NCBI GenBank assembly: GCA_016794665.1
Contig: JAEUHB010000339.1
Span: 1 to 64,000 of the forward strand
Length of the DNA: 64,000 bases
Direction of reading: 5' to 3'
From: Opitutaceae bacterium
GTDB taxonomy: Bacteria > Verrucomicrobiota > Verrucomicrobiia > Opitutales > Opitutaceae
The notes under the pieces are model-generated. The model was given only the letters and a program-made list of their open reading frames with translations. It was not told the DNA's origin and ran no database searches. The position numbers were made by a program, and so were the translations under genes. Below, piece by piece: positions 1 to 64,000 of this stretch (its first letter is position 1; each line of letters begins with the position of its first letter).

Positions 1-426
1 TCCGTCATCGCCACCGCCTTCGGCGGCCTGCCCGAGCTGCGCGAGCGATTCACGCCGGACGAAGTGATCCACGATCCGACCCGCGCCGCCGTGGTGCGCC
101 GCGAGATCACCGAGTTCTTTGAAAACAAGCGGCGGGACTTCACGGTGACGCTCGCGGCCAGCGGCACGCCCTTCCAGCAACGCGTGTGGGCGGCGCTCCG
201 CGCGATTCCGCGGGGCGAGACGCGCACCTATGCCCAGCTGGCCGCCGCCATCGGAAATCCCGACGCCGCGCGCGCCGTCGGCCGTGCCAACGCCACCAAT
301 CCTATCTGCGTGATCATCCCATGCCATCGCGTCATCGGCGCCGACGGCTCGCTCACGGGCTTCGCGTTTGGCGAAGACATCAAGCGCCGGCTGCTCGAGC
401 ACGAGCGGACGCCCGCGGCCGCCTGA
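1..426 (+). CDS. ogt: O6-alkylguanine-DNA alkyltransferase (MGMT/Ogt type), 3' part
   Basis: The frame is open from the first base, so the gene starts upstream and only the last 141 codons are present. The protein transfers an alkyl group from O6-alkylguanine in DNA to its own cysteine, a suicide repair reaction. The acceptor cysteine is in IIPCHRVIG (codon at 322-324). The preceding DNA-binding helix-turn-helix (RVWAALRAIPRGETRTYAQL) and the GRANATNP hinge are also clear. The tail after the active site (SLTGFAFGEDIKRRLLEHE) differs from the usual glycine-rich GYxGGxxxK form, so substrate handling may differ. Whether the complete protein is a single-domain Ogt or the C-terminal half of an Ada-like fusion cannot be told from this end. 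Confidence 0.88.
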   Translation, partial: SVIATAFGGLPELRERFTPDEVIHDPTRAAVVRREITEFFENKRRDFTVTLAASGTPFQQRVWAALRAIPRGETRTYAQLAAAIGNPDAARAVGRANATNPICVIIPCHRVIGADGSLTGFAFGEDIKRRLLEHERTPAAA

Positions 427-435
427 CGCGCCCGC

Positions 436-1095
436 CTAGCGGCCGGCCGTGGCCGCCTCGTGCAGTCGCACGATGAAGCGCTTCAGCTTCGCCTCGTCCT
501 TCACGCCCGGCGCGGATTCGACTCCGCTGTTCACATCGACGAACTTGGCGCCGCTCGCGCGCAGCGCCTCGCCGATATTCTCCGGGTTGAGCCCGCCCGC
601 GAGGATCCAGAAATTTTCCGGGTGCGCGGCCTGCGCGCGCGCGAAGCCGGCCCAATCGCCGGTCTTCCCCGAACCGCCGAAGCCAGCGGCGTGAAAGGTG
701 TCGAAGAGGATGAACTTCGCCGCGGCGCGGACGGCGGCGGGAACCCCCGTGCCGGGCGGGAGCTTCGGCGCGAGCCACAGATGCTTGTGCCCGACGAGCT
801 CCGACCATGCGCGAAGGTCGGACTCCGGCACTTCGAGCCGGTGGTGAATCTGGAAATAGTCGAAACCCGCGTCGCGCTGCGCCGCGAGCGTGTCGAGCGT
901 CGGCTCGACCGAGACGGCGACCTTGCGGCGCTGCGGCAGCCGCGGCGCCATCGCCTGAAATTGCGCGAGCGAGATGCCCCGCGGCGACTGAGGGTGAAAA
1001 ATAAACCCGAGGAAATCCGCCCCGCACCGATCGGCGAATTCCGCGTCGACAAGCGAGCTGAGCCCGCAGACCTTGACTCGGATGCCGTCGATCAT
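436..1095 (-). CDS. trpF: Phosphoribosylanthranilate isomerase
   Basis: 219 residues, a normal length for TrpF, which converts N-(5-phosphoribosyl)anthranilate to the CdRP intermediate of tryptophan synthesis in the cytoplasm. The TIM-barrel landmarks are visible: N-terminal RVKVCGLSS with the catalytic cysteine, GADFLGFIFHPQSPR, the FGGSGKTGDW loop, ILAGGLNPENIGEAL, and VDVNSGVESAPGVKD near the C-terminus. The start chosen is the ATG of MIDGIRVKVCG; the frame is open further upstream, but that overlaps hemD. It lies 8 bases after hemD on the same strand, so hemC-hemD-trpF look like one transcript, an unusual pairing of haem and tryptophan genes. It converges on the alkyltransferase gene with only 9 bases between the stops. 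Confidence 0.93.
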   Translation of the reverse strand: MIDGIRVKVCGLSSLVDAEFADRCGADFLGFIFHPQSPRGISLAQFQAMAPRLPQRRKVAVSVEPTLDTLAAQRDAGFDYFQIHHRLEVPESDLRAWSELVGHKHLWLAPKLPPGTGVPAAVRAAAKFILFDTFHAAGFGGSGKTGDWAGFARAQAAHPENFWILAGGLNPENIGEALRASGAKFVDVNSGVESAPGVKDEAKLKRFIVRLHEAATAGR

Positions 1096-1103
1096 CGGGA
1101 GGT

Positions 1104-1889
1104 TCAGCCCAGTTTCTTCACCAGCGCCTCCACCAGCGCGTCGAGGCTTGGCGTCTTGGCCGTGAAGTCGATCGGCATGCCCACCTTTTTCATCGTCTCG
1201 CTCGTCTGCGGGCCGATGCTGCCGGCGAGGGGGCGCTTCGCGTTCTTGCCGAGCTTCAGCGCTGCGGCTTGGTCCACAAAGGACTGCACCGCCGACGAAC
1301 TCGCGAACAGGATCGCATCGGCGCCACGCGCCCGAAAATCCGCGGCCACGGGATCGGCGCTGAGGTCGGTTTTCTCGGTCTTGTAGACCTGGAGACGGTC
1401 GACGATGGCGCGGGCTTCCTCGAGTTTCTGCACCAGTTCCTCCCGGTTGAGGTTGCCCGAAATCACGAGCACCTTGGCGCTGTCCAAGCTGCCGGTGGCG
1501 ATCAGGTCGTCGGCGAGCGCGGCGCCGGTGGCGACTTTGGGCTGGCACTCGATCTTGAGGTGTTTCTCGCGGATGGCGGCGGCGGTGGTGTCGCCGACAG
1601 CGGCAAAGCGGAGCAGGCCGAGCGAGCGGATGTCGTCGTAGACGCGCAGGAACTCATCGAAGAAGAATCGCACGCCATTGGCGCTGGTGAACACGATCCA
1701 GTCGTAGCTGCCGAGCTCGGAGAGCACGTCGTGCAGCGAGTGGAGGTCGATGTCCCTCTTCACGGCGATGAGCGGCAGCTCGATCACCTCGGCGCCGAGC
1801 GCGACAAGCTTGGCGGCCAGCTCGGGCGATTGCTCGCGCGCGCGAGTGACGGCGATCCGACGGCTGGAAAGAGGGGGAGAAGCGGTCAT
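1104..1889 (-). CDS. hemD: Uroporphyrinogen-III synthase
   Basis: 261 residues from the ATG of MTASPPLSS. The enzyme cyclises and inverts ring D of hydroxymethylbilane to give uroporphyrinogen III. HemD is poorly conserved, but the pattern fits: N-terminal RRIAVTRAREQSPELAAKL, a DWIVFTSANGVRFFF segment near residue 80, and the second-domain DAILFASSSAVQSFVDQ followed by GSIGPQTSETMKKVG. The start overlaps the hemC stop (ATGA), which implies translational coupling and supports this start over a longer reading that runs back into hemC. The C-terminus (FTAKTPSLDALVEAL) is the usual family ending. Confidence 0.92.
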   Translation of the reverse strand: MTASPPLSSRRIAVTRAREQSPELAAKLVALGAEVIELPLIAVKRDIDLHSLHDVLSELGSYDWIVFTSANGVRFFFDEFLRVYDDIRSLGLLRFAAVGDTTAAAIREKHLKIECQPKVATGAALADDLIATGSLDSAKVLVISGNLNREELVQKLEEARAIVDRLQVYKTEKTDLSADPVAADFRARGADAILFASSSAVQSFVDQAAALKLGKNAKRPLAGSIGPQTSETMKKVGMPIDFTAKTPSLDALVEALVKKLG

Positions 1890-2743
1890 GAAATCAAGTG
1901 GAGGTCTCGCAGCACGTGGGCCGCGGCGGCGTCGGGGTCGGAAAAATCCTCCGGTCGCAGCGAAACGGTGACGACGCCGCACTGCTCGTGAAAGAGGTGA
2001 AGCGTCTCGCCCACGACGTGGGCACCGAGCGCCGTGTGACAGCCGCCGCCGAGCGCGGCCTGGAAGGCCCGCTCCATCGTCACCGCACGCATCGTGGCAC
2101 CATCAAAGACGGCGGCGAACTTCGCCGCATCATCAACCCGGCACTGCACCGCGATGGCGCCTTGGCCGACAGCGGGCACCATCTGCTCGTAGTCGAGCGG
2201 CGCAAATTCGAGGCCCGGCCACGTGTCGATGCCGAGGCGCTTCAAACCCGCCGCGGCGAGGATCGTGCCGTCGGCCACGGACTGATCCGCGATCTTCTTC
2301 AGGCGGGTGTCGACGTTGCCGCGCAGCTCGGTGAACACGGCATCGGGGAACAAGCGCGCGATTTGCCGGCGTCGGCGCGGGGAGCCCGTCGCGATCGTGG
2401 CCGGCGCATCCACGCCGGCGCGCAGGACCAGCACATCGCGCGCATCGGCGCGCGGCAGGTAGCCGCCGATGGCGAGGCCGGCCGGCATATCGCCGGGCAG
2501 GTCCTTGCAACTGTGCACCGCCACATCCGCCTTGCCCTGCTCGACGGCGGCCTCGAGCTCACTCGTGAAAAGGCCCTTGCCGCCGCGCTGCTCCAGGGAC
2601 CAGTCCGCCTGCTTGTCGCCGGTTGTGACGATTCTCCGCAGCTCGGTCTCGACCCCGAGCTGGTTGCGCAGATGCGCGGCCACCATCTCGGCCTGCGCGA
2701 GGGCGAGCGGGCTTTTGCGCGTGGCGAGGACAAGTTTGGTCAT
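1886..2743 (-). CDS. hemC: Porphobilinogen deaminase (hydroxymethylbilane synthase)
   Basis: 285 residues. It polymerises four porphobilinogens into hydroxymethylbilane, the substrate of the HemD encoded next. The start LVLATRKSPLALAQAE is typical, VHSCKDLPGDMP matches the HSxKD substrate site, and Cys235 in GGGCHTALGAH is the expected dipyrromethane-cofactor attachment residue. TGSPRRRRQIA and ELRGNVDTRLKK are the conserved arginine-rich loops. The protein is a little shorter than the usual 300-315 residues at the C-terminus. A terminator-like hairpin for ilvC ends only four bases upstream of this ATG, so no separate promoter fits between them. Confidence 0.96.
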   Translation of the reverse strand: MTKLVLATRKSPLALAQAEMVAAHLRNQLGVETELRRIVTTGDKQADWSLEQRGGKGLFTSELEAAVEQGKADVAVHSCKDLPGDMPAGLAIGGYLPRADARDVLVLRAGVDAPATIATGSPRRRRQIARLFPDAVFTELRGNVDTRLKKIADQSVADGTILAAAGLKRLGIDTWPGLEFAPLDYEQMVPAVGQGAIAVQCRVDDAAKFAAVFDGATMRAVTMERAFQAALGGGCHTALGAHVVGETLHLFHEQCGVVTVSLRPEDFSDPDAAAAHVLRDLHLIS

Positions 2744-2747
2744 CGGG

Positions 2748-2785
2748 AAAAACAGAAGGCGCAGAGAGCGAATCTCTGCGCCTTC
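2748..2785 (-). terminator. Rho-independent terminator after ilvC
   Basis: A perfect 13-bp inverted repeat (2755-2767 with 2773-2785, loop GCGAA) lies 24 bases beyond the ilvC stop. On the minus strand it is followed within two bases by five consecutive Ts (2748-2752). This is a textbook intrinsic terminator. The T-run ends four bases before the hemC start codon, so the same structure would also sit in the hemC leader. Confidence 0.85.
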
Positions 2786-2809
2786 GAAATGCAGAGTCGC
2801 CGGCCCGGA

Positions 2810-3838
2810 TCAGGAGTAGGAAGCCTGCACGCCCTTGATGTTCTTCTTGGTCATCCAAGGCATCATCGAGCGGAGGTAGGCTCCGGTCTTCTCGATCTTG
2901 TGGGCTTCGCCGGCCTTCAGGAGCTTGTTGTAGTTCTTCAGGCCGCCCTTGTATTCCGCCACCCACTGCTTGGTGAACTTGCCGGTCTGGATCTCTTTAA
3001 GGATCTTCTTCATCTCGGCCTTGGTCTTCTTGTTCACGACGCGCGGGCCGCGGGTGATGTCGCCGTATTTCGCGGTCTCGGAGATCGAGAAGCGCATGCC
3101 GGCGATGCCGGACTCATACATCAGATCGCAGATGAGCTTCAGTTCGTGGAGGCACTCGAAGTAGGCCATCTCGGGCTGGTAGCCCGCCTCGACGAGCGTC
3201 TCGAAGCCCGCCTGCACGAGCGCGCTGGCGCCACCGCAGAGCACGGCCTGCTCGCCGAAAAGATCGGTCTCGGTCTCTTCCTTGAAGGAGGTCTTGAGCA
3301 CGCCGGCGCGGGTGGACCCGATGCCCTTGGCCCAGGCAAGCGCGGTCTTGAGGGCCTTCTTGGACTTGTCCTGCGCGACGGCGACGAGGGCGGGCATGCC
3401 CTTGCCCTCGGCGTAGAGGCGGCGGACCATGTGGCCGGGGCCCTTGGGCGCGACCATGATGCAGTCGATGTCCTTGTGCAGCTTGATGAGGCCGAAGTGA
3501 ACGGACAGGCCGTGCGAGAAGAGGAGCGTCTTGCCCTTGGAGAGATTGGGGAGGATGTCCTGCAGGTAGACGTCGGCCTGCTTCATGTCGGGCAAGCCGA
3601 CCATCATGACATCGGCTCGGCGCACGGCCTCGGCGGTGTCGAAGACCTCGAAGCCGTGCTGCTCCGCGACGGCGCGGGACTTGGAGCCGGGATAGAGGCC
3701 GATGATGACCTTGCAACCGCTGTCCTTCAGGTTGAGCGCGTGGGCGTGGCCCTGCGACCCGTAGCCGAGGATGGCGAGCGTTTTGTTGGCGAACACGCCG
3801 AGATCGGCGTCTTTGTCGGTGTAGACTTTGGCGGGCAT
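2810..3838 (-). CDS. ilvC: Ketol-acid reductoisomerase (NADP+)
   Basis: 342 residues, the size of class I KARI. It performs the Mg-dependent alkyl migration and NADPH reduction of acetolactate or acetohydroxybutyrate in valine and isoleucine synthesis. The Rossmann motif [11 protein letters not shown] is at residues 24-34. The catalytic [19 protein letters not shown], the [19 protein letters not shown] metal-site helix and [11 protein letters not shown] are all intact. It follows ilvN in the same direction with a 58-base gap containing a short direct repeat, so the two branched-chain genes probably form a unit ended by the hairpin at 2748-2785. The catalytic subunit gene ilvB is not in the window. 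Confidence 0.97.
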
Positions 3839-3843
3839 GATGA

Positions 3844-3878
3844 GATTTTCGATTTGGGATTCTCGATTTTCGATTTGG
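3844..3878. repeat. 14-bp direct repeat in the ilvN-ilvC gap
   Basis: The sequence GATTTTCGATTTGG occurs at 3844-3857 and again at 3865-3878, a 21-base period, in an AT-rich island between ilvN and ilvC. It occupies the ilvC leader. It could be replication-slippage debris or a binding-site pair; nothing else supports a function. Confidence 0.6.
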
Positions 3879-3896
3879 AAAGTGCGAAGCGCGGCT

Positions 3897-4367
3897 TCAG
3901 CGCTTCAAGGCAAGACGCCCAGTGCGGGCGAGCTCGATGATGCCGAAGGGCGCGAGCAGGCTGAGGAGCGCGGTCACCTTCTCGTCGGAGCCGGTGAGCT
4001 CGATGATGAGGTTGTCGGCGGCGAGGTTGACGATTTTCGCGCGAAAGATGTCGGCAATCTGGACAATCTCGGAGCGAGTCTGGGCATCGGCCTTCACCTT
4101 CACGAGGACGAGCTCGCGGTCGACCGACTGGCCGTCCTTGAAGTCGATCACCTCGACCACATTGATGAGCTTCCGGAGCTGACGGATGCAGAGCTCGAGC
4201 TGGGCCTCGTCGCCCTTCAGCACGGCAGTGATGCGCGAGAGCGAGGCATCGTGCGTGGGCGCGACGTTGAGGGAGTCGATGTTGAAGCCGCGGCCGGAAA
4301 ACAGCCCGGAAACGCGCGCCAGAACGCCGAACTTGTTCTCAACGAGGACGGAGATCGTGTGTCGCAT
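3897..4367 (-). CDS. ilvN: Acetolactate synthase small (regulatory) subunit
   Basis: 156 residues, the ilvN/ilvH size. The N-terminal ACT domain begins at [19 protein letters not shown] and continues with [16 protein letters not shown], the canonical valine-binding region. The C-terminal ALS-small domain includes [16 protein letters not shown] and [13 protein letters not shown]. The partner is the catalytic IlvB subunit, not encoded here; binding of valine gives feedback inhibition. The ATG at 4367 is chosen because a longer reading would run into the tRNA-Val gene immediately upstream. Confidence 0.94.
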
Positions 4368-4391
4368 GGAGGTTTGGATGAAAAATGGGAA

Positions 4392-4468
4392 TGGTGGACG
4401 CTGAGGGACTCGAACCCCCGACACCCTCGGTGTAAACGAGGTGCTCTAACCAACTGAGCTAAGCGTCC
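4392..4468 (-). tRNA. tRNA-Val (anticodon UAC)
   Basis: A full cloverleaf reads on the minus strand: acceptor GGACGCT/AGCGTCC, D arm AGCTCAGTTGGTTAGAGC, anticodon stem CCTCG/CGAGG with loop TTTACAC giving anticodon TAC, and T arm GGGGTTCGAGTCCC. The discriminator A (4395) is followed by an encoded CCA (4394-4392). A valine tRNA directly upstream of the branched-chain gene ilvN is suggestive, but may be chance. Confidence 0.97.
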
Positions 4469-4621
4469 GAGCCAGCGGGAAAGCAAATCCGGCGGCAGGC
4501 GCCCATGACAAGGAATTATTCGGGCAGGCGGGGCGGCGTCGGCAAGGCCCCTAGAGTCGATGCCGGCGCGTCCGGGGCGACGCCCGCTCGTCCGCACCCG
4601 CAAATCCAGCCTGGGCCACCG

Positions 4622-7600
4622 CTATAGATCAAACGTCGCGCTCAGGATAAACTGTCGCGGATCGACGATGCGGTAGGTGTGGGGCGTGCCGTCGGGGAAA
4701 GCGCCGATGGGCTGCAATCGGTCTCCCGCTTCCTGGAGGTTGCGGATGTTGAGCTGGAAGCTTGCGCCGACACGGTTGGCCCAGAGCCGGGTGCGGTAGC
4801 GCAAATTGACGTCGAGCGAGTAGTGACCGGAGGTCTTCTTGCCAAAGAAATCACCGCGGTCCCAGATCGGGTTGTTGCGGTCGAGGTCGGTGATGGTGGC
4901 GGGGAGCTTCTGCACGCCGTAGTAGCCGAGGAAGCCCTTGTCGGCAAAACGCAGCGCGCCGCCGACCTCGAACTTCTTCAGCTGCTCGTGCTGCGTGATG
5001 CCGGCGAACTTGAAGTTGGTGCTGAAGCGCGCGGAGTATTTCCGGATGTTGGGCTGCGGCGTGCCTTCGGACTGCTGCACGACGGCATAGGGCGAGCCAA
5101 CGAAGACCGCGAAATTCTGCGCGGCGGTCTGCGCGCCGCCGTAGTTGGTGTTCCACCAGAGCTGGCCCGTGCGCTGATCGCGAATGGTCGTCCAGACGGG
5201 CATGCGCTCGCTGATCCACTGGGCGATGTCCTTGGAGACGTTGGCGTTCTTGGACTCGTTCTTCGTGATCGAGGCGGCGACAGTCCAATAATTCGTGGGG
5301 TTGTAGTTGAGCTCAATCTCCTTGCCGGTGGCGATGATGTCGTTGGTCGAGGATATCTGGCCGGCATCGAACGCGGCCTCGATCGCCAGCTGCCGCTCCC
5401 ACGGAATACCCATCTGGCGGCCGACCTCGGTCTCGATCTGTGACTGGGTCCACGTCGGGTTGGTGGCGGCGACCCATGCGAGGGCCTGAGTCTGAAGGAG
5501 GAAGGCGGCGGTGGAAGCCACATCCGTGCGCGTGACGCGCTGCGCGATCGTGCCAGCGTCGCCGCCGCGCGTCTTGAGCTGCTTGGTCTCGTAGCTGTTC
5601 ACACGGAGGACGAACTTGTTGTCGAAGAGATTGAGCGCGAAACCGTAGTCCTTGCCCTGACCGGACGGATTCGGCAGCGGGCGGAGGTAGAGGTCCACCC
5701 GTGGGTCCTGAGGGCGGAACGAGTCGGACCGATTGTAGGAGAGCGAGAGGCCATTGAGCGCCTGACCCAGGAAACGCTCCGTGCCCGAACCCTGCGCCAG
5801 CCGATTCACGAACCCCCAACCCCGGAACGGCCGTGCCACAACGCCTTTCTGGGTCGTGTCGCCCTCGTTGAAACGGTAGTCGCCGGCGGCCCAATGGTTG
5901 ATGGACTCGTAGTCGAAGGACATGCCATCGGCGTTGAGGCGCTGGGGCGTGGAGCCGTTCTTCACGAACTGCTGGTCGGAGCGTTTGCCCAAGGTCGTGA
6001 CGATGCGGCTGTCGAAGAAATGGCTTTGGATGACGCCGCCGAGGGTCTTGAGGATCGTCTTCGAGTTGTTGCCGGCGCCGGTGCGGTCGGTCGTCGCGAT
6101 CTGGCTGATGAGCGTGGGCTCGCGGACAAAACCGGTCGTCGGATTGCCGTAGAAGAAGGGGTAGTTGCCGAAGCTGAATTCCGCGGGGGCGTAGTCGATG
6201 TTGTTACCCTGGTTGTCGCCGAGGTAGTAGCGGTAGTAGCCGCGGGTGATGTTGGCGGCGGCGGCGGGGCCGCCACCGATGGCGCCTTGGTTGACGCGCG
6301 AGGCGCCGGCCGGAATCCACGCATGGGCGCTGGCGATGCCGTCCTTGTAGGCGTAGCGGCGATTGATGCGGTATTTGTATTCGTCGTAGCCGGAGATCTG
6401 ATGCAGGCCGAGCCACTTGAGGGCTCCCTTTTCCTGCGTGAAGTCGAGGCGATAGCCGATTTGGGCCCGGTAGGTGTCCCACTTCTGCGGCTGCCAGGTG
6501 GTGAAGGGCTGGTCGACGCCCATGTAGGGGCGAAGGAAAAACGGATTCGGGGAGCCGTCGATCAGACGCTCGTTGGGATCGATGAGGAGCTGGCCGGACT
6601 GGCCGTTGGCATTGAGCTCACCCATGATGTTGCGGGTGTAGCGCTGCGAATCCTCGCGGAAGAACGCGAACTGCGCGTCGACGCGGTGCATCGGGTGATC
6701 GACGATGTTCTGGTCAATCTGCACGAGGCTCGTGAACGTGCGGTCCATCACGCGGTTCATGGCCTGGAGGTTCTGCTCGGACCAGTCGTAGAGCGACCGG
6801 CTGCTGACACTGGGGGTGGTGGTGAACAGCGGCTGGCCGGTGAAACGGCCGGCGGCGATGCCGGCGCCGGCGCTGACCGATTGGTAGCGGAGCGTGCCGG
6901 AACCGGTGCCGGGGTTGGTGCTCGAGGTGGAGCCGCTGGTGCCGAGGAGCTCGAGGCCGCGCTGGCCGACATAGGCGTAGAAGCGCCCGCTGCCGGTAAA
7001 GCTGCGATTGAAGTAGTCGGGGAACGGCGCGTTTTCATTGGCGAAGGGGCCGAGCGTCTGGCCGCCGACGTGGATGACCTGAGCGACCGGATCCCAGGTG
7101 GGGCGGCCATTCGCGATCCAATAGGAGATGTTGTCGCGGGGCGGGCTGGCATTGGGGCGGTTGCCGTTCATCCGATACACATTGTAGGAGGCGCTGATGG
7201 TGGTCTTCTTGAACGGCGAGTATTTGATCATGCCGTTGTAGCGGACGATGTTCACGCCGGAGGGCTTGCGGATGAAGCCGTCGTGCTGGAAGGCGCCGTT
7301 GACCCGCAACGAGAGCACGCGCGGGATGATCACGCGGTTGAGATCGAGGCTCGTGCGGTAGCCGCCGTAACTGTCGGCGCGCGCGGCGAACTGCGAGCGG
7401 TTGCGCGAGAGGTTGGCGGAGGCGGGCACCATGTTGAGCGTGCCCGACGGGTTGCCGAGGCCGGAGATGGTGGCGTTGGGGCCGCGGCTGAGTTCGAGGG
7501 CCTCGATGCCGAGAGGATCGACCGGAACGCGGTTCATGGTCTCGAAGTTGCCGAGCGAGACATTGGCGGCGGCGATGCCGCGGACGCGGTTGGCCCCGGT

Positions 7601-8131
7601 GGGATTGAGGCTCACGTTCTCCTGCACGTCGCCGTTTCGGTTCACCTCGAAATCGGTGTAGTTGTGCGTGCCCTCGGAGCTGGCGAGGTAGAGGAACGCG
7701 TCGTTGATGTCCAACATGCCGAAGTCCGCCATCTGCTCCTTCGACATCACGGTGATGGAGGAAGCGAGGTCCTCGAGCTTGGTGTTGAAGCGCGTCCCGG
7801 ACATCGTGTTGGCGGCGTAGTAGCCCTTGGTGTCCGTCGTGACCTCGAAGGGCGAAAGCTTGACGACTTCGTCGCGCGCGGCGGAGTCGCCGGCCCCGGA
7901 CGTGGCGCGAGGTGCGGCGGCGGCGCGGCGGATGTCGGCGTCGAGCGCAGCCTGCTCATTGCCATCGAGCACGCCGTTGCGGTTAGTGTCGTATTTGGCG
8001 AGCGTGGCGGCGTCGACGCCGCGCCCGGGCGCCACCTGGGCGCGAGATGCGGTGGCGAGCGCGGCCGCGAGGCCGAGCGCGAAGAGCGCACGCCGGCCGG
8101 GAACGAATCGAGAACGCAGGGGCGATTTCAT
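4622..8131 (-). CDS. TonB-dependent outer-membrane receptor with N-terminal EF-hand loop
   Basis: 1169 residues from MKSPLRSRFVPG. A signal peptide (basic start, then ALFALGLAAALATASRA) precedes a short periplasmic segment. Residues 48-59 form a perfect 12-residue EF-hand loop, DTNRNGVLDGNE. A KLSPFEV stretch at 91-97 leads into the plug domain (MSGTRFNTKLEDLASSITV, then ALELSRGPNATISGLGNPSG), followed by a long beta-barrel ending in RQFILSATFDL. Such receptors import large or scarce ligands using TonB energy; the substrate cannot be read from sequence. A start 36 bases upstream (8167) is possible, but the chosen one places the signal peptide correctly. The gene stands alone, with tRNA-Val downstream. 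The style is that of the expanded Opitutaceae receptor families. Confidence 0.93.
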   Translation of the reverse strand: MKSPLRSRFVPGRRALFALGLAAALATASRAQVAPGRGVDAATLAKYDTNRNGVLDGNEQAALDADIRRAAAAPRATSGAGDSAARDEVVKLSPFEVTTDTKGYYAANTMSGTRFNTKLEDLASSITVMSKEQMADFGMLDINDAFLYLASSEGTHNYTDFEVNRNGDVQENVSLNPTGANRVRGIAAANVSLGNFETMNRVPVDPLGIEALELSRGPNATISGLGNPSGTLNMVPASANLSRNRSQFAARADSYGGYRTSLDLNRVIIPRVLSLRVNGAFQHDGFIRKPSGVNIVRYNGMIKYSPFKKTTISASYNVYRMNGNRPNASPPRDNISYWIANGRPTWDPVAQVIHVGGQTLGPFANENAPFPDYFNRSFTGSGRFYAYVGQRGLELLGTSGSTSSTNPGTGSGTLRYQSVSAGAGIAAGRFTGQPLFTTTPSVSSRSLYDWSEQNLQAMNRVMDRTFTSLVQIDQNIVDHPMHRVDAQFAFFREDSQRYTRNIMGELNANGQSGQLLIDPNERLIDGSPNPFFLRPYMGVDQPFTTWQPQKWDTYRAQIGYRLDFTQEKGALKWLGLHQISGYDEYKYRINRRYAYKDGIASAHAWIPAGASRVNQGAIGGGPAAAANITRGYYRYYLGDNQGNNIDYAPAEFSFGNYPFFYGNPTTGFVREPTLISQIATTDRTGAGNNSKTILKTLGGVIQSHFFDSRIVTTLGKRSDQQFVKNGSTPQRLNADGMSFDYESINHWAAGDYRFNEGDTTQKGVVARPFRGWGFVNRLAQGSGTERFLGQALNGLSLSYNRSDSFRPQDPRVDLYLRPLPNPSGQGKDYGFALNLFDNKFVLRVNSYETKQLKTRGGDAGTIAQRVTRTDVASTAAFLLQTQALAWVAATNPTWTQSQIETEVGRQMGIPWERQLAIEAAFDAGQISSTNDIIATGKEIELNYNPTNYWTVAASITKNESKNANVSKDIAQWISERMPVWTTIRDQRTGQLWWNTNYGGAQTAAQNFAVFVGSPYAVVQQSEGTPQPNIRKYSARFSTNFKFAGITQHEQLKKFEVGGALRFADKGFLGYYGVQKLPATITDLDRNNPIWDRGDFFGKKTSGHYSLDVNLRYRTRLWANRVGASFQLNIRNLQEAGDRLQPIGAFPDGTPHTYRIVDPRQFILSATFDL

Positions 8132-8250
8132 AGCGAGGGGCTTGGGTTTGCTGGGGCTCGCGGACAATCACGAGCCGCGCACGGGAAAATCTCTTCGCCG
8201 CAACCCAAGAGCACAAGCCAGGACACCGCAAACCAGAGGCGATCTGAGCG

Positions 8251-8280
8251 CGCGCCAACGCGGACAGTCCGCGAAGCGCG
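8251..8280. other. GC-rich stem-loop downstream of the 8298-8981 gene
   Basis: CGCGGA (8259-8264) pairs with TCCGCG (8268-8273) around a 3-base loop, and an outer CGCGC/GCGCG pair (8251-8255 with 8276-8280) extends the stem. It begins 18 bases after the stop of the secreted-protein gene and lacks a T-run. It may be a 3'-end stabilising or weak terminating hairpin. The rest of 8132-8297, between the receptor and this gene, shows nothing else recognisable. Confidence 0.4.
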
Positions 8281-8297
8281 AAGTCACGCCCGTGGAA

Positions 8298-8981
8298 TCA
8301 GGGACGCAACGAATCGTCGGGCGCAAACGGGCGGGGCGGCAGCGCGTAGGGCACGCCATAGTAGCCCCGGCCGCCCTTGATGTGCGACTCGCTGTAGCCC
8401 ACGTTGATCGTGAGGCCGCGCGCGGGGTCCTCAAAGCTCAGGTTGATCGCCCCGGTCCTCTCGCTGTAGCCGCCGCTGCCCATGCCGTAGCTGAGGGAGA
8501 ATGATCCGTGGATTTCGCGCTCGGTCTTTTTTTCGCGCGGTTCGACCGCGCGCCCCGGGCGGGCAAGGAAGACTGGCGGCGCCAACAGCGTGCGCGCGAG
8601 CCGCGCAGTCTGCTGCCGGCTGACGAGCGCATCGAGCTGCGCGACCTCTGCAGGGCTGAGCAAAGCGAGGCCCGCAATGCGGCGCTCGTCCGCCGAGAGC
8701 CGCTGGGAAAATGTCGCGCCCGCCTCGGCGCCTTTGGCGGAGGACGAGCCGGCCGGCGCGGTCGCCGTGGCCGCGACGCGCGCCGTGTCGCGGCGCACGA
8801 GCGCGTCGATGACGGCGAGGTTGTCGGAGGAAAGTTTGCCCAGGCCCGCCGCGGCGCGATCGGCGGCATTGAGGGAGGTCGTGAAACGGCCATCGTCGCC
8901 CGCGGCGCGACCGGCAGGCATAAGCAATGCCGCGGCGAAGAGCAGCACGGAGGAAACGAACACGCGGGCCGGGGAACGCAT
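8298..8981 (-). CDS. Secreted protein of unknown function
   Basis: 227 residues, not recognised. A clear signal peptide is present (MRSPARVFVSSVLLFAAALLM, probable cleavage after GRAA). The middle is alanine-rich and helical, with two loosely repeated ~50-residue blocks: 'GLGKLSSDNLAVIDALVRRD' resembles 'GLALLSPAEVAQLDALVSRQ'. A charged linker (EPREKKTEREIHG) follows. The C-terminus changes character to a beta-strand-rich stretch (GSFSLSYGMGSGGYSERTG, LTINVGYSESHIKGGRGYYG), compatible with outer-membrane or surface placement. It lies upstream of, and co-oriented with, the TonB receptor (166-base gap) and downstream of the FKBP gene, separated from it by a terminator. Confidence 0.75.
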   Translation of the reverse strand: MRSPARVFVSSVLLFAAALLMPAGRAAGDDGRFTTSLNAADRAAAGLGKLSSDNLAVIDALVRRDTARVAATATAPAGSSSAKGAEAGATFSQRLSADERRIAGLALLSPAEVAQLDALVSRQQTARLARTLLAPPVFLARPGRAVEPREKKTEREIHGSFSLSYGMGSGGYSERTGAINLSFEDPARGLTINVGYSESHIKGGRGYYGVPYALPPRPFAPDDSLRP

Positions 8982-9035
8982 GGCGGGGAAGGACTCGCGG
9001 GCAGTCGAGCGGGTTCCGCGGATTCTGCCAGCTGG

Positions 9036-9069
9036 AAAAGCAAAACGCGCCCCGGGGGCCGGGGCGCGT
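9036..9069 (-). terminator. Rho-independent terminator after the FKBP gene
   Basis: ACGCGCCCC (9045-9053) pairs with GGGGCGCGT (9061-9069) around a 7-base loop. Read on the minus strand, the stem is followed by TTTTG and a second TTTT run. It lies 42 bases after the stop of the FKBP gene and separates it from the secreted-protein gene. Confidence 0.75.
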
Positions 9070-9111
9070 CTGGAGTCGAACGCGAAAAGCAGGCGGGAGC
9101 GCCCGCAGTGC

Positions 9112-9867
9112 TTACTTCTTCGCCGGCATGGCAGGCATGGCCGCGCCGCCCTTGATATCGAGCAACTCGACCTCGAACACCAGGGTCGAGCCGGGCGGGA
9201 TGCCGGAGTTGCCTTGGTCGCCGTAGCCGAGCTGCGGCGGGATGTAGAGTTTGATTTTGCCGCCCTTGGTCACCTTTTGGATTCCCTCGGTCCAGCCGGG
9301 GATGACTTGGTCGAGCTGGAATTCGGCGGGCTCGCCGCGCGTGACGGAGCTGTCGAAGACTTTGCCGTCGATCAGCGTGCCGGTGTAATGGACCTTCACC
9401 GTGTCGGTCGGCTTCGGCGCGGGGCCGGCGCCTTCCTTGACGATCTCATAGTGGAGGCCGCTCGGGAGCGCGACGACGGCCTTGTTCTCCTTGAGCTTCG
9501 CGAAATAAGCGGCCGTGGCGGACTCGTTTTTCGTCTTCAGCTTGGCGAGATACGCGTTCTGCCGTTTCTGCATGAACTCGTCCATGGCCGGCCCGATCTT
9601 CTCCAGCTCGTAGGGCGAGTCTTTGCCGAGCGCGGCGGCGCGGAAGCCCTTGATGAGGACCTCGAGGTCGGCGGCGCTGAACTCGAGCTCGGTGAGACCG
9701 ACGCGCTTGCCGATGAACCAGCCGAACTCCTCGAGGAGCTGCTCATCGGTGAACTTCGGCGCCGGCGCAGGCTGCCCGGGCAGCGAAACCTGCGGGGCCG
9801 TCTGGGCGCGCGCGGCGACGGCGCCGAGCGCGAGAATCGAGAGAGTGGCGAGGAGCTTCAGTTTCAT
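9112..9867 (-). CDS. FKBP-type peptidyl-prolyl cis-trans isomerase, periplasmic
   Basis: 251 residues. A signal peptide (MKLKLLATLSILALGAVAARA) is followed by an FkpA/Mip-like helical N-terminal dimerisation region (about 45-140), and an FKBP_C domain fills the C-terminal half. Catalytic-domain landmarks: DTVKVHYTGTLIDGKVFDSS, EFQLDQVIPGWTEGIQ, IPPQLGYGDQGNSGIPPGS and LVFEVELLDI, which include the usual aromatic pocket residues. The likely role is assisting proline-limited folding of envelope proteins. It is transcribed alone: a terminator follows it, and a divergent gene starts 148 bases away. Confidence 0.93.
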   Translation of the reverse strand: MKLKLLATLSILALGAVAARAQTAPQVSLPGQPAPAPKFTDEQLLEEFGWFIGKRVGLTELEFSAADLEVLIKGFRAAALGKDSPYELEKIGPAMDEFMQKRQNAYLAKLKTKNESATAAYFAKLKENKAVVALPSGLHYEIVKEGAGPAPKPTDTVKVHYTGTLIDGKVFDSSVTRGEPAEFQLDQVIPGWTEGIQKVTKGGKIKLYIPPQLGYGDQGNSGIPPGSTLVFEVELLDIKGGAAMPAMPAKK

Positions 9868-9975
9868 GGAGGGAAAGGAGACAGATGGAGTAACGGCCGC
9901 GGCGGGTTTGTGCCGTAAAAGTCGGACGGTGTGCCGGCCGCCTCCGGCGATGGCAATCCCGATCTCCCCGCTTGA

Positions 9976-10007
9976 ACCGGCCGGGGCCTTGCCCCATCAC
10001 GGCCGGT
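9976..10007 (+). promoter_or_regulatory. Stem-loop just upstream of the LOG-domain gene
   Basis: ACCGGCCG (9976-9983) pairs perfectly with CGGCCGGT (10000-10007), with further GGG/CCC pairing possible inside the loop. It ends eight bases before the ATG at 10016, so in the mRNA it would occupy the ribosome-binding region. No known riboswitch motif is visible; a role in limiting translation is inference. The remainder of 9868-10015 is the divergent promoter region with the FKBP gene. Confidence 0.4.
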
Positions 10008-10015
10008 CTCGACGC

Positions 10016-11923
10016 ATGAACGCCGCACAATTTTGGACGAGCCAGGACGGCCAGATCCTCTCGGTGAAAAACAAGGACGAGCGCACGGTCGTGCTCAACC
10101 TGGGGTTCTGGCCGCGCCAGCCGGCCGAATTCGAATTCATGAAGGAGCAGATCGCCGCGCTCAAATTCACCGAGCGCAGCTCGATGGCCCGCATCGGCAT
10201 CGAGATGGCGGTCACCGGCCCCGTCCGGATCGACGGCAACCGCGCCGAGCTCGAGGTCGAGGCGTTCATCTACGACTCCAGCTTTCCCAACGCGCCCTAC
10301 TGGAAAAAACTCATGCGCGTGGGCGCGCCCGTGGGCCGGCTCTTTTTCGCGCCCGCCGCCGCCAAGCTCTCGACCGGCGAGATCCGCACCGCCCTCGCGG
10401 AAAACAGCCTCAAGCTCCCCAACACGATCAGCATCGATTCGATGGGCCGGGTTTTCCTCACGCCGCATCAGGTCAGCTACACGCTCCAGCCGCGTCTGCA
10501 GCGCGGGGACTTCGAGCGCGTGATCGCGGGCCACGCCGGCCGCGGCTTCCTCGACCGCGTGCAGATCCGCCACGACGCCTCGCCGCTCGTCATTCCGCCC
10601 CACTCCGGGATCCTGACCAGTTGCTCAATGTATCTGAAGGAGCACTTTGTCGTCCTCAACCAAGGCGCGGGCAACTTCGGCATCCATACGAGCGCCGTGC
10701 TGCTCGATCCGATCAAGACATTCGGCACGAACGTCATGCTCGAGATCTACAACACCGGCGATCAGCCGGTGGTGAATCCCGTGGTGTCGGTCGACATCTT
10801 CCGCGCCCCGGAGCCCGAGGACCCGGAGCTCAAGCCGCTCGCCAAGAAACGCACGCGCCTCCTCGCCACCGCCGGGGGCCTTTACAAGTGCCTCGACGAA
10901 AATCCGCCCGCCCCGACCGCCGAGGCCAAGCCCCGCACCAAGATCACCGTGCGCGGCCAGAGCGGCACGATGGAGAACCGCGCCGTGCTCGTGCGCGCGA
11001 ACGAGGACCTGCGGAAATTCCTCGACGGCGAGGCCTGCCCCCTCGGCAGCCGCACCATGATTCAGGCGCTCGACAATGCGCCGGAAAATGCCGACACGCT
11101 CGTCCTCGACTACTTCCCCGATCTGCTCGAGCAGATCGAGCTCTTCACCCGGCTCGGCGACGTGCGGCTCAAGCGCATCATCTTCCGCCGCGCCTCCCGC
11201 ACCCACGGCTATTTCCTCTCGAGCAACGCCCATGCGCGGCTCGACGCGTTCAACGCGATCGGCGTGCAGATGTATTGGTATGACGAGATGACGAAGGACC
11301 TCTACCTGCACACTTACCGCAAGGAGCACGGCTTCTTCGTGCGTGAGGAAGCCGCGCGGAAATTCCAGGAGGCGACCGTGCTCGCGTTCTACGGCTCCGC
11401 GTGGGGCCTCGAGCAGCAGGACACCGATCGCATCTCCGCGCTCGTGGACAAGCTCACGAGCTTCATCGGCCACAACCTCGGCGTGCTCACCGGCGGCGGC
11501 GGCGGCGTGATGCGCCTCGCCACGGATCAGGCGCGGGCCAAGGGCGCCCTCACCGGCGCCTGCTTCCTTGAGCTCGAGGCGCAGCCCCCGGAACTCGGCG
11601 TCGATTTCTTCAACACCTTCCAGGAATCCTCGCGGCACTTCCGGCAAAAATGGTTCGAGGCCGCGGATTTTTGCATCTTCAACGTCGGCGGCGTCGGCAC
11701 GCTCGAGGAGATCGGCATCGAGCTCTGCAACCTGAAGCTCGGCATCCGCCCGCGCGTGCCCTACGTGTTCTTCAACGCGAAATTCTGGGGCGACCTCCGC
11801 CACCAGCTCGACACCATGATCGCGACGAAGCGCGCGCCGGCGTGGATGCGCGACTACATCCTCTTCACCGACGACCCTGACGAAGTCGTGGCCTTCTACC
11901 GGAAGAAGCTGCAGGTGCTCTGA
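10016..11923 (+). CDS. Two-part protein with C-terminal LOG/lysine-decarboxylase-like domain
   Basis: 635 residues. The last ~190 resemble the Rossmann-like LOG family ('possible lysine decarboxylase', nucleoside-monophosphate phosphoribohydrolases): [19 protein letters not shown] near 490-508, and [15 protein letters not shown] near 556-570. The latter corresponds to the family PGGxGTxxE motif, with Val replacing Pro. The first ~400 residues are unlike any LOG protein: a beta-rich region ([38 protein letters not shown]) and a segment with [18 protein letters not shown] that I cannot assign. ATG at 10016 is chosen because the frame upstream lies over the FKBP promoter. purD follows after four bases, so the two are probably co-transcribed, hinting at a nucleotide-related role. 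Confidence 0.8.
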
Positions 11924-11927
11924 GCAA

Positions 11928-13241
11928 GTGCGCGACCTTCACGTGGCCCACCCCACCCTTCCCTGTTCCGTCCTCGTCGTAGGCTCCGGCGGACGCGAGC
12001 ACGCGCTGGTCCGCGCGCTGCTGGCCTCGCCGGCGAAACCGCGCGTCATCTGCGCGCCCGGCAACGCCGGCATCGCCGACGATGCCGCGTGTTTTCCCGT
12101 CGCGGCCGACGACATCGCCGGCCTCGTGGCGCTCGCGCAGCGCGAGAAAATCGAGTTCGTCGTCGTCGGCCCCGAGGTGCCGCTCTCCCTCGGCCTCGCC
12201 GACAAGCTGATCGCGGCCGGCCTCCCGGTCTACGGCCCCAAGGCCGACGGCGCGCGGCTCGAGGCCTCGAAGATTTTCACGAAGCAAATCCTGCTCAAGC
12301 ACCGCATCCCGACGGCGGCGGCGGGATTTTTCAGCGAAGTGGCCCCGGCGCTCGCCTACCTCCGCACCCGCGCAATCCCCATCGTGATCAAGGCCGATGG
12401 CCTCGCGGCGGGGAAGGGCGTGGTGGTCGCGCAATCGCTCGCCGAGGCCGAGGCCGCCGTGCGCGAGATGCTCGAAGGCGGGAAATTTGGCGCGAGTGGG
12501 AAACAGCTCCTCATCGAGGACTGCCTTTTCGGCGAGGAGACCTCGATCCTTGTCGTCGTCTCCGGCCGCGACTTTGTGATCCTGCCGACCTCGCAGGATC
12601 ACAAACGCATCGGCGACGGTGACACCGGGCCCAACACGGGCGGCATGGGCACCTATTCGCCGGCCGAGGTTGTCACGCCCGCTTTGCTCGCGCGGATCGA
12701 AAACGAAATCGTCCGTCCCTCCGTCAACGCCATCGCCGCCGAGGGCATGGATTACTGCGGCACGCTCTTCATCGGCATCATGCTCACGCCCGCCGGCCCG
12801 AGCGTGATCGAATACAACGCCCGCTTCGGCGATCCCGAGACGCAGGTCGTGCTGCCGCGCATCGCCAACGATGTGCTCGCGCTCCTCTGGGCCGCGACGC
12901 GCCGCGAACTCGCCGGATTTAAGCTCGTCGAGAAACCCGAGCACGCAATGTGTGTGGTGATTGCCGCGAAGGGCTATCCCGACACGCCCGCGAAAGGCGA
13001 TGTGATCACGCTTCCGCCCGCCGCGGCGCTCTCGTCTTCAGTTTCAATCCTCCATGCGGGCACCGCGCGCAATTCCGCGGGCCAGCTCGTGATGAACGGC
13101 GGTCGCGTCCTCGGCGTCACCGCGATCGGCCCCACACTGCGCGCCGCCGCGGACGACGCCTACGCGGTGTGCGACGCGATCGCCTGCACGGCGAAATATT
13201 TCCGCCGCGACATCGGCGCGCGCCAGCTCAACCGCCGATGA
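11928..13241 (+). CDS. purD: Phosphoribosylamine-glycine ligase (GAR synthetase)
   Basis: 437 residues from a GTG at 11928; a second in-frame GTG at 11943 is equally possible and would remove five residues. PurD joins glycine to phosphoribosylamine using ATP in purine synthesis. The N-terminal [17 protein letters not shown], the ATP-grasp segment [36 protein letters not shown] with GGMGTYSPA, and the [18 protein letters not shown] metal-site motif are all intact. It sits four bases after the LOG-domain gene, and its stop overlaps the ATG of the next gene. Confidence 0.97.
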
Positions 13242-13876
13242 TCCGCCGCCTCGCCTTCTTTCTCGCCGCGGCCACCGCCGCCTGCGCAGCGGCACCCTCG
13301 CCGCTTGAGCGCGACCTCGGCCAAGGGCTCGCCTACGTGCGCGTGAAGCGCCTCCCGGCCGACCTGCCCGCCCATTCCGCCGGCCCGGCTCGGCCCTGCG
13401 TGATCGATGTGCGCTACACGGAGGCCGATGCAGTGGCGGCGACGACCTTCGCTGCATGGCTGGGCTTCCGTGCGACGCCGCGCGCGCCGATGCTCGTTCT
13501 GGCCAACACGGCGACCTCCCCTGCCCTGCTCGACGCGCTGGCCCGGCCCGGCGCAAGACCCAGTGTGATCGTGATTGGCGCCCCGGGCGCGCGCTTCGCG
13601 CCGGATCTGGCGGTCTCGAGCACCGCGGCCGAGGAGCGCACCGCCTACGACGCGCTCGAGAACGGCGCCGCCCCCGATACCTTGCTCGCCGATTTCCCGG
13701 ACAAGGTGCGCAACGACGAGGCCAGCCTCGTCCGCGGCCAGTCCGGCCCCGGCGAGACACCGGCCGACGCGCCACCCGAAGGCCCCGCCGAGCGCCGCTC
13801 TGCCCCGGTGATCGATGCGGCCTTGCAGCGGGCCGTTCACCTGCACCGCGCGCTGGTCGCGCTGAGGAAACTCTGA
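13238..13876 (+). CDS. Small secreted protein of unknown function
   Basis: 212 residues, not recognised. The ATG overlaps the purD stop (ATGA), so it is translationally coupled to purD. The N-terminus is a signal peptide ([19 protein letters not shown]). The body looks like an alternating alpha/beta fold ([58 protein letters not shown]), followed by a low-complexity proline- and glutamate-rich linker and a short C-terminal helix ([17 protein letters not shown]). No catalytic motif is evident. It is the last gene before the terminator at 13892-13924. Confidence 0.75.
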
Positions 13877-13891
13877 GCGTGCGCCGCACGC

Positions 13892-13924
13892 AAAAAAAGG
13901 GCCGGTCGCGCGGACCGGCCCTTT
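13892..13924. terminator. Bidirectional intrinsic terminator between the purD unit and fliC
   Basis: AAAGGGCCGGTC (13896-13907) and GACCGGCCCTTT (13913-13924) form a perfect 12-bp stem with loop GCGCG. On the minus strand the stem runs into seven Ts (complement of 13892-13898), an excellent terminator for fliC and the long flagellar operon. On the plus strand the T stretch is weaker (TTTGTGTG), enough for the purD unit. The genes on either side converge here. Confidence 0.9.
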
Positions 13925-13963
13925 GTGTGCGGTGGGGGGGTGTGGGTGTGGTGACGTCGCGCC

Positions 13964-14842
13964 TTAGCTCTGGAGGAGCCGAAGCACGGTGCTGGGTGTC
14001 TGGTTGGCCTGCGCGAGCATGGCGGTGCCGGACTGGACCAAGATGTTGTATTTTGCGAACTGCGTGGACTCCTCCGCGACATCGACGTCGCGGATGCGCG
14101 AGATGGCCGATGAGAGATTCTCAAACTCCACCTTCAGCGTCTGGGTCGCCAGCTCGAGGCGGGACTGCGCGGCGCCGAGCGACGATCGCTCCTGCGCGAC
14201 GTGCTGGATGGCGTCCGTGATCTGCTGGATGGCGGTGGCGTCGCTCGCGGTGAGCGCGTAGGCGCCGGAGGCATCCTGCTGGATGATGTCGAGCATGCCC
14301 CCGGTGCGGAGGTTGGACTCGCTGATCGTCATCTCCTGGCCCACGGCCTGGCCGATGGTGACGGTAAGGCCCGTCGAGTTGGAACCGAAGAGCGTGATGC
14401 CGTTGAAGGCGCCGAGCGGGGCGTCGATATCCGCCGTGCCGCCGATCTCGGCGGTGGTGCCGCCAATCGTCGCGCGCAACTGATCCTGCAGGGCGATGAA
14501 CTCCTGCTGGTAGAGGTCGATGTCGGTCGGATTCTTGGTGACGTCCTTGGTGAGGATCGCGAGCTCGGACATGCGGGCCAGGATGCGCGTCATGCCGCTC
14601 ATGAAACCGTCCGCCGTCTGCACATACGAGATGGCGTTCTGCGCGTTGGTGGTGGCGGCCCGCACGCGGCGGCCCTGGGCGTCGAGCTTCTCCGAGACGG
14701 CAAGGCCGGCGGCGTCGTCCGACGGGTTGACGATCTTCGAGCCCGAGGAAAGTCGGGTGAGGGAACGGCCGAGCATCTCCTGACTGTGATTCAGGTTACG
14801 CGCGCCGGCGAGGGCTTGGATGTTCGTGTTGATAACGCTCAT
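13964..14842 (-). CDS. fliC: Flagellin
   Basis: 292 residues: a compact flagellin with N-terminal D0/D1 helices (SVINTNIQALAGARNLNHSQ, RLSSGSKIVNPSDDAAGLAV, NAISYVQTADGFM) and C-terminal D1/D0 helices (SRLELATQTLKVEFENLSSA, VQSGTAMLAQANQTPSTVL). Only about 80 residues lie between, so the surface D2/D3 domains are essentially absent. It forms the filament after export. It is the last gene of the flgF operon, 32 bases after csrA, and a strong terminator follows. A GGA lies in the short leader (CCACGGAACCC), a possible but unpaired CsrA contact, and the start codon is preceded by CACCACCAC rather than a Shine-Dalgarno sequence. Confidence 0.96.
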   Translation of the reverse strand: MSVINTNIQALAGARNLNHSQEMLGRSLTRLSSGSKIVNPSDDAAGLAVSEKLDAQGRRVRAATTNAQNAISYVQTADGFMSGMTRILARMSELAILTKDVTKNPTDIDLYQQEFIALQDQLRATIGGTTAEIGGTADIDAPLGAFNGITLFGSNSTGLTVTIGQAVGQEMTISESNLRTGGMLDIIQQDASGAYALTASDATAIQQITDAIQHVAQERSSLGAAQSRLELATQTLKVEFENLSSAISRIRDVDVAEESTQFAKYNILVQSGTAMLAQANQTPSTVLRLLQS

Positions 14843-14874
14843 GATGTGGTGGTGAAAAGGGTTCCGTGGTCTGG

Positions 14875-15120
14875 TCAGCCCTGGGCGGTGGGCGCGGGCT
14901 TGGCGGGAAACGCGGGCAGCGGTCCGGGCCGGCCATCACGGACGGCGGCGGCTTGGTTGCTCGCGGCGATATCGGCGAGGACTTCCTTGCGGAAGATCGC
15001 GATGTTGCGGGGGGCGGCGATGCCGATTTTCACGGTGTCGCCCTCGATGCGGGTGATCCGGATTTCAATCGATTCGCCGATGACGATGGCTTCGTTGACC
15101 CGGCGGGAAAGGACTAGCAT
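14875..15120 (-). CDS. csrA: Carbon storage / translational regulator CsrA
   Basis: 81 residues. The canonical core is present: [20 protein letters not shown], then [20 protein letters not shown]. CsrA dimers bind GGA-containing hairpins in mRNA leaders and block translation. In Bacillus and many other bacteria CsrA represses flagellin translation and is titrated by FliW; both partners are adjacent here (fliW upstream, fliC downstream). The protein carries a roughly 25-residue Ala/Pro/Gly tail beyond the usual 55-60 residue core. The leader contains a hairpin with GGGA in its loop (15187-15200), a candidate autoregulatory site. Confidence 0.95.
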
Positions 15121-15186
15121 GGGAGTGGAGAGGGACTGGGAGACCGGAGAGCGGGGCCGCGGGCCGAGTGGAGCCCGTGCGGAGGG

Positions 15187-15200
15187 CGGCCTCCCGGCCG
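15187..15200 (-). promoter_or_regulatory. Candidate CsrA-binding hairpin in the csrA leader
   Basis: On the minus strand CGGCC-GGGA-GGCCG folds as a 5-bp stem with a GGGA tetraloop, the classic GGA-in-loop presentation recognised by CsrA. It lies between the fliW stop and the csrA start, 67-80 bases upstream of the ATG. It is a single site, and GC-rich DNA makes such hairpins by chance, so this is tentative. Confidence 0.3.
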
Positions 15201-15207
15201 GTTGGTC

Positions 15208-15681
15208 TTAGTGGGAAACGATGGGGGTGAGGACGGGCGCCTGCGGCTTCTCGACCAGTTGGTGACTGGCACTGTAGCGCGAGTAGTTCGCGATGACGAG
15301 CTGGCGACCGATGCGCGTGCGGCGGTTGACGACGAGCGGCCCGATGAGGTTGACGCTCGCCTCGACCGGATCGCGGCGGCGAAGGGTGACGACGTTGAGA
15401 ATCATCGCTTCGGCGGGGGTGCGGAGATCGAGGTCCTCGGCGTCGGCATCGAAAATCTCGGGCTCGTAGCCGGGGATGATCCCACCCGGCTCGATGACGA
15501 CGAAGTGGAGTTCGTCGGTGTCGCTCCGGAGCTTCATCCACAGGAACGGGAGGTGATCGGGCAGGTAGACCAACTCGGCGCGGCGGTAGGCGCCGAAGCC
15601 GATCAGGCCCTGCGGGAGGATGAGTTGGTTGCTCGGGGCGGAGTCGAACTCGGACGGGTAGACTTCAGGAATGACCTTCAT
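15208..15681 (-). CDS. fliW: Flagellar assembly factor FliW
   Basis: 157 residues, the family size. FliW binds CsrA (and flagellin) and thereby couples flagellin translation to its export. Typical segments: FDSAPSNQLILPQGLIGFGA, FLWMKLRSDTDELHFVVIEP, DLDLRTPAEAMILNVVTLRR, and ASVNLIGPLVVNRRTRIGRQ near the C-terminus. It is placed between flgL and csrA in the flgF operon, the standard partner arrangement. The start codon is preceded by GTCACCACC with no Shine-Dalgarno. Confidence 0.94.
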   Translation of the reverse strand: MKVIPEVYPSEFDSAPSNQLILPQGLIGFGAYRRAELVYLPDHLPFLWMKLRSDTDELHFVVIEPGGIIPGYEPEIFDADAEDLDLRTPAEAMILNVVTLRRRDPVEASVNLIGPLVVNRRTRIGRQLVIANYSRYSASHQLVEKPQAPVLTPIVSH

Positions 15682-15716
15682 GGTGGTGACGCGGTTTGGT
15701 TTCTGGAAAGACGGGG

Positions 15717-16613
15717 TTACTGGATGTAGTCGAGCAGCGAGAGGCGCATGATGCTGGCGGCCGACTGGAGAGCGGCTTGGTAGGCAGTCTGGCTCTGGTT
15801 GAGGCGCACGATGGCTGTGGGCAGGTCGACGTCCGCCTCGGCGGACACGAGCTGCTCCAGGCTCTGCGCGCGGTCGGCGAGCTGGGCGCGATTGGACTCG
15901 ATGCGGGTCTGCACGCCGCCGTGCCCCGCCAGCGAGGAGACGAGGATATCCTCGCTGTCGATGAGGTCCACCTGCGCCGTGCCGAGGGCCACCGAGTCGT
16001 TGGCGGCGAGCGCATCGCGCAGCGCGACGAGGCGGTTGAGGAAATCACCGATGCCGGCGTTCGTGGGGGCGTCGGTGCCGGGCTGGATGCTGGCGCTCTC
16101 GGAGAGCTGCACCGCGGCGCGTTCCGTGTTTCCGGCGAAAGTGGCGGCGGTGATTTTCCCGGCCACGTCGCGGGTGGCGACGAACGGCGGGGCATCGACG
16201 GCGGTGCCGGCGAAGACGTAGTCGTTGCGGAAACGGGTATTGGCGAACTGAAGCGTCTGCTCGAGGAGCTGGTCGATCTCGGACGCGTAGGCGGCGTTCG
16301 AATCGGCGTTGAAGGAGCCGGTGCCGAGCGTGGCGATCTCGCTCGCGCGGTCGGAGATTTTCTTGAGCTGCTGGAGGCCGCCGAAGGAGGCCTGGCTGAG
16401 CTCGAGGGCGCGATCGACGTTGCGCTCGAACTGCGCGATCGCGCGCTGCTCGCTCTCGAGCGAGAGCACGCGGCCCATCGCCGGCGCGTCGTCCTCGGGC
16501 TGGAAGATGCGCTGCCCCGTGGCCACCTGAGTCTGGAGCCGGGCCTGACGGTTGCCCAGTTCCTGAATCTGGCGCACCATGGTGTCGGTGAGGGTGTTGG
16601 TGGTGACTCGCAT
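15717..16613 (-). CDS. flgL: Flagellar hook-filament junction protein FlgL (HAP3)
   Basis: 298 residues, the usual length. Flagellin-like N-terminus: RVTTNTLTDTMVRQIQELGN with RQARLQTQVATGQRIFQPED. The C-terminus is amphipathic and flagellin-like (AIVRLNQSQTAYQAALQSAA, RLSLLDYIQ). FlgL is exported and forms the layer joining FlgK to the filament. The gene sits 11 bases after flgK, which encodes its direct partner. Confidence 0.94.
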   Translation of the reverse strand: MRVTTNTLTDTMVRQIQELGNRQARLQTQVATGQRIFQPEDDAPAMGRVLSLESEQRAIAQFERNVDRALELSQASFGGLQQLKKISDRASEIATLGTGSFNADSNAAYASEIDQLLEQTLQFANTRFRNDYVFAGTAVDAPPFVATRDVAGKITAATFAGNTERAAVQLSESASIQPGTDAPTNAGIGDFLNRLVALRDALAANDSVALGTAQVDLIDSEDILVSSLAGHGGVQTRIESNRAQLADRAQSLEQLVSAEADVDLPTAIVRLNQSQTAYQAALQSAASIMRLSLLDYIQ

Positions 16614-16624
16614 GGCGGTGGGAA

Positions 16625-18040
16625 TCAGACGCGGCCGAGCTGGTTGACGACGTTGTCGAGCAGCTGGTCGAGCACGGTGAAGACGCGCGACGAGGCTTGG
16701 AACGAGCGTTGGTATTTCACGAGGTTCGCCATCTCCTCGTCGAGGGAGACGCCGCTGACGGCGTCGCGCTGGCCGCGCACGAGGCGCTCGATGCCAGCCT
16801 GATCTTCCACCCGGGCGGTCGCGGTGGCGAGCGCCTCGCCGAGCTTGATCACGCTCTGGCCGAAAAAGCCGGACAGCGTGCCGTCGATTTCGTCGCCGCC
16901 GGCGGTGGAAAAGGTCTGGTGCGCCAGCGCCGCGACGGCGAGGGCGACGGTGTTGTTGCCCGCGGCGCCGCCATCGCTGGCCTTGAGGTTCGCGACGGTC
17001 ACGGAGCTGTCGACGGCGAATGCGGCGGCGGAGAGACCGGCGGCGGCGAAGAAATCGCCGGTCGCGCCCGTGGGGTTGTAGGCGTCGTTGACGGCGATGA
17101 CGAGCTGGCGCGCGAGCGCATCGAGCTCGTCGCGCAGGGTCTGCACGGTGCCATCGCGCGCGGTGAGCGAGCCGTGAATCGAGCCGCCTGCGAGCGCGAC
17201 CGCGGTGGCGGGCGAGCCGGCGGTGAGGCCCGTGCCGGTGAAGGCCACCGTGCCCTGCACAGCCGGGCCATCGACCAGGACGATATCGGCGCCCACCCCG
17301 TCCTTGGCGACGATCTGCAGCTGGCCGCCGGGGAGCTCGGAGTATTCGATCGGGAGCTTGGCCGACAGCTGCTCAAGGAGCGCCTGGCGCTGGTCGCGCA
17401 GGTCGATCGCGGAGCCGGGCGCGTGGAGCTCGAAGCGACCGATTTGCGAATTGATCTCGGCGAGGGTGGAAAGCGTGCGGTTCACCGCAGCGACGTCGCT
17501 GCTGATCAGCGAGTCGAGGTCGGACTGCACGCGATCAAGACGCTCGTCCGCAAGGCGGAAGCGATCGGTGAGAATGCCGGCTTTCTGGAGGAGGGTCTGG
17601 CGCTCGCCGCCATCGGTGGGGCGGGCGGCGAAGCTCTGGAAGGCATTGAAGAAATCGTCGATCGCGGCGGCGACGCCGTTGCCGGCGGTGGCGCTGGATT
17701 CGTTCGCGCTGGACGCCCGGTCGATGCTCTCCCCGAGGCCGGCCTGCGCCCGGCGGAAGGCCGACTGCTGGGCTTCGACGGAGCCCTTGAGCCCGATCTC
17801 GCGGACGAGCTGACGGTCGAGCATCGCGTCGCGCACCTGCTCGATGCCGAGGGCCTCGAGGCCCAGGCTTTCCGGGCCCATCGGGGTCTCAATCATGCCG
17901 CGGTCGCCGTAGACGACGCGCTGGCGGGCGTAGTCGGGGTTGTTGACGTTGGCCAAGTTCTTGCCCGTGACCTCGATCGCCCGGCTGTGCGCGGTGAGCG
18001 CCTTGACGGTCGTGTTGATACTGGCGTAGAGGCCGGGCAT
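16625..18040 (-). CDS. flgK: Flagellar hook-associated protein FlgK (HAP1)
   Basis: 471 residues, at the shorter end for FlgK. Hook-family N-terminus: MPGLYASINTTVKALTAHSR with AIEVTGKNLANVNNPDYARQ, then the FlgK-specific coiled region (LVREIGLKGSVEAQQSAFRR). The C-terminal rod/hook motif is VSLDEEMANLVKYQRSFQAS followed by SRVFTVLDQLLDNVVNQLG. FlgK is the first junction protein on the hook. The preceding gene encodes a FlgN-type chaperone, its usual export partner. Confidence 0.95.
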   Translation of the reverse strand: MPGLYASINTTVKALTAHSRAIEVTGKNLANVNNPDYARQRVVYGDRGMIETPMGPESLGLEALGIEQVRDAMLDRQLVREIGLKGSVEAQQSAFRRAQAGLGESIDRASSANESSATAGNGVAAAIDDFFNAFQSFAARPTDGGERQTLLQKAGILTDRFRLADERLDRVQSDLDSLISSDVAAVNRTLSTLAEINSQIGRFELHAPGSAIDLRDQRQALLEQLSAKLPIEYSELPGGQLQIVAKDGVGADIVLVDGPAVQGTVAFTGTGLTAGSPATAVALAGGSIHGSLTARDGTVQTLRDELDALARQLVIAVNDAYNPTGATGDFFAAAGLSAAAFAVDSSVTVANLKASDGGAAGNNTVALAVAALAHQTFSTAGGDEIDGTLSGFFGQSVIKLGEALATATARVEDQAGIERLVRGQRDAVSGVSLDEEMANLVKYQRSFQASSRVFTVLDQLLDNVVNQLGRV

Positions 18041-18059
18041 GGGGAGGGCGGCGTAAGGG

Positions 18060-18557
18060 TTATCCTGCGACCTCGAGCGCGTGCGCGGGGGCCGCGACGG
18101 AGACGGCGACGCGGCCGACGGGCGAGTAGGTCTTGGTGAACGCCTGCGGACGGAGCTGCTGCAGCGTCTCTTGGTGCACCTCGACGGTGCGGGCGAGGAG
18201 CGTGTGGTTGTGGCGGCTGGTGCGGCGCACGCGGTGGATGAGGAGATTCACTTCCTTGATGAGCGCCTCGATGAGCGGGCGGGCATCGGCCTCGATGAAC
18301 GCGAGGAGCGAGCGCAACGTGGAGGCGGCGGGCTGGCCGTGCTGCGTGGCGAAGCCGGACACGATCTGCTCGCGGCGGCGGCGGCTGTCCTGCGCGCCGC
18401 GCATCAGCGCCTCGATCTCGGTGGCGCAGCGGAGGACGGAGCCGGCGTCGCGATCAAAGAGGCTGCGCTGCTGGGTCTCCATCAGGTGGAGGAGGCCGCC
18501 GTAGTCGGCGAGCTCGGCGCGGAGGTGGTCCGCGATGTTTTGCCAGTGGATGGTCAT
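18060..18557 (-). CDS. flgN: FlgN-family export chaperone
   Basis: 165 residues, mostly alpha-helical, with the coiled-coil layout of FlgN: N-terminal WQNIADHLRAELADYGGLLH, a central TEIEALMRGAQDSRRRREQI, then IEALIKEVNLLIHRVRRTSR. FlgN keeps FlgK and FlgL soluble and delivers them to the export gate. Position between flgJ and flgK supports the call more than the weakly conserved sequence does. The start overlaps the flgJ stop (ATGA). Confidence 0.8.
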   Translation of the reverse strand: MTIHWQNIADHLRAELADYGGLLHLMETQQRSLFDRDAGSVLRCATEIEALMRGAQDSRRRREQIVSGFATQHGQPAASTLRSLLAFIEADARPLIEALIKEVNLLIHRVRRTSRHNHTLLARTVEVHQETLQQLRPQAFTKTYSPVGRVAVSVAAPAHALEVAG

Positions 18558-18916
18558 TGGGCGGGGTCCGCGACGGGCGCGGAGGGTTGGGTGACGGTCG
18601 GGGGCGCGGTGCGCTCGCCGCGGGGCGTGAGCTGCTGCTCGATCATCTTGCCGAGGCCGAGGCCGCGGCCGGCGGTGAGCTGCTGGGCGAGGGTGTCGGT
18701 GAGCATGTCGCCATAGACACTGCCAGCGACGCCACCCTGCGCGCCGCCGAGGAGCGAATTCATCGACTTGCCAAGGAGCTGGCGGACGAGGACGGCCTCG
18801 AACTGCTGCGCGACGGCGGTGCGCTGCGCGGCGGGATCGGCATGGCGGACCGCGGCGGCGTTGAAGCCCGAAGGCGCGGCGGCGGAGGCGACGGAAGCGA
18901 GGGGAGCGACGCTCAT
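18554..18916 (-). CDS. flgJ: FlgJ N-terminal-type rod-binding protein (no muramidase domain)
   Basis: 120 residues that match only the rod-binding N-terminal half of FlgJ: QRTAVAQQFEAVLVRQLLGK, then GGVAGSVYGDMLTDTLAQQL and GLGLGKMIEQQL. The peptidoglycan-cutting C-terminal domain of enterobacterial FlgJ is missing, as in many other phyla, so cell-wall opening for the rod must be done by another enzyme not visible here. It sits two bases after flgI and overlaps flgN. Confidence 0.9.
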   Translation of the reverse strand: MSVAPLASVASAAAPSGFNAAAVRHADPAAQRTAVAQQFEAVLVRQLLGKSMNSLLGGAQGGVAGSVYGDMLTDTLAQQLTAGRGLGLGKMIEQQLTPRGERTAPPTVTQPSAPVADPAQ

Positions 18917-18917
18917 C

Positions 18918-20039
18918 TTAGTTGATCACGAGCTCGGCCTGGAGGGCGCCGGAGCGTTTGAGGGTTTGGAGAATGGCCATCATCTCGCGCGTGGAGACCC
19001 CGAGGGCGTTGAGCGCGGCGGCGAGACGCTCGATGGTCGGCGGCTCGTTGATGATCTGAAAGCCGCCCTTGGCTTCGTTGATGTCGGTCTTGGTGCTCTG
19101 CGCGGCGGAGGTCTGGCCGCCGGAGAAGGCGTTGGGCTGGCTGATGCCGACGTTGGAGCTGACGCTGATCGTGAGCGAACCGTGCGAGATGGCGACCTGC
19201 GAGAGCCGCACGGTCGACGTGGCGACGATGGTGCCGGTGCGCTCGTTGACAACGATGCGGGCGAGCGTGTCGGGCGAAGCCTCGATTTGGCCGAGCTCGG
19301 CAATGAAGGCGACATCGCGCCCGCGAAACGCCGGCGGAAGCACGACGGAGATCGTCGCGGAATCGATCGGCATGGCCGAGGCCTCCCACTTGGTGTTGAT
19401 CGCGTCGGCCATGCGCGCGGCGGAGGTGAAGTCGGGGTTGTGCAGGAGGAGGCGCACGGTGTTGTCGCGCACGAAGAGCGCCGGGATCTCGCGCTCGACG
19501 ATCGCGCCGTTGGAAATCTGGCCGACCGTCGGATGGTTCTTCTGCACGGTGGAGCCCCCTGCCCCGCCCGCGCCGCCGGAGAAACCGCCGATCGCGACGG
19601 GGCCCTGCGCGACGGCGTAGACGCGGCCATCGGCGCCGATCAGCGGGGTCTGGAGGAGCACGCCGCCTTGGAGAGTCTTGGCATCGCCCATCGAGGCGAC
19701 GTTCACATCAAGGCGTGAGCCGGGCTTCATGAACGGCCCAATCTCCGTGGTGATCATCACGGCCGCGGTGTTCTTGGCCTTGAGGTCGGCGGCGTTGACG
19801 GTGAGGCCGTAGCGCTGAAGAAGATTGGCGACGCTGCGCAGGGTCGCAATGGCGTTGCTATCACCCTCACCCGCGAGACCGACGACGAGGCCGTAGCCGA
19901 CGAGCTGGTTGTCGCGCCCGCCCTCGACGAGCGTCAGGTCCTTGAGGCGCGAGGCGGCAAAAGCCGGCAGCGACGCAAGCGCGAGCACCGCGGCAAGAAG
20001 GCCGCGGGAGGCGATTTTTTTGGAGAGTGTGAACATCAT
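18918..20039 (-). CDS. flgI: Flagellar P-ring protein FlgI
   Basis: 373 residues from the first of two adjacent ATGs (MMFTLSKK); a longer reading would need a TTG start. The signal peptide runs to about PAFAA. Conserved segments: SRLKDLTLVEGGRDNQLVGY, GLVVGLAGEGDSNAIATLRS, KNTAAVMITTEIGPFMKPGS, DVNVASMGDAKTLQGGVLLQ, and the C-terminal GVSTREMMAILQTLKRSGAL. FlgI forms the periplasmic P ring around the rod with the help of FlgA, encoded upstream in the same operon. Confidence 0.96.
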   Translation of the reverse strand: MMFTLSKKIASRGLLAAVLALASLPAFAASRLKDLTLVEGGRDNQLVGYGLVVGLAGEGDSNAIATLRSVANLLQRYGLTVNAADLKAKNTAAVMITTEIGPFMKPGSRLDVNVASMGDAKTLQGGVLLQTPLIGADGRVYAVAQGPVAIGGFSGGAGGAGGSTVQKNHPTVGQISNGAIVEREIPALFVRDNTVRLLLHNPDFTSAARMADAINTKWEASAMPIDSATISVVLPPAFRGRDVAFIAELGQIEASPDTLARIVVNERTGTIVATSTVRLSQVAISHGSLTISVSSNVGISQPNAFSGGQTSAAQSTKTDINEAKGGFQIINEPPTIERLAAALNALGVSTREMMAILQTLKRSGALQAELVIN

Positions 20040-20081
20040 GTTCGGTGGAATCCGTTCCAAATCCTAGGGGGCGTTTCCGGG

Positions 20082-20747
20082 TCAGAGCGGACGGAGCTTT
20101 TCGTAGACCTTGGCGAGCCACCCGCGCTTCTGCGCCTCGGTGAGGGAGCCCTCGGAGTGAAACTCGACGCGGGCCTCGGCGATGTTGGTGGAGACGACGT
20201 TGTTGTCGCGGGCGACATCGTCGGGGCGGACGATGCCGCGGAGGACGACGTATTGGGTCTCGCCGGAGAAGGTGACGACGCGCACGCCCTCGACGACGAG
20301 GTTGCCGTTGGGCAGCACGTCGGAGACGGTGACGGCGGCGCGGGCAGAGAGGCTCTGGGTATTGCTCACGTCGCCGCCGCCGGAATAGCTGGCCTTGCCG
20401 GTGCCGCTCGAGCCGGGGAGCTGGCCGCGGCGGGCGGTGCCGAGGCCGGCGTAGACGAAGCGCGAAATCGCGTCCTCCAGCGAGGATTCGCGGTTCGAGG
20501 ATTTGTTCTGCGAGCTCTGCGCCACAGCGGACTCCGCCACGACAATGGTGAGGATGTCGCCCTTGGCCGCGGCCTTGCGGTCGGCAAACATGCTGCGTTG
20601 CGAGGCGCCGCTGGAATTCCACAGCGAATCACCGCGCAGCGTCGACGCGATCGCGACGGACAGCACCACAACGCCGAGCAGGAGCGAGCGCAACGAGCGG
20701 GCGGCCGGGAGGGAGCGGAAGGGCTGGGCGACGCGGGTGGTTTTCAC
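20082..20747 (-). CDS. flgH: Flagellar L-ring protein FlgH
   Basis: 221 residues. The family core is clear: SLWNSSGASQRSMFADRKAA, KGDILTIVVAESAVAQSSQN, GNLVVEGVRVVTFSGETQYV and VLRGIVRPDDVARDNNVVST. FlgH forms the outer-membrane L ring. Classical FlgH is a lipoprotein, but here the hydrophobic export segment (RSLLLGVVVLSVAIASTLRG) has no cysteine in a lipobox position, and no cysteine is seen anywhere nearby. Membrane anchoring must therefore differ, or the protein is cleaved by ordinary signal peptidase. Confidence 0.94.
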   Translation of the reverse strand: MKTTRVAQPFRSLPAARSLRSLLLGVVVLSVAIASTLRGDSLWNSSGASQRSMFADRKAAAKGDILTIVVAESAVAQSSQNKSSNRESSLEDAISRFVYAGLGTARRGQLPGSSGTGKASYSGGGDVSNTQSLSARAAVTVSDVLPNGNLVVEGVRVVTFSGETQYVVLRGIVRPDDVARDNNVVSTNIAEARVEFHSEGSLTEAQKRGWLAKVYEKLRPL

Positions 20748-20755
20748 GGGAGAAA

Positions 20756-21496
20756 TCAGAAGCGGACCTGGACGCGGTTCTCGTCGACGACGACGGCGGA
20801 GAAGTTTTTCCGGGACTCCGGGTTGCGCACGGCGACGACGTCGCCCTTGGCACCGCTCTCCATCGCGAGGCCCTTCATCGTGACGACGAGCAGGCCCTCG
20901 ACCGCGGAGACCTCAACCACATCGCCCTTGCGGACACTGGGACGGCGCGCGACATCGCGCCACGTGATCAGGCGGCCGGCGGAGACAGCGCGGGCAAACA
21001 CATACGACCGGTCGCCAATCGCGGCGGGCAGCGCCTCACGATCGCGGAGCAAGTCGACCTTGCGAGTCTCGAGCGCCGTGGCGTCGAAACCGCTGCCGAG
21101 TGGGATCGGCTGGCGGGCGACCCAGGCGTCGCGCCAGAGCTGGGCGCGGACGAGGAGGCTGGATTCCGAGAGCGGCGCGCCGTCGGCGAGCACGCGGCAG
21201 CGGAACATCATCGTGGACGATGCCGCCGCGGGAAACTCGACCACCTCAAGATCCCACGCGAGCGCCGTGCGGGTCGGCGCCACCCACGGGCGCAGCAGCT
21301 CGAACTGCAGGTCCCCCTCGAGGTTGTAGTGCGAGGCGACGGCGCGCGTCAGCGCAGCGAGGGCTTGCTCGCGGGCAAACACAGTGCCCGCCGCGGGCGA
21401 CGCCGGGCTGGCGCGCAATCCGGGCAAACCGGCGAACGCAAGCGCGGCGAGCGCGGCCAAAAGGGAGGAGAAGTAATGGCGGAGGTTCGAGGTCAT
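20756..21496 (-). CDS. flgA: Flagella basal body P-ring formation protein FlgA
   Basis: 246 residues with a signal peptide (SSLLAALAALAFAGLPGLRA). The C-terminal half is an SAF-type domain: AARVLADG is followed by TRKVDLLRDREALPAAIGDR, VSAGRLITWRDVARRPSVRK, GDVVEVSAVEGLLVVTMKGL and the final AVRNPESRKNFSAVVVDENR. FlgA is a periplasmic chaperone for FlgI assembly. Its ATG shares one base with the flgG stop (TGATG), so it is coupled to flgG. Confidence 0.92.
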   Translation of the reverse strand: MTSNLRHYFSSLLAALAALAFAGLPGLRASPASPAAGTVFAREQALAALTRAVASHYNLEGDLQFELLRPWVAPTRTALAWDLEVVEFPAAASSTMMFRCRVLADGAPLSESSLLVRAQLWRDAWVARQPIPLGSGFDATALETRKVDLLRDREALPAAIGDRSYVFARAVSAGRLITWRDVARRPSVRKGDVVEVSAVEGLLVVTMKGLAMESGAKGDVVAVRNPESRKNFSAVVVDENRVQVRF

Positions 21497-22278
21497 CAGC
21501 GTTTCATGTTCGCGATGTTCTGGAGCATCTCGTCCGAGGTCTGGATCGACTTGGAGTTAATCTCGTAGGCGCGCTGGGCCACGATGAGGTTCACCATCTC
21601 CTCGACGATGTTCACGTTGGAGGCCTCGATGTAGCCCTGCACGGTGCGCCCGAAACCCTGCTCGCCGGGCTTGCCGACCTCGGGCGTGCCGCTCGCGGCG
21701 GTCTCCTCGTAGAGATTTCCGCCCAGGCTGCGGAGGCCGGCGGGATTGGAGAAGCGCGCAAGCGTGATCGCGAAGCGCTGCGTGGCCTGCGCGGTCTGGA
21801 CACTGACCTGGCCGTCCTCGGACACGGAGATGCTCGTCGCGCCCGGCGGGATCGGCTGGAAGCCGCTGAGCACCGGGAGACCGTCGACGGTCACGACCTG
21901 GCCTTGGGCGCTGAGCTTGAAAGAGCCCGCGCGGGTGTAGCCAATCGTGCCATCGGGACGCTGCACCTCGAAGAAGCCGTCGCCTTGAATCGCGATGTCC
22001 ATTTTCTCACCGGTGTTGGTGAGCTGGCCCTGCGTGAAGACCTTTGACGTGGCTGCGACGCGCGAGCCGTTGCCGACCTCGACGCCCGTCGGCACGAGGT
22101 TGCCGCCACCAGAATCCGTGCCCGAGGCGCGCGGAGCCTGGTAGAGCAGGTCCTGGAACTCGATCTTGGAGCGCTTGAACCCGGGGGTGTTCACGTTCGC
22201 GAGGTTGTTCGCGATCGTGTTCAGGTTGAGCTGCTGCGCCTCCATGCCGGTGGCGGCCGAGTAGAGCGAGAGGTTCAT
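21496..22278 (-). CDS. flgG: Flagellar distal rod protein FlgG
   Basis: 260 residues, exactly the usual size. N-terminal MNLSLYSAATGMEAQQLNLN and TIANNLANVNTPGFKRSKIE, central GDGFFEVQRPDGTIGYTRAG, and the C-terminal SNVNIVEEMVNLIVAQRAYE motif with INSKSIQTSDEMLQNIANMK. It forms the distal rod that crosses the P and L rings. It is preceded by a 124-base gap after flgF that contains a long inverted repeat (22301-22370). Confidence 0.96.
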   Translation of the reverse strand: MNLSLYSAATGMEAQQLNLNTIANNLANVNTPGFKRSKIEFQDLLYQAPRASGTDSGGGNLVPTGVEVGNGSRVAATSKVFTQGQLTNTGEKMDIAIQGDGFFEVQRPDGTIGYTRAGSFKLSAQGQVVTVDGLPVLSGFQPIPPGATSISVSEDGQVSVQTAQATQRFAITLARFSNPAGLRSLGGNLYEETAASGTPEVGKPGEQGFGRTVQGYIEASNVNIVEEMVNLIVAQRAYEINSKSIQTSDEMLQNIANMKR

Positions 22279-22300
22279 GCGCGGATGGTTTGAAATTCAG

Positions 22301-22370
22301 CAACCGCCACGACTGGGGCCGGCGCGACCCCAATTCGCGCGCGGCCGATGGTCAGTCGTGATTGCGGTTG
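22301..22370. repeat. Long inverted repeat in the flgF-flgG gap
   Basis: CAACCGCCACGACTG (22301-22315) is matched by CAGTCGTG (22353-22360) and GCGGTTG (22364-22370), a 15-bp stem interrupted only by a 3-base ATT bulge. The 37-base loop can itself fold (GGGG...CCCC). It lies inside the operon and lacks a T-run, so it is more likely an mRNA processing or stability element than a terminator. Confidence 0.65.
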
Positions 22371-22402
22371 TCTGTCTGGGGAATTCATCGTGGGGCGGGT
22401 TT

Positions 22403-23155
22403 TCAGCCGAGGGCTTCGAGCGTCTTGCCCATCTGCTCGTCGACGGCCTTGATCACCTTGTCGTTGGCCTCGTAGGCGCGGGAGATGAGGACGAGGTCCA
22501 CCATCTCACGGAGCGCACTGACGTTGCTGGACTCGAGGTAGCCCTGCATGAGGTCGGGCTTCTCGACCTTCTGCGGATCGCCGGCGTTACCGGGAAGGAA
22601 ATAGCCGCCGGGCTGGTGCTGGAGGAGGGCGTTGTTCGCGAATTTCTGGATCGAGAGGCGGCCGAGGCCGGTGCCGCCTTGGAAAACGGTGCCGTCGGGA
22701 TTGATGACGATGTTGCCGCCGCCCTGCACCGTCGTGATCGGCGCGCCAGCATCGGTGAGCACCACGGCGCCATCGCCGGTAACCAAGGTGCGGTCGGCGC
22801 GGAGGGCAAACGAGCCGCTGCGCGTGTAAGCCCGCGAGCCGTCGTCGCGCTGCACCTCGAAGAATCCTTCCCCGGGAATCGCGACATCAAGCTCCCGGCG
22901 CGTGGCCTGCGTCTCGCCGGGCTTGAAGCTCAGGCTCTGCTCGATCCGGGGAAACGCCATCTGCATGGCGGTATCACCGCTGGGCCGGCCACCGGGACGG
23001 TCAGTGAGGATCTCACCGCCCATCTCCGCCGCGAAGTTCACCACGCGCTTGCGGTAGCCGATCGTCTGGCTGGCGGTGATGTTCTGCGCGACAGACTCCT
23101 GCCAACGCTCAAGCGCCGAGAGGGCGGAGGCTGACTGGTAGATGCCGATATTCAT
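22403..23155 (-). CDS. flgF: Flagellar proximal rod protein FlgF
   Basis: 250 residues. N-terminal MNIGIYQSASALSALERWQE and SVAQNITASQTIGYRKRVVN, a central GEGFFEVQRDDGSRAYTRSG, and C-terminal GYLESSNVSALREMVDLVLI with SRAYEANDKVIKAVDEQMGK place it in the rod/hook family beside FlgG. It is the first gene of a 12-gene operon ending in fliC. ATG at 23155 is preferred over a GTG at 23170, because a sigma-54 type element (23171-23186) would start transcription near 23160, downstream of that GTG. Confidence 0.92.
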   Translation of the reverse strand: MNIGIYQSASALSALERWQESVAQNITASQTIGYRKRVVNFAAEMGGEILTDRPGGRPSGDTAMQMAFPRIEQSLSFKPGETQATRRELDVAIPGEGFFEVQRDDGSRAYTRSGSFALRADRTLVTGDGAVVLTDAGAPITTVQGGGNIVINPDGTVFQGGTGLGRLSIQKFANNALLQHQPGGYFLPGNAGDPQKVEKPDLMQGYLESSNVSALREMVDLVLISRAYEANDKVIKAVDEQMGKTLEALG

Positions 23156-23170
23156 GGTTGCCGGCACCAT

Positions 23171-23186
23171 TGCTATCCGCGTGCCC
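23171..23186 (-). promoter_or_regulatory. Sigma-54 type -24/-12 promoter of the flgF operon
   Basis: On the minus strand GGGCACG-CGGA-TAGCA matches the sigma-54 consensus TGGCACG-N4-TTGCA at the essential GG and GC dinucleotides with the exact spacing; it differs at the first T and at one T of TTGC. Transcription would begin near 23160, about five bases before the flgF ATG. The site lies in the AT-rich part of the intergenic region. Confidence 0.55.
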
Positions 23187-23290
23187 AGCTCTCACGATAT
23201 ATCGCAACTATCTATCGTTCATAAGTCTAAAGTTTTTTCCGACCACACGAAAACTTCACCCATGGCGTTCGCCGGAAGCTACACACTCAA

Positions 23291-23400
23291 CCGGCAGGAT
23301 TTGCCGGCCTGCGAGTGCACCCCCAAAAAGCGTTTCGCGGCGTGATTCCGAAACGGGCACTACGGAAAGCACCGCGCGAGCCTTTCTCGGCTCAACGCGC
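23291..23400. other. Hairpins between the chemotaxis operon and flgF
   Basis: This 266-base intergenic region holds two stem-loops: CCGGCA/TGCCGG (23291-23296 with 23302-23307), and GAGCC/GGCTC (23378-23382 with 23389-23393) extended by an outer GCGC/GCGC pair. Both lie downstream of the last chemotaxis gene and lack T-runs, so they may mark the 3' end of that transcript. A perfect CGATATATCG palindrome (23195-23204) lies just upstream of the flgF promoter element and could be an operator. Confidence 0.45.
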
Positions 23401-23421
23401 GACCCAATCGAGCCGCACTCG

Positions 23422-24162
23422 CTAATCCGTCCAAGGGTTCACGCTGATGTCGATGAACACATCCAAGTCATCGCCCCGAAAGCCGCAGCGCTCGGCGACA
23501 TTGCCGTCCGGCCGGAACAGCTCGAACTCGGTCGTCCGCGTGATCTGCGGGGGCGCGAGTTTGCAGTCGAGACCGGCGTCGCAAAGGTTGGATTTGAAGT
23601 TGCCCGCGACGATGTTGTTCAGTTCGCCGATCACGTCGTTGACGGCAGCCTCGTCGAGTTCCGCAGGCGACAAGCCGAGGAGACGCGCGGCGAGCGTAGC
23701 CGCGGTTGATGGCATCATCCGAATGTGGACGAGCCCGGTGGCGCGGCCGGAGAAAGTGACCTCCCCCCGGACGTGCTCCTCCTCGAAAGGCACGGCCGTG
23801 CCCGCGAGCATCGGGTTCAGCTCGAGATTGAACAGCGTCGAGAACGCGTTCTTCACCGCGCGATTCAGCGGGTCCGTCATCGCCAGGAGGAGCACCCAGC
23901 TCATCCCGATGCGAGCCAGTGCGTCCTCGACCGTCGTGCAACTGTAGTCTTCCTCGGTGTCAGCGCGGGGATTCGCCGCCCGCAGCAGGCGCGCGGCCAG
24001 GCCCTTGTCTTGCGCGATTATCTTGGCGACATCTTCAGCGGAAGCCTCGCGCCGGGCAACAAGCTGCGTGAGACGCAGGACACTCTCGGGCGTGGGCGCG
24101 AGACCGAAGCGCTTCGCGAGATCGTCGGTTTTCTTGGCGGGGGCGGCAGCAGGGGCGGGCAT
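23422..24162 (-). CDS. Truncated HDOD segment fused to a CheX-type CheY-P phosphatase domain
   Basis: 246 residues. Residues about 15-105 look like the first half of an HDOD domain (GLAPTPESVLRLTQLVARRE, EDVAKIIAQDKGLAARLLRA, VEDALARIGMSWVLLLAMTD), but the helices carrying the HD-like part are missing. Residues about 110-240 form a CheX/CheC-like domain, including ELDEAAVNDVIGELNNIVAG, whose E-x-x-N arrangement is the phosphatase signature, followed by NFKSNLCDAGLDCKL. It is the last gene of the chemotaxis operon, next to a CheY and a free-standing CheX. It probably acts in dephosphorylating a CheY, with the HDOD remnant as an interaction module (inference). Confidence 0.8.
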   Translation of the reverse strand: MPAPAAAPAKKTDDLAKRFGLAPTPESVLRLTQLVARREASAEDVAKIIAQDKGLAARLLRAANPRADTEEDYSCTTVEDALARIGMSWVLLLAMTDPLNRAVKNAFSTLFNLELNPMLAGTAVPFEEEHVRGEVTFSGRATGLVHIRMMPSTAATLAARLLGLSPAELDEAAVNDVIGELNNIVAGNFKSNLCDAGLDCKLAPPQITRTTEFELFRPDGNVAERCGFRGDDLDVFIDISVNPWTD

Positions 24163-24174
24163 GGACAGAAAAAA

Positions 24175-24558
24175 TCAGGCGGCTTTAGGCAGGAGCTGGA
24201 TGACCTTGCCGGCTTTCTCGATCAGTTCGGTTTCCTTAAAGGGCTTCACGAGATAGTCACTGATACCGAGCGCCGCAATGGACGCGACACTTTCGCGGCC
24301 GGACTCGGCAGTGAGCATGATGACCGGCGTGCCCTTGAGCACGGGGTCTTGCCGGAGCTTGGTGAGCATTGTGACGCCGTCCATGACGGGCATCGTGATG
24401 TCGAGGACGATGAGGTCGGGCCGAAATCCGGCCGCGACCGCGAGTCCTTCCTCGCCATTGCCAGCCTCGGAAAAGGTGCAGTCATGCGCGCGAAACGCGC
24501 GCTGGATGATCATGCGGATGGTTTTGCTGTCGTCGACGGTAAGGATCTTTTTGCTCAT
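24175..24558 (-). CDS. cheY: CheY-like single-domain response regulator (second)
   Basis: 127 residues, one receiver domain. It has the acidic pair in ILTVDDSKTIRM, phospho-acceptor Asp in LIVLDITMPVMDG, the conserved Thr in PVIMLTAESG, and the Lys in DYLVKPFKE. No output domain is present, so it acts by protein contact, either with FliM or as a phosphate sink. It lies between two CheX-type phosphatase genes, which suggests that it is their substrate. Confidence 0.95.
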   Translation of the reverse strand: MSKKILTVDDSKTIRMIIQRAFRAHDCTFSEAGNGEEGLAVAAGFRPDLIVLDITMPVMDGVTMLTKLRQDPVLKGTPVIMLTAESGRESVASIAALGISDYLVKPFKETELIEKAGKVIQLLPKAA

Positions 24559-24575
24559 GGGACAAAATCAGGGAG

Positions 24576-25061
24576 TCAGCCCGCCGGCTTCATCAGCAGC
24601 TCCACGGAGAGCGCATCGTCGCCGCAGCGGAAGTGAAACGTGCGTCGCTCCACGCCGCCTGTCGCCTCAGCTTGGAAGCGCGGGCCCCGCATGACCGTCG
24701 GAATCGTCAGCACGCACCGATGCCCGGAATCGCAAAGGCGCGACTTCACCGCTCCAACAATCATGTTCGCGAACTCGCCGACGACATCATTCACCATGTC
24801 ATCGCTTTCAATCTCGGCGTCGGTCAGGCCGAGCATGCGGCACGCGAGACTGCGCGCAAAGGCAGAGGAAATGTGGACATACACCATGCCGTTGGCCTCA
24901 CCCGTGAAGCCAACCGCCGCGGCCACTTGGGTGACGCCGGCGGCGGTCGGCGAGGTCTCCGCCGGGACGGCTCCGAGGTTGAAAGCGGTGCCAAGCACAT
25001 CGCTGACGCTGCCCGCCAGCAGCTCGCTGACTTCCTCGGTCAATGGGGAGAAGGTGGTCAT
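24576..25061 (-). CDS. cheX: CheX-type chemotaxis phosphatase
   Basis: 161 residues. FSPLTEEVSELLAGSVSDVL opens the domain, and the catalytic helix is DDMVNDVVGEFANMIVGAVK, with Glu and Asn in the E-x-x-N spacing used by CheX and CheC to hydrolyse CheY-P. The C-terminal strands (RRTFHFRCGDDALSVELLMK) fit the family. With no cheZ in view, this and the neighbouring fusion are the best candidates for terminating the chemotactic signal. Confidence 0.87.
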   Translation of the reverse strand: MTTFSPLTEEVSELLAGSVSDVLGTAFNLGAVPAETSPTAAGVTQVAAAVGFTGEANGMVYVHISSAFARSLACRMLGLTDAEIESDDMVNDVVGEFANMIVGAVKSRLCDSGHRCVLTIPTVMRGPRFQAEATGGVERRTFHFRCGDDALSVELLMKPAG

Positions 25062-25073
25062 GAGAGGGGAAGG

Positions 25074-25922
25074 TCACGCGGCCGCGTTGTAGCGGTTGCT
25101 CACTTGGGCAAAACGTGCCGCGGCGATGGGGCAGAGAGCCTGAAGATTGGCCTGCGTGACCCCGAGCCGCTCGCAAACGCCGGATTCGACCAACAACTCG
25201 AGATCCTTGCCCGCGAAACACGCCTCGATGTGGTTGCCCACGATGTTCGCCAGATAGGTGGCATCGCAGACCACATCCCCACCCTGCTCCGGATGGTGAT
25301 GGTGGATGATGCCTTGGACCACACGATGGGGCAGCGCCCAGTGCTGCGCAATGAGCCCCCCAAGCTCGCCGTGATGCACGCCAAGGAGCATCGACTCCGC
25401 CTCGAGCCGAGGCAGGCCGTCGACCTCCTGCGCCCTCCGGATGTAGCCGATAATTTCCGGATCGAGGAACCGGCTCATCACGAGCTTGCCGACATCGTGC
25501 AATATCGCAGCGGTGAAAACCTCGGAGGGGATTTCAACCTCACAGTAGCCGGGGATCACTTCCGCCGCCACCGCCGAGGCTACGGAGTGGCGCCAGAGCG
25601 CACCCTCGTCGAGCTGGTAGGCTTCAAGTTTTCCACTCAGGAACGGCCGCGCGCCACTCGCCACGGCCAGCGCAAGCACACGCGCCAACCCGAGCCGGCT
25701 CACTGCTTCCTGCACGGTCGACACCACCATCGCGCCGCCGCTTGCCGCCGAATTGGCGCCGCGCAGCAGGCTCATCGTGAGCCCCTGATCAAAGGCAATC
25801 AGCTCCGATACTTCGCCGAGATCGCAGTTGGACGAACTCACCATCTGCGCGAGACGGACCGTGCTCGCCGGCAGCGGCGCCAGGTTATTGGCGCTGTCGA
25901 TGAGCTTCTTCAGGTCGATCAT
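25074..25922 (-). CDS. HDOD-domain protein
   Basis: 282 residues. A full HDOD domain occupies most of the protein: NNLAPLPASTVRLAQMVSSS, LGEVSELIAFDQGLTMSLLR, VQEAVSRLGLARVLALAVAS, then AAILHDVGKLVMSRFLDPEI with an HD pair, and HHGELGGLIAQHWALPHRVV followed by IHHHHPE. HDOD proteins are non-enzymatic or poorly characterised signalling partners often found with chemotaxis genes; the exact role cannot be assigned. It lies between cheR and cheX and supplies a full-length paralogue of the truncated HDOD part encoded at 23422-24162. Confidence 0.88.
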   Translation of the reverse strand: MIDLKKLIDSANNLAPLPASTVRLAQMVSSSNCDLGEVSELIAFDQGLTMSLLRGANSAASGGAMVVSTVQEAVSRLGLARVLALAVASGARPFLSGKLEAYQLDEGALWRHSVASAVAAEVIPGYCEVEIPSEVFTAAILHDVGKLVMSRFLDPEIIGYIRRAQEVDGLPRLEAESMLLGVHHGELGGLIAQHWALPHRVVQGIIHHHHPEQGGDVVCDATYLANIVGNHIEACFAGKDLELLVESGVCERLGVTQANLQALCPIAAARFAQVSNRYNAAA

Positions 25923-25933
25923 GGCGGGCAGAG

Positions 25934-26761
25934 CTAGGCCGCCGCCTTCAGGCGGTAGCAGGTGGTCTTGTCGACCACGACGCGTTGGAAATTATCGTCG
26001 ACACCAATGGTAGTCTCGGCCCCGCCGAGGAAGAGGCTGCCGCCAGGGCGCAGCATCCGCCCGATCTTGCCGAGTATCATCCTCTTCGTCTCAACGTCGA
26101 AGTAGATGAGCACATTCCGCAGAAAGACGATGTCCACCATCGGCAACGGCGGCCATTCCTTCACGAGGTTGAGCTCCTGGAAAGTGACGCGGTTGCGCAG
26201 CTCGGCCTTGAACTCCCACTCATTCCCCACCCGCGTGAAATATTTCACCAGATGCGTGGCGGGCAGGCCCCGATTGACCTCGAGCTGCGTGAACCGCCCC
26301 GCTTTGGCGCGTGCCAGCACCTCGGTGCAAAGATCCGTGGCAACGAACTTGAAATCCCATTTCAGCAGCTCGGGAAAATGCTCGGCGATAAGCATCATCA
26401 CCGAAAACGGTTCCTGGCCGGTCGACGCCGCGCCGCACCAGATCGCAAGTTTCCGGTCGGCGCCACGGCGCCGCATGAGGTCCGGCAGCAGCTCCTTTCG
26501 CAGCGTGTCGAACGGGTGGATATCGCGGAAAAACGAAGTCTCGTTCGTCGTCATCGCGTCGACCACCTTGCGGTGCAACGGGCCGCGCCCGCCGATCTCC
26601 GCGCGGATTTTCGCGATGAGCGCGTCGACCGAAGCCAGGTTCTCCTTGCGGGCCAGCGTGAATAGGCGCGACTCGACGAGATACTCCTTGCCCGGCTCAA
26701 GCACGATGGCGGCCTGTTCGCGCACATAGGCGCGGATGTAGTCGAAGTCCGCCGGGCTCAT
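25934..26761 (-). CDS. cheR: Chemotaxis protein methyltransferase CheR
   Basis: 275 residues. The N-terminal helical CheR_N region is followed by a SAM-dependent methyltransferase domain: NETSFFRDIHPFDTLRKELL, IWCGAASTGQEPFSVMMLI (the G-A-S-T-G-QEP binding loop), KFVATDLCTEVLARAKAGRF, and the catalytic-side MVDIVFLRNVLIYFDVETKR. It methylates glutamates of the chemoreceptor encoded nearby. Its start overlaps the cheB stop (ATGA), so the methylation and demethylation enzymes are translationally coupled. Confidence 0.96.
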   Translation of the reverse strand: MSPADFDYIRAYVREQAAIVLEPGKEYLVESRLFTLARKENLASVDALIAKIRAEIGGRGPLHRKVVDAMTTNETSFFRDIHPFDTLRKELLPDLMRRRGADRKLAIWCGAASTGQEPFSVMMLIAEHFPELLKWDFKFVATDLCTEVLARAKAGRFTQLEVNRGLPATHLVKYFTRVGNEWEFKAELRNRVTFQELNLVKEWPPLPMVDIVFLRNVLIYFDVETKRMILGKIGRMLRPGGSLFLGGAETTIGVDDNFQRVVVDKTTCYRLKAAA

Positions 26762-27888
26762 GAGGCTTTCGGCAGGACGGTTGACAACGGCGCGACCGTG
26801 GGGAAGCGCGGTGCGACCCGCAGGTTGATCTCGGCGGCGATCTCGCCGAGCGGCAGGATTTTCTGGGCAAGGCCCGCCGTGGCGACGGCCCCGGGCATAC
26901 CCCAGACGACGCTTGTCGCCTCGTCTTGCACCAGCACTTGCCCGCCCGCTTCGCGGATGTGCTGGCAGCCGACGAGACCGTCCTGCCCCATGCCGGTCAG
27001 AATCACGGACAGGGCGCGCGGGCCATAGATTTTGGCAACCGCTCGGAACAGCACGTCCACCGCCGGCCGGCAGGAGTTCTCCGGCGGCGCGTCGTGCACG
27101 CGCAGGCGGACGCCCTCCGGCGTCTTCTCCAGATCCATGTGGTGGCCGCCCGGCGCGACCCAGATTTCGCCGGGTTTCAAGATGGCACCGGCCACGCCTT
27201 CACGCGTGGGCATCCCGGTCACCGCCTCGATCCGCTCCGCCAGCATGCGCGTGAACAGCGGGGGCATGTGCTGCACGATCACGATCGGAACCGGAAATCT
27301 CTTCGCGAGACCCGGCATCATCGCCGCGAGCGCATTCGGGCCGCCCGTCGAGACCCCGATGGCAAGCACGTCCACGCGCGACGAGACAAACGACGCCGCG
27401 CTCCCGAGCGGGGAGCCCGAGCCAGCGACGGGGGGTTTGGGCGGTCGGATGATCGGACACGCCAGCACGACGGGCGCCGCGCGCCGGCAAAGCGACTTGA
27501 TCTTGGGGATCAGATCCTCGCGCACACGCTCGATCGACTGGGCGACGCTCCCGACGTTGGCCGGTTTGGTCACGTAGTCGTTGGCTCCCCGCGCGAGCGC
27601 GTCGAGCGTCGCCGCGCCGCCGCGCTCGGTGAGCGTGCTGAACATGATCACCGGGAGCTTGGCGTAGGTCTTGCGGATCGCGGAGACGGTCTGCAGGCCG
27701 TCCAGCACCGGCATCTCGATGTCGAGGGTCACGAGGTCGGGGTTGACCTGCGGGATTTTCGCGAGCGCGATCTGACCATCCGCCGCGGTGCCCACGACCT
27801 CGATCTCGGGATCGCCGGCGAGGCAGTCGCTGACGAGCCGGCGGACGACCACCGAATCGTCGACAATGAGGACGCGAATTTTCGGCAC
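26758..27888 (-). CDS. cheB: Chemotaxis protein-glutamate methylesterase CheB
   Basis: 376 residues: an N-terminal receiver domain (RVLIVDDSVVVRRLVSDCL, phospho-Asp in DLVTLDIEMPVLDG) and a C-terminal methylesterase domain. The catalytic triad is visible: Ser in IGVSTGGPNALAAM, His in IVQHMPPLFTRMLA, and Asp in LTGMGQDGLVG. It removes receptor methyl groups and deamidates glutamines when phosphorylated by CheA. It lies between cheY and cheR. Confidence 0.96.
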   Translation of the reverse strand: MPKIRVLIVDDSVVVRRLVSDCLAGDPEIEVVGTAADGQIALAKIPQVNPDLVTLDIEMPVLDGLQTVSAIRKTYAKLPVIMFSTLTERGGAATLDALARGANDYVTKPANVGSVAQSIERVREDLIPKIKSLCRRAAPVVLACPIIRPPKPPVAGSGSPLGSAASFVSSRVDVLAIGVSTGGPNALAAMMPGLAKRFPVPIVIVQHMPPLFTRMLAERIEAVTGMPTREGVAGAILKPGEIWVAPGGHHMDLEKTPEGVRLRVHDAPPENSCRPAVDVLFRAVAKIYGPRALSVILTGMGQDGLVGCQHIREAGGQVLVQDEATSVVWGMPGAVATAGLAQKILPLGEIAAEINLRVAPRFPTVAPLSTVLPKAS

Positions 27889-27895
27889 TGCGATC

Positions 27896-28261
27896 CTAGT
27901 TGAGGCCGAGGAGAGCGAGCTTCTCCAGGAGCAGTTCCTTGGTGAACGGCTTCATCAGGTATTCGTTGGCCCCGGCTGCGAGGGCTTTCTGCACCTGCTC
28001 CATGGAGGTCTCGGTCGTGACCATCATGATCCGGATGTCGCCGTGGAGCGCGTTGGCCCGGACCGCGCAGACGAGATCATAGCCGTTCATGACGGGCATG
28101 TTCCAATCGACGAGCATCAGCTCCACCTGCTCGCCGGCATTCAACCGCGCGAGGGCCTCGCGGCCATCGCCGGCCTCGGTCACCTCGATGCCGATTTCCT
28201 TGAGGGATTTCGCGAGGATCATCCGCATGGATTTGGAATCATCGACGACGAGGGCGCGCAT
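27896..28261 (-). CDS. cheY: Chemotaxis response regulator CheY (first)
   Basis: 121 residues starting MRALVVDDSKSMRMILAKSL; the ATG at 28261 fits the family start, while a longer reading adds an unrelated N-terminus. The phospho-acceptor Asp is in MLVDWNMPVMNGYD, Thr/Ser in MMVTTETSMEQV, and Lys in EYLMKPFTK. It lies directly downstream of the receptor gene and upstream of cheB. It is most likely the CheY that binds the FliM switch protein. Confidence 0.95.
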   Translation of the reverse strand: MRALVVDDSKSMRMILAKSLKEIGIEVTEAGDGREALARLNAGEQVELMLVDWNMPVMNGYDLVCAVRANALHGDIRIMMVTTETSMEQVQKALAAGANEYLMKPFTKELLLEKLALLGLN

Positions 28262-28296
28262 GGTGGGCGAAAATGGGAGGGTTGTTGGATGAGAGC

Positions 28297-28322
28297 GGCC
28301 GGAGTGCACCCGCACTCCGGCC
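28297..28322. other. 11-bp stem-loop between mcp and cheY
   Basis: GGCCGGAGTGC (28297-28307) and GCACTCCGGCC (28312-28322) form a perfect stem with a 4-base loop, 14 bases after the receptor stop codon and 35 bases before the cheY start. No T-run follows. It probably adjusts the relative expression of the receptor and cheY by mRNA processing or partial termination. Confidence 0.6.
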
Positions 28323-28336
28323 ATTGCGGGAGTGCG

Positions 28337-31321
28337 TCAGGACGCCTTGGCCGCGAGCTCCTGGAGGGAGGCAGCCATGCGGGAAAGCTCGACCGAAGCT
28401 TTCTGCGTGTCGTTGGCCCCCGCGGTGGTGCTCTTGGCTGTCGTGGCGACCCCGGTGATGTTGGCCGCAATCTCGGTGCTGCCTTTGGCGGCCTCGGCAA
28501 CGTTGCGGCTCATCTCGTTGGTCGTGGCGGTCTGCTCCTCGACCGCGCTGGCGATGGTGTTCTGATAGTCGTTGATCTTGACGATCACGGAGCTGATTTC
28601 GCCGATGGCGGTGACGGCGCTCTTGGTGTCGGCCTGGATGGCCTCGATCTTGGCGCTGATATCCTCAGTGGCCTTGGCGGTCTCCTTGGCGAGTTCCTTG
28701 ACCTCGTTGGCCACGACCGCGAAGCCCTTGCCCGCCTCGCCGGCCCGGGCGGCCTCGATGGTGGCGTTCAGGGCGAGCAGGTTGGTCTGCTGCGCGATCG
28801 AGGTGATGACCTTGATGACCTTGCCGATTTCCGAGCTGCTCTCACCAAGCTTCGTGACGGTGGCCGTGGTGGTCTCGACGGTGCGGACGGCGGAGGCGGC
28901 GACCTTGGCGGCGTCCTGCGCATTCTTGGCGATCTCGCGAATGCTGGCGCTCATCTCCTCGGTGCCCGTGGCGACGGTCTGGACATTCTTGCTGACTTCC
29001 TCCGCCGCGGCGGAGACGACGCCGGCTTGCGCGGCGGTCTCCTCGGCGTTGCTCACCATCTGGGAGCTGTTCGCGGAAAGTTCCTCCGAAGCGGCGCCGA
29101 GCGCCTGGGCGCTTTGCATCACGGCCGTCAGGGTCTCTTTGAGCGCGGCCTCGGCCTTCTTACGGGGCGTGATGTCGGCGCCAAACTGGATCACCCGGGC
29201 GACTTTGCCGGAGGCGTCGAAGCGCGGATTGTAGGTAGCTTGAATCCAGACCTCCTTCGCGCCTTTGCCGAACCGCTGGTATTCCGCGGTCTGGAACTTG
29301 CCCTCGTTGAGTTCGGCCCAGAACTGCGCGTAAGCGGGCGAGTTCACATAGCCTGGCTCGCAGAACATGCGGTGATGCTGACCCTTGATCTCGTCGAGGC
29401 GGTAGCCGAGGCAGTTCAGGAAGTTGTCGTTCGCGTTGAGGACCGTCCCGCGGGCATCGAATTCGATCACGGCCTGGTTACGGTTCGCCTCCGCGAGCTG
29501 GCGCTCGTTGTTCAGCTCCGCGACCCTCTGCTCAGTGATGTCGGTCGCAAATTTCACGACCTTGAAGGGCTTGCCACTCAGGTCGAGGATTGGGTTGTAG
29601 GAGGCTTGGATCCAGACCTCCCGGCCGCCTTTGCCGATGCGCTTGAACTGACCGGTTTGGGCTTTGCCCGCGGCGAGCTCGCGCCAGAACTGCTGGTAGG
29701 CCGGACTCGCAGCGTCAGAAGGCTCGACCAACGTGCTGTGGTGGCGCCCACGCATCTCTTCAAGCGTGTAGCCCACGGCGCGGACGAAGTTCTCGTTGGC
29801 CGCGAGGATCGTGCCATCGGGCTCGAACTCGATGACCGCCTGAACGCGGTCAATGGCGGCGTCCTTGCCTTTGAGCTCCGCCACCGCATTCCAGTTGATC
29901 TGATCCTCGCCAAACGTGTGCCGCAGGCTCTGGCGCGCTTGGTTGAAGCTAAGCGCCATCGCGCCTATTTCGTCACGCGAAGTCACCGGCACGTCCTGGC
30001 TGATGTCGCCCTCCGCGAGCGCGGCGACGCCGGCCTTCACATGGTCGACACCCCGCACCATCTGGCGCGCCATCCACCACAGCACGAGGCTGGCGATCGC
30101 GAGACCCGCCACCGTCGCGATGAGGGTCGAGCGCTTGAGCGCGGCGGTGACCACGAAAAGCTCCGTGGGCTCGGCCCGGAGGAAAGTCGTGAATCCGCTG
30201 CCCGCGTAGCCGAGCGTCGGCACGCTGCGCGCAAATCCGCCCGGCTGCACAAACGGGTGGCCCGCGGCCTTGCTCATGCGCTGGTTCGTGCCGAACGAGG
30301 CCCCTTCGCTCTCGCTGGACTTGCGCGCCTGGACCGCGATGTCCTCGTTTGAGTCGTAGAAGTTGACCTTGAACAGATCGGATGTGCGCACGGCCAGCTT
30401 GCCCGTCTCGGCCGGATCCACGTCCACGATGAGGCGCCCCTCTGCATCGATTACATTCAATTCGGTCGAGGAGAGACCACGGCGCTTCTGCTGCGCATAC
30501 TCTTCGAGCACGATTTTCTCGATCATCTCGGCATCAAATAAATTCTGCCAATAGCCACGGATCTCGTTGGTTGCGCTGTCCCGAATCGGCGCCGTAAAGG
30601 TCATGATCCAGTTCGGGGCCTTGTCCCCGTAGACTTGGGCGACGATCGCGCTGCGCTCTGGCGGCGTGACGACCGTGCCGGTCGCGGCACCGGGCGAGCT
30701 GTCGGTGGTGAACTTGCCGGCCGCCGCTCGGCGGAAACCCTCGGAGTCCGCGAGGCTCTGGCCCATCAACTGCGCCGCCTTCGGCAGGGGCGCGCCCGCC
30801 GGGCTGACGTTGTTCGCGAGCAAAATCTTGCCGGCGGGATCCGCGACGACACTGAGGACGTAGCAACCGTAGCTCTTCGCGTAGTCATTGAGCAACCCGG
30901 TCAGGCCCGTGCGCTCCGCGTCCGTCAGCTTCGAGAGATCGCGGTGAAACGTGCGGTTGAGGCTGAAGGCCTGCACGTCCCCGTATCGTTCGAACAGGTT
31001 GCGGTCGATCTTGTCCTGGACCGATCGGGCCGAGACCGAGAGGTCCGTGAGCTGATCGAGTTCAAGCCGCTTGGCCTGCTGATTGACCGTCACAAACACC
31101 GCCCCAAATCCAGCCAGCATGAGCGCGGTGACGACACCGATCAGCTTGCCCTTGAGACCGAGGATCGGGCCGCCGGGAGCCGGCGGCGGCGTCCGCGATT
31201 CGGGCGTGGGCGCCGGAGCGGGCGCACGGCCACGCTCGGGGACGTGATTGGAACGGGGGCGCGCATGGGAATCCGGAGTAAGCCCAAAGGCGCCGGGGCG
31301 GGCGGCAGCGTATGTATTCAT
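28337..31321 (-). CDS. mcp: Methyl-accepting chemotaxis protein with Cache-like sensor, HAMP and two PAS domains
   Basis: 994 residues. A proline-rich cytoplasmic N-terminus (1-57) leads to TM1 (about 58-79), a ~315-residue periplasmic region of Cache type ([20 protein letters not shown] near 241-260) and TM2 (about 398-418). A HAMP (about 419-470) and two PAS domains (about 493-600 and 615-720) follow. The signalling domain has its hairpin tip at [20 protein letters not shown]. The PAS pair is of the BdlA/Aer-like kind and internally similar: VWIQASYNP versus VWIQATYNP. No C-terminal CheR-docking pentapeptide is present. It is the only receptor in the window and lies between cheW and cheY. 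Confidence 0.93.
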
Positions 31322-31365
31322 GAAGCGGATGATGGTTAAGCGGGTTGGAGGCGGGTGGGTGAAAA

Positions 31366-31794
31366 TCAGGCGGCGGCGAGGGTCTTCTCGAGGTTGAGGA
31401 CGAGCAGGAGCCGGCCTTCGAGCTTGTAGATGCCATCGACAAGATCGCGCGCGACGCCCTTCAGGGTCTCGGGCGGCTGCTCAAACGCCTCGTCTTGGAT
31501 CTCGATGACATCGCCGATCTCATCGACGAGCAGGCTCACGCCGCCATCATCAGTGCGGGCGACCACATTCATCGGGAGGCGGCCCGCCGCGCGCGGCGGC
31601 AGGCCGAAGAGGCGGCGCAAGTCCACCGCCGTCACGATCTGGCCACGCAGGTTGATCAGCCCCTCAATCGTCTCCGCCGCGAGGGGCACGCGCGTCATCT
31701 GCTGGTAGCGGATGACTTCCTGCACCTTCAGCACCTCGACGCCAAGCAAGAGGCCATCGAGGCGAAACGTGGAAAACTGCCGGTTATCACTCAT
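31366..31794 (-). CDS. cheW: Chemotaxis coupling protein CheW
   Basis: 142 residues, single CheW domain: [40 protein letters not shown] with [20 protein letters not shown], and a C-terminal [20 protein letters not shown]. It links receptor signalling tips to the P5 domain of CheA. It lies 12 bases after cheA, in the standard order. Confidence 0.95.
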
Positions 31795-31806
31795 CGGGAA
31801 TGTCGG

Positions 31807-34080
31807 TTAGGCGGCCTTGGGCGCGAGTTCGGGTTCCGCGGCCCGCACGATGGCCTGCACATCGAGCAGATCCGTGACCACGCCCTGGATCACCACGGAG
31901 CCGAAGATACCATCGCGGTGCGCGTGGCGCTTACCGGTGACCGCCGCGTGGACAATATCGCTGATCCGGCCGACCACGAGGCCGACGCTGCGCCCGTGAT
32001 CGTTGTAGACGACGACTTGCATCGGCCCGCTTCGGTCCTTGGCGACATCCGACACCGCCGGAACATGGTCCGAGACACGGATGAGCGGCAGGATCTGGCC
32101 GCGATACTGGACGACCTCCTGTTCGCCCGAGTATTCGATCGCGGAGCGGGGAAATTCCTCAAGGCGGGCGACCATCGAGAGTGGGATGGCCATGCGGCTG
32201 CCCTGCCCGGCTTCAAACAGCAGCAGCGTCTGACGCGTGTCCAAAACCCGGCGATTCACAGGACCGGCATCCTTGGCCCCACGATTGCGGACCTCCTTCA
32301 CCACGCCGGCGCCCTGTGCGAGCCCCAGCACGTCGAGGATCAGGGCCACGCGGCCATCACCCATGATTGTCGCGCCGGCAAACGCCGTCAGGCTCTTGAG
32401 CTGCTTGCCGAGCGGCTTCACCACGATTTCCTCGGTGTCATTGATCTCGTCGACGACAAGGCCGAACGGGTGGCCGTCCGCCTGGAGCACCACGATGTTG
32501 ACCGCCTCGTCGGCGGCCCCGGGGCGATCGCCGAGCTTGAGCTCGCGGTTCAGGTAGGCGAGCGGGAGCAGTTGCCCGCGCAGGCGGTAAACCGGCGCGC
32601 CATGGACAAACTCGATTTGCTTGTGCGCCTGCTCGGCCTCAAGGCGCACGAGTTCCAGCAGGCTCACCTGCGGGATGGCAAAACGGTCGCCACCGCTGGT
32701 GACGATGAGCGCGGGGATGATGGCAAGCGTGAGCGGGATCTTAATCTTGAGCGTGGTGCCGTGGTCGAACTGGCTCTGCAGATCAACGGTGCCACCGATC
32801 TTTTCGATGTTGGTCTTCACCACATCCATGCCGACACCACGGCCGGAGACATTGGTCACCTTCTCCGCGGTGGAGAAACCCGGAAGAAAAATCAGGTTGA
32901 TCGCCTCGTGGTCGCTCATGCGGGCGGCCTGCTCGGAAGTGATGAGGCCACGCTCCACGGCCTTCTTCTTCACCCGCTCCGTGTGGATGCCGCCGCCATC
33001 GTCCGTGATCTCGATGTTGACCTGGCCGCCCTCATGGTAGGCGCGCATCTTGAGGCAGCCCTCGGCAGGCTTGCCCTTCTGCTCGCGCGCCTCCGGGCCC
33101 TCGATGCCGTGGTCGACGGAGTTGCGCACGATGTGCGTGAGCGGGTCCTTGATCGCCTCGATGATCGTCTTGTCGAGCTCGGTCTCCTTGCCCTCCATCT
33201 CGATGCGGACCTGCTTGCCGCACGACGCGGCAAGATCGCGGACCACGCGGGGGAGCTTGCTCCAGACATTGCCGATCGGCTGCATCCGGGTTTTCATCAC
33301 GCTTTCCTGAAGCTCGGTGGTGATGAGGTTCAGTCGCTGCGAGGTCGCGAGAAACGCGCTGTCGCCGCATTGCGTGGTAAACTGGAGCACCTGGTTGCGC
33401 GCGAGCACGAGCTCGCCGACGAGGTTCATGAGTTTGTCGAGCAGGACCACATCCACACGAATGGTGCTGTCGGAGACGGCGGGCGACTTGTGCTCGGCGG
33501 ACTCCGGCGCAAGCGCCGGCGCCGCTGCCGGCACCGGCAGCACGACCGGCGCGGGTGACGATGCCGGAGGCGGGGTGGCCACCACGAGCGGTGCCGGAGC
33601 GGGCGCCGCGAACGAAGGAGGCGCCACGACGGGCGCCGGATCCGCCACGGGCGCCACCGCAGCCGACACATGCGCGGGTGCGGTCGAGGACGCGGGTCCA
33701 GACTCCCCGGCTCCGAGGCGGGCGAGGAGGTCCACGAGTTCGGAGTAGTCGCGATCGCCCGGCTGGCCGGTCGCCTCGATTTGTCCGAGCATGAAACGCA
33801 CGGCATCGACCGTTGCGAGCAAGGCGCTTGTGATGGCCGGGTTGATGACAAACACCCCGTCGCGGACCTTGCTCAGGAGGTTCTCGCCTACGTGCGCAAC
33901 TGACTCGAGTTTCGTGAAACCAAGGAAGCCGCTCGTGCCCTTCAGGGTGTGAATCGTGCGGAATATGCTGCTGATCGTTTCCTTCGACTGCGGATCCTTC
34001 TCCAGCGCGACGAGGTCACGATCCAAGCGGTCGAGGTTTTCGTGGCTCTCGACTAGGAATTCCTTGGTGATGTCATCCAT
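31807..34080 (-). CDS. cheA: Chemotaxis histidine kinase CheA
   Basis: 757 residues from MDDITKEFLVESHENLDRLD. The P1 Hpt domain has its phosphorylated His44 in FRTIHTLKGTSGFLGF. A long Pro/Ala/Val-rich linker (about 120-195) takes the place of a clear CheY-binding P2 domain. P3 dimerisation (SDSTIRVDVVLLDKLMNLVG) follows, then the P4 kinase with N box HIVRNSVDHGIEGPEAR, G boxes ITDDGGGIHTERV and NVSGRGVGMDVVK, and the P5 CheW-like domain. It is the first gene of the chemotaxis operon. An in-frame GTG/ATG region nine codons upstream exists, but the chosen start matches the family. Confidence 0.96.
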   Translation of the reverse strand: MDDITKEFLVESHENLDRLDRDLVALEKDPQSKETISSIFRTIHTLKGTSGFLGFTKLESVAHVGENLLSKVRDGVFVINPAITSALLATVDAVRFMLGQIEATGQPGDRDYSELVDLLARLGAGESGPASSTAPAHVSAAVAPVADPAPVVAPPSFAAPAPAPLVVATPPPASSPAPVVLPVPAAAPALAPESAEHKSPAVSDSTIRVDVVLLDKLMNLVGELVLARNQVLQFTTQCGDSAFLATSQRLNLITTELQESVMKTRMQPIGNVWSKLPRVVRDLAASCGKQVRIEMEGKETELDKTIIEAIKDPLTHIVRNSVDHGIEGPEAREQKGKPAEGCLKMRAYHEGGQVNIEITDDGGGIHTERVKKKAVERGLITSEQAARMSDHEAINLIFLPGFSTAEKVTNVSGRGVGMDVVKTNIEKIGGTVDLQSQFDHGTTLKIKIPLTLAIIPALIVTSGGDRFAIPQVSLLELVRLEAEQAHKQIEFVHGAPVYRLRGQLLPLAYLNRELKLGDRPGAADEAVNIVVLQADGHPFGLVVDEINDTEEIVVKPLGKQLKSLTAFAGATIMGDGRVALILDVLGLAQGAGVVKEVRNRGAKDAGPVNRRVLDTRQTLLLFEAGQGSRMAIPLSMVARLEEFPRSAIEYSGEQEVVQYRGQILPLIRVSDHVPAVSDVAKDRSGPMQVVVYNDHGRSVGLVVGRISDIVHAAVTGKRHAHRDGIFGSVVIQGVVTDLLDVQAIVRAAEPELAPKAA

Positions 34081-34284
34081 CACCCGGGGGATTCGGCCGT
34101 TGCGCACCTATGCTTAAGTAGAATCCCGCCCAAACCAACGCGTCATCTCGGGCGCCAACGGGCGCCGCACACAGTCCACGATCATGCTGAATCGGCCGGG
34201 TCCGGCACCACTTGAGCGCTCTTCCAGGCGGCAGGCCAGTTCAGTCTGGATTTGCAGGAGCCCCCCGGGCTCAGTGGTTGGCAC
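34081..34284. other. Divergent intergenic region cheA/ribBA
   Basis: 204 bases carrying the leaders of cheA (minus) and ribBA (plus). It contains a small GGCGCC/GGCGCC hairpin (34151-34156 with 34161-34166). No convincing promoter or riboswitch could be defined; partial resemblances to an FMN riboswitch and to a sigma-28 promoter were examined and not accepted. Confidence 0.5.
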
Positions 34285-35481
34285 ATGGCCAAATTCCATA
34301 CCATCGGGCAAGCCGTCGCCGACTTGCGGCGGGGAAAGATGATCATCGTCGTCGACGATGCGGACCGCGAGAACGAGGGCGACCTGCTCCTCGCGGCCGA
34401 GCACGTCACGCCGGCGGCGATCAACTTCATGGCACGCTTCGGCCGCGGCCTCATCTGCGTGGCGACCAACGACGAGACGCTCGCGCGCCTCGGCATCGAC
34501 CGCATGGTGGCGGTCAACCGCGAGTCGCTCGGCACCGATTTCCAAGTGAGCGTCGACGCCGCCAAGGGCATCACGAGCGGGATCAGCGCGGCCGACCGCG
34601 CGAAGACCGTGGCCGTGATGGCCGCGCCGAACTCCCGCCCCGGCGATCTCGTGCGGCCCGGACATATCTTCCCGCTGAAGGCCAAGCCCGGCGGCGTGCT
34701 CCAGCGCGCCGGGCACACGGAGGCCGCGGTGGACCTCGCCCGCCTGGCCGGGGCGCGGCCCATCGGCGTCATCTGCGAAATCATGAACGACGACGGAACG
34801 ATGGCGCGCCTTCCCGCGCTGCAGAGGTTTGCCCGCCGCCATCGTCTGAAAATCTGCACCATCGCCGATCTGATCAAATACCGCCGCACGCGCGAGCGCC
34901 AGATCGAGCACGTCGAGACGGTGAAGATGCCGACGGAATTCGGCGACTTCTCGCTCCATCTCTACGAGTCGAGGCTCGATGGCCAGAACCACCTCGCGCT
35001 CGTGCGCGGTCGCGTGGCGGGCAAACCCAACGTGCTCGTCCGCGTCCACAGCGAGTGCCTGACGGGCGACGTATTCGGCTCGCGGCGCTGCGACTGCGGC
35101 CCGCAGCTCCACCAAGCCATGCGGCAGGTCGCGGAAAAGGGTTGCGGCGTGATCCTCTACATGCGGCAGGAGGGCCGCGGCATCGGCCTCGCCCCGAAGA
35201 TAAAGGCCTACAAGCTGCAGGAAAAGGGCCTCGACACCGTCCAGGCCAACCAACGCCTCGGCTACGGCATGGACCTGCGAGACTATGGCCTCGGCGCCCA
35301 GATTCTCGCCGACCTGGGCCTGAAGACGATTCACCTGCTCACGAACAATCCGCGCAAGATTGTCGGCCTGAAGGGCCACGGGTTAAAAGTCACAAAGCGG
35401 GTGGCGATTCAGGTCGCGCCGAATCCGCACAATCTCCGCTACCTGAAGACCAAGCGGGAGAAGCTCGGACACCTCATCTAG
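34285..35481 (+). CDS. ribBA: Bifunctional DHBP synthase / GTP cyclohydrolase II
   Basis: 398 residues from ATG 34285 (MAKFHTIGQ); an upstream TTG is less likely. The N-terminal RibB half has DDADRENEGDLLLAAEHVTP, FGRGLICVATNDET and RPGHIFPLKAKPGGVLQRAG with HTEAAVDL. The C-terminal RibA half has RVHSECLTGDVFGSRRCDCG (zinc cysteines), MRQEGRGIGLAPKIKAYKLQ and TNNPRKIVGLKGHGLKV. Together they make the two precursors of riboflavin. It is the only plus-strand gene between 14 and 59.8 kb and separates the chemotaxis from the flhB/motility genes; its 3' end converges on the small gene at 35504. Confidence 0.97.
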   Translation: MAKFHTIGQAVADLRRGKMIIVVDDADRENEGDLLLAAEHVTPAAINFMARFGRGLICVATNDETLARLGIDRMVAVNRESLGTDFQVSVDAAKGITSGISAADRAKTVAVMAAPNSRPGDLVRPGHIFPLKAKPGGVLQRAGHTEAAVDLARLAGARPIGVICEIMNDDGTMARLPALQRFARRHRLKICTIADLIKYRRTRERQIEHVETVKMPTEFGDFSLHLYESRLDGQNHLALVRGRVAGKPNVLVRVHSECLTGDVFGSRRCDCGPQLHQAMRQVAEKGCGVILYMRQEGRGIGLAPKIKAYKLQEKGLDTVQANQRLGYGMDLRDYGLGAQILADLGLKTIHLLTNNPRKIVGLKGHGLKVTKRVAIQVAPNPHNLRYLKTKREKLGHLI

Positions 35482-35503
35482 AGGCCCGCGCGCCATCCCC
35501 GGC

Positions 35504-35749
35504 TCACCGCCCGCCGGCGTAGAGGCAGTCGATCTCGACTTGTTCGCCGCAGGAGCAGGTGACGACGAGGCGGACCACCTTGTCCCCTTCCTTCACGACC
35601 TCCACCTGAGCGCCCGAAGCCGAGGGCGCCAGCCGCGAGAATTGGGGCACACGCAGGCCGCCGAACTGCACCTCATGCGCGACTTGAGCGGCGAGCGGCC
35701 GCAGCGACTCGGTGGCGAGCGCCCTCTGGCCGGTGAGGAAAGATTTCAT
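35504..35749 (-). CDS. Small conserved-looking protein with CxC...C motif, last gene of the motility operon
   Basis: 81 residues, not recognised. The start overlaps the motB stop (ATGA), which argues that it is a real, coupled gene. The N-terminal half is a helical segment (SFLTGQRALATESLRPLAAQ). The C-terminal half forms strands, EVVKEGDKVVRLVVTCSCGE then QVEIDCLYAGGR. Cys residues in CSCGEQVEIDC could bind a metal, but one more ligand would be needed, perhaps from a dimer. No signal peptide or membrane span. Position suggests a motor-linked or regulatory role, which is inference. Confidence 0.7.
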   Translation of the reverse strand: MKSFLTGQRALATESLRPLAAQVAHEVQFGGLRVPQFSRLAPSASGAQVEVVKEGDKVVRLVVTCSCGEQVEIDCLYAGGR

Positions 35750-36531
35750 GGCGACGGCCGCGCCTCGCTCGGCACGATCGGGATCTTCTTGTTCACCATC
35801 TTCCCGTCCTTCGGCTTGTCCTTGGGCGAGAGCGTGAGGTGCAGCGTGATGCGATCGTTCGAATCCGAGGCCGGGGGCTCGTTGGGCACCGGCTTGGTCG
35901 ACCCGTAACCGGTCAAACGCTCGATCTGGGCGGGAGCGACCGCGTAGTGGACCAGTGTTCGTCGCGCCGCGTTGGCGCGATCCGAGGAGAGCTCCCAGGT
36001 CGTGTAATTGGGCTTCGACGACGCCGATTCCGGCCGGGCATGACCGTCGATGGTGACTTGGAAGCGGTGGCGCTCAACGGTCCAGGCCATGTTTTGGAGC
36101 ACGAACGTCCCCCACTCCGTGAACTCGGTCGTGCCGGGCACGAACAGCGGGCGGTTCGCGCGGTCGAAAAGGCTCACGCGCAGGCCGTCCGTCGTGACCT
36201 GGATGTCGATGGGCTTGCTCTCCAGCGCCTCGTCGAGGTGCAGGAGGCGGTAGAAGTCCGCGGCCACCGAGTTGAGGAAAGTCATGTTGATCTGCTTGTC
36301 CTTCTCGTGGTCGCGCTCCGAACCCTTGCCCTGGCTCTGCGTGGTCTTGTTGGAATTGAAGGGCATCACTCCCGAGGTCGCCTCGAGCGGCGAGCGAAAC
36401 GGGCTCTGAAAATACTGCGACGTGGAGATCAGGATTTCCTTATCCTGCGCGGAAATCCACAGCACCATGAACAGGGCCATCATCGCGGTCACGAAGTCCG
36501 CGTAAGCCACCTTCCATGCACCTCCTCCCAT
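35746..36531 (-). CDS. motB: Flagellar stator protein MotB
   Basis: 261 residues. The single N-terminal membrane span carries the proton/ion-binding Asp in KVAYADFVTAMMALFMVLWI. The C-terminal OmpA-like peptidoglycan-binding domain has QVTIDGHARPESASS, WELSSDRANAARRTLVHYAV and QIERLTGYGSTKPV. The N-terminus is short (MGGGAWK), lacking the basic tail before the span. A genuine Shine-Dalgarno-like AAGGA overlaps the motA stop, one of few in this locus. MotB anchors the stator to the cell wall. Confidence 0.95.
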   Translation of the reverse strand: MGGGAWKVAYADFVTAMMALFMVLWISAQDKEILISTSQYFQSPFRSPLEATSGVMPFNSNKTTQSQGKGSERDHEKDKQINMTFLNSVAADFYRLLHLDEALESKPIDIQVTTDGLRVSLFDRANRPLFVPGTTEFTEWGTFVLQNMAWTVERHRFQVTIDGHARPESASSKPNYTTWELSSDRANAARRTLVHYAVAPAQIERLTGYGSTKPVPNEPPASDSNDRITLHLTLSPKDKPKDGKMVNKKIPIVPSEARPSP

Positions 36532-36543
36532 GGCGCGTGTTCC

Positions 36544-37404
36544 TTATTTGCCGGGCAGCGCCTTGAGCGCAGCCTCGAGCTCGGCGGAGCCGGGCTGGAC
36601 GGCATGGTCAAGCGAGCGGCGCGCGACCTCGATGGCGGTGAGCGGGGCGAGGCCCTTGGCAAAGCCGGCAATCGCCTGCTTGATGCACTTGAGGAACTGC
36701 TCGTCGTTCTGGTTGTTGAACTCGATGCGGTTCGCCAGCGGGTTGACGAAGCCGTAGGCGACGAAGATCCCGAGCAGCGTGCCGGTGAGCGCGGCGGCGA
36801 CCTTTTCACCGACCTTCTCGGGGCCGTCCGCGATGGCGTTCATCGTGTTGATGATGCCGAGCACCGCCGCCACGATCCCGATGCCGGGCAGCGAGTCGCC
36901 GACGAGGTGCAAAATGTGGATCGGATGGTGGGCCGATTCGGTCTTGGTCTTGAGCTCAGAGTCCATCAGCTCCTCGAGCTGGTCGGGCTTGATCTTGCCG
37001 TCGATGACGGGCTTGAGGCCGTTGCAGATGAACTCGAGGCGCTCGTGATGCCCGAGGATGGAGGCGTAGCGCTGGAAAATGGGACTCTTCTTCGGATCCA
37101 TGACGTGCTCCTCCAGCGCGATGAGGCCGTTGCGGCGGCCGACCATGAAGATCTCGTAGAGGAGCTTGAGCACGTCGCTGAATTCCTTCTGGCCAGCGGA
37201 TTTCCCGCCAAGCGCGTCCTTAATCTTGTGGATGATTTCCTTGATGACGTGGCCGGGGCTCGCGATCACAAGCACGCCCGCGGCGACACCGAGGATGACC
37301 ACAAACTCCGACACGTGCAGCAGCACGACCGGGTTGCCGCCGGCAATGATGAAGCCTCCGAGCGTGGAGGCCATCACGATGACTGCGCCAACGATAATCA
37401 GCAT
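36544..37404 (-). CDS. motA: Flagellar stator protein MotA
   Basis: 286 residues with four membrane spans: near 1-22 (IIVGAVIVMASTLGGFIIAG), 30-50, about 175-195 and 205-230. The functionally important proline region is DSLPGIGIVAAVLGIINTM, and EKVGEKVAAALTGTLLGIFV follows. The large cytoplasmic loop between spans 2 and 3 (about 55-170) contacts FliG. The start is preceded by CCACACCACCAC rather than a Shine-Dalgarno. motB follows after 12 bases. Confidence 0.95.
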   Translation of the reverse strand: MLIIVGAVIVMASTLGGFIIAGGNPVVLLHVSEFVVILGVAAGVLVIASPGHVIKEIIHKIKDALGGKSAGQKEFSDVLKLLYEIFMVGRRNGLIALEEHVMDPKKSPIFQRYASILGHHERLEFICNGLKPVIDGKIKPDQLEELMDSELKTKTESAHHPIHILHLVGDSLPGIGIVAAVLGIINTMNAIADGPEKVGEKVAAALTGTLLGIFVAYGFVNPLANRIEFNNQNDEQFLKCIKQAIAGFAKGLAPLTAIEVARRSLDHAVQPGSAELEAALKALPGK

Positions 37405-37486
37405 GTGGTGGTGTGGATTGGGAGAAGTGGGTGAAGCCGTCGCGTCCTAGCCCGAGCAGAAGGCCGGGTGCGGCACCTGCATCGGA

Positions 37487-38293
37487 TCAACGCTCGCGCA
37501 TGCGCTGCAGCCAGCCGCGCAGCCCGAGGATCGTCTGGGCGTGGATCTGGCAGATGCGGGACTCCGTGAGCCCGAACACCGCCGCAATCTCGGCCAGCCG
37601 CATGTTTTCGAAGTAATACATCGCAAGGATCTTCTTGGGGATATCGGGCAGTTCGGCGATTCGTTGAGTGAGAAGTTGGAGGAGCTCGGCCTTTTCGAGG
37701 TTATCGCGGCCCGTCTTGTCGCACTCGTCGGCGAGCAGCTCGTGCAAGGAGGCGCCGGGGCCCTCGTCGTTCTCGGTCTGCTGGTCGATGGCGATGAAGG
37801 TGACGGGCTTGGCCTCCTCGACCCACTTTTCGTATTCCTTGGGGCCGATGTTGAGGACCTCGCAGACCTCCTGGGGGGTGGCGGCGCGGCCGTGCTTCTG
37901 CTCGGCCTCAATGATCGCGTTCTTCAGCTTGCGGGAGCGCGCGCGCGCGCGGCGGGGGCACCAGTCCATGCGGCGCAGCTCGTCGAGGATGGCGCCGCGG
38001 ATGCGCATGGCCGCGTAGCTCGCGAAGGTCGCGCCCTGGTTGGGATCAAATTTCCTGACGGCGGCGATGAGGCCGGTGACGCCGACGCTGTAGAGGTCGT
38101 CCGCGTCGACGTGCGCGGGCACGTTCAGCTTGATGCGGTCGACGACGTTGCGGACGAGCGGGAGGTAGCGCACGATGAGCTCCTTCTCATCGACGGCCCC
38201 GGGCGCGACGCCTTGGTAGGCGCGCCAGATCTCGGAGGTGGCGGTGGGGGCGGCTTCCGTGCCGGGTGGGAGGGTGACTGTGGCGGTGTTCAT
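37487..38293 (-). CDS. fliA: Flagellar sigma factor FliA (sigma-28 / WhiG family)
   Basis: 268 residues. Region 2 has DADDLYSVGVTGLIAAVRKF and FASYAAMRIRGAILDELRRM; region 3 has RARSRKLKNAIIEAEQKHGR; region 4 has LPDIPKKILAMYYFENMRLA followed by EIAAVFGLTESRICQIHAQT, the -35 recognition helix-turn-helix. It should direct transcription of late flagellar and chemotaxis genes. The anti-sigma factor FlgM is not found in the window. It is placed after flhF and a small membrane gene, before motA. The leader has CCACCACACCAC before the ATG. Confidence 0.95.
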   Translation of the reverse strand: MNTATVTLPPGTEAAPTATSEIWRAYQGVAPGAVDEKELIVRYLPLVRNVVDRIKLNVPAHVDADDLYSVGVTGLIAAVRKFDPNQGATFASYAAMRIRGAILDELRRMDWCPRRARARSRKLKNAIIEAEQKHGRAATPQEVCEVLNIGPKEYEKWVEEAKPVTFIAIDQQTENDEGPGASLHELLADECDKTGRDNLEKAELLQLLTQRIAELPDIPKKILAMYYFENMRLAEIAAVFGLTESRICQIHAQTILGLRGWLQRMRER

Positions 38294-38311
38294 GTGGTGT
38301 GGTGGAAATGG

Positions 38312-38551
38312 TTACTTGGTCTTGGCGATGGGAGTGGTGGCGGCGGCGGCGGCTGAGCGCGCGCGGGCGAGTTGCGAATCCCGCACGCCGTGGAGCAAAA
38401 CGGTCCAGAGCCAGCGGAAGAGCATGGCGCCGGCGAGGCAGCCGACCGCGGCGTCGAGGAAGATGCGGTTGCCCTCATGGCCGGCCCACAGGCTGCAGCC
38501 CCCGCTGATGACGAACCCGGCGAAACCGCCGCTGAGAAAAACAAAGCGCAT
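38312..38551 (-). CDS. Small membrane protein between flhF and fliA
   Basis: 79 residues, not recognised. It begins four bases after the flhF stop and ends 18 bases before fliA, a tight operon position that supports it being real. Two hydrophobic segments (MRFVFLSGGFAGFVISGGC and FLDAAVGCLAGAMLFRWLW) flank the short loop SLWAGHEGNRI. A basic, alanine-rich tail (GVRDSQLARARSAAAAATT) follows. A two-span inner-membrane hairpin with a cytoplasmic tail is the simplest topology. It could be a polar or assembly accessory; nothing in the sequence decides. Confidence 0.7.
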   Translation of the reverse strand: MRFVFLSGGFAGFVISGGCSLWAGHEGNRIFLDAAVGCLAGAMLFRWLWTVLLHGVRDSQLARARSAAAAATTPIAKTK

Positions 38552-38555
38552 GGGA

Positions 38556-39620
38556 TCAGGCGGCGAGGGGTTCGTCGTCGTCCGGCAGCGTCCGGCGCAT
38601 GATCGCGCCCGGCACGTCCTCCTCGCAGTCGCCGGTGAGCGACGGGCCGGTGGCGAGGAACAGCGGCTCGACCTCCTCGTCGAAGAGATAGTCCCAGAGC
38701 TTGCCCCACTGCGGCACCTCGTCGAGGTGGGTGAACACAAGGTGTGTCGCGCCGAGGTCGCGGCCCGCGGCGTAGGCTTCGCGCAGCGAGGCGCGATCGT
38801 AGGCGGCGTTGAGCACGAGCACGCGCTCGGTGATCTTCTCGCGCTCGAGGAAGAAGGCCATCGAGGCGTTGTCCGCCGGGCGGCGCACCGATAGGCCCGG
38901 CAAATCGAAGTAGACGAAGCCACCCGGGGTGGCCGGACCGGTCTCACAGGGGAAATGCGCCAGCGGCACACCGAGCGCCTCGCTGAAGACGGGGAGTGGC
39001 CCGAGGGCATTCGGCCGGTCAAACTCGACGCTCACGACATGTCCGGTGCGGGCGCGGCGGAAGGTCTCAAGCGCGATCCATTTGCAGAGCGCGGTGGTGC
39101 GCCCCACCCCGGCGGCGCCAAGGAAGGCCGCGCGCGACAACGGCGCGCGCACCGCGCGGACGCCGGCCTGGGAGCGCAGCAGACGCGCGGCCTCCGCCAG
39201 CGCGCGGTGCAGCGGCTGGGCGTTGAGCTCGGCCCAGGCGGGGCCGGCCTGGAGGCGTTGCAACGCCGTCTCCGAAATTCCCGTGCGCCGCAGCAGGCCG
39301 GTGAGTCCGATGCTCGACGGGAACGGCGTGAGGCGCGCGCGCGCGACGGCCGCCGGAGCGGCGGCCTCGTCGGGCCGCGCCGGCTCGTCCGAGGCCTGGT
39401 CGATTGCGGGCGCGGCCGGCGCCTCGGCATCGACCTGCGCGATGACCTCGAGCCGCGGGGCGGCGAAGAACTTCTTGAGGCCGGGCGCGGCGGCGTTGCG
39501 CACGGAAAGAACGCGGGCGGTGGGACCGAGCTTCTCGCGGATGAGCGCGACAGCCTCGTCGGTGGAGCGCACCGTGAACTTGTAGGTGCCGGGGGCGAAG
39601 AAGTGGGCGACGGCAGACAT
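38556..39620 (-). CDS. flhF: FlhF-like SRP-family protein with degenerate GTPase motifs
   Basis: 354 residues. The FlhF-type N-terminus (KFTVRSTDEAVALIREKLGP with TARVLSVRNA) and the NG-domain arrangement identify FlhF, which directs flagellar placement and early assembly. The G domain is altered: the P-loop at 168-176 reads GAAGVGRTT, with Arg174 in place of the nucleotide-binding Lys. The DTAGR motif reads DLPGLS (239-244), and TKLDE reads THLDE (297-301). The DTYR segment is reduced to EFDRPNAL. GTP binding or hydrolysis is therefore doubtful. It lies three bases after flhA in the usual flhA-flhF order; its usual partner FlhG is not present nearby. Confidence 0.9.
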   Translation of the reverse strand: MSAVAHFFAPGTYKFTVRSTDEAVALIREKLGPTARVLSVRNAAAPGLKKFFAAPRLEVIAQVDAEAPAAPAIDQASDEPARPDEAAAPAAVARARLTPFPSSIGLTGLLRRTGISETALQRLQAGPAWAELNAQPLHRALAEAARLLRSQAGVRAVRAPLSRAAFLGAAGVGRTTALCKWIALETFRRARTGHVVSVEFDRPNALGPLPVFSEALGVPLAHFPCETGPATPGGFVYFDLPGLSVRRPADNASMAFFLEREKITERVLVLNAAYDRASLREAYAAGRDLGATHLVFTHLDEVPQWGKLWDYLFDEEVEPLFLATGPSLTGDCEEDVPGAIMRRTLPDDDEPLAA

Positions 39621-39623
39621 GGC

Positions 39624-41822
39624 TTAGGCGGCGGCCTTGAGCGGCAGCTCGGCGCGCGCGACATGGGGCGGCGCACCAATGATGCCGGCGTTTTCGATTT
39701 CCGTGGCCGACGGCAGCTCCTGGTAGGAGAGCACGGTCACGCGGGGGAAGGAGGACTCGAAGAAGCGCTTCAGTGGCAGCCGGATTTCCGCCGAGACCAC
39801 GATTACCGCGGGCTGGCCGGCCTGAATGAGCTCGGCGGTGAGCCGCGTAATCTGCTCCATCAGGTGGCGGCCCGTCGCGGGATCGAGCACGAGGCCGACC
39901 TCGGTGGGCGTGCGCTGGATCTTGGCGGCGAGCCATTGCTCGAGGCGCGGGTCGACGGTAACGGCGCGCACCACCCCGGGACGGCACTCGAACTCCGGCA
40001 CAAAATACAGGCCGAGGCGGCGCCGCACCAGCTCGCTCAAGTCGTCGGGGTTCTTCGAGAGCGAGGCGAAGTCCGCGATGCCCTCGAGGATGAGCGGTTG
40101 GTTGAGAATCGCGATGTTCTCGCGGAGAAGATTTTGGAAGACGCGCTGGATGATGCCCAGGTTCACGAGGTCCGGCAGCAGCTCCGAGATGAGCGCCGGC
40201 TGCGTGAGCTTGATGTGGTCGACGATGTGCTGGACCTCCTGGCGGCCGAGTAGGTGATGTGCGTTTTGCTTCAGCGTTTCGGAAAGGTGCGTGATCAAAA
40301 CGGACGAGGGATCGACGACGGTGAAGCCGTTGTGCTCGGCATTGCGCTTCTCGGCCTCGTCGATCCACGTGGCGTCGAGCTGGAAGACCGGCTCGCGTGT
40401 GGGCGTGCCCTTGAGGCGGACCTTGGACCCGGAGACGTTCATCGCCATCCAACGGCCGGGCGCGAGCGTGCCGCGGGCGACGGGTTTGCCGCGCAGCAGG
40501 AAACGGTAGTCGTTGTGATCCAGCTCGAGGTTGTCGCGCACCGAGATGGGCGGGACGACGATGCCCTTTTCGCGGGCGAGGCTCTTGCGCACGCCCGTGA
40601 CGCGGGCGAGCAGTTCGCCGCCGATCTTGGAATCAGCCAGCCCGAGCAAGCCGGCGCCGATCTCGATCGCGAACACGTCGACATCGATCAGGCGGCGCAC
40701 GTCCTCGGGCGCGCCGGGCTTGGTTGCGTCGCCGGCCGAGGCGGGATTGCCGGGCGCCCCGGGCGCGCCGGGCTTGGCGCCCTTCGGCGGAACCGGCTTG
40801 GCCGCGGCCGCGGCCTCGGCGCCGAGCGGATGGCCGGTCTTGGTCTCCTGATCCTCGAGCAGCTTGCCGAGGAATCCGGCCATGCCGCCGAGCATGAAGA
40901 AAGGGAGCATCGGCATGCCCGGCATGAGGCCGAAGGCGATCAGCATGCCGGCGGAGATTTTCATCGCGCGCGGGTAGCGGAAGAGCTGGCCGGCGAGCTG
41001 GGTGCCGAGGTTGGTGTTGTCCGAGGCGCGCGTGACGAGAATACCGGCGCCGACGGAGAGAATGAGCGCGGGAATCTGCGAGACGAGGCCGTCACCAATC
41101 GAGAGCAGCGTGAACTTCTGCAGCGCCTCGCCGAGCGGCAGGCCCATCTGCATGACGCCGATGGCAAATCCACCGACGATGTTGACGAGGGTGATGATGA
41201 TGCCGGCGATGGCGTCGCCGCGCACGAACTTCGAGGCGCCGTCCATCGCGCCGTAAAAGTCGGCCTCCTTCTGGACCTTCACCCGACGGGAGGTGGCGGT
41301 CTGCTCGTCGATGATGCCGGCGTTGAGCTCGGCATCGATGGCCATCTGCTTGCCGGGCAGCGCATCGAGGGTGAAGCGCGCGCTCACCTCGGCGATGCGG
41401 CCCGCACCCTTGGTGATGACGACGAAGTTGATGACGACGAGAATCAGGAACACCACCGCGCCGACGACGTAGTTGCCGCGAATGACGAAGTGGCCGAAAG
41501 CCTCGATGACTTCGCCCGCGTAGCCCTGCACGAGCACCTGGCGAGTCGTGCTGATGTTGAGCGCGAGGCGGAAGAGCGTGAGCGCGAGCAGCAGCGTGGG
41601 GAAACTGGAGAATTCCGGCGGATCCTTCACGTAGATGATCGCGAGGAGCACGAGCAGCGTGAGCCCGAGGTTCAGCGCGAGGAAGGTGTCGAGCAGCAGC
41701 GTCGGCACCGGGACCATCAGCAGCAGGACAGTGAGGAACAGTCCGCCCGTGAAGATCAGGTCGGCGCGCTTCAGGAGCTGCGCGACCGGGTTGGAGCCGG
41801 GAATCACGACGGCGGCGCTCAT
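39624..41822 (-). CDS. flhA: Flagellar type III export protein FlhA
   Basis: 732 residues, full length. About eight membrane spans occupy residues 18-330. The conserved cytoplasmic FHIPEP-region loop includes RIAEVSARFTLDALPGKQMA and IDAELNAGIIDEQTA. The large C-terminal cytoplasmic domain (about 390-732) has LITHLSETLKQNAHHLLGRQ and a FlhA-like ILEGIADFASLSKNP. FlhA forms the nonameric export ring that receives chaperone-substrate complexes. A Pro/Gly/Ala-rich insert near 340-375 lengthens the linker. Its start overlaps the flhB stop (ATGA). Confidence 0.97.
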   Translation of the reverse strand: MSAAVVIPGSNPVAQLLKRADLIFTGGLFLTVLLLMVPVPTLLLDTFLALNLGLTLLVLLAIIYVKDPPEFSSFPTLLLALTLFRLALNISTTRQVLVQGYAGEVIEAFGHFVIRGNYVVGAVVFLILVVINFVVITKGAGRIAEVSARFTLDALPGKQMAIDAELNAGIIDEQTATSRRVKVQKEADFYGAMDGASKFVRGDAIAGIIITLVNIVGGFAIGVMQMGLPLGEALQKFTLLSIGDGLVSQIPALILSVGAGILVTRASDNTNLGTQLAGQLFRYPRAMKISAGMLIAFGLMPGMPMLPFFMLGGMAGFLGKLLEDQETKTGHPLGAEAAAAAKPVPPKGAKPGAPGAPGNPASAGDATKPGAPEDVRRLIDVDVFAIEIGAGLLGLADSKIGGELLARVTGVRKSLAREKGIVVPPISVRDNLELDHNDYRFLLRGKPVARGTLAPGRWMAMNVSGSKVRLKGTPTREPVFQLDATWIDEAEKRNAEHNGFTVVDPSSVLITHLSETLKQNAHHLLGRQEVQHIVDHIKLTQPALISELLPDLVNLGIIQRVFQNLLRENIAILNQPLILEGIADFASLSKNPDDLSELVRRRLGLYFVPEFECRPGVVRAVTVDPRLEQWLAAKIQRTPTEVGLVLDPATGRHLMEQITRLTAELIQAGQPAVIVVSAEIRLPLKRFFESSFPRVTVLSYQELPSATEIENAGIIGAPPHVARAELPLKAAA

Positions 41823-42922
41823 GTTGCTGCCTCCAGCCGGCGGCTCTTAAGGCGGTGGAAATAATAACGGTGCGTGCGGTAGACGACCGCGAGGATCTCG
41901 GCCACCGCCTGATAAAGCTCGGAGGGGATGACCTCCCCGACCTTCCCCATCGCGTAGAGCATGCGCGCGACGGGTTTGTTCTCAACGGTGGGCACGCCGT
42001 GCTCGGCCGCGAGGGCCTTGATACGCTGGGCAAAGCGGTTCTCACCCTTCGCGAGCACCACGGGCGCTTGATCGACGCCGCGCTCATATTTCAGCGCGAC
42101 GGCAAAGTGGGTCGGATTCGTCACGACGACATCGGCGGTCTGCACCGCGGCGAGCATCTGCTTCTGCATCAGGCGACGGGCCATGCGGCGCATGGCGGCC
42201 TTGGTGCTGGCGTCACCTTCCGCCTGCTTGCGCTCATCTTTCACCTCGGTCCGCGTCATCATGAGGTCGCGCGCCGTCTTGAACTTCTCCCACCCGAAGC
42301 TGATCGCCGCGACGATCGCCAGGGCGAAGAGCAGGCGCGTGAGGAAGAGGAGCGTGGCGTTATTCAGAAACTGGCCGAGGTAGGCGGTCTCCACCGGCGC
42401 GCTGAACAACGGATCACTGATCAATCCCTTGGCGCCGAGCCACAGGGCGGAACCGATCGCGATGAGCTTGAGCAAATCGATCCCGGCGCGCACGAAGGCC
42501 GTCTTGGAAAAAATGCGCTGGAAGCCCGCGACCGGATTCAAGTGCTCAAACTTGATTCCGACCGCCTTCGGCGAGAGCCGGAAACCGCTCTGCACGCCGC
42601 CCGCCAGCACCACGGCCACCACGATTGCCACGAGAAGGGGCGCCAGAACGCCGCCGCAGACGAGCAACGCCTCGCTGAGCTGCGGCACAACGGTGTTGGC
42701 CTCGACCGGCGTAAACGCGAACCGCGTGAACATGCCCGCCGCGTATTCCGCGATATCGCGCGAGGCCGCCGGGGCCGTCAGCGCGAGCACGCCGATGGTG
42801 GCGGCAATGGGGAAAAGCACCGTGACCTCGTGCGACTTGGCGAACTGACCGCGCTCCGCGGCCTCGGAGAGTCGTTTCTCGGAGGCCTGCTCGGTTTTTT
42901 GGTCTTGGTCGTGGTCCGCCAT
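41819..42922 (-). CDS. flhB: Flagellar export switch protein FlhB
   Basis: 367 residues from ATG 42922 (MADHDQDQKTEQASEKRLSE). Four membrane spans are followed by the cytoplasmic domain with the autocleavage site NPTH in DVVVTNPTHFAVALKYERGV. Cleavage there switches export from hook to filament substrates. The longer reading from 42958 is rejected because it would overlap a sigma-54 promoter element at 42942-42957. flhB starts an operon running flhB-flhA-flhF-small gene-fliA-motA-motB-small gene. It is separated from fliR by the accessory insert at 43.2-45.2 kb. Confidence 0.96.
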   Translation of the reverse strand: MADHDQDQKTEQASEKRLSEAAERGQFAKSHEVTVLFPIAATIGVLALTAPAASRDIAEYAAGMFTRFAFTPVEANTVVPQLSEALLVCGGVLAPLLVAIVVAVVLAGGVQSGFRLSPKAVGIKFEHLNPVAGFQRIFSKTAFVRAGIDLLKLIAIGSALWLGAKGLISDPLFSAPVETAYLGQFLNNATLLFLTRLLFALAIVAAISFGWEKFKTARDLMMTRTEVKDERKQAEGDASTKAAMRRMARRLMQKQMLAAVQTADVVVTNPTHFAVALKYERGVDQAPVVLAKGENRFAQRIKALAAEHGVPTVENKPVARMLYAMGKVGEVIPSELYQAVAEILAVVYRTHRYYFHRLKSRRLEAAT

Positions 42923-42941
42923 GCGATCGTGCACGGACTTT

Positions 42942-42957
42942 AGCAACGACGGTGCCA
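42942..42957 (-). promoter_or_regulatory. Sigma-54 type -24/-12 promoter of the flhB operon
   Basis: On the minus strand TGGCACC-GTCG-TTGCT matches the sigma-54 consensus TGGCACG-N4-TTGCW at every position except the seventh, preceded by the favoured T (TTGGCAC). Transcription would start near 42931, nine bases before the flhB ATG. The rest of 42923-43166 shows no other feature. Confidence 0.7.
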
Positions 42958-43166
42958 ACGATTTTCAGGTTACGGCTACCTGTTGGCCTCATGCACTTTG
43001 CGTCGCCAACAGATTTGCAAATGGCATCCGATTTCCACATTCGGCGGCATCCGCCGCTGGCCGCGGCAAAAACTGCCGCAGCCGCGCACCCCCGCGCGAC
43101 ATGAGTCACGGCCACTCCATCGGCCCCTCGAGGGACCATTACTACTTCAACCCTTCACGTCGGCGG

Positions 43167-43682
43167 TCAGCGCCCAGCAATCGAATCTCCAACCCGATCC
43201 CGCTGCCACGCGTAGCGCAAATCAGGCCCCTCGGCCACGACGCGGAATTGCGCCGTCGCGCCGGCGGCGATGGCGAGGCTGTCGGGCTCGCTCACGATGC
43301 GCGGTCTCGCCTCTTCGAAGCGGCCCGGCTCCAGCGGGAAATTCGCCGAGACCAGGCTGTATTCCGAAACCATGATGGGGCCGAGGGCCTTGCGCACCCG
43401 CACGGGACCGACGTTGCGCACCCACCAGATATTGGCGGTGGTGGTGTTGCCGGCGTAGCGCCATGAGACAAACATGCGCAGCGCGCGAAACTCTCCTGCC
43501 GGCACCACCAGCGTCTCAAGCCCGACCACATAGGTGTCGACGCGCTCGAAGGCCGCCGCCGCGGGCAGGGCGGCGGCGAGTGCGAGGCCGATTCCAAGCA
43601 CCGCCAAGGTGCGTGACCGCCCTTGCCCGACGCGTTGTCGGAACATTGAGCGCGGCTCGTCCGGGTTGGCGCGTGGTTTCAT
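43167..43682 (-). CDS. Secreted protein ending inside an Ig-like domain (probably truncated)
   Basis: 171 residues. A signal peptide (TLAVLGIGLALAAALPAAAA) is followed by a segment of a recurring secreted-protein type: LETLVVPAGEFRALRMFVSW with IWWVRNVGPVRVRKA. The last ~35 residues (DSLAIAAGATAQFRVVAEGP, then LRYAWQRDRVGDSIAGR) are the beginning of an Ig-like domain that would normally run on for about 50 more residues. The stop codon falls where such domains read 'IAGAT', consistent with a one-base frameshift or truncation. It lies next to the RHS fragment in the insert between flhB and fliR and has no evident flagellar role. Confidence 0.6.
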   Translation of the reverse strand: MKPRANPDEPRSMFRQRVGQGRSRTLAVLGIGLALAAALPAAAAFERVDTYVVGLETLVVPAGEFRALRMFVSWRYAGNTTTANIWWVRNVGPVRVRKALGPIMVSEYSLVSANFPLEPGRFEEARPRIVSEPDSLAIAAGATAQFRVVAEGPDLRYAWQRDRVGDSIAGR

Positions 43683-43734
43683 TTGGAAAAAGTCGCGGTG
43701 GCGCTTGGCCCCCTGAGGCTTGTCAAGAGTCGAG

Positions 43735-45186
43735 TCATGACCCCTTCGGCTTGGCTAACGGCAGCTCAACGATGACGTAGATCAGATCGACCGCATCGGG
43801 GATGATGCCCAGCACCGGAATGCCGCCCAGTATTCCCAGAAGCCCGTGGATGCCGGCACTGATCTTGTCGTAAGTCGTCGGACCGCGCTGCTCCGGCACG
43901 GTCACCTTTGCCAAGACGACCACCTCCACCAAATCGCTGATATCGTCCGCGGGGTCGATGTAGCGGCCATCGCCAATGTAGATCGATCCCGGCGGCGGGT
44001 CATTGATGAGGCCAACCTCACGCGCGAGGTGCTCCTGTGGGCTCATCCCGTGTTGGCCGAGGCTGCCGGCGCTCCGCACCGCGGTCGGGGCGTTTGCGAT
44101 CACGCCTCCGCCGCCGCCCCCGCCTCCGCCGCCACTGAAGATGATCCAACCCCCGCCGCCGAAATGGTAGTCGTCGCCCCAGCCCCAGCAGCCCCACCAG
44201 TAGCCGCGGAAGTCCCAGCGATTTACGGCATCGTTGCCGGCGAAGCCGTTAAGGTTGAGGCCACCGGCCTCACCCATCGGGTCGCGGTTGAGGAACCGCC
44301 CGAGCGACGACGAATAATACCGCGCGCCGTAGAAGACCAAGCCGGTCTCATGGTCCGTGAACTTGGTGCTGAAGCCGAAGGGCTGGTCGGCGATGGACGC
44401 GTAGCCCTCGCGGACCTGCCGGCGCAGCGGCTCGCCGAACGGGCCGTATTCGTAGGTCACGGCCACCTCGCCGTTGTGTGCGTCGAGCAGGGCGGCGACA
44501 TTGCCGTTGCCGTCGTAGGTGGGGAAGTAGCGCTTGCCGGTGGCGTGGTCGGCGATGCGCACGAGCGCGCCGATGCCGCCGGTGGCGCCGAGGCTGCTCG
44601 CCATGTCGAGGCCCCACGCATAGCTGCGCACCAGGGTGAGGGCCGCGGTCGTAGCGTTGTAGTTGAAGTCGGCGACGAGGTCGTCGCCGTCGTAGAGGAA
44701 GCGCCGGGTGCTGAGGAGAGTGTCCGCCTCCGGGGGGTTGCCCGTGGTCAGGGACCAGACCTTTTTCTGCACGCGGCGGCCCTGGTAGTCGTAGGTGAAT
44801 TCCAGGAGGTGGCGCTGGGGGAAGCCCGCCGAGAGCTTGCTCTTCATCCGCACGAGGCGGTTCTCGGCATCGTAGGTGTAGTCCCAGACGCCGTCGGAGG
44901 TCAGGTTGCCGTCGTGGTCGTAGTCGAGCTGCTGGACGCGCGGGGGGATGAACCACGGCTTGGTCTGCTTGGAGACGGCGGTGGAGTTGGGCGCCATGCT
45001 GGCCGCGAAGACATCGAGCGTGCCGTGCTGGGGGCCGGCGTCGTTGGCGGCGACGATGTCGGCGCCGAAGCTGCGCCCGCGGACGTTGACCGCGAGGTCG
45101 ACGGTGCTGGCGGGCGTGCTCTCGGCGGCGACGCGGTGGTTGGCCGCCAAGTCCGGCGTCGATCCCTGCTCTCCGCGCAGCGCCAA
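43735..45186 (-). CDS. RHS repeat-associated core protein, C-terminal fragment
   Basis: 483 codons beginning with a TTG; an in-frame stop lies five codons upstream and no ATG is near, so the large N-terminal part of a normal RHS protein is missing. YD repeats are clear (QQLDYDHDGNLTSDGVWDYT, YDAENRLVRMKSK, YDGNGNVAALLDAHNGEVAV with TYEYGPFGEPLR). The core end is GLVFYGARYYSSSLGRFLNR then DPMGEAGGLNLNGFAGNDAV. After the core come a Gly-rich stretch and a hydrophobic segment (GILGGIPVLGIIPDAVDLIY) of the kind that precedes toxin domains; the toxin itself is absent. It is probably a decayed or displaced polymorphic-toxin remnant inserted between fliR and flhB. Confidence 0.75.
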   Translation of the reverse strand: MALRGEQGSTPDLAANHRVAAESTPASTVDLAVNVRGRSFGADIVAANDAGPQHGTLDVFAASMAPNSTAVSKQTKPWFIPPRVQQLDYDHDGNLTSDGVWDYTYDAENRLVRMKSKLSAGFPQRHLLEFTYDYQGRRVQKKVWSLTTGNPPEADTLLSTRRFLYDGDDLVADFNYNATTAALTLVRSYAWGLDMASSLGATGGIGALVRIADHATGKRYFPTYDGNGNVAALLDAHNGEVAVTYEYGPFGEPLRRQVREGYASIADQPFGFSTKFTDHETGLVFYGARYYSSSLGRFLNRDPMGEAGGLNLNGFAGNDAVNRWDFRGYWWGCWGWGDDYHFGGGGWIIFSGGGGGGGGGGVIANAPTAVRSAGSLGQHGMSPQEHLAREVGLINDPPPGSIYIGDGRYIDPADDISDLVEVVVLAKVTVPEQRGPTTYDKISAGIHGLLGILGGIPVLGIIPDAVDLIYVIVELPLAKPKGS

Positions 45187-45224
45187 GGCTGCGCCGGGCT
45201 AGCCTCAGCCCTGCTACAGGATAC

Positions 45225-45977
45225 TCACCGCGCCGGCAGCAGCTGCAGCATCCGCATCGGCGTCTCGCCGAACTCGACGAACAAATACCGCGCGATCAGC
45301 GCGCCTGCGCCGGCGAGGAGGCCGAGGCCCACGAGCGCCCGCGCGGAGAAGCTGACGATGAAGACGTTCATCTTCGGCACCGCGCGGCCGAGCACGGAGA
45401 ACGCAAGCGTGACGAGGAAGTTCATCGCGATGAAGGGCGCCGCGATGCGCAGCCCGAGCTCCAGCACGTGCGCCGTCGCGAGGATGAGCGATTTCGCCAC
45501 CTGCGGGTCAAAAGCCCCCTGCCCCGCCGGCGCCAGGCTGAAGCTGCGCCCAAACGCGGCAATCACCGTCTGGTGCGCGCCAAAGAGGAAAAAGAGCACC
45601 ACCGCGAACGACGAGAGCAGCGCCGCCAGAGGTTCGCTGGTCGGCTCCGGCACGCCCAGGCCCGGGTTGGCCATCAGGCCGATTTCCCCGGAGATGATCC
45701 GGCCCGCCATTTCCACGGCGGCAAACGCCAGCCGCGCCACGAAGCCGAGCCCGAGGCCCAGAATCGTCTCCATGATCGCGGCGCCGACGAGCGCCCACAC
45801 GTCCTTGGGTATCGGAGCCGTGGGCACGAGACCGGTGAGGATCGTCGCAAGGCAGCCGCCGATGGCCACGCGCACCGGGATGGGAATCGGCCGTCCGGCG
45901 ATCACCGGCAGCTGGACGATCAAGCCGATGGAGCGCAACAGCACCATCATCCAGCAGAAACCGTAGTCGAGGCTCAT
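45225..45977 (-). CDS. fliR: Flagellar export gate protein FliR
   Basis: 250 residues, normal size, from [20 protein letters not shown]. About six hydrophobic spans. Conserved segments include [40 protein letters not shown] and [20 protein letters not shown] followed by [14 protein letters not shown]. FliR, with FliP and FliQ, builds the export channel. The start at 45977 is chosen on family length; a longer reading adds an arginine-rich non-family extension. It is the last gene of the flgB operon before the RHS insert. Confidence 0.95.
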
Positions 45978-46017
45978 GCGAGGAAGCGGTCGACCGCGCC
46001 GGGCCGCCCGCGCACGC

Positions 46018-46287
46018 TTAGTGCCCCAGCCCGCCCATCCGCGTGAAGATCGCAGTGGCGAACTCCGTGAGCGAGCGCAGCAGCCACGGCGTGAGCGCCA
46101 GCATGAGGCCGGAGATCGCCAGCAGCTTGGGGACAAACGTGAGGGTCTGCTCCTGCATGCTCGTGATCGACTGGAGGAGGCTCGCGGCGAGGCCGACGAC
46201 GAGCGTCAGCCCGAGGAAGGGCGCCACCACGTAAAGGGCAAACACCACCGTGGACTTGAACAGATCGATCGCGAGGTCGGGATTCAT
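46018..46287 (-). CDS. fliQ: Flagellar export gate protein FliQ
   Basis: 89 residues, exact family size, two membrane spans: [20 protein letters not shown] with [20 protein letters not shown], and [20 protein letters not shown]. It forms the helical FliP5Q4R1 gate. It lies 12 bases after fliP. Confidence 0.96.
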
Positions 46288-46299
46288 GGTCGGAAATTT

Positions 46300-47130
46300 T
46301 CAGCTGAAGCTTTGCACAAGCGACCGCACCACCAGGTGCCAGCCGTCGACGAGCACGAAGAGCAGGAGCTTGAGGGGCAGCGCCACGGTGACCGGCGGCA
46401 TCATCATCATGCCGAGGGCCATCAGCACGGATGACACCAGGAAATCGATCACGAGGAACGGCAAGAAAAGCAGGAATCCCATTTGAAACGCCGTCTGCAG
46501 CTCGCTGATCACGTATGCCGGAATCACGACGCGCATCGGCAGATCCTTGACCGCCGTCGGGCCGAAGCCGCCGAGCTCCAGGAAATACTCGAGATCGCGC
46601 GCCCGCGTCTGCTTCAGCATGAACTGCTTCAGCGGCGCCGAGGCCTTGTCGATCGCATCGACCGACGTGATCTTGCCATCGAGGTAGGGCCGGATCGCCT
46701 CGGTGTGGACCCGATCAATCACGGGGCCCATCAGGAAGAAAGTGAGGAAAAGGGAGAGGCCGACGACAACCTGGTTCGACGGCGCCGTGGGCGCGCCGAG
46801 CGCCGTGCGCACAAACCCCAGCACAATCACGATGCGGGTGAAGCTCGTCATGAGCAGCACGATCGAGGGCGCCACGGAAAGCAGCGTCATGATCATCACG
46901 ATCTGGAGCGCGACGCTCACCTCGCCGCCGGCGGCGCCGGTGCCCTCGAGCCCGATGTTGAGACGGAACGGCGTGGGCGCCGTGGGCGCGGCGGCCGCTG
47001 GGGCGCCGCCCGGGCCGGGGGCCACGACGGCGTTGGTCGCGGGCCGCGCGGCGGCCGGCGCGGGCGCCGGCTGCGCCGTGGCGAAATCGGCGCCGAGCAC
47101 GAAGAGGATGATGGCGACCAGGCGCTTCAT
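46300..47130 (-). CDS. fliP: Flagellar export gate protein FliP
   Basis: 276 residues. A signal peptide and an Ala/Pro-rich stretch occupy 1-55, typical of the long-leader FliP form. Then come VSVALQIVMIMTLLSVAPSI, LLMTSFTRIVIVLGFVRTAL, the NQVVVGLSLFLTFFLMGPVI motif, PAYVISELQTAFQMGFLLFL, and SVLMALGMMMMPPVTVALPL. Its start overlaps the fliO stop (ATGA). Confidence 0.96.
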   Translation of the reverse strand: MKRLVAIILFVLGADFATAQPAPAPAAARPATNAVVAPGPGGAPAAAAPTAPTPFRLNIGLEGTGAAGGEVSVALQIVMIMTLLSVAPSIVLLMTSFTRIVIVLGFVRTALGAPTAPSNQVVVGLSLFLTFFLMGPVIDRVHTEAIRPYLDGKITSVDAIDKASAPLKQFMLKQTRARDLEYFLELGGFGPTAVKDLPMRVVIPAYVISELQTAFQMGFLLFLPFLVIDFLVSSVLMALGMMMMPPVTVALPLKLLLFVLVDGWHLVVRSLVQSFS

Positions 47131-47525
47131 TCGCGGGCCTTTTCCCGCGGCGCGGCGCCGTCGAGCGGCGAGAGCAGATCAATGCGGCCGGGGCAGACGC
47201 CGATGAGAAACTTTCTGTTCTCGTAGGATGCCACCACGAGATACTGGCGGTTGCCGAGCGAGCGCGTCTCGTCGACCGCGAGCAGGCGGTGATCGCGGCC
47301 GATCGGAGTCCCACGGCGGTTGCGCCACACGAGCCAGCCGCCCGCGGCGGCGAGCGCGAGGCCGAGCACGAGCGTGACCGAGCCCATGCCGCCCGGGGCG
47401 GAGGCCTGCGCCGGCGACCCGCTCCGCGAGGCACCGGGAACAATCACCCGATCGTCATCCGCGGCGAAGAGCGGGGCGCCGCAGGCAAGGCCCAGCGCGA
47501 GGAGGCTGGCGCGCACCCGGCTCAT
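47127..47525 (-). CDS. fliO: Flagellar protein FliO
   Basis: 132 residues. Probable signal/anchor at the N-terminus (RASLLALGLACGAPLFAA), a membrane span around 48-66 (GSVTLVLGLALAAAGGWLVW), then the short cytoplasmic FliO domain (HRLLAVDETRSLGNRQYLVV, SYENRKFLIGVCPGRIDLLS). FliO promotes assembly of the FliP ring. Identity rests on the domain plus position between fliN and fliP. It overlaps both neighbours by four bases. Confidence 0.88.
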   Translation of the reverse strand: MSRVRASLLALGLACGAPLFAADDDRVIVPGASRSGSPAQASAPGGMGSVTLVLGLALAAAGGWLVWRNRRGTPIGRDHRLLAVDETRSLGNRQYLVVASYENRKFLIGVCPGRIDLLSPLDGAAPREKARE

Positions 47526-47785
47526 GGCTTGGTGCTGCCGACGAGCTCGGTAATCTTGATGCCGAGGTTGTCCTCGACGACGACGACCTCGCCGTAGGCG
47601 ACGAGCTTGTCGTTGACGAAAAGCCCAACCGGATCGCTGGCGCGCTGCGTGAGCTGCACGACGGAGCCGGGCGAGAGCTCGAGCACCTCGCGCATGGGGA
47701 GCATGACCGAGCCGAGCTGCACGGTCACGCTCACCTTCACGTCGAGCAGGATATCAAGAGATTTTTCGTCCGTCAGGTTGGGCAT
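47522..47785 (-). CDS. fliN: Flagellar motor switch protein FliN
   Basis: 87 residues: a single SpoA domain without the N-terminal extension of enterobacterial FliN. Signature segments: DILLDVKVSVTVQLGSVMLP with MREVLELSPGSVVQLTQRAS, and DPVGLFVNDKLVAYGEVVVV followed by EDNLGIKITEL. It forms the C ring with FliM. The ATG at 47785 lies 32 bases inside the end of fliM, so translation is strongly coupled to fliM. Confidence 0.95.
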   Translation of the reverse strand: MPNLTDEKSLDILLDVKVSVTVQLGSVMLPMREVLELSPGSVVQLTQRASDPVGLFVNDKLVAYGEVVVVEDNLGIKITELVGSTKP

Positions 47786-48797
47786 GGGAGGATTCTTCGG
47801 AGGGAAGCTTGCGGGTGAGCTGGACGGCAACCCGGTCGGTATCGAGGCCGACGGTGCCGACAAACTTGGGCGCGCCGTTCATGAGCACGCGGGTCTCGGC
47901 GCAAAGGGTAGCGGGCAGCTCGATCACGTCGCCGACGCGGAGGCAGGCGATCTCGCGGAGCGTGAGTTCGAGCGCATCCCACTCGGCGCGCACGGGCACC
48001 GTGATTCGATCGTAAGAGGCGTGCCACTCGGCGCGCCGGGGCGCGGGGGCGACGGCGGCCTCCTTCTGGCGGCGCACGAGCATCTTCTTCACGAGCGGCT
48101 CGGCGGTGTAATACGGCAGGCCGAGGCGGATTTGCTCGGTGCAGTCGCCGAAGACGCACTCGAGCGTGAGCGCGAGGACGATGGCATCGCGCGGCGAGGT
48201 CTGGAGGAAACGGCCGCTGTTCTCGCTGCCGATGATGGCGGGCTTGGCCGGCAGCTCGCTTTTCCACTGGCCGCACCATTCCTCGAGGATGATGACGAGC
48301 ACGTCCTCCACCAGGGCCGTCTCGATCTCGGTGAGCGGACGGTCGCCCGCGATTTCGAGGCCGCGGCCGCCGAGTAGGCGGTCCGTGAACGAGAGCGCGA
48401 GGCGGGGGCTCAGCTCGAGGATGCCGACGCCCGGGATGGGCTCGATCTTGAACAGGCCGAGGTGCGTGGGGCTGGGCAGGCCGTCCGTAAACTTCGCATA
48501 CGTAACTGTGGCGAGGCTGGCGACCTTGAGCGTAACCTCCATGCGGAGGAAAAGGGACAGGCGGGCGCCGAGGTAGCGGACGAAGTCGTCGTGGCTTTGG
48601 CGGAGGCGACGGAGCTCGGCTTCCGAGAGGAAGACGGGGTTTCTAAAATCGACCGGCCGCACGGCCTGCTGCGCCGCGGCGGTCGCGGTGACCACGCCGC
48701 CAGGCGCAACCGCCTCGGCGGGGGCGGGCGCGACCATCTGCTCGACCTCTTTCTGGTCGAACGATGCGCTGGCGGGCTCGTTGGTCTCGTCGGCCAT
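47754..48797 (-). CDS. fliM: Flagellar motor switch protein FliM
   Basis: 347 residues. Near the N-terminus FDQKEVEQMV (13-22) fits the CheY-P binding motif LSQxEIDxLL. The middle domain includes HLGLFKIEPIPGVGILELSP and LALSFTDRLLGGRGLEIAGD, with RPLTEIETALVEDVLVIILE after it. The C-terminal SpoA domain has VPVRAEWDALELTLREIACL and RVGDVIELPATLCAETRVLM. FliM bridges FliG and FliN in the C ring and receives CheY-P. It overlaps fliN by 32 bases. Confidence 0.95.
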   Translation of the reverse strand: MADETNEPASASFDQKEVEQMVAPAPAEAVAPGGVVTATAAAQQAVRPVDFRNPVFLSEAELRRLRQSHDDFVRYLGARLSLFLRMEVTLKVASLATVTYAKFTDGLPSPTHLGLFKIEPIPGVGILELSPRLALSFTDRLLGGRGLEIAGDRPLTEIETALVEDVLVIILEEWCGQWKSELPAKPAIIGSENSGRFLQTSPRDAIVLALTLECVFGDCTEQIRLGLPYYTAEPLVKKMLVRRQKEAAVAPAPRRAEWHASYDRITVPVRAEWDALELTLREIACLRVGDVIELPATLCAETRVLMNGAPKFVGTVGLDTDRVAVQLTRKLPSEESSHAQPDGRKIS

Positions 48798-48816
48798 GGG
48801 AGGCGGGCGCAGGCGG

Positions 48817-49455
48817 TTACTGGACGACGAAGTCGGAGAAGTAGACCTGCTCGGCGACCTTGCGACCGAGCGCCTGATTGTAGGCGTTCACGAGCTTCTC
48901 GCGGAGGATATTCTTGGCGCCGGCCTCCTCGAGATCGGCAAGAGTGAGCGACGAGAGGACGTTCAGCGTCACGTCCGTGAGCTTCGGCTTCTGTCCCTCA
49001 AAGGTGGACTTGAGCGCGGGGTCCGAGCCGGTGATCAAGAACGAAGTCTTGAGGTAGCGCGTGCCCATGGTGCCGGAGAGATTGACGACGACGTTGGTGA
49101 ATTCGTAGCCGGCGGCCGGGCCGCCCTTGGCGTCCTTGCCACCCTTGTCGGGCTTGCCCTTTTCGGGCTTGGCCGGCGGCGGCGCGGCGTGAGCGGGAGC
49201 CGCCTCGCCATGTTCGCCGGCGGCGTGCGCAGCTTGCGGCGCGGCCGCGGCGATTTTTTTCTGCAGGCGCGGCACGAGCACAAACTCCACCGTCGCCCAC
49301 GTGATCGCGGGCGCAAGCACGACGGCAAGGATGACGGGCAGGAGGGACTTGGCGCCACCGCCTGCGGCGGGGGCGGCCTCGCCGCCCGGGGCGGCGGCGT
49401 CGGGTTTGGCGCCGGGCTTGGCGGCCGCGGCTTCGGGTTTGGCGGGAGCGGACAT
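48817..49455 (-). CDS. fliL: Flagellar basal-body-associated protein FliL
   Basis: 212 residues. A low-complexity Ala/Pro/Lys/Gly N-terminus (1-36) leads to one membrane span (LLPVILAVVLAPAITWATVE). A second Ala/Lys/Pro-rich periplasmic linker follows, then the FliL domain: YEFTNVVVNLSGTMGTRYLK, TSFLITGSDPALKSTFEGQK, VTLNVLSSLTLADLEEAGAK and EQVYFSDFVVQ at the C-terminus. FliL stabilises stator units around the rotor. The leader has CCACACCACCAC before the start. Confidence 0.93.
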   Translation of the reverse strand: MSAPAKPEAAAAKPGAKPDAAAPGGEAAPAAGGGAKSLLPVILAVVLAPAITWATVEFVLVPRLQKKIAAAAPQAAHAAGEHGEAAPAHAAPPPAKPEKGKPDKGGKDAKGGPAAGYEFTNVVVNLSGTMGTRYLKTSFLITGSDPALKSTFEGQKPKLTDVTLNVLSSLTLADLEEAGAKNILREKLVNAYNQALGRKVAEQVYFSDFVVQ

Positions 49456-49487
49456 GGGACCGTGGTGGTGTGGTTTTGGCCGGGGGC

Positions 49488-49505
49488 GGGGCGCTCGCGC
49501 GCCCC
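49488..49505. other. GC-rich hairpin in the flgE-fliL gap
   Basis: GGGGCGC (49488-49494) pairs with GCGCCCC (49499-49505) around a 4-base loop, 14 bases after the flgE stop on the minus strand. No T-run follows. It could protect the 3' end of hook-gene mRNA or lower read-through into fliL. Confidence 0.5.
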
Positions 49506-49518
49506 TCTACCTAACGGA

Positions 49519-50391
49519 TTAGCGCTGCTTCAGGTTGACGATGTCTTCGAGCAGGGTGTCGGAAACGGTCACGAGGCGGGAACCCGCCTGGAAGCTGCGT
49601 TGCGTGGTGATGAGGTTGGCGAACTGATCGGTGAGATCGACGTTGGAGAGCTCGAGGGTGCCGGACTGGATGTTGCCGAGGCCGTTGGAGCCGGGGGCGT
49701 TGACCGTGGCCTGCAGGGTGATGGTGCCGGTGGCGGCGCCAATGGGGCCGGCGGCGAGGAGGCTCGAGTAGAGGTTGTTGGCCTCCTTGGTCAGGCCGGA
49801 GGGATCCGCGAAGTTCTGGAGGAGGACGCGGTTCGTCGTGGCAGAAGTGCCATCGGAGTAATACTCGACCACATTGCCCGAGCGATCGATCGCGATGGAC
49901 TGGCGCTGGGTGCCGGTCGGCGGCGTGCCGAGTTCGATGTCGCCGACGGTGGTGAGGCCGGCGCCGGTGAGGCCTTGGACCCGCAGGCCCTGCTGATTGA
50001 TGAGGAAGCCCTGATCATCCCAGCGGAAATCGCCGGCGCGCGTGGCGTAGATCGTGCCGTCGACGGCGTTCTTCACCTGGAAGAAGCCATTGCCGGAGAT
50101 GCCGAGATCGGTGTCGCGGCCCGTGGTCGAGATGGACCCTTGTCCAAAGTTTGTCGTGACACCAGCGAGCGCCACGCCCGTGCCGATGGAGGTCGAAGGC
50201 GTGCTGGGCGTCGCGGTGCCGGAGGGCGCCGAGCGTTGGAGGATGTTGCTGAAGCTGTCGGAGTAGCGCGCCTCCGAGGCCTTGAAGCCGGTGGTGTTCA
50301 CGTTGGCGATGTTGTTGCCGATGACTTCGAGACCCTTCATGAACGTCCGCAGCGCGCTGACGCCGCTGCCCATTGTGCCGATAAGTGACAT
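49519..50391 (-). CDS. flgE: Flagellar hook protein FlgE (short form)
   Basis: 290 residues, much shorter than the ~400 of enterobacterial FlgE. It has hook-family ends: MSLIGTMGSGVSALRTFMKG with LEVIGNNIANVNTTGFKASE, GNGFFQVKNAVDGTIYATRA in the first third, and the C-terminal SNVDLTDQFANLITTQRSFQ with AGSRLVTVSDTLLEDIVNLK. The position after flgD and fliK identifies it as the hook subunit rather than a rod protein. The small size implies that one of the outer hook domains is missing. Confidence 0.92.
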   Translation of the reverse strand: MSLIGTMGSGVSALRTFMKGLEVIGNNIANVNTTGFKASEARYSDSFSNILQRSAPSGTATPSTPSTSIGTGVALAGVTTNFGQGSISTTGRDTDLGISGNGFFQVKNAVDGTIYATRAGDFRWDDQGFLINQQGLRVQGLTGAGLTTVGDIELGTPPTGTQRQSIAIDRSGNVVEYYSDGTSATTNRVLLQNFADPSGLTKEANNLYSSLLAAGPIGAATGTITLQATVNAPGSNGLGNIQSGTLELSNVDLTDQFANLITTQRSFQAGSRLVTVSDTLLEDIVNLKQR

Positions 50392-50406
50392 GGTATTTGT
50401 GCTGGT

Positions 50407-50886
50407 TTAGGATTGGCTCCCGCCGGCGTTGGCCGGGGCGGGGGCAGGTGCGGAAATAACACGCGGCTCCACCCGGAGCACCGCGGAGAGGGAGAATGAC
50501 TTGTCGCCGACAATCAGGCGGGGCTCGGAGCCAGAGACATCGATGGCGGCCACGTCGCCGGTCACCGTGCCGTCCTTGCCGGCGTCGACCGTGACCTGGT
50601 GACCGAGGTAGGAGTTCGCGGTGGCGCGCTGCTGCTCAGCGCGCATGACGGCGAGTTCCTGCGCCATGGTGCTCGACTGCTCGAGGGCGGAGAACTGGGC
50701 CATCTGCGCGATGAAGGCGGTGTCTTCCATCGGCTTCATCGGATCCTGCTTCTGAAACTGCGTGGCGAGGAGGGTGAGGAAATCGTCCTGGCCTAGTGCC
50801 TTCTGGGGCACGCGCGATACGGCGACGGAGTCCGCGAGGGAAGCGGCGCCGGAAGCCGGGGAAGTGACGGAGGAAATCGCAGCCAT
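50407..50886 (-). CDS. flgD: Flagellar hook capping protein FlgD
   Basis: 159 residues from ATG 50886. The conserved N-terminal export/cap region is [20 protein letters not shown] then [20 protein letters not shown] and [17 protein letters not shown]. The C-terminal Tudor/FnIII-like part is reduced ([40 protein letters not shown]). It caps the growing hook. It ends 15 bases before flgE and begins 8 bases after fliK. Confidence 0.94.
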
Positions 50887-50893
50887 GGTGGGT

Positions 50894-52600
50894 TCAGGCG
50901 ACGGTGTGGAGGTGAAGCGCGGTGCCGGGAGCGGCGAAGGCCACATCAGCGACCGGCGCCACCGCCGCGGCCCGCGGCGCGCGCGAACTACGGCCGGGGC
51001 GGCTGAAAAAGGACTCGCTACCGGAGGCATGCTGCTGTTGCTGCGCCGCCTCACGTTGGCGCGACTGCCCATCGCCTGCGGAAGCCTGGGACGAATCCTG
51101 CCCGGCGGCACCGAACTCCGCGGGCAAAATGCGCAGCGTGCGCTCCCCCTGCCCGGCCGAGGCCGCGACGCCCTGCCACTCGGTGGCGAGCGCAGTCCGC
51201 AGCTCGGCGGATTCGGTGTGAAAAGTCGTCAGCACTTCGTTGGCTCTTAGCTCGACGCGCACATCGAGCCGCTCGCCGGCGACCGCGAACTCCAGTCGCA
51301 CCGACTTGTGCGTGAGCGATGCGAGCCGATCCGCCGTGCGGAGCACGACTTCGACGGCCTCGTGCGCCGACCGCACGTCATCCAAAGCCAACGCGAGCAC
51401 GTTCTGCGGCACCGCGCGCTCGGCGAGACCCTCAGTCGAGGAGATGAGCGCGGAGGAAGCGGCTGCAGCCGAATGGGCTGGCGGCGGGGTGAAGGCAGAA
51501 GTGGGCATGGCGGACGCCGACTCTGCAGCTTCGATGCCACCGCCTGGTTCATCTATCGCAAGAACCTTTGCTTCATCACTTAGAAAAGTTTTCTCCACGG
51601 TCATTTCTTCACCAAACACACCGGAGGAAAATCGCTCCGGATCAGCGGCAGAATTTTCCCAGCGTCGCGCCAGCGGCGTCAACGGCACCGATGCAGTGAG
51701 CATCCGCTCCAAATCCATGGTCGCGTTCGCACCAGCCGTCACGTGAGCACGCCCCGTTGGCGTCGCCGCCCGCGGCGCGGAATCATCCGCCCCGCCGGTG
51801 AACTCCCGCACGATTTCAGTCTCCGCCGTCGACCGCTCCGCTTTCTCCGCCGGCACCCGGGCCACTCCGCCTTGGGTGGCGGCCGGAGTCGTGCCCGGCC
51901 GAATCGCCCGGGACAGCAGCTCTGCCGGCTGGTGCGTCGCATCCGCCGTCTTGGCTTCGGTTGCATCGTCCTCAGGCAACGCGAATCGCGCCCCGGCTTC
52001 GCTGTCGGTCTGCTCGCGCGCGACCACTGAACGCGCTCCAAACGATTCCGAAAATTTCGCTTCGCGCCGCGGCTCGAACATCGGTGCGCCCAGGCCCACC
52101 AAACCCGGCGACCCTTCCTCACAGGGCGCACCGGAGGAGCAATCAGCAACCGCCGGCGGCTCATCCGTGGTCGGCGCCGAAGGCGGATTGGGCACGGTTG
52201 GCGGCAACGCACCGGCCATCGCCAGCGCCTCGGCGAGCTGCCTCGCATCGACACTGCGCCACGCTTCGACCGGTTCCTCGTCGCAAACTACTGCGCACGC
52301 GACCCCGTCGGGAGTCACGTCCAGCTGCGCCTCGGCCGTCAGGCCGGTGTTCGCGCCGAGTTGCGGTGTGTTTCGCCACGCGCCTCCCGCCATGAGGGGC
52401 AGGAACGACAGCCGGCCGGCGCCCGGGCTCTCCGGGCCGCCGGGAGCGGCGGAGTTAAGCTCCGGCGGCGAGAAGCCGGCGGCGCTCGCTGCGAGCAAGA
52501 ATTCCTCCCCACTGGCAGCGGAGACGGGTGCGCCGCCGGGGAAGAGCAGGTTGGCGAGAGAGGGATTCGAAGCAGGTAGGCTGGATGTGCTGAGTTGCAT
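50894..52600 (-). CDS. fliK: Flagellar hook-length control protein FliK
   Basis: 568 residues. The N-terminal ~380 are low-complexity and divergent (Ala/Pro/Glu-rich), as usual for the ruler part. The C-terminal substrate-switch domain is recognisable near 400-510: [40 protein letters not shown] and [15 protein letters not shown]. The tail is Gln/Ser-rich and positively charged. FliK measures the hook and triggers the FlhB switch. Identity rests on this domain and on the position directly before flgD and flgE. Confidence 0.85.
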
Positions 52601-52670
52601 GTCATGGCGCCGTCATGGCCTGCAACCGCATCGATCCGTGACGCGGGGTTGAGTCTCTGTTGGAAAAAGA

Positions 52671-53294
52671 TCAGTTGGCGGGCTTGGCCGCCTTCATGAG
52701 GCGAAGCTTCTCCGATATCGTCGCGGCGCGCTTGGCGAGCGGGCTCTCCGGCGAGCCACCCTTGCTCATTTCCTCGAAGATCGGCGTGATCACGTCGGGC
52801 TTCATGAGCGATAGGAGTTTCACGACCGTCGCGTCATCCATTTCCTTGAGGATCGCGACGGCGGCCTTCGGCGTGAGGCCCGAGTAGGTGGAGGCCAGGG
52901 TGCGCAAGTTCTTCGCCTCATCGGCGGAGATCTCGAGGATGCGATCGGAGATCTGGCGGCGCATGCCCTCGACCTCCGTGCGAAGCTTGGCGAGTTCCTT
53001 CTCCTCCGCGGCGATGCGCGCGGCGCGCTGCTCGATCGCATCGAGCTGCTTCTTCTGCTTCTCGCGCTCGGCCTTCAGCTCCTTGGCCAGGTTCTCAACC
53101 TCGACGGTCCAGAAATCCCAGCCCTTCTGCTTGAACTCGACGGGCAGCGGCGCGGGCACCGCGGACGCTGCGGCGACGGCCGCCTGCTCGAGCATTTTGG
53201 ACAACGCGGGCCAAACGGAACCCACGCCGACGCCGACACTGAGGAGCAGGCCGAGCGCGGCGGCGGTAGCGGGATGCTGTAGTTTTGCGATCAT
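52671..53294 (-). CDS. MotE/MgtE-N-like coiled-coil membrane protein
   Basis: 207 residues. An N-terminal membrane anchor (PATAAALGLLLSVGVGVGSV) leads to a long coiled coil (about 65-125: VENLAKELKAEREKQKKQLD, AARIAAEEKELAKLRTEVEG, MRRQISDRILEI). A C-terminal MgtE-N-like helical domain follows (LASTYSGLTPKAAVAILKEM with DDATVVKLLSLMKPDVITPI). Proteins of this build accompany fliJ/fliK in many non-enteric flagellar loci and are called MotE-like; in some they have been linked to stator assembly. It overlaps fliJ by four bases (ATGA). Confidence 0.82.
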   Translation of the reverse strand: MIAKLQHPATAAALGLLLSVGVGVGSVWPALSKMLEQAAVAAASAVPAPLPVEFKQKGWDFWTVEVENLAKELKAEREKQKKQLDAIEQRAARIAAEEKELAKLRTEVEGMRRQISDRILEISADEAKNLRTLASTYSGLTPKAAVAILKEMDDATVVKLLSLMKPDVITPIFEEMSKGGSPESPLAKRAATISEKLRLMKAAKPAN

Positions 53295-53749
53295 GGGGAA
53301 AGGGTGCGGGTGCGGAGCGCGAAGCGGCGGGCGGCGAGTTCGTCAAATTGACCCTGCTCCTCACGCTGGACTTCGTGGCGATGCCGCTCGCGGGCCTTGG
53401 CCTCGAGGCGCTCGACGACCTCGACGCGACGGTGCGCCTCCGCAAATTCCCGTCGCCGGGCGGCCACCTCAGCCTGCGCCGCGTGCAAGGATTTCTCAGC
53501 GCCGTCCTCCGCGAGGCGCTCGCCGCGGTAGGACGCAAGATTCCGGGCCTCGGCCGCGGCGGAGAACTTTTCACGCCGCCCCGCCTCGATCACCGACTCG
53601 AACTGCGCGACGCGCTCACGGGTCTCCGCGAGAACGGCCGCCGCGCGCAGGCTCGCGCGCACGGCGACGCCGAGGGCCTCACGGGCTTGCGCCTCGCGGT
53701 GCGCGCGGAGAATGGCCACGGGCCGGAGCGGGAAGCGAAAGCGTTTCAC
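53291..53749 (-). CDS. fliJ: Flagellar export protein FliJ
   Basis: 152 residues, nearly all coiled coil, starting with the typical FRFPLRPVAILRAHREAQAR and continuing with heptad-rich AQAEVAARRREFAEAHRRVE, VVERLEAKARERHRHEVQRE and EQGQFDELAARRFA. FliJ is the central stalk of the FliI ATPase and a chaperone escort. It overlaps fliI upstream and the MotE-like gene downstream by four bases each. Confidence 0.92.
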   Translation of the reverse strand: MKRFRFPLRPVAILRAHREAQAREALGVAVRASLRAAAVLAETRERVAQFESVIEAGRREKFSAAAEARNLASYRGERLAEDGAEKSLHAAQAEVAARRREFAEAHRRVEVVERLEAKARERHRHEVQREEQGQFDELAARRFALRTRTLSP

Positions 53750-55092
53750 GGGAAGAGTTGTTTCAAGGCCGTGAAGGTCTTGGCCCGCTCCGAGTGCTCG
53801 TCGGTGCGCTGCCGGAGAAAGGTCTTCAGCGGCTCATGCAGCGCGATGGCCTGATCGAGGGCGGCGTTCGAGCCCTTGGCGTAGGCGCCGATGGAAATGA
53901 GATCCTCGTTCTTGCGGTAGAGCGCGAGTTGCTCGCGCGCCTTGCCGGCCAGCGCGACCTCGTCGGGCGAACACACGTCGCGGGTGAGGCGGCTCACGCT
54001 CTCGAGCACATCGATCGCAGGGTAGTGGTTGAAGTGCGCGAGCGAGCGCGAAAGCACGATGTGGCCGTCGAGGATGCCGCGCACGGCGTCGGCCACGGGC
54101 TCATTCATGTCGTCGCCCTCGACGAGCACGGTGTAGAGTGCGGTGATGGCGCCCTCCTCCCCTGCCCCGGCCCGCTCCAGCAGGCGCGGCAGCATCGCGA
54201 ACACGGACGGCGTGTAGCCGCGCGTCGCCGGCGGCTCGCCAATCGCGAGGCCGATTTCGCGCTGCGCCATCGCGAAACGCGTCACGGAATCCATCATGAA
54301 CAAGACATTCTTCCCGGCGTCGCGCCACGCCTCGGCAATCGCCGTGGCCGTGAACGCAGCGCGCAGGCGGAGGGGAGCGGGCGTGTCCGAGGTCGCGACG
54401 ACCACGACGGCGCGCTTCATGCCGTCGGGGCCCAGATCCTTCTCGATGAACTCGCGGACTTCGCGACCGCGCTCGCCCACGAGGGCAATCACGACGACAT
54501 CCGCCTCCGAGGCGCGCGCAATCATGCCCATGAGCGTGGACTTGCCGACGCCCGAGCCGGCGAAGAGGCCGAGGCGCTGGCCGCGGCCAAACGGGATGAA
54601 CGCATCGATCGCGCGCACGCCGGTGACAAACGGCGCCTTGATCCGCTGGCGGCGCAGCGGGTGCGGCGGCGTGCCCGCGCCTGTCGCCGCGGGATCAACG
54701 GGCAGGAGGCCAAAGTCGTCCATGGGCTTGCCCAGCGCATCGAGCACCCGGCCGAGCATCTCCGGGCCCGTGCGGGGCAGCGGCGCGCGGCTGCCCAGCG
54801 CCACTTCGCAGCCAACGTGCAGGCCCGCGGTGTCGCCGAGCGGCATGAGCAGCACCCGGTGCTCGCGAAAGCCCACGACCTCGGCACGCACGGTGAAATC
54901 ATCGCGCACGGAGCGGACGATGCACAAATCACCCAGGCCCGCGTTGGGGCCGTCGGACTCGATGATGAGGCCGGCGACGCCCGTGACCGTGCCGACGCGC
55001 TGCACCGGCGGCAGGTGGCGCACCTGCGTGCGCAGCACCTCGACGAGCGGCGCCACATCGCGGGCGGACTGGGCTTGGACAGCGTGGCTCAT
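53746..55092 (-). CDS. fliI: Flagellum-specific ATP synthase FliI
   Basis: 448 residues from ATG 55092; the longer reading is not family-like and runs into fliH. F1-beta-like ATPase: Walker A is GLFAGSGVGKSTLMGMIARA, followed by VVIALVGERGREVREFIEKD. Walker B/metal region: NVLFMMDSVTRFAMAQREIG. Also present are LAIGEPPATRGYTPSVFAML and the FliI-type C-terminus (YRKNEDLISIGAYAKGSNAA). It energises substrate unfolding for export. Coupled to fliH by a 4-base overlap. Confidence 0.97.
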   Translation of the reverse strand: MSHAVQAQSARDVAPLVEVLRTQVRHLPPVQRVGTVTGVAGLIIESDGPNAGLGDLCIVRSVRDDFTVRAEVVGFREHRVLLMPLGDTAGLHVGCEVALGSRAPLPRTGPEMLGRVLDALGKPMDDFGLLPVDPAATGAGTPPHPLRRQRIKAPFVTGVRAIDAFIPFGRGQRLGLFAGSGVGKSTLMGMIARASEADVVVIALVGERGREVREFIEKDLGPDGMKRAVVVVATSDTPAPLRLRAAFTATAIAEAWRDAGKNVLFMMDSVTRFAMAQREIGLAIGEPPATRGYTPSVFAMLPRLLERAGAGEEGAITALYTVLVEGDDMNEPVADAVRGILDGHIVLSRSLAHFNHYPAIDVLESVSRLTRDVCSPDEVALAGKAREQLALYRKNEDLISIGAYAKGSNAALDQAIALHEPLKTFLRQRTDEHSERAKTFTALKQLFP

Positions 55093-55670
55093 GCGGGCGA
55101 AAGGGCGTGCTGCAAGGTGGCGAGCTTGGTCTCGATTCGCGCATCGGTGAGGCCGAAGCGGCTGCGCACCTGGCAATCGCCGGGTGTAAACGCGTCCTCC
55201 GTGCGGATCTTGAGGCCGGGATAACGCGCCATCCACGCGGGATTCAGCTTCACGAGGAGCGCGGCGTCGCGGGTCGAGAGCACGATTTCAAGATTCTCGC
55301 GCTCCGGGAAGAGCTCACCGAGGGCTTCTTCGCAGACGCGGCTAATCACCTCGGGGGGCGGCTCGAATCCCGCGAGCAGCCGCCGCGCGAGGTCAACCGC
55401 AAGGGCGGGCAACGCATCGCGGAGCTGCGCGACGACCTGAGCCTCGGCGCCGGTGAGTTTCTTCATCACGCCGTCGACGAGTTCGCCGACCTCGGCCCGA
55501 AAATCCACGAGCTGCTGGTCCGCCTGTGCGCGCGCGGCATCGACGCCACGGCGGTAGGCCGCCTCCTCGCGCGCAGCGACCTCGCCTTCGGTGTAGCGCT
55601 GGCCCGCCTGGCCGGCCACGGCGGCGGCGGACAACGTGCGATCAAACGTGATGAGTCGGGCGAAAGCCAT
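55089..55670 (-). CDS. fliH: Flagellar assembly protein FliH
   Basis: 193 residues. The N-terminal region has Ala/Arg/Glu-rich helices (EGEVAAREEAAYRRGVDAAR, AQADQQLVDFRAEVGELVDG). The C-terminal FliH/V-ATPase-E-like domain has DALPALAVDLARRLLAGFEP and VRSRFGLTDARIETKLATLQ. FliH anchors FliI to the C ring. It lies two bases after fliG. Confidence 0.92.
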   Translation of the reverse strand: MAFARLITFDRTLSAAAVAGQAGQRYTEGEVAAREEAAYRRGVDAARAQADQQLVDFRAEVGELVDGVMKKLTGAEAQVVAQLRDALPALAVDLARRLLAGFEPPPEVISRVCEEALGELFPERENLEIVLSTRDAALLVKLNPAWMARYPGLKIRTEDAFTPGDCQVRSRFGLTDARIETKLATLQHALSPA

Positions 55671-55672
55671 GG

Positions 55673-56692
55673 TCAGGCAGCGGCCTCCGGGGTCTCCGCA
55701 TCAAGCGAGATCTGGCCCTCTTCCTCGAGGCGGCGCACGACCTGGATGACGGCGTCCTGCGCCGCGTCGATGTCCTTGCGGCGCGGATTGCCGAGCATCT
55801 CCATCTCGTCCTTCAGGGTCTCGACGGCGCGCTTCGACATGCAGCCGTAGATCTTGGTGCGCAGGCCCTCGCTCGCGCCCTTGAGGGCGAGCGTGAGGTT
55901 GGCGGAGTCGACCTCGCGCAGGATGCGCTGCAGGTCCGCGGCCGCGAGGCGGTTGATGTCCTCGAAGCCAAAAAGCTTCTTGCGCACGGCGGCGCAGAGC
56001 GCGGCGTTCTTCTCCTCGAGCTTGGTGAGGAGCGTCTTGGTGGTCTCCTTGCCGACGACATTGAGGAGCTCGGCCACGGCGCGCACGCCGCCGCTGCGGT
56101 GAAAGGAGGGCTTGGCCTTGGAGTCGTGGTGCCGGCCGAGGCCGCGCGCGATCTTGTTGGCGAGGTTGAGCGAGGTGCTCTCGAGGGTGCCGAGGCGCTC
56201 GACCACGTCGTTGCGCAGATCCTCGCCGAGGAGGCCGAAGACCTCGGCGGCCTTGGCGTTGTCGAGGTAGGAAAGAAGAAACGCGATCGTCTGGGGCTGC
56301 TCGTGCTTCACGAGGTTGAAGATTTGCATGCCGTCCATTTCCGAAATGCCCTTGGCGACGTCGCCCGCGCTGGCGCCGCCGGGGCCGATGCGGCCGACGA
56401 TGGCGGAGGCCTTTTGGTCGCCCTTGGCAATCGCGAGCGTGCGCTGCGCGTAGGCGATGCCGCCAAGCGCCGAGTTCGCGCTGCGCAGGATCATGCCGCC
56501 GAATTCCTCGAGCACAAAGCGCTGCGACTCGGCGGGCACGACCTTGAAGGCGGACATCTCGCGGCAGATGAGCTCAATCTCGGCGTCGTCGAACTGGCGC
56601 AGGACCTCAGCCGCGGCCTCCGGGCCGACGAGGATGAGGAACATCGCCAGCTTCTGCTGGCGGGTGAGCTTGGCGTAGTCGAGTTCGCTCAT
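55673..56692 (-). CDS. fliG: Flagellar motor switch protein FliG
   Basis: 339 residues, full length. The N-terminal domain binding FliF has YAKLTRQQKLAMFLILVGPE and AAAEVLRQFDDAEIELICRE. The middle domain has EHPQTIAFLLSYLDNAKAAE (EHPQTIA motif). The C-terminal torque domain has FEDINRLAAADLQRILREVD and KTIYGCMSKRA-like sequence (LRTKIYGCMSKRAVETLKDE), followed by a charged tail. FliG converts stator motion to rotation. Confidence 0.97.
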   Translation of the reverse strand: MSELDYAKLTRQQKLAMFLILVGPEAAAEVLRQFDDAEIELICREMSAFKVVPAESQRFVLEEFGGMILRSANSALGGIAYAQRTLAIAKGDQKASAIVGRIGPGGASAGDVAKGISEMDGMQIFNLVKHEQPQTIAFLLSYLDNAKAAEVFGLLGEDLRNDVVERLGTLESTSLNLANKIARGLGRHHDSKAKPSFHRSGGVRAVAELLNVVGKETTKTLLTKLEEKNAALCAAVRKKLFGFEDINRLAAADLQRILREVDSANLTLALKGASEGLRTKIYGCMSKRAVETLKDEMEMLGNPRRKDIDAAQDAVIQVVRRLEEEGQISLDAETPEAAA

Positions 56693-56706
56693 GGACAGAT
56701 CGGCGA

Positions 56707-58329
56707 TCAGTTCTTCCCGGCGGGCGCGGCGCCGGCGGCGACCCAGTCGCGCAGGGCGGTGCCGACATTGGCGGGTTTCTGGCGGATGAGCTCGTTGAGC
56801 ATCTCGGGCGTCACATTGGCGCCGGCCGCGGCGGCGGCGCGGGCGGTGACCTCGGCCGGAAGCGACAGGACCTCGACCGGCACGACCTCGGGCTTCTCCT
56901 TGCCGAGCATGCGCCAGAAGACGAGGAGCACGACCGCCGCGGCGGCAAACCCGCCCCAGCGGTTGAGCAACTCGAGGTAGACCTGCATGCCGCCGGTGTT
57001 GGCGCGCGCAGTCTCCGCCTGGATGATCTGGGGATCGATGCCCTGGAACTCCGTTTCCTGGATCGATACGACCGCATCGAGCGACTGGCCGGCGACGGGC
57101 TTCAGGCCGAGCGCGTTGATCACGATCTGGCGGATGGCGTCGAGCTCCTGCTGCGTGCGCTTCTGAATTTGTGGCGCGGCGGGCTTGCCATCGGCACCGG
57201 GTGCCCCGGGCACGGTGCGCGGGGCGACAAATACGGCCGCGGTGAGGCTTTTCACGGTGCCGGGGTTGCGCGTGGTGTTCGTGGTGACGCGGTTGATTTC
57301 GTAGGTGGTCGTGCGGTTTTCTCGGCTCTGCTCGGAGAGGGACGTCGGGCGATTCTCGGCGCCGGCCGTGGTCCCGGCTTTCTCGGGCACATTGGAGCTC
57401 ACGCCGGTGGCGCCGCCGCCAGCGCGGGCTTCCTGCGAATTGGTGGTGTCCTTGGTCTGCGTCTGCGAGCGGACGACCTGCCCGTCGGGATCGAATTTCT
57501 CGGAGGTCTGCGTCGTCGCCTCCGATTCGATTTCGGCCGCGACGCGGACGACGGCGTTGCCCGCGCCGATGACGGTCGCGAGCATGGACTCGACCTTTTT
57601 GGAGTAGTAGTCCTCGACCTGCTGACGGTAGCGCATCTGAGAATTCGCGCTGCCGAGCATGGGATCCGATTTGAGATCCTCGGAGAGCGTGCGGCCGCGG
57701 TTGTCGACGACGGCGACCAGATCAGGCGAGAGTCCCTGCACGGCATTGGCCACGAGATGGCGAATGGCGTTGACCTGATCGGCCTCAAGCCGCCCGCCGC
57801 CGACATCGACGAACACGGACGCGGTGGACTTCACGCCGTTCTCGGTGAGGAGCAGGCGGTTTTCCGGCTGCACGATCATCACGCGCGCGGCGCGCACGCC
57901 GGCGACCTGCATGATGGTCCGCGAGAGCTCGCCCTGCACGGCGCGGAGGTAGTTGGTGCGCTGGACGAAGTCGGAGAGCCCGAACTGACCCTTGTCGAAG
58001 ATCTCGAAGCCCACGCCGTCGCCGCTGGGGAGGCCCTTGCCCGCGAGGTCCATGCGAATCTTGTGCACCATGTTGGCGGGCACGAGCACGCCGGTGCCGC
58101 CGGCGGTCAGCTGGTGCGGGATGTTGAGGGTCTGGAGGTGGCTGATGACTCCCGCGGCGTCCTTTTCGCCCATGCGCGCATAGAGCAGCTGGTAGTCGGG
58201 CCGCTGCGACCAGACGACCACGCCGACGAGGCCGCCCGCGACCGCCACGGTGGCGACGAACAGGGAGACGCGCTGGTTGAGGCCGAGCTGATTCCAGAGG
58301 GTGAGGAGCGACTGCGTGAAGTTCTTCAT
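56707..58329 (-). CDS. fliF: Flagellar MS-ring protein FliF
   Basis: 540 residues. TM1 at about 22-43 (VSLFVATVAVAGGLVGVVVW) is followed by the ring-building YscJ/FliF domain (YQLLYARMGEKDAAGVISHL, GVGFEIFDKGQFGLSDFVQR with TNYLRAVQGELSRTIMQVAG). A second domain (YYSKKVESMLATVIGAGNAV) and an unstructured Thr/Asn-rich loop come next. TM2 is near 455-475 (GGFAAAAVVLLVFWRML). The C-terminal cytoplasmic helix (LNELIRQKPANVGTALRDWV) docks FliG. FliF is the platform for the whole basal body. Confidence 0.97.
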   Translation of the reverse strand: MKNFTQSLLTLWNQLGLNQRVSLFVATVAVAGGLVGVVVWSQRPDYQLLYARMGEKDAAGVISHLQTLNIPHQLTAGGTGVLVPANMVHKIRMDLAGKGLPSGDGVGFEIFDKGQFGLSDFVQRTNYLRAVQGELSRTIMQVAGVRAARVMIVQPENRLLLTENGVKSTASVFVDVGGGRLEADQVNAIRHLVANAVQGLSPDLVAVVDNRGRTLSEDLKSDPMLGSANSQMRYRQQVEDYYSKKVESMLATVIGAGNAVVRVAAEIESEATTQTSEKFDPDGQVVRSQTQTKDTTNSQEARAGGGATGVSSNVPEKAGTTAGAENRPTSLSEQSRENRTTTYEINRVTTNTTRNPGTVKSLTAAVFVAPRTVPGAPGADGKPAAPQIQKRTQQELDAIRQIVINALGLKPVAGQSLDAVVSIQETEFQGIDPQIIQAETARANTGGMQVYLELLNRWGGFAAAAVVLLVFWRMLGKEKPEVVPVEVLSLPAEVTARAAAAAGANVTPEMLNELIRQKPANVGTALRDWVAAGAAPAGKN

Positions 58330-58378
58330 CGGGCTGTCTTAGGCGTGGAGTGGATAGCGGGTGACTGCGGGCCGAGGC

Positions 58379-58708
58379 TCATACCTGCATGCGCATGAGT
58401 TCCTGGTAGGACTCGACGAGCTTGTTGCGCACCTCGACCATCATGGTGAACGCCACGGAGGCCTCTTGCATGGCGATGACGCTCTGATGGAGCTGGTCGG
58501 AGTCGCCGAGAAGGACCTTGCGCGTCATGGCCTGGGCGTCGCTGGTCTTGGCCTCGACCATGCCGACGACGCCCTCGAGCATCTGGCTGAAGCCCTGCGT
58601 GGGCGCCGTGCCGGGCGTCGCCGTGGGCAGCGCGATCCTGGGCAGCGGCGCATCGGGCCGGGCGATCGCGCCGGCATTGAGCGGGGAGACGGTGCCGATG
58701 GGATTCAT
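58379..58708 (-). CDS. fliE: Flagellar hook-basal body protein FliE
   Basis: 109 residues from MNPIGTVSPLNAGAIARPDA. The C-terminal FliE core is typical: TQGFSQMLEGVVGMVEAKTS, DAQAMTRKVLLGDSDQLHQS with VIAMQEASVAFTMMVEVRNK and LVESYQELMRMQV. FliE links the MS ring to the proximal rod. A 103-base gap with a long inverted repeat separates it from flgC upstream. Confidence 0.95.
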   Translation of the reverse strand: MNPIGTVSPLNAGAIARPDAPLPRIALPTATPGTAPTQGFSQMLEGVVGMVEAKTSDAQAMTRKVLLGDSDQLHQSVIAMQEASVAFTMMVEVRNKLVESYQELMRMQV

Positions 58709-58717
58709 GGGAGAGGA

Positions 58718-58790
58718 TGGAAACGGCAAACGGATGAAACGTAGGTAGGCGCGCTACGGATTTGTTCGTTTTCCTGTGTTGCCGTTTCCA
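58718..58790. repeat. Long inverted repeat in the flgC-fliE gap
   Basis: TGGAAACGGCAA (58718-58729) and TTGCCGTTTCCA (58779-58790) are perfect 12-base inverted copies around a 49-base spacer that contains a smaller GTAG...CTAC hairpin. It lies inside the flgB operon, without a T-run. A stable mRNA fold or processing site between the rod genes and fliE is likely. Confidence 0.65.
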
Positions 58791-58811
58791 AAGGGTGGGG
58801 TCCGTCGCCGG

Positions 58812-59228
58812 TCACTTGCCGATCTCGAGCGCCTTCATGGCCATCTGCCGGGCGTTTTTCACGACGGAGAGGTTGGCCTCGTAGGCGCGCGACGCGGTGA
58901 TGAGGTCGACCATTTCATAGGAGAGGTTCACGTTCGGCATCTGCACGAGGCCATCCGGGCCGGCATCGGGATGCTGCGGGTTGTAGACACGCTCGCCGGG
59001 TGATCGGTCGGCCGTGATGCCAGCCACGCGGACGGTCTGCAGCGGAGCGCCGTTCGTGGCGCGGCGGATGAGCTCGGTTTCGAACGACACGACCTGCCGC
59101 GAAAACGGCTGGCCGTTGGGGCCGCGCGTGGTCTGGGCGTTGGCGATGTTCTGCGCAACCACGTCGAGCCGCGTCTTCTGCGCGGCGAGCGCGCCCGAGG
59201 AGATTTCGATGCCGGAGATGAGGTTCAT
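58812..59228 (-). CDS. flgC: Flagellar basal-body rod protein FlgC
   Basis: 138 residues, family size. N-terminal MNLISGIEISSGALAAQKTR with LDVVAQNIANAQTTRGPNGQ, and C-terminal PNVNLSYEMVDLITASRAYE followed by ANLSVVKNARQMAMKALEIG. FlgC is a proximal rod subunit, secreted after FliE and with FlgB. It lies 22 bases after flgB. Confidence 0.95.
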   Translation of the reverse strand: MNLISGIEISSGALAAQKTRLDVVAQNIANAQTTRGPNGQPFSRQVVSFETELIRRATNGAPLQTVRVAGITADRSPGERVYNPQHPDAGPDGLVQMPNVNLSYEMVDLITASRAYEANLSVVKNARQMAMKALEIGK

Positions 59229-59250
59229 GCGAAGTCGGCCGGTTCAGCGC

Positions 59251-59637
59251 TCACATGCTCCGGCCGGTGATGGCCAGCTTGAGGCGCTTGAGGTTGTTGG
59301 AGACGATCTCGGATAGAAAATCGTGCTGCACGGCATTGTGATTCATCGACATCAGTTCGTGCTCGAGTTCGACGCTGTTGCCGTCGGGCCGCACCGTGCG
59401 CGCCATAGGATCCACGATGAGCTGCGGACGAACGGCATCCGCGTTTTTCGCGAAATCGCCGGCCGCCATGCGGGCCTTGAGCTGGGTCGCGAAGTCCGGC
59501 GAGAGATCGATGCGGCGGAAGCCCGGCGTCTCGGCGTTCGCGATGTTGGTCGCGATTGCCTGCTGCCGGAGCACAGAAGCATCGAGAAGCTTCCGCGCCA
59601 ACTGGTAGTTGTCGGTTTGGAAGATGGGATCAATCAT
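59251..59637 (-). CDS. flgB: Flagellar basal-body rod protein FlgB
   Basis: 128 residues from MIDPIFQTDNYQLARKLLDA. ASVLRQQAIATNIANAETPG with FRRIDLSPDFATQLKAR is typical, and the C-terminus VELEHELMSMNHNAVQHDFL with SEIVSNNLKRLKLAITGRSM is canonical. It is the first gene of the largest flagellar operon (flgB to fliR). ATG at 59637 is preferred to an upstream GTG because a sigma-54 type promoter (59649-59664) predicts transcription starting near 59638. Confidence 0.95.
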   Translation of the reverse strand: MIDPIFQTDNYQLARKLLDASVLRQQAIATNIANAETPGFRRIDLSPDFATQLKARMAAGDFAKNADAVRPQLIVDPMARTVRPDGNSVELEHELMSMNHNAVQHDFLSEIVSNNLKRLKLAITGRSM

Positions 59638-59648
59638 GACCACCACTT

Positions 59649-59664
59649 AGCAAAGCCGGTGCCA
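59649..59664 (-). promoter_or_regulatory. Sigma-54 type -24/-12 promoter of the flgB operon
   Basis: On the minus strand TGGCACC-GGCT-TTGCT matches the sigma-54 consensus TGGCACG-N4-TTGCW with one mismatch outside the essential GG/GC pairs. The predicted transcription start is about 59638, directly before the flgB ATG. The rest of the 213-base divergent region to 59850 includes an AT-rich block (AATACTATAAATAG near 59700-59714) that may serve the plus-strand gene. Confidence 0.7.
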
Positions 59665-59850
59665 CGCTCGCACAATCAATCGCAAGTCATTGTCCTGCTT
59701 AATACTATAAATAGCCCGATTCAGCGACAGACGTCTCTCGATGGGTGCTCGGTCGGTTACGGCAAAATCTGCCGAGCGGGCCGCAGGCCGCTTCGGCAGC
59801 GCCTACATTTTGGAGCTCCCGGGTCGATTACCTCTCATTCCTCCGCCTTG

Positions 59851-61137
59851 GTGAATTCTTCCTCCCAAACGACGCCCTGCATCCCGCGTCCGCACGAAAT
59901 CTTGGTCGTGGACGACGAGCCGCTCGTGCTTGAGATGCTCAAACACTCCCTCGAGCGCGAGGGCTTCCACGTCGTCTCGACGACCAACCCGCTCAAAGCC
60001 CTCGCAATCCTGAACGACCGCGACTTCGCCGTCATCATCTCCGATCAGCGGATGCCTGAGATGGCGGGCCTCGATTTCCTCGTCGAGAGCCGCAAGCTCC
60101 GCCCGCATTGCTCACGGATCCTGATGACCGCCGTCCTCGACCTGCCCGTGATTGTCGACGCGATCAACCGCGGGGAGATCTTCCGCTTCGTCGCCAAGCC
60201 CTGGCTGCGCGAGGAACTCATCGCCACCGTGCGCAACGCCGTCCAGCGCCACGACCTCATCACCTGCAACGAGGCGCTCCAAGTCGAGACCGGCCGGCTG
60301 AACGCCCGGCTTCGCGATGCGAATGCCTCGCTCGAGGCACAAGTGCGTGCCATCGGCGAGGAAAAGGGCCGTGTCGACGCCGCCAATCGCGAGCTCGCCG
60401 CCCGCTTCGAAAACTCCCTCGATCTCTGCCGGCGCATCCTCACCACCTACGATCCGATCCTCGGCAGCCAAGCCAAGGCGATCGTCGAGTTCGCCGGCCT
60501 GATGGCCGACACCGAGCATTTCACCGACCCCGAGCGCCACGCGCTGCGCAGCGCCGCGCGCCTCTGCGACCTCGGCCTCATCGGCATGCCGCGCGAAATG
60601 ATCCGCGCGCTCCGTGGCGGCGCCGACAAACTCTCGGAACGCGAGCGCGGCCAGCTCCAGAGCCATCCCATCTACAGCCAGACCCTCGCCGCGCTCGTCG
60701 ACAGCCGCCCGGAGGTGGGTGACGTCATCCGCGCGCACCACGAGCGCTTCGACGGCCTCGGATATCCCGACGGCCTCGCGGGCAAATCAATCCCCTGGGC
60801 GGCGCGGTGTCTCGCCGTCGCCGTGGGCTTCGTCGAGTCAGGCTTGCCCAAGGCCGCCGCGATCCAGGCGCTGCTCACGCGCTCCGGCCGCGACTACGAT
60901 CCGGAGGCAGTGCGCCTTTTCATCAAGGTCAGCCATCTCGCTCAGCCCCCAAAGCAGGTCCGGGAGATCACCCTCTCGGAGCTCGCGCCGGGCATGGTGC
61001 TCGCCAGCGGCATCTTCAGCCCGCACGGCCTCCTGCTCGTCAGCGAAGGCCAGCCGCTCAACGACGCGACGATCGCGAAGATTCAGAGCCACAACAACGC
61101 CACGCCGATCAGCCAGCGGCTGCTGGTGCAGACCTAG
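59851..61137 (+). CDS. Response regulator: receiver plus degenerate HD-GYP domain
   Basis: 428 residues from GTG 59851. The receiver (12-128) has DDEP, phospho-Asp65 in ISDQRMPEMAG and Lys116 in VAKPW. A coiled coil (about 140-190) links it to an HD-GYP domain (200-370). There HHERFDGLGYPDG (296-308) is intact, but the usual HDIGK reads CDLGL (239-243). The HP..G helix keeps His272 but loses the Gly, and AVADxFDA reads AVAVGFVE (322-329). Cyclic-di-GMP hydrolysis is therefore unlikely; a role as binding or scaffold protein is inferred. It is divergent from flgB, so a link to motility control is plausible. The start codon was chosen because the frame upstream lies over the flgB promoter. Confidence 0.88.
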   Translation: MNSSSQTTPCIPRPHEILVVDDEPLVLEMLKHSLEREGFHVVSTTNPLKALAILNDRDFAVIISDQRMPEMAGLDFLVESRKLRPHCSRILMTAVLDLPVIVDAINRGEIFRFVAKPWLREELIATVRNAVQRHDLITCNEALQVETGRLNARLRDANASLEAQVRAIGEEKGRVDAANRELAARFENSLDLCRRILTTYDPILGSQAKAIVEFAGLMADTEHFTDPERHALRSAARLCDLGLIGMPREMIRALRGGADKLSERERGQLQSHPIYSQTLAALVDSRPEVGDVIRAHHERFDGLGYPDGLAGKSIPWAARCLAVAVGFVESGLPKAAAIQALLTRSGRDYDPEAVRLFIKVSHLAQPPKQVREITLSELAPGMVLASGIFSPHGLLLVSEGQPLNDATIAKIQSHNNATPISQRLLVQT

Positions 61138-61146
61138 CGCGACGGG

Positions 61147-61848
61147 CTATTCGTTGAACTCGTCGCGCTGCTTGGCGCGCTCGTCCTCAGATTTCAGGGC
61201 CGCAGCCAGCGCGGGATCGTGCGCCGCTTCCCGCTCGCGCAGCCGGCGCTCGCGCGCGCGGAGGTCCTCCTCCCGCTGCTCGAGCTGGATTTCCTTTTCC
61301 TGCTGCGCCTGCACCTTCTCGAAAAGCTTGGACTCGGACTCGTCGATGAACTGCTCGCGCGCCGCCAGGGCCGCGCGCGTCTCCTTGAGGGTGGCTTCCT
61401 GCCGATCCAGCTCGGCGCGGAGGCGGTCGAGCGCCACGCGTTCCTCGGCGGAGACGACGGCGCCGCCAGCGGCAGGCTTCTGAGTCGCGTTGAGGAGTTG
61501 CGAGCGAGCGAAAAGCAGCGCCTCCATCTCCGCGAGATCGCGCTCGTGCTCGGCGAGCCGCGTCTCGGTGTCGGTGATCGCGCGCTCGCGCTCCGTGAGC
61601 GTGAACTCAAGCTGCTTGAGCGCGCGCTCAAGCTCGAGAAGGCGGGCCGAGGCCGGACCGGGCCGGCCGTCAATGGGCGGGCTCGACTCGGATACGACCG
61701 CGAGAATCGTCTCGCGCGCCGCGACCGAGGCGTCGATGGCGGCGAACGGCGTGTGCGACGCAGGACGGCGGCGCGGGAGCGCGAGCACCTGATGAGCGGC
61801 AGGCCGCGGGCGGGGGACCGGGGCCGGCGCTGGAACAGGCACGGCCAT
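61147..61848 (-). CDS. Coiled-coil protein of unknown function
   Basis: 233 residues, not recognised. A Pro/Ala-rich N-terminus (1-45) is followed by almost continuous heptad-rich helix from about 70: RLLELERALKQLEFTLTERE, TRLAEHERDLAEMEALLFAR, LDRLRAELDRQEATLKETRA and EKEIQLEQREEDLRARERRL. No membrane segment or enzyme motif. It starts four bases after the 282-residue gene and shares the parA direction, so the three probably form a transcription unit with this as the final, filament-like partner. Confidence 0.75.
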   Translation of the reverse strand: MAVPVPAPAPVPRPRPAAHQVLALPRRRPASHTPFAAIDASVAARETILAVVSESSPPIDGRPGPASARLLELERALKQLEFTLTERERAITDTETRLAEHERDLAEMEALLFARSQLLNATQKPAAGGAVVSAEERVALDRLRAELDRQEATLKETRAALAAREQFIDESESKLFEKVQAQQEKEIQLEQREEDLRARERRLREREAAHDPALAAALKSEDERAKQRDEFNE

Positions 61849-61852
61849 GGTG

Positions 61853-62701
61853 CTACTTGCGCCAGAGCCAGCCGAAAAGGCCGGAGCGCTTCTTCTCGGC
61901 AGCCACCGCAGCCGCGGGCAGCCGCAGGTGCGGGCGCAACAGGTCGGCGGCTTTCTTCGCGAGGACCGGATTGGTGATTGAGGCGAACTGCCGCTCGAGC
62001 GTCGCGCCTCCGGCGAGGTCCTTCTCGATTGCAGCGACATCGGCTGCGAACCAGGCAGTGGCCAGCTCGACGCGATCGGAGCCATCCTTGGCCCGCGCAG
62101 CCTGGCCGACGGCCTCGATCAGGTGCACACCCTTGTGACCGCGCCGGAAGGGCAGCAGCTCGGCGAGCACGGCCTCGTCGATGTGCGAGAGCGCGTTCAG
62201 GAGCTTCTTGAAGTCACCGCCCACGATCACGTTTTGCGCCATGCCCTGCGCGAAAACGGCGAATTCGCCGAGCGTCGAGAGATTTTCCAGCTTGCAGAAC
62301 TCGAGCGTGTCGGCGTCGAGCGCCGTCAGCGTGATCGGGAAATTCTCCGGAAGGCCGAGCTTGGCCATGTTCTTGAGCATCTGGTTCTCCTTCGCCGAGG
62401 CGGACTGCTCGTTCTCCACCATGTCGGCGAATGGGCTGTCGAACGCGAGGGTCTCCTTGAGGATGAGCACGAGATTGTCGACAAGCTCCGGTGGCTGGCC
62501 CTTGTCGGCGAGGGTCTCGAGGAGCTCATCGAGCGTCAGGTCGATGTAGTTCGCCGGGGTCTCCATGCGGCCCTTGATGGGCCACGCCGGGAGGTCGAGA
62601 TTTTCGGCAAGGCTCTGGAGCGAGGTGTCAGCCATGATTGACGACGCAAAGGAAGTGCGCACGTCGTCCCATTGGCGGGCGGTGGATTTGATGGTGAGCA
62701 T
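61853..62701 (-). CDS. Helical cytoplasmic protein of unknown function in the parA unit
   Basis: 282 residues from ATG 62701; an internal ATG at 62635 (MADTSLQSLAENLDLP) is an equally good start and would give 260. Not recognised. It is mainly helical and acidic (TLDELLETLADKGQPPELVD, NLVLILKETLAFDSPFADMV, FKKLLNALSHIDEAVLAELL), with a second helical region around 215-255 and a short basic aromatic end (RSGLFGWLWRK) that could touch membrane or nucleic acid. It lies between the ParA ATPase gene and the coiled-coil gene; an adaptor for ParA is the natural guess, but unproven. Confidence 0.75.
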   Translation of the reverse strand: MLTIKSTARQWDDVRTSFASSIMADTSLQSLAENLDLPAWPIKGRMETPANYIDLTLDELLETLADKGQPPELVDNLVLILKETLAFDSPFADMVENEQSASAKENQMLKNMAKLGLPENFPITLTALDADTLEFCKLENLSTLGEFAVFAQGMAQNVIVGGDFKKLLNALSHIDEAVLAELLPFRRGHKGVHLIEAVGQAARAKDGSDRVELATAWFAADVAAIEKDLAGGATLERQFASITNPVLAKKAADLLRPHLRLPAAAVAAEKKRSGLFGWLWRK

Positions 62702-62750
62702 GGCGGGTGGCGGATGGCGCCGGGGCGGGGCGCGGAAAATAGGGCGGGGC

Positions 62751-63647
62751 TCAGGCCTGCGCGTGCTGGAGCAACTCGGCCGCGACCTTGGTGTAATCGC
62801 CGATCACGTTGTCTGCGGCGTTGCCGGCCTCGGCGGACTCCGCGCTCACGAGGGCGACAGGCAGACCGAGCGCGACGGCGCGGCGCACTACCATGGCATC
62901 GCGGATTTGGGCGTCGAAGATCTTCGCGCCGGGGGCGGCGCGCTTGGCGGTCTTGAATTGGTTCAGGCGAAGCTGCATTCGCATCTTGGGCACCTCGATA
63001 TCGACCCCAGTCTTGATCGAGTTGAAGATAATCCCCTGAATCTGCGCGGGCGGGCCCATCGTTCCTTTGCGGAAGGAAGCCGAGAGCTGGTGGAATTTTT
63101 GCAGTTTTTCGACGAGGAGCGTGAAGCCGATCAGGCTCAGCGCGTCGGGGTTGGCCGGCACATAGATCTCGCTGGAGCTGAACACGCCGCATTGCGAAGC
63201 GCGCAGGATGTTGGGCGGGCAGTCGAAGAGGATGAAATCGTAGCGTGACTCCACCTCGGCGAGCTGCTCGTAGAAAATCTGGTAGGGCGGCCGCTTGGGA
63301 TCGCCGTCATACTCGCTCTCGAGGTCGACGAGATTGAAGGTCGTGGGCACCAGATCGAGGCCGGGCAGCAGCTTCTCGCCCGAGCGGCCCTCGACCACAT
63401 CCTGATGGATCAGGTCGCGGAGCCGTGCGCCGCTCGTGAAAATGGAATACACTGATCCGTGCGTGGCGGCGTTAATCTTGTTCCAGCGGTCGAGCTTCAG
63501 GAGCCAGATGCTCGCATTGGACTGCGTGTCAAAGTCGCACAGGAGGACACGCTTGCCTTGCTTCGCGAGGGCGGCGGCCGTGTTCACGACCAAGGAGGTC
63601 TTGCCGACCCCGCCCTTGTAATTGATGAAGCTTATTTTTCGCGCCAT
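62751..63647 (-). CDS. ParA/MinD-family ATPase
   Basis: 298 residues. The deviant Walker A is at the N-terminus (FINYKGGVGKTSLVVNTAAA), followed by RVLLCDFDTQSNASIWLLKL, and Walker B-like YDFILFDCPPNILRA near 150. No N-terminal DNA-binding extension is present, so it is a ParA of the small chromosomal or cargo-positioning type rather than a plasmid ParA with helix-turn-helix. No parB follows; the companions are two unknown helical proteins. Candidate cargos include the flagellum or chemoreceptor arrays, since FlhG is not seen in the window. Confidence 0.88.
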   Translation of the reverse strand: MARKISFINYKGGVGKTSLVVNTAAALAKQGKRVLLCDFDTQSNASIWLLKLDRWNKINAATHGSVYSIFTSGARLRDLIHQDVVEGRSGEKLLPGLDLVPTTFNLVDLESEYDGDPKRPPYQIFYEQLAEVESRYDFILFDCPPNILRASQCGVFSSSEIYVPANPDALSLIGFTLLVEKLQKFHQLSASFRKGTMGPPAQIQGIIFNSIKTGVDIEVPKMRMQLRLNQFKTAKRAAPGAKIFDAQIRDAMVVRRAVALGLPVALVSAESAEAGNAADNVIGDYTKVAAELLQHAQA

Positions 63648-63686
63648 GCGTAGTGTTGCCCGCAGCCCCTATCGGAACGGATGCAT

Positions 63687-63702
63687 CGGAACTTTCGTTC
63701 CG
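63687..63702. other. Short inverted repeat in the parA / Gre-like divergent region
   Basis: CGGAAC (63687-63692) and GTTCCG (63697-63702) surround a 4-base TTTC loop, 40 bases upstream of the parA start. A further CGGAAC lies 14 bases to the left. It could be a regulator site shared by the two divergent genes; no other element is clear in 63648-63761. Confidence 0.35.
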
Positions 63703-63761
63703 GCCTGCCGCTTCGCCAGAAAAATACCGCGGCGCGGGAGTTTACCAAAAATTTTTCTCCA

Positions 63762-64000
63762 GTGAACAAAACCGATCTCCGCCAAGCGATCCTCCGCCAG
63801 CTCCGCACCGAGCTCGACCGCCAGGCCGCCGCCGCGTCGGCCTCACGCGACGAGGCGATCAGTGAGGAAAGCCGCGCCGAGAACAAGTGGGACACCCACA
63901 GCCAGGAGGCCGCCTACCTCGCCGAGGGCCAGTCGCGCCTCGTCGCGGAGATAGCGGAGGGGCTCGCCCATTACGCGGCGATGCCGCTGCCGGATTTCGG
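63762..64000 (+). CDS. GreA/GreB-like N-terminal coiled-coil protein, 5' part
   Basis: The gene begins at GTG 63762 and runs off the window; 79 codons are visible. The sequence NKTDLRQAILRQLRTELDRQ, then SASRDEAISEESRAENKWDT with HSQEAAYLAEGQSRLVAEIA, has the helical-hairpin look and the 'ENKWDTHSQEA.YLA' stretch of small GreA/GreB-related proteins. Whether a C-terminal FKBP-like Gre domain follows cannot be seen. It is divergent from parA. Confidence 0.7.
   Translation, partial: MNKTDLRQAILRQLRTELDRQAAAASASRDEAISEESRAENKWDTHSQEAAYLAEGQSRLVAEIAEGLAHYAAMPLPDF

Follow-up and report, generated by a model that had tools for sequence, protein, structure and literature searches.

We propose that an Opitutaceae bacterium encodes a true FlhF which has probably ceased to hydrolyse GTP and works without FlhG as a static scaffold for flagellar placement. 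The gene lies on the reverse strand at positions 38556-39620 of the window, by which we mean the whole 64,000-nucleotide stretch of contig JAEUHB010000339.1 that was analysed, and codes for 354 amino acids (stop codon included in the ORF) with B-N-G architecture and degenerate GTPase motifs of a type shared by its class, Verrucomicrobiia. The initial annotation had read the protein as a pseudo-GTPase. This holds in so far as both the hydrolytic machinery and FlhG are lost while the protein is functional and not decaying. The changes are not peculiar to the one gene, however: in an alignment of 191 FlhF sequences, those at the Arg of DTAGR and the Lys of TKxDE are class-wide and older than the replacement of the P-loop Lys. 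These bacteria thus appear to place their flagella without the on/off cycle of GTP that is thought to be standard.

The gene is embedded in a flagellar locus on the reverse strand with the order flhB-flhA-flhF-[79-aa two-TM ORF]-fliA-motA-motB, which places it in the flhA-flhF-(flhG)-flgV-fliA cassette. Directly upstream is flhA (39624-41822; TIGR01398, 793.9 bits), preceded by flhB (41819-42958; TIGR00328, 303.3 bits). On the other side follow fliA, encoding sigma-28 (37487-38293; TIGR02479, 225.6 bits), motA (36544-37404; TIGR03818, 309.8 bits) and motB (35746-36531; PRK09041, 154.8 bits). The gene of the C-ring partner FliG, which is reported to bind FlhF B domains, is found at 55703-56692 on the same strand (TIGR00207, 261.6 bits). 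The 79-aa ORF between flhF and fliA (38312-38551, reverse strand) had no Pfam or NCBIfam match in the libraries scanned. It looks like FlgV by its position beside flhF and fliA, its two TM segments, assigned by visual inspection of the sequence, and an Arg in the second of them, which is present in 11 of 13 aligned neighbours and replaced by Lys in one more. FlgV of Borrelia (BB0268) is likewise small, has two TM helices, the second of which contains an Arg, and is encoded at the flhF(-flhG)/fliA junction (PMC10802407). Here, however, the FlgV-like gene comes directly after flhF, where flhG stands in other classes, and flhG is missing. The same two-TM ORF occupies this place in many loci of the class and follows flhG in the other classes.

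All four nucleotide-binding and catalytic motifs of the protein deviate from the consensus. The P-loop reads GAAGVGRTT (residues 168-176; 39093-39119, reverse strand), in which the Lys of GxxGxGK[T/S] is replaced by Arg174 (codon CGC at 39099-39101). In the alignment, EFDR (residues 199-202; 39015-39026, reverse strand) takes the place of DT[YF]R, and DLPGL (residues 239-243; 38892-38906, reverse strand) that of DTAGR/DTPGR, with DxxG kept and the Thr and Arg gone. The G4 motif [T/S]KxDE, TKLDE in the canonical form, has become THLDE (residues 297-301; 38718-38732, reverse strand), with His for Lys and the Thr, Asp and Glu kept. The P-loop, DLPGL and THLDE are as the initial annotation had described them. 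DTYR, described there as lost, has indeed no Thr and Tyr, but the segment is altered and not deleted, since it aligns as E199-F200-D201-R202 and so retains an acidic residue and an Arg. No second FlhF, canonical or other, was found in the genome, where the two better matches to TIGR03499 are FtsY and Ffh. Both carry the P-loop Lys, DTAGR and TKLDG, so the motif change is specific to FlhF.

The alignment set merges the results of searches in 273 genomes of the order (whole protein), 384 genomes of the class (profile) and 387 genomes of the phylum (FlhF model) with 80 named loci, and its 191 non-redundant sequences comprise 178 from the window's class and 13 from other classes of the phylum. All 13 sequences from other classes are canonical at every motif (DT[FY]R, DTxGR, [TS]KxDE and P-loop Lys). 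The Arg of DTAGR and the Lys of TKxD, present in 13/13 of these, occur in 0/178 class members. In the class, the Lys position of TKxD is His in all but one sequence, and the Thr of DTYR and the Thr of DTAGR are gone in nearly all. The P-loop position holds Lys in 81, Arg in 85 and Ser, Ala, Cys or Val in 12 class members, counts that are not population frequencies because the named loci were retrieved with peptide patterns that included one spanning the P-loop with R or K allowed. Other positions are nearly invariant, namely the P-loop glycines, Thr175, Lys180, the acidic residue at 199, Asp239, Thr297, Asp300, Glu301 and Gly325, with an occasional Ser at the positions of Thr175 and Thr297.

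In a quick tree with long branches, built without the motif columns, a branch with full support separates the class FlhFs from the others. The Arg-type proteins make up one clade (support 100; 85 of 86 members with Arg, the remaining one with Cys), and the Ser/Ala/Val type another (support 100). This corresponds to two losses of the P-loop Lys on the tree, but a single loss may be shared by both clades, as the branching between them is weakly supported. Three genomes of the same family (L225, L227 and L228) retain the P-loop Lys and fall outside the Arg clade. On this tree, the change from Lys to Arg is a later step in Opitutaceae, whereas the DTAGR and TKxD losses are older and class-wide. 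Phe200 has a single origin, which coincides with that of the Arg clade. Within this clade the tree shows 15 or more changes of the G3 residue Gly242, compared with none among its Lys sequences; the residue is altered in 30/85 Arg-type versus 1/81 Lys-type sequences. Contact with or sensing of the gamma-phosphate therefore looks relaxed once the P-loop Lys is replaced. The sole Arg-clade FlhF found with Cys in the P-loop (L108; GPPGAGCTT) keeps EFDR and DLPGL and has SHLDE as G4.

FlhG is the reported activator of FlhF, which stimulates hydrolysis by means of a DQAxxLR helix, and a 2025 review describes flhF and flhG as consistently encoded together and forming a conserved switch (PMC12826062). 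In the phylum studied here, 13/13 canonical loci with enough sequence have flhG immediately after flhF, whereas 0/100 class loci have it there or nearby. The flhG of the canonical loci starts at the end of flhF and encodes KGGVGKT and, in 12 of them, a DQAxxLR-like motif. Where downstream genes are listed, the canonical order is flhF-flhG-[two-TM ORF]-fliA; where the cassette is intact in the class, it is flhF-[two-TM ORF]-fliA, with flhG alone missing. The initial annotation had noted that flhG was missing nearby, and its absence extends to the whole genome, in which the best match to the FlhG profile reached 45 bits within a 761-aa frame. The assembly is 94% complete, but FlhG is absent class-wide, which makes an assembly gap an unlikely cause. 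Over 384 class genomes, the FlhG profile gave three strong matches, the weakest at 213 bits and the next match at 79 bits, and no FlhG was found in the flagellated genomes among them. The three strong matches (in G372, G417 and G361) were rejected as flagellar FlhG, as these genomes have no class FlhF, FliG or flagellin and the matches lie beside an ExeA-like ATPase. A FlhG-like fragment of 74 residues (L273; G514:C187:314-535) was also set aside: it is incomplete, lies near a contig start and runs into unrelated sequence, and could reflect either a relic gene or an artefact of the assembly. The pairing of a MinD/FlhG-like ATPase with an AAA ATPase, labelled ExeA-like from sequence inspection, is seen at L286, L287 and L288, in three class genomes without FliG and flagellin. 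The window itself encodes an orphan ParA-like ATPase at 62751-63647 (reverse strand), with KGGVGKT intact, which matched ParA partition models below their cut-offs.

The loss of FlhG and the loss of the FlhF motifs coincide once on the tree. This is a single event, and therefore no statistical or repeated correlation between the two losses is given. Since FlhG acts by stimulating hydrolysis, the joint loss of FlhG and of the catalytic residues makes sense for a one-way or static scaffold. We hypothesize that flhG was lost from an flhF-flhG-flgV-fliA cassette in the common ancestor of the class FlhFs, and that in the same ancestor FlhF lost the Thr and mostly the Arg of DTYR, the Thr and Arg of DTAGR and the Lys of TKxD. 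Later, in Opitutaceae and a neighbouring clade, separately or jointly, the P-loop Lys would have been replaced, by Arg in the one and by Ser, Ala or Val in the other. The B domain may still engage FliG or early parts of the basal body, while the NG domain, with its fold preserved, would act as a scaffold that is permanently "on". A nucleotide, if bound, would then be structural. Without an FlhG-driven return to the monomer, flagellar number would have to be set otherwise, possibly by expression level, FliA or FlgV, or would not be tightly set.

The near invariance of the P-loop glycines and Thr, the Asp of G3 and the T.DE of G4 implies that the pocket still has some role, whether nucleotide-related or structural. 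The kept pocket would argue for GTP binding, whereas the Ser/Ala/Val clade and the relaxed Gly of G3 would argue that the triphosphate is not needed there. The bolder proposal that the whole class runs FlhF as a nucleotide-independent pseudo-GTPase, a fixed scaffold with neither GTP cycle nor FlhG, is tentative, and we lean somewhat against it. If true, it would separate the placement function of FlhF from its switch function in nature.

Mutants of FlhF from Vibrio alginolyticus help to weigh these changes (PMC6092412). There, GTPase activity was seen only with FlhG, and GTP binding rather than hydrolysis matters. The exchange R334A, at the Arg of DTYR, abolished GTPase activity and left flagella normal, and with G380A flagellation was near normal. 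K305A, D377A and K437A reduced the number of flagella without abolishing them, whereas flagella were lost with T306A, T436M, D439A and E440K. By motif alignment, the last four positions correspond to T175, T297, D300 and E301, all kept in the class, while K305, K437 and G380 correspond to R174, H298 and G242, all positions that changed in the lineage. D377 corresponds to D239 and is kept, although D377A is only partly defective in Vibrio. Transferred in this way, the class is seen to keep the residues that appear essential in Vibrio and to have lost those at which Vibrio tolerates a mutation in full or in part. Losing the pocket has a cost in Vibrio, however, as the pocket mutants, K305A among them, were for the most part insoluble and showed reduced polar localisation (PMC6092412).

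The Vibrio result that binding matters more than hydrolysis also fits a different reading, in which hydrolysis is gone but GTP binding, with Arg174 in place of Lys, still drives a needed dimerisation, with GTP loading or turnover of the protein taking over the regulation from FlhG. The nearly invariant P-loop glycines, Thr175, Asp239 and T.DE of G4 agree with it, as does the fact that Arg is fixed and not drifting in Opitutaceae (85/86 of the clade). Some Lys-to-Arg mutants of the Walker A motif, such as RecA K72R, bind nucleotide without hydrolysing it. This reading is nevertheless unlikely, although it deserves to be taken seriously: the nearby Ser/Ala/Val clade has no basic residue in the loop, and its genomes are yet flagellated, and the Gly of G3 was repeatedly lost in the Arg clade.

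Far less probable is an FlhF that still hydrolyses GTP by means of remodelled catalytic residues (E199, R202 and H298) and a putative activator of another kind. The counterpoint to a loss of hydrolysis is that E199 and R202 stand at the catalytic DTYR positions in Opitutaceae. The DTYR Asp position is Asp or Glu in nearly all class FlhFs, and 76/85 of the Opitutaceae Arg type have regained an Arg where DTYR has its own, so that residual GTPase activity of the Opitutaceae FlhF is conceivable. However, only 12/81 Lys-type class members have this Arg, and the class-wide loss of the DTAGR Arg together with the absence of FlhG removes the known catalytic help; even the canonical Vibrio FlhF had GTPase activity only when FlhG was present (PMC6092412).

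That a different SRP-GTPase paralogue occupies the flhF slot is very doubtful, despite the low profile score of the whole protein against TIGR03499 (46.5 bits, under the NCBIfam curated cut-off of 174 bits). Automated annotation and surveys that use the standard FlhF model will miss such proteins for this reason. Against the SRP54 GTPase domain model the protein scored 24.3 bits. The AlphaFold2 model (mean pLDDT 88.8; G domain about 97) predicts that the FlhF fold is retained: it has an SRP-type NG fold, and its residues 102-346 superimpose on GTP-bound FlhF (2px3) at Z 21.3 (242 residues, rmsd 3.3) and on GDP-bound FlhF (8r9r) at Z 21.0. Ffh and FtsY gave the same structural scores, so the fold is that of an SRP GTPase in general, and the identity as FlhF follows from synteny and the B domain. 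The conserved core of this N-terminal domain comprises residues 12-62 (39435-39587, reverse strand; pLDDT about 86-96), and residues 14-85 align to positions 5-75 of TIGR03499. The locus between flhA and flgV-like/fliA is that of canonical flhF, and the genome has its own canonical Ffh and FtsY.

A decaying pseudogene or relic, which the loss of several textbook motif residues might suggest, is hardly tenable for a protein that is full-length in dozens of species, has invariant positions including K180, D239, H298, D300 and E301, and is modelled with such high confidence in its G domain. Compared with eight near relatives, flhF has a dN/dS of 0.14-0.24 and is under purifying selection; together with the 85 non-redundant homologues that carry Arg, this rules out chance or a sequencing error as the origin of Arg174. 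The genome encodes FliG and has four flagellin-domain matches, and FliG and flagellin were found in 12/12 tested genomes with a Lys-less FlhF (ten Ser/Ala, two Arg). The Opitutaceae strain EW11, whose FlhF (L094) is of the Arg form with GTPGVGRTT, DLPGI and THMDE, is motile in swarming assays (PMC7251102), and Opitutus terrae is described as motile (PMC3035286). The numerous peritrichous flagella of the Opitutaceae isolate Vm1 (PMC12388122) would fit an absence of FlhG, in a comparison by family membership alone.

Compared with canonical FlhF from Bacillus subtilis (2px3/2px0), Shewanella putrefaciens (8r9r) and V. alginolyticus, the proteins of the class share the B-N-G architecture, the flhA-flhF-...-fliA synteny, the NG fold (Z 21 to 2px3 and 8r9r), the P-loop glycines, the Asp of G3 and the T.DE of G4. 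They differ in having DTYR, DTAGR and TKxD altered and no FlhG and, in Opitutaceae and a second clade, in the replaced P-loop Lys. The R334A mutant of V. alginolyticus is similar in that the machinery of hydrolysis is lost in a way compatible with flagellation (PMC6092412), but it is a laboratory mutant with FlhG and the P-loop Lys, whereas the class represents a natural state without FlhG. Escherichia coli and Caulobacter also make flagella without the FlhF-FlhG GTPase circuit (PMC12826062); both genes are absent there, whereas the class keeps FlhF and has lost only FlhG and the catalytic residues. We found no earlier description of such an FlhF in a search of one open-access collection and in one 2025 review. 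In contrast to the conserved switch of that review, a large lineage has kept FlhF in a cassette without FlhG, has lost the catalytic residues and is still flagellated, and the P-loop Lys was then also lost in one or two later events with flagellation retained. The class therefore offers a natural test of whether FlhF depends on the hydrolysis of GTP, on its binding or on neither. Within the Ser/Ala clade, the gene is located outside the flhBA cassette: at L220 it is next to a clpB-like gene, and at L222 it lies near one for flagellin.
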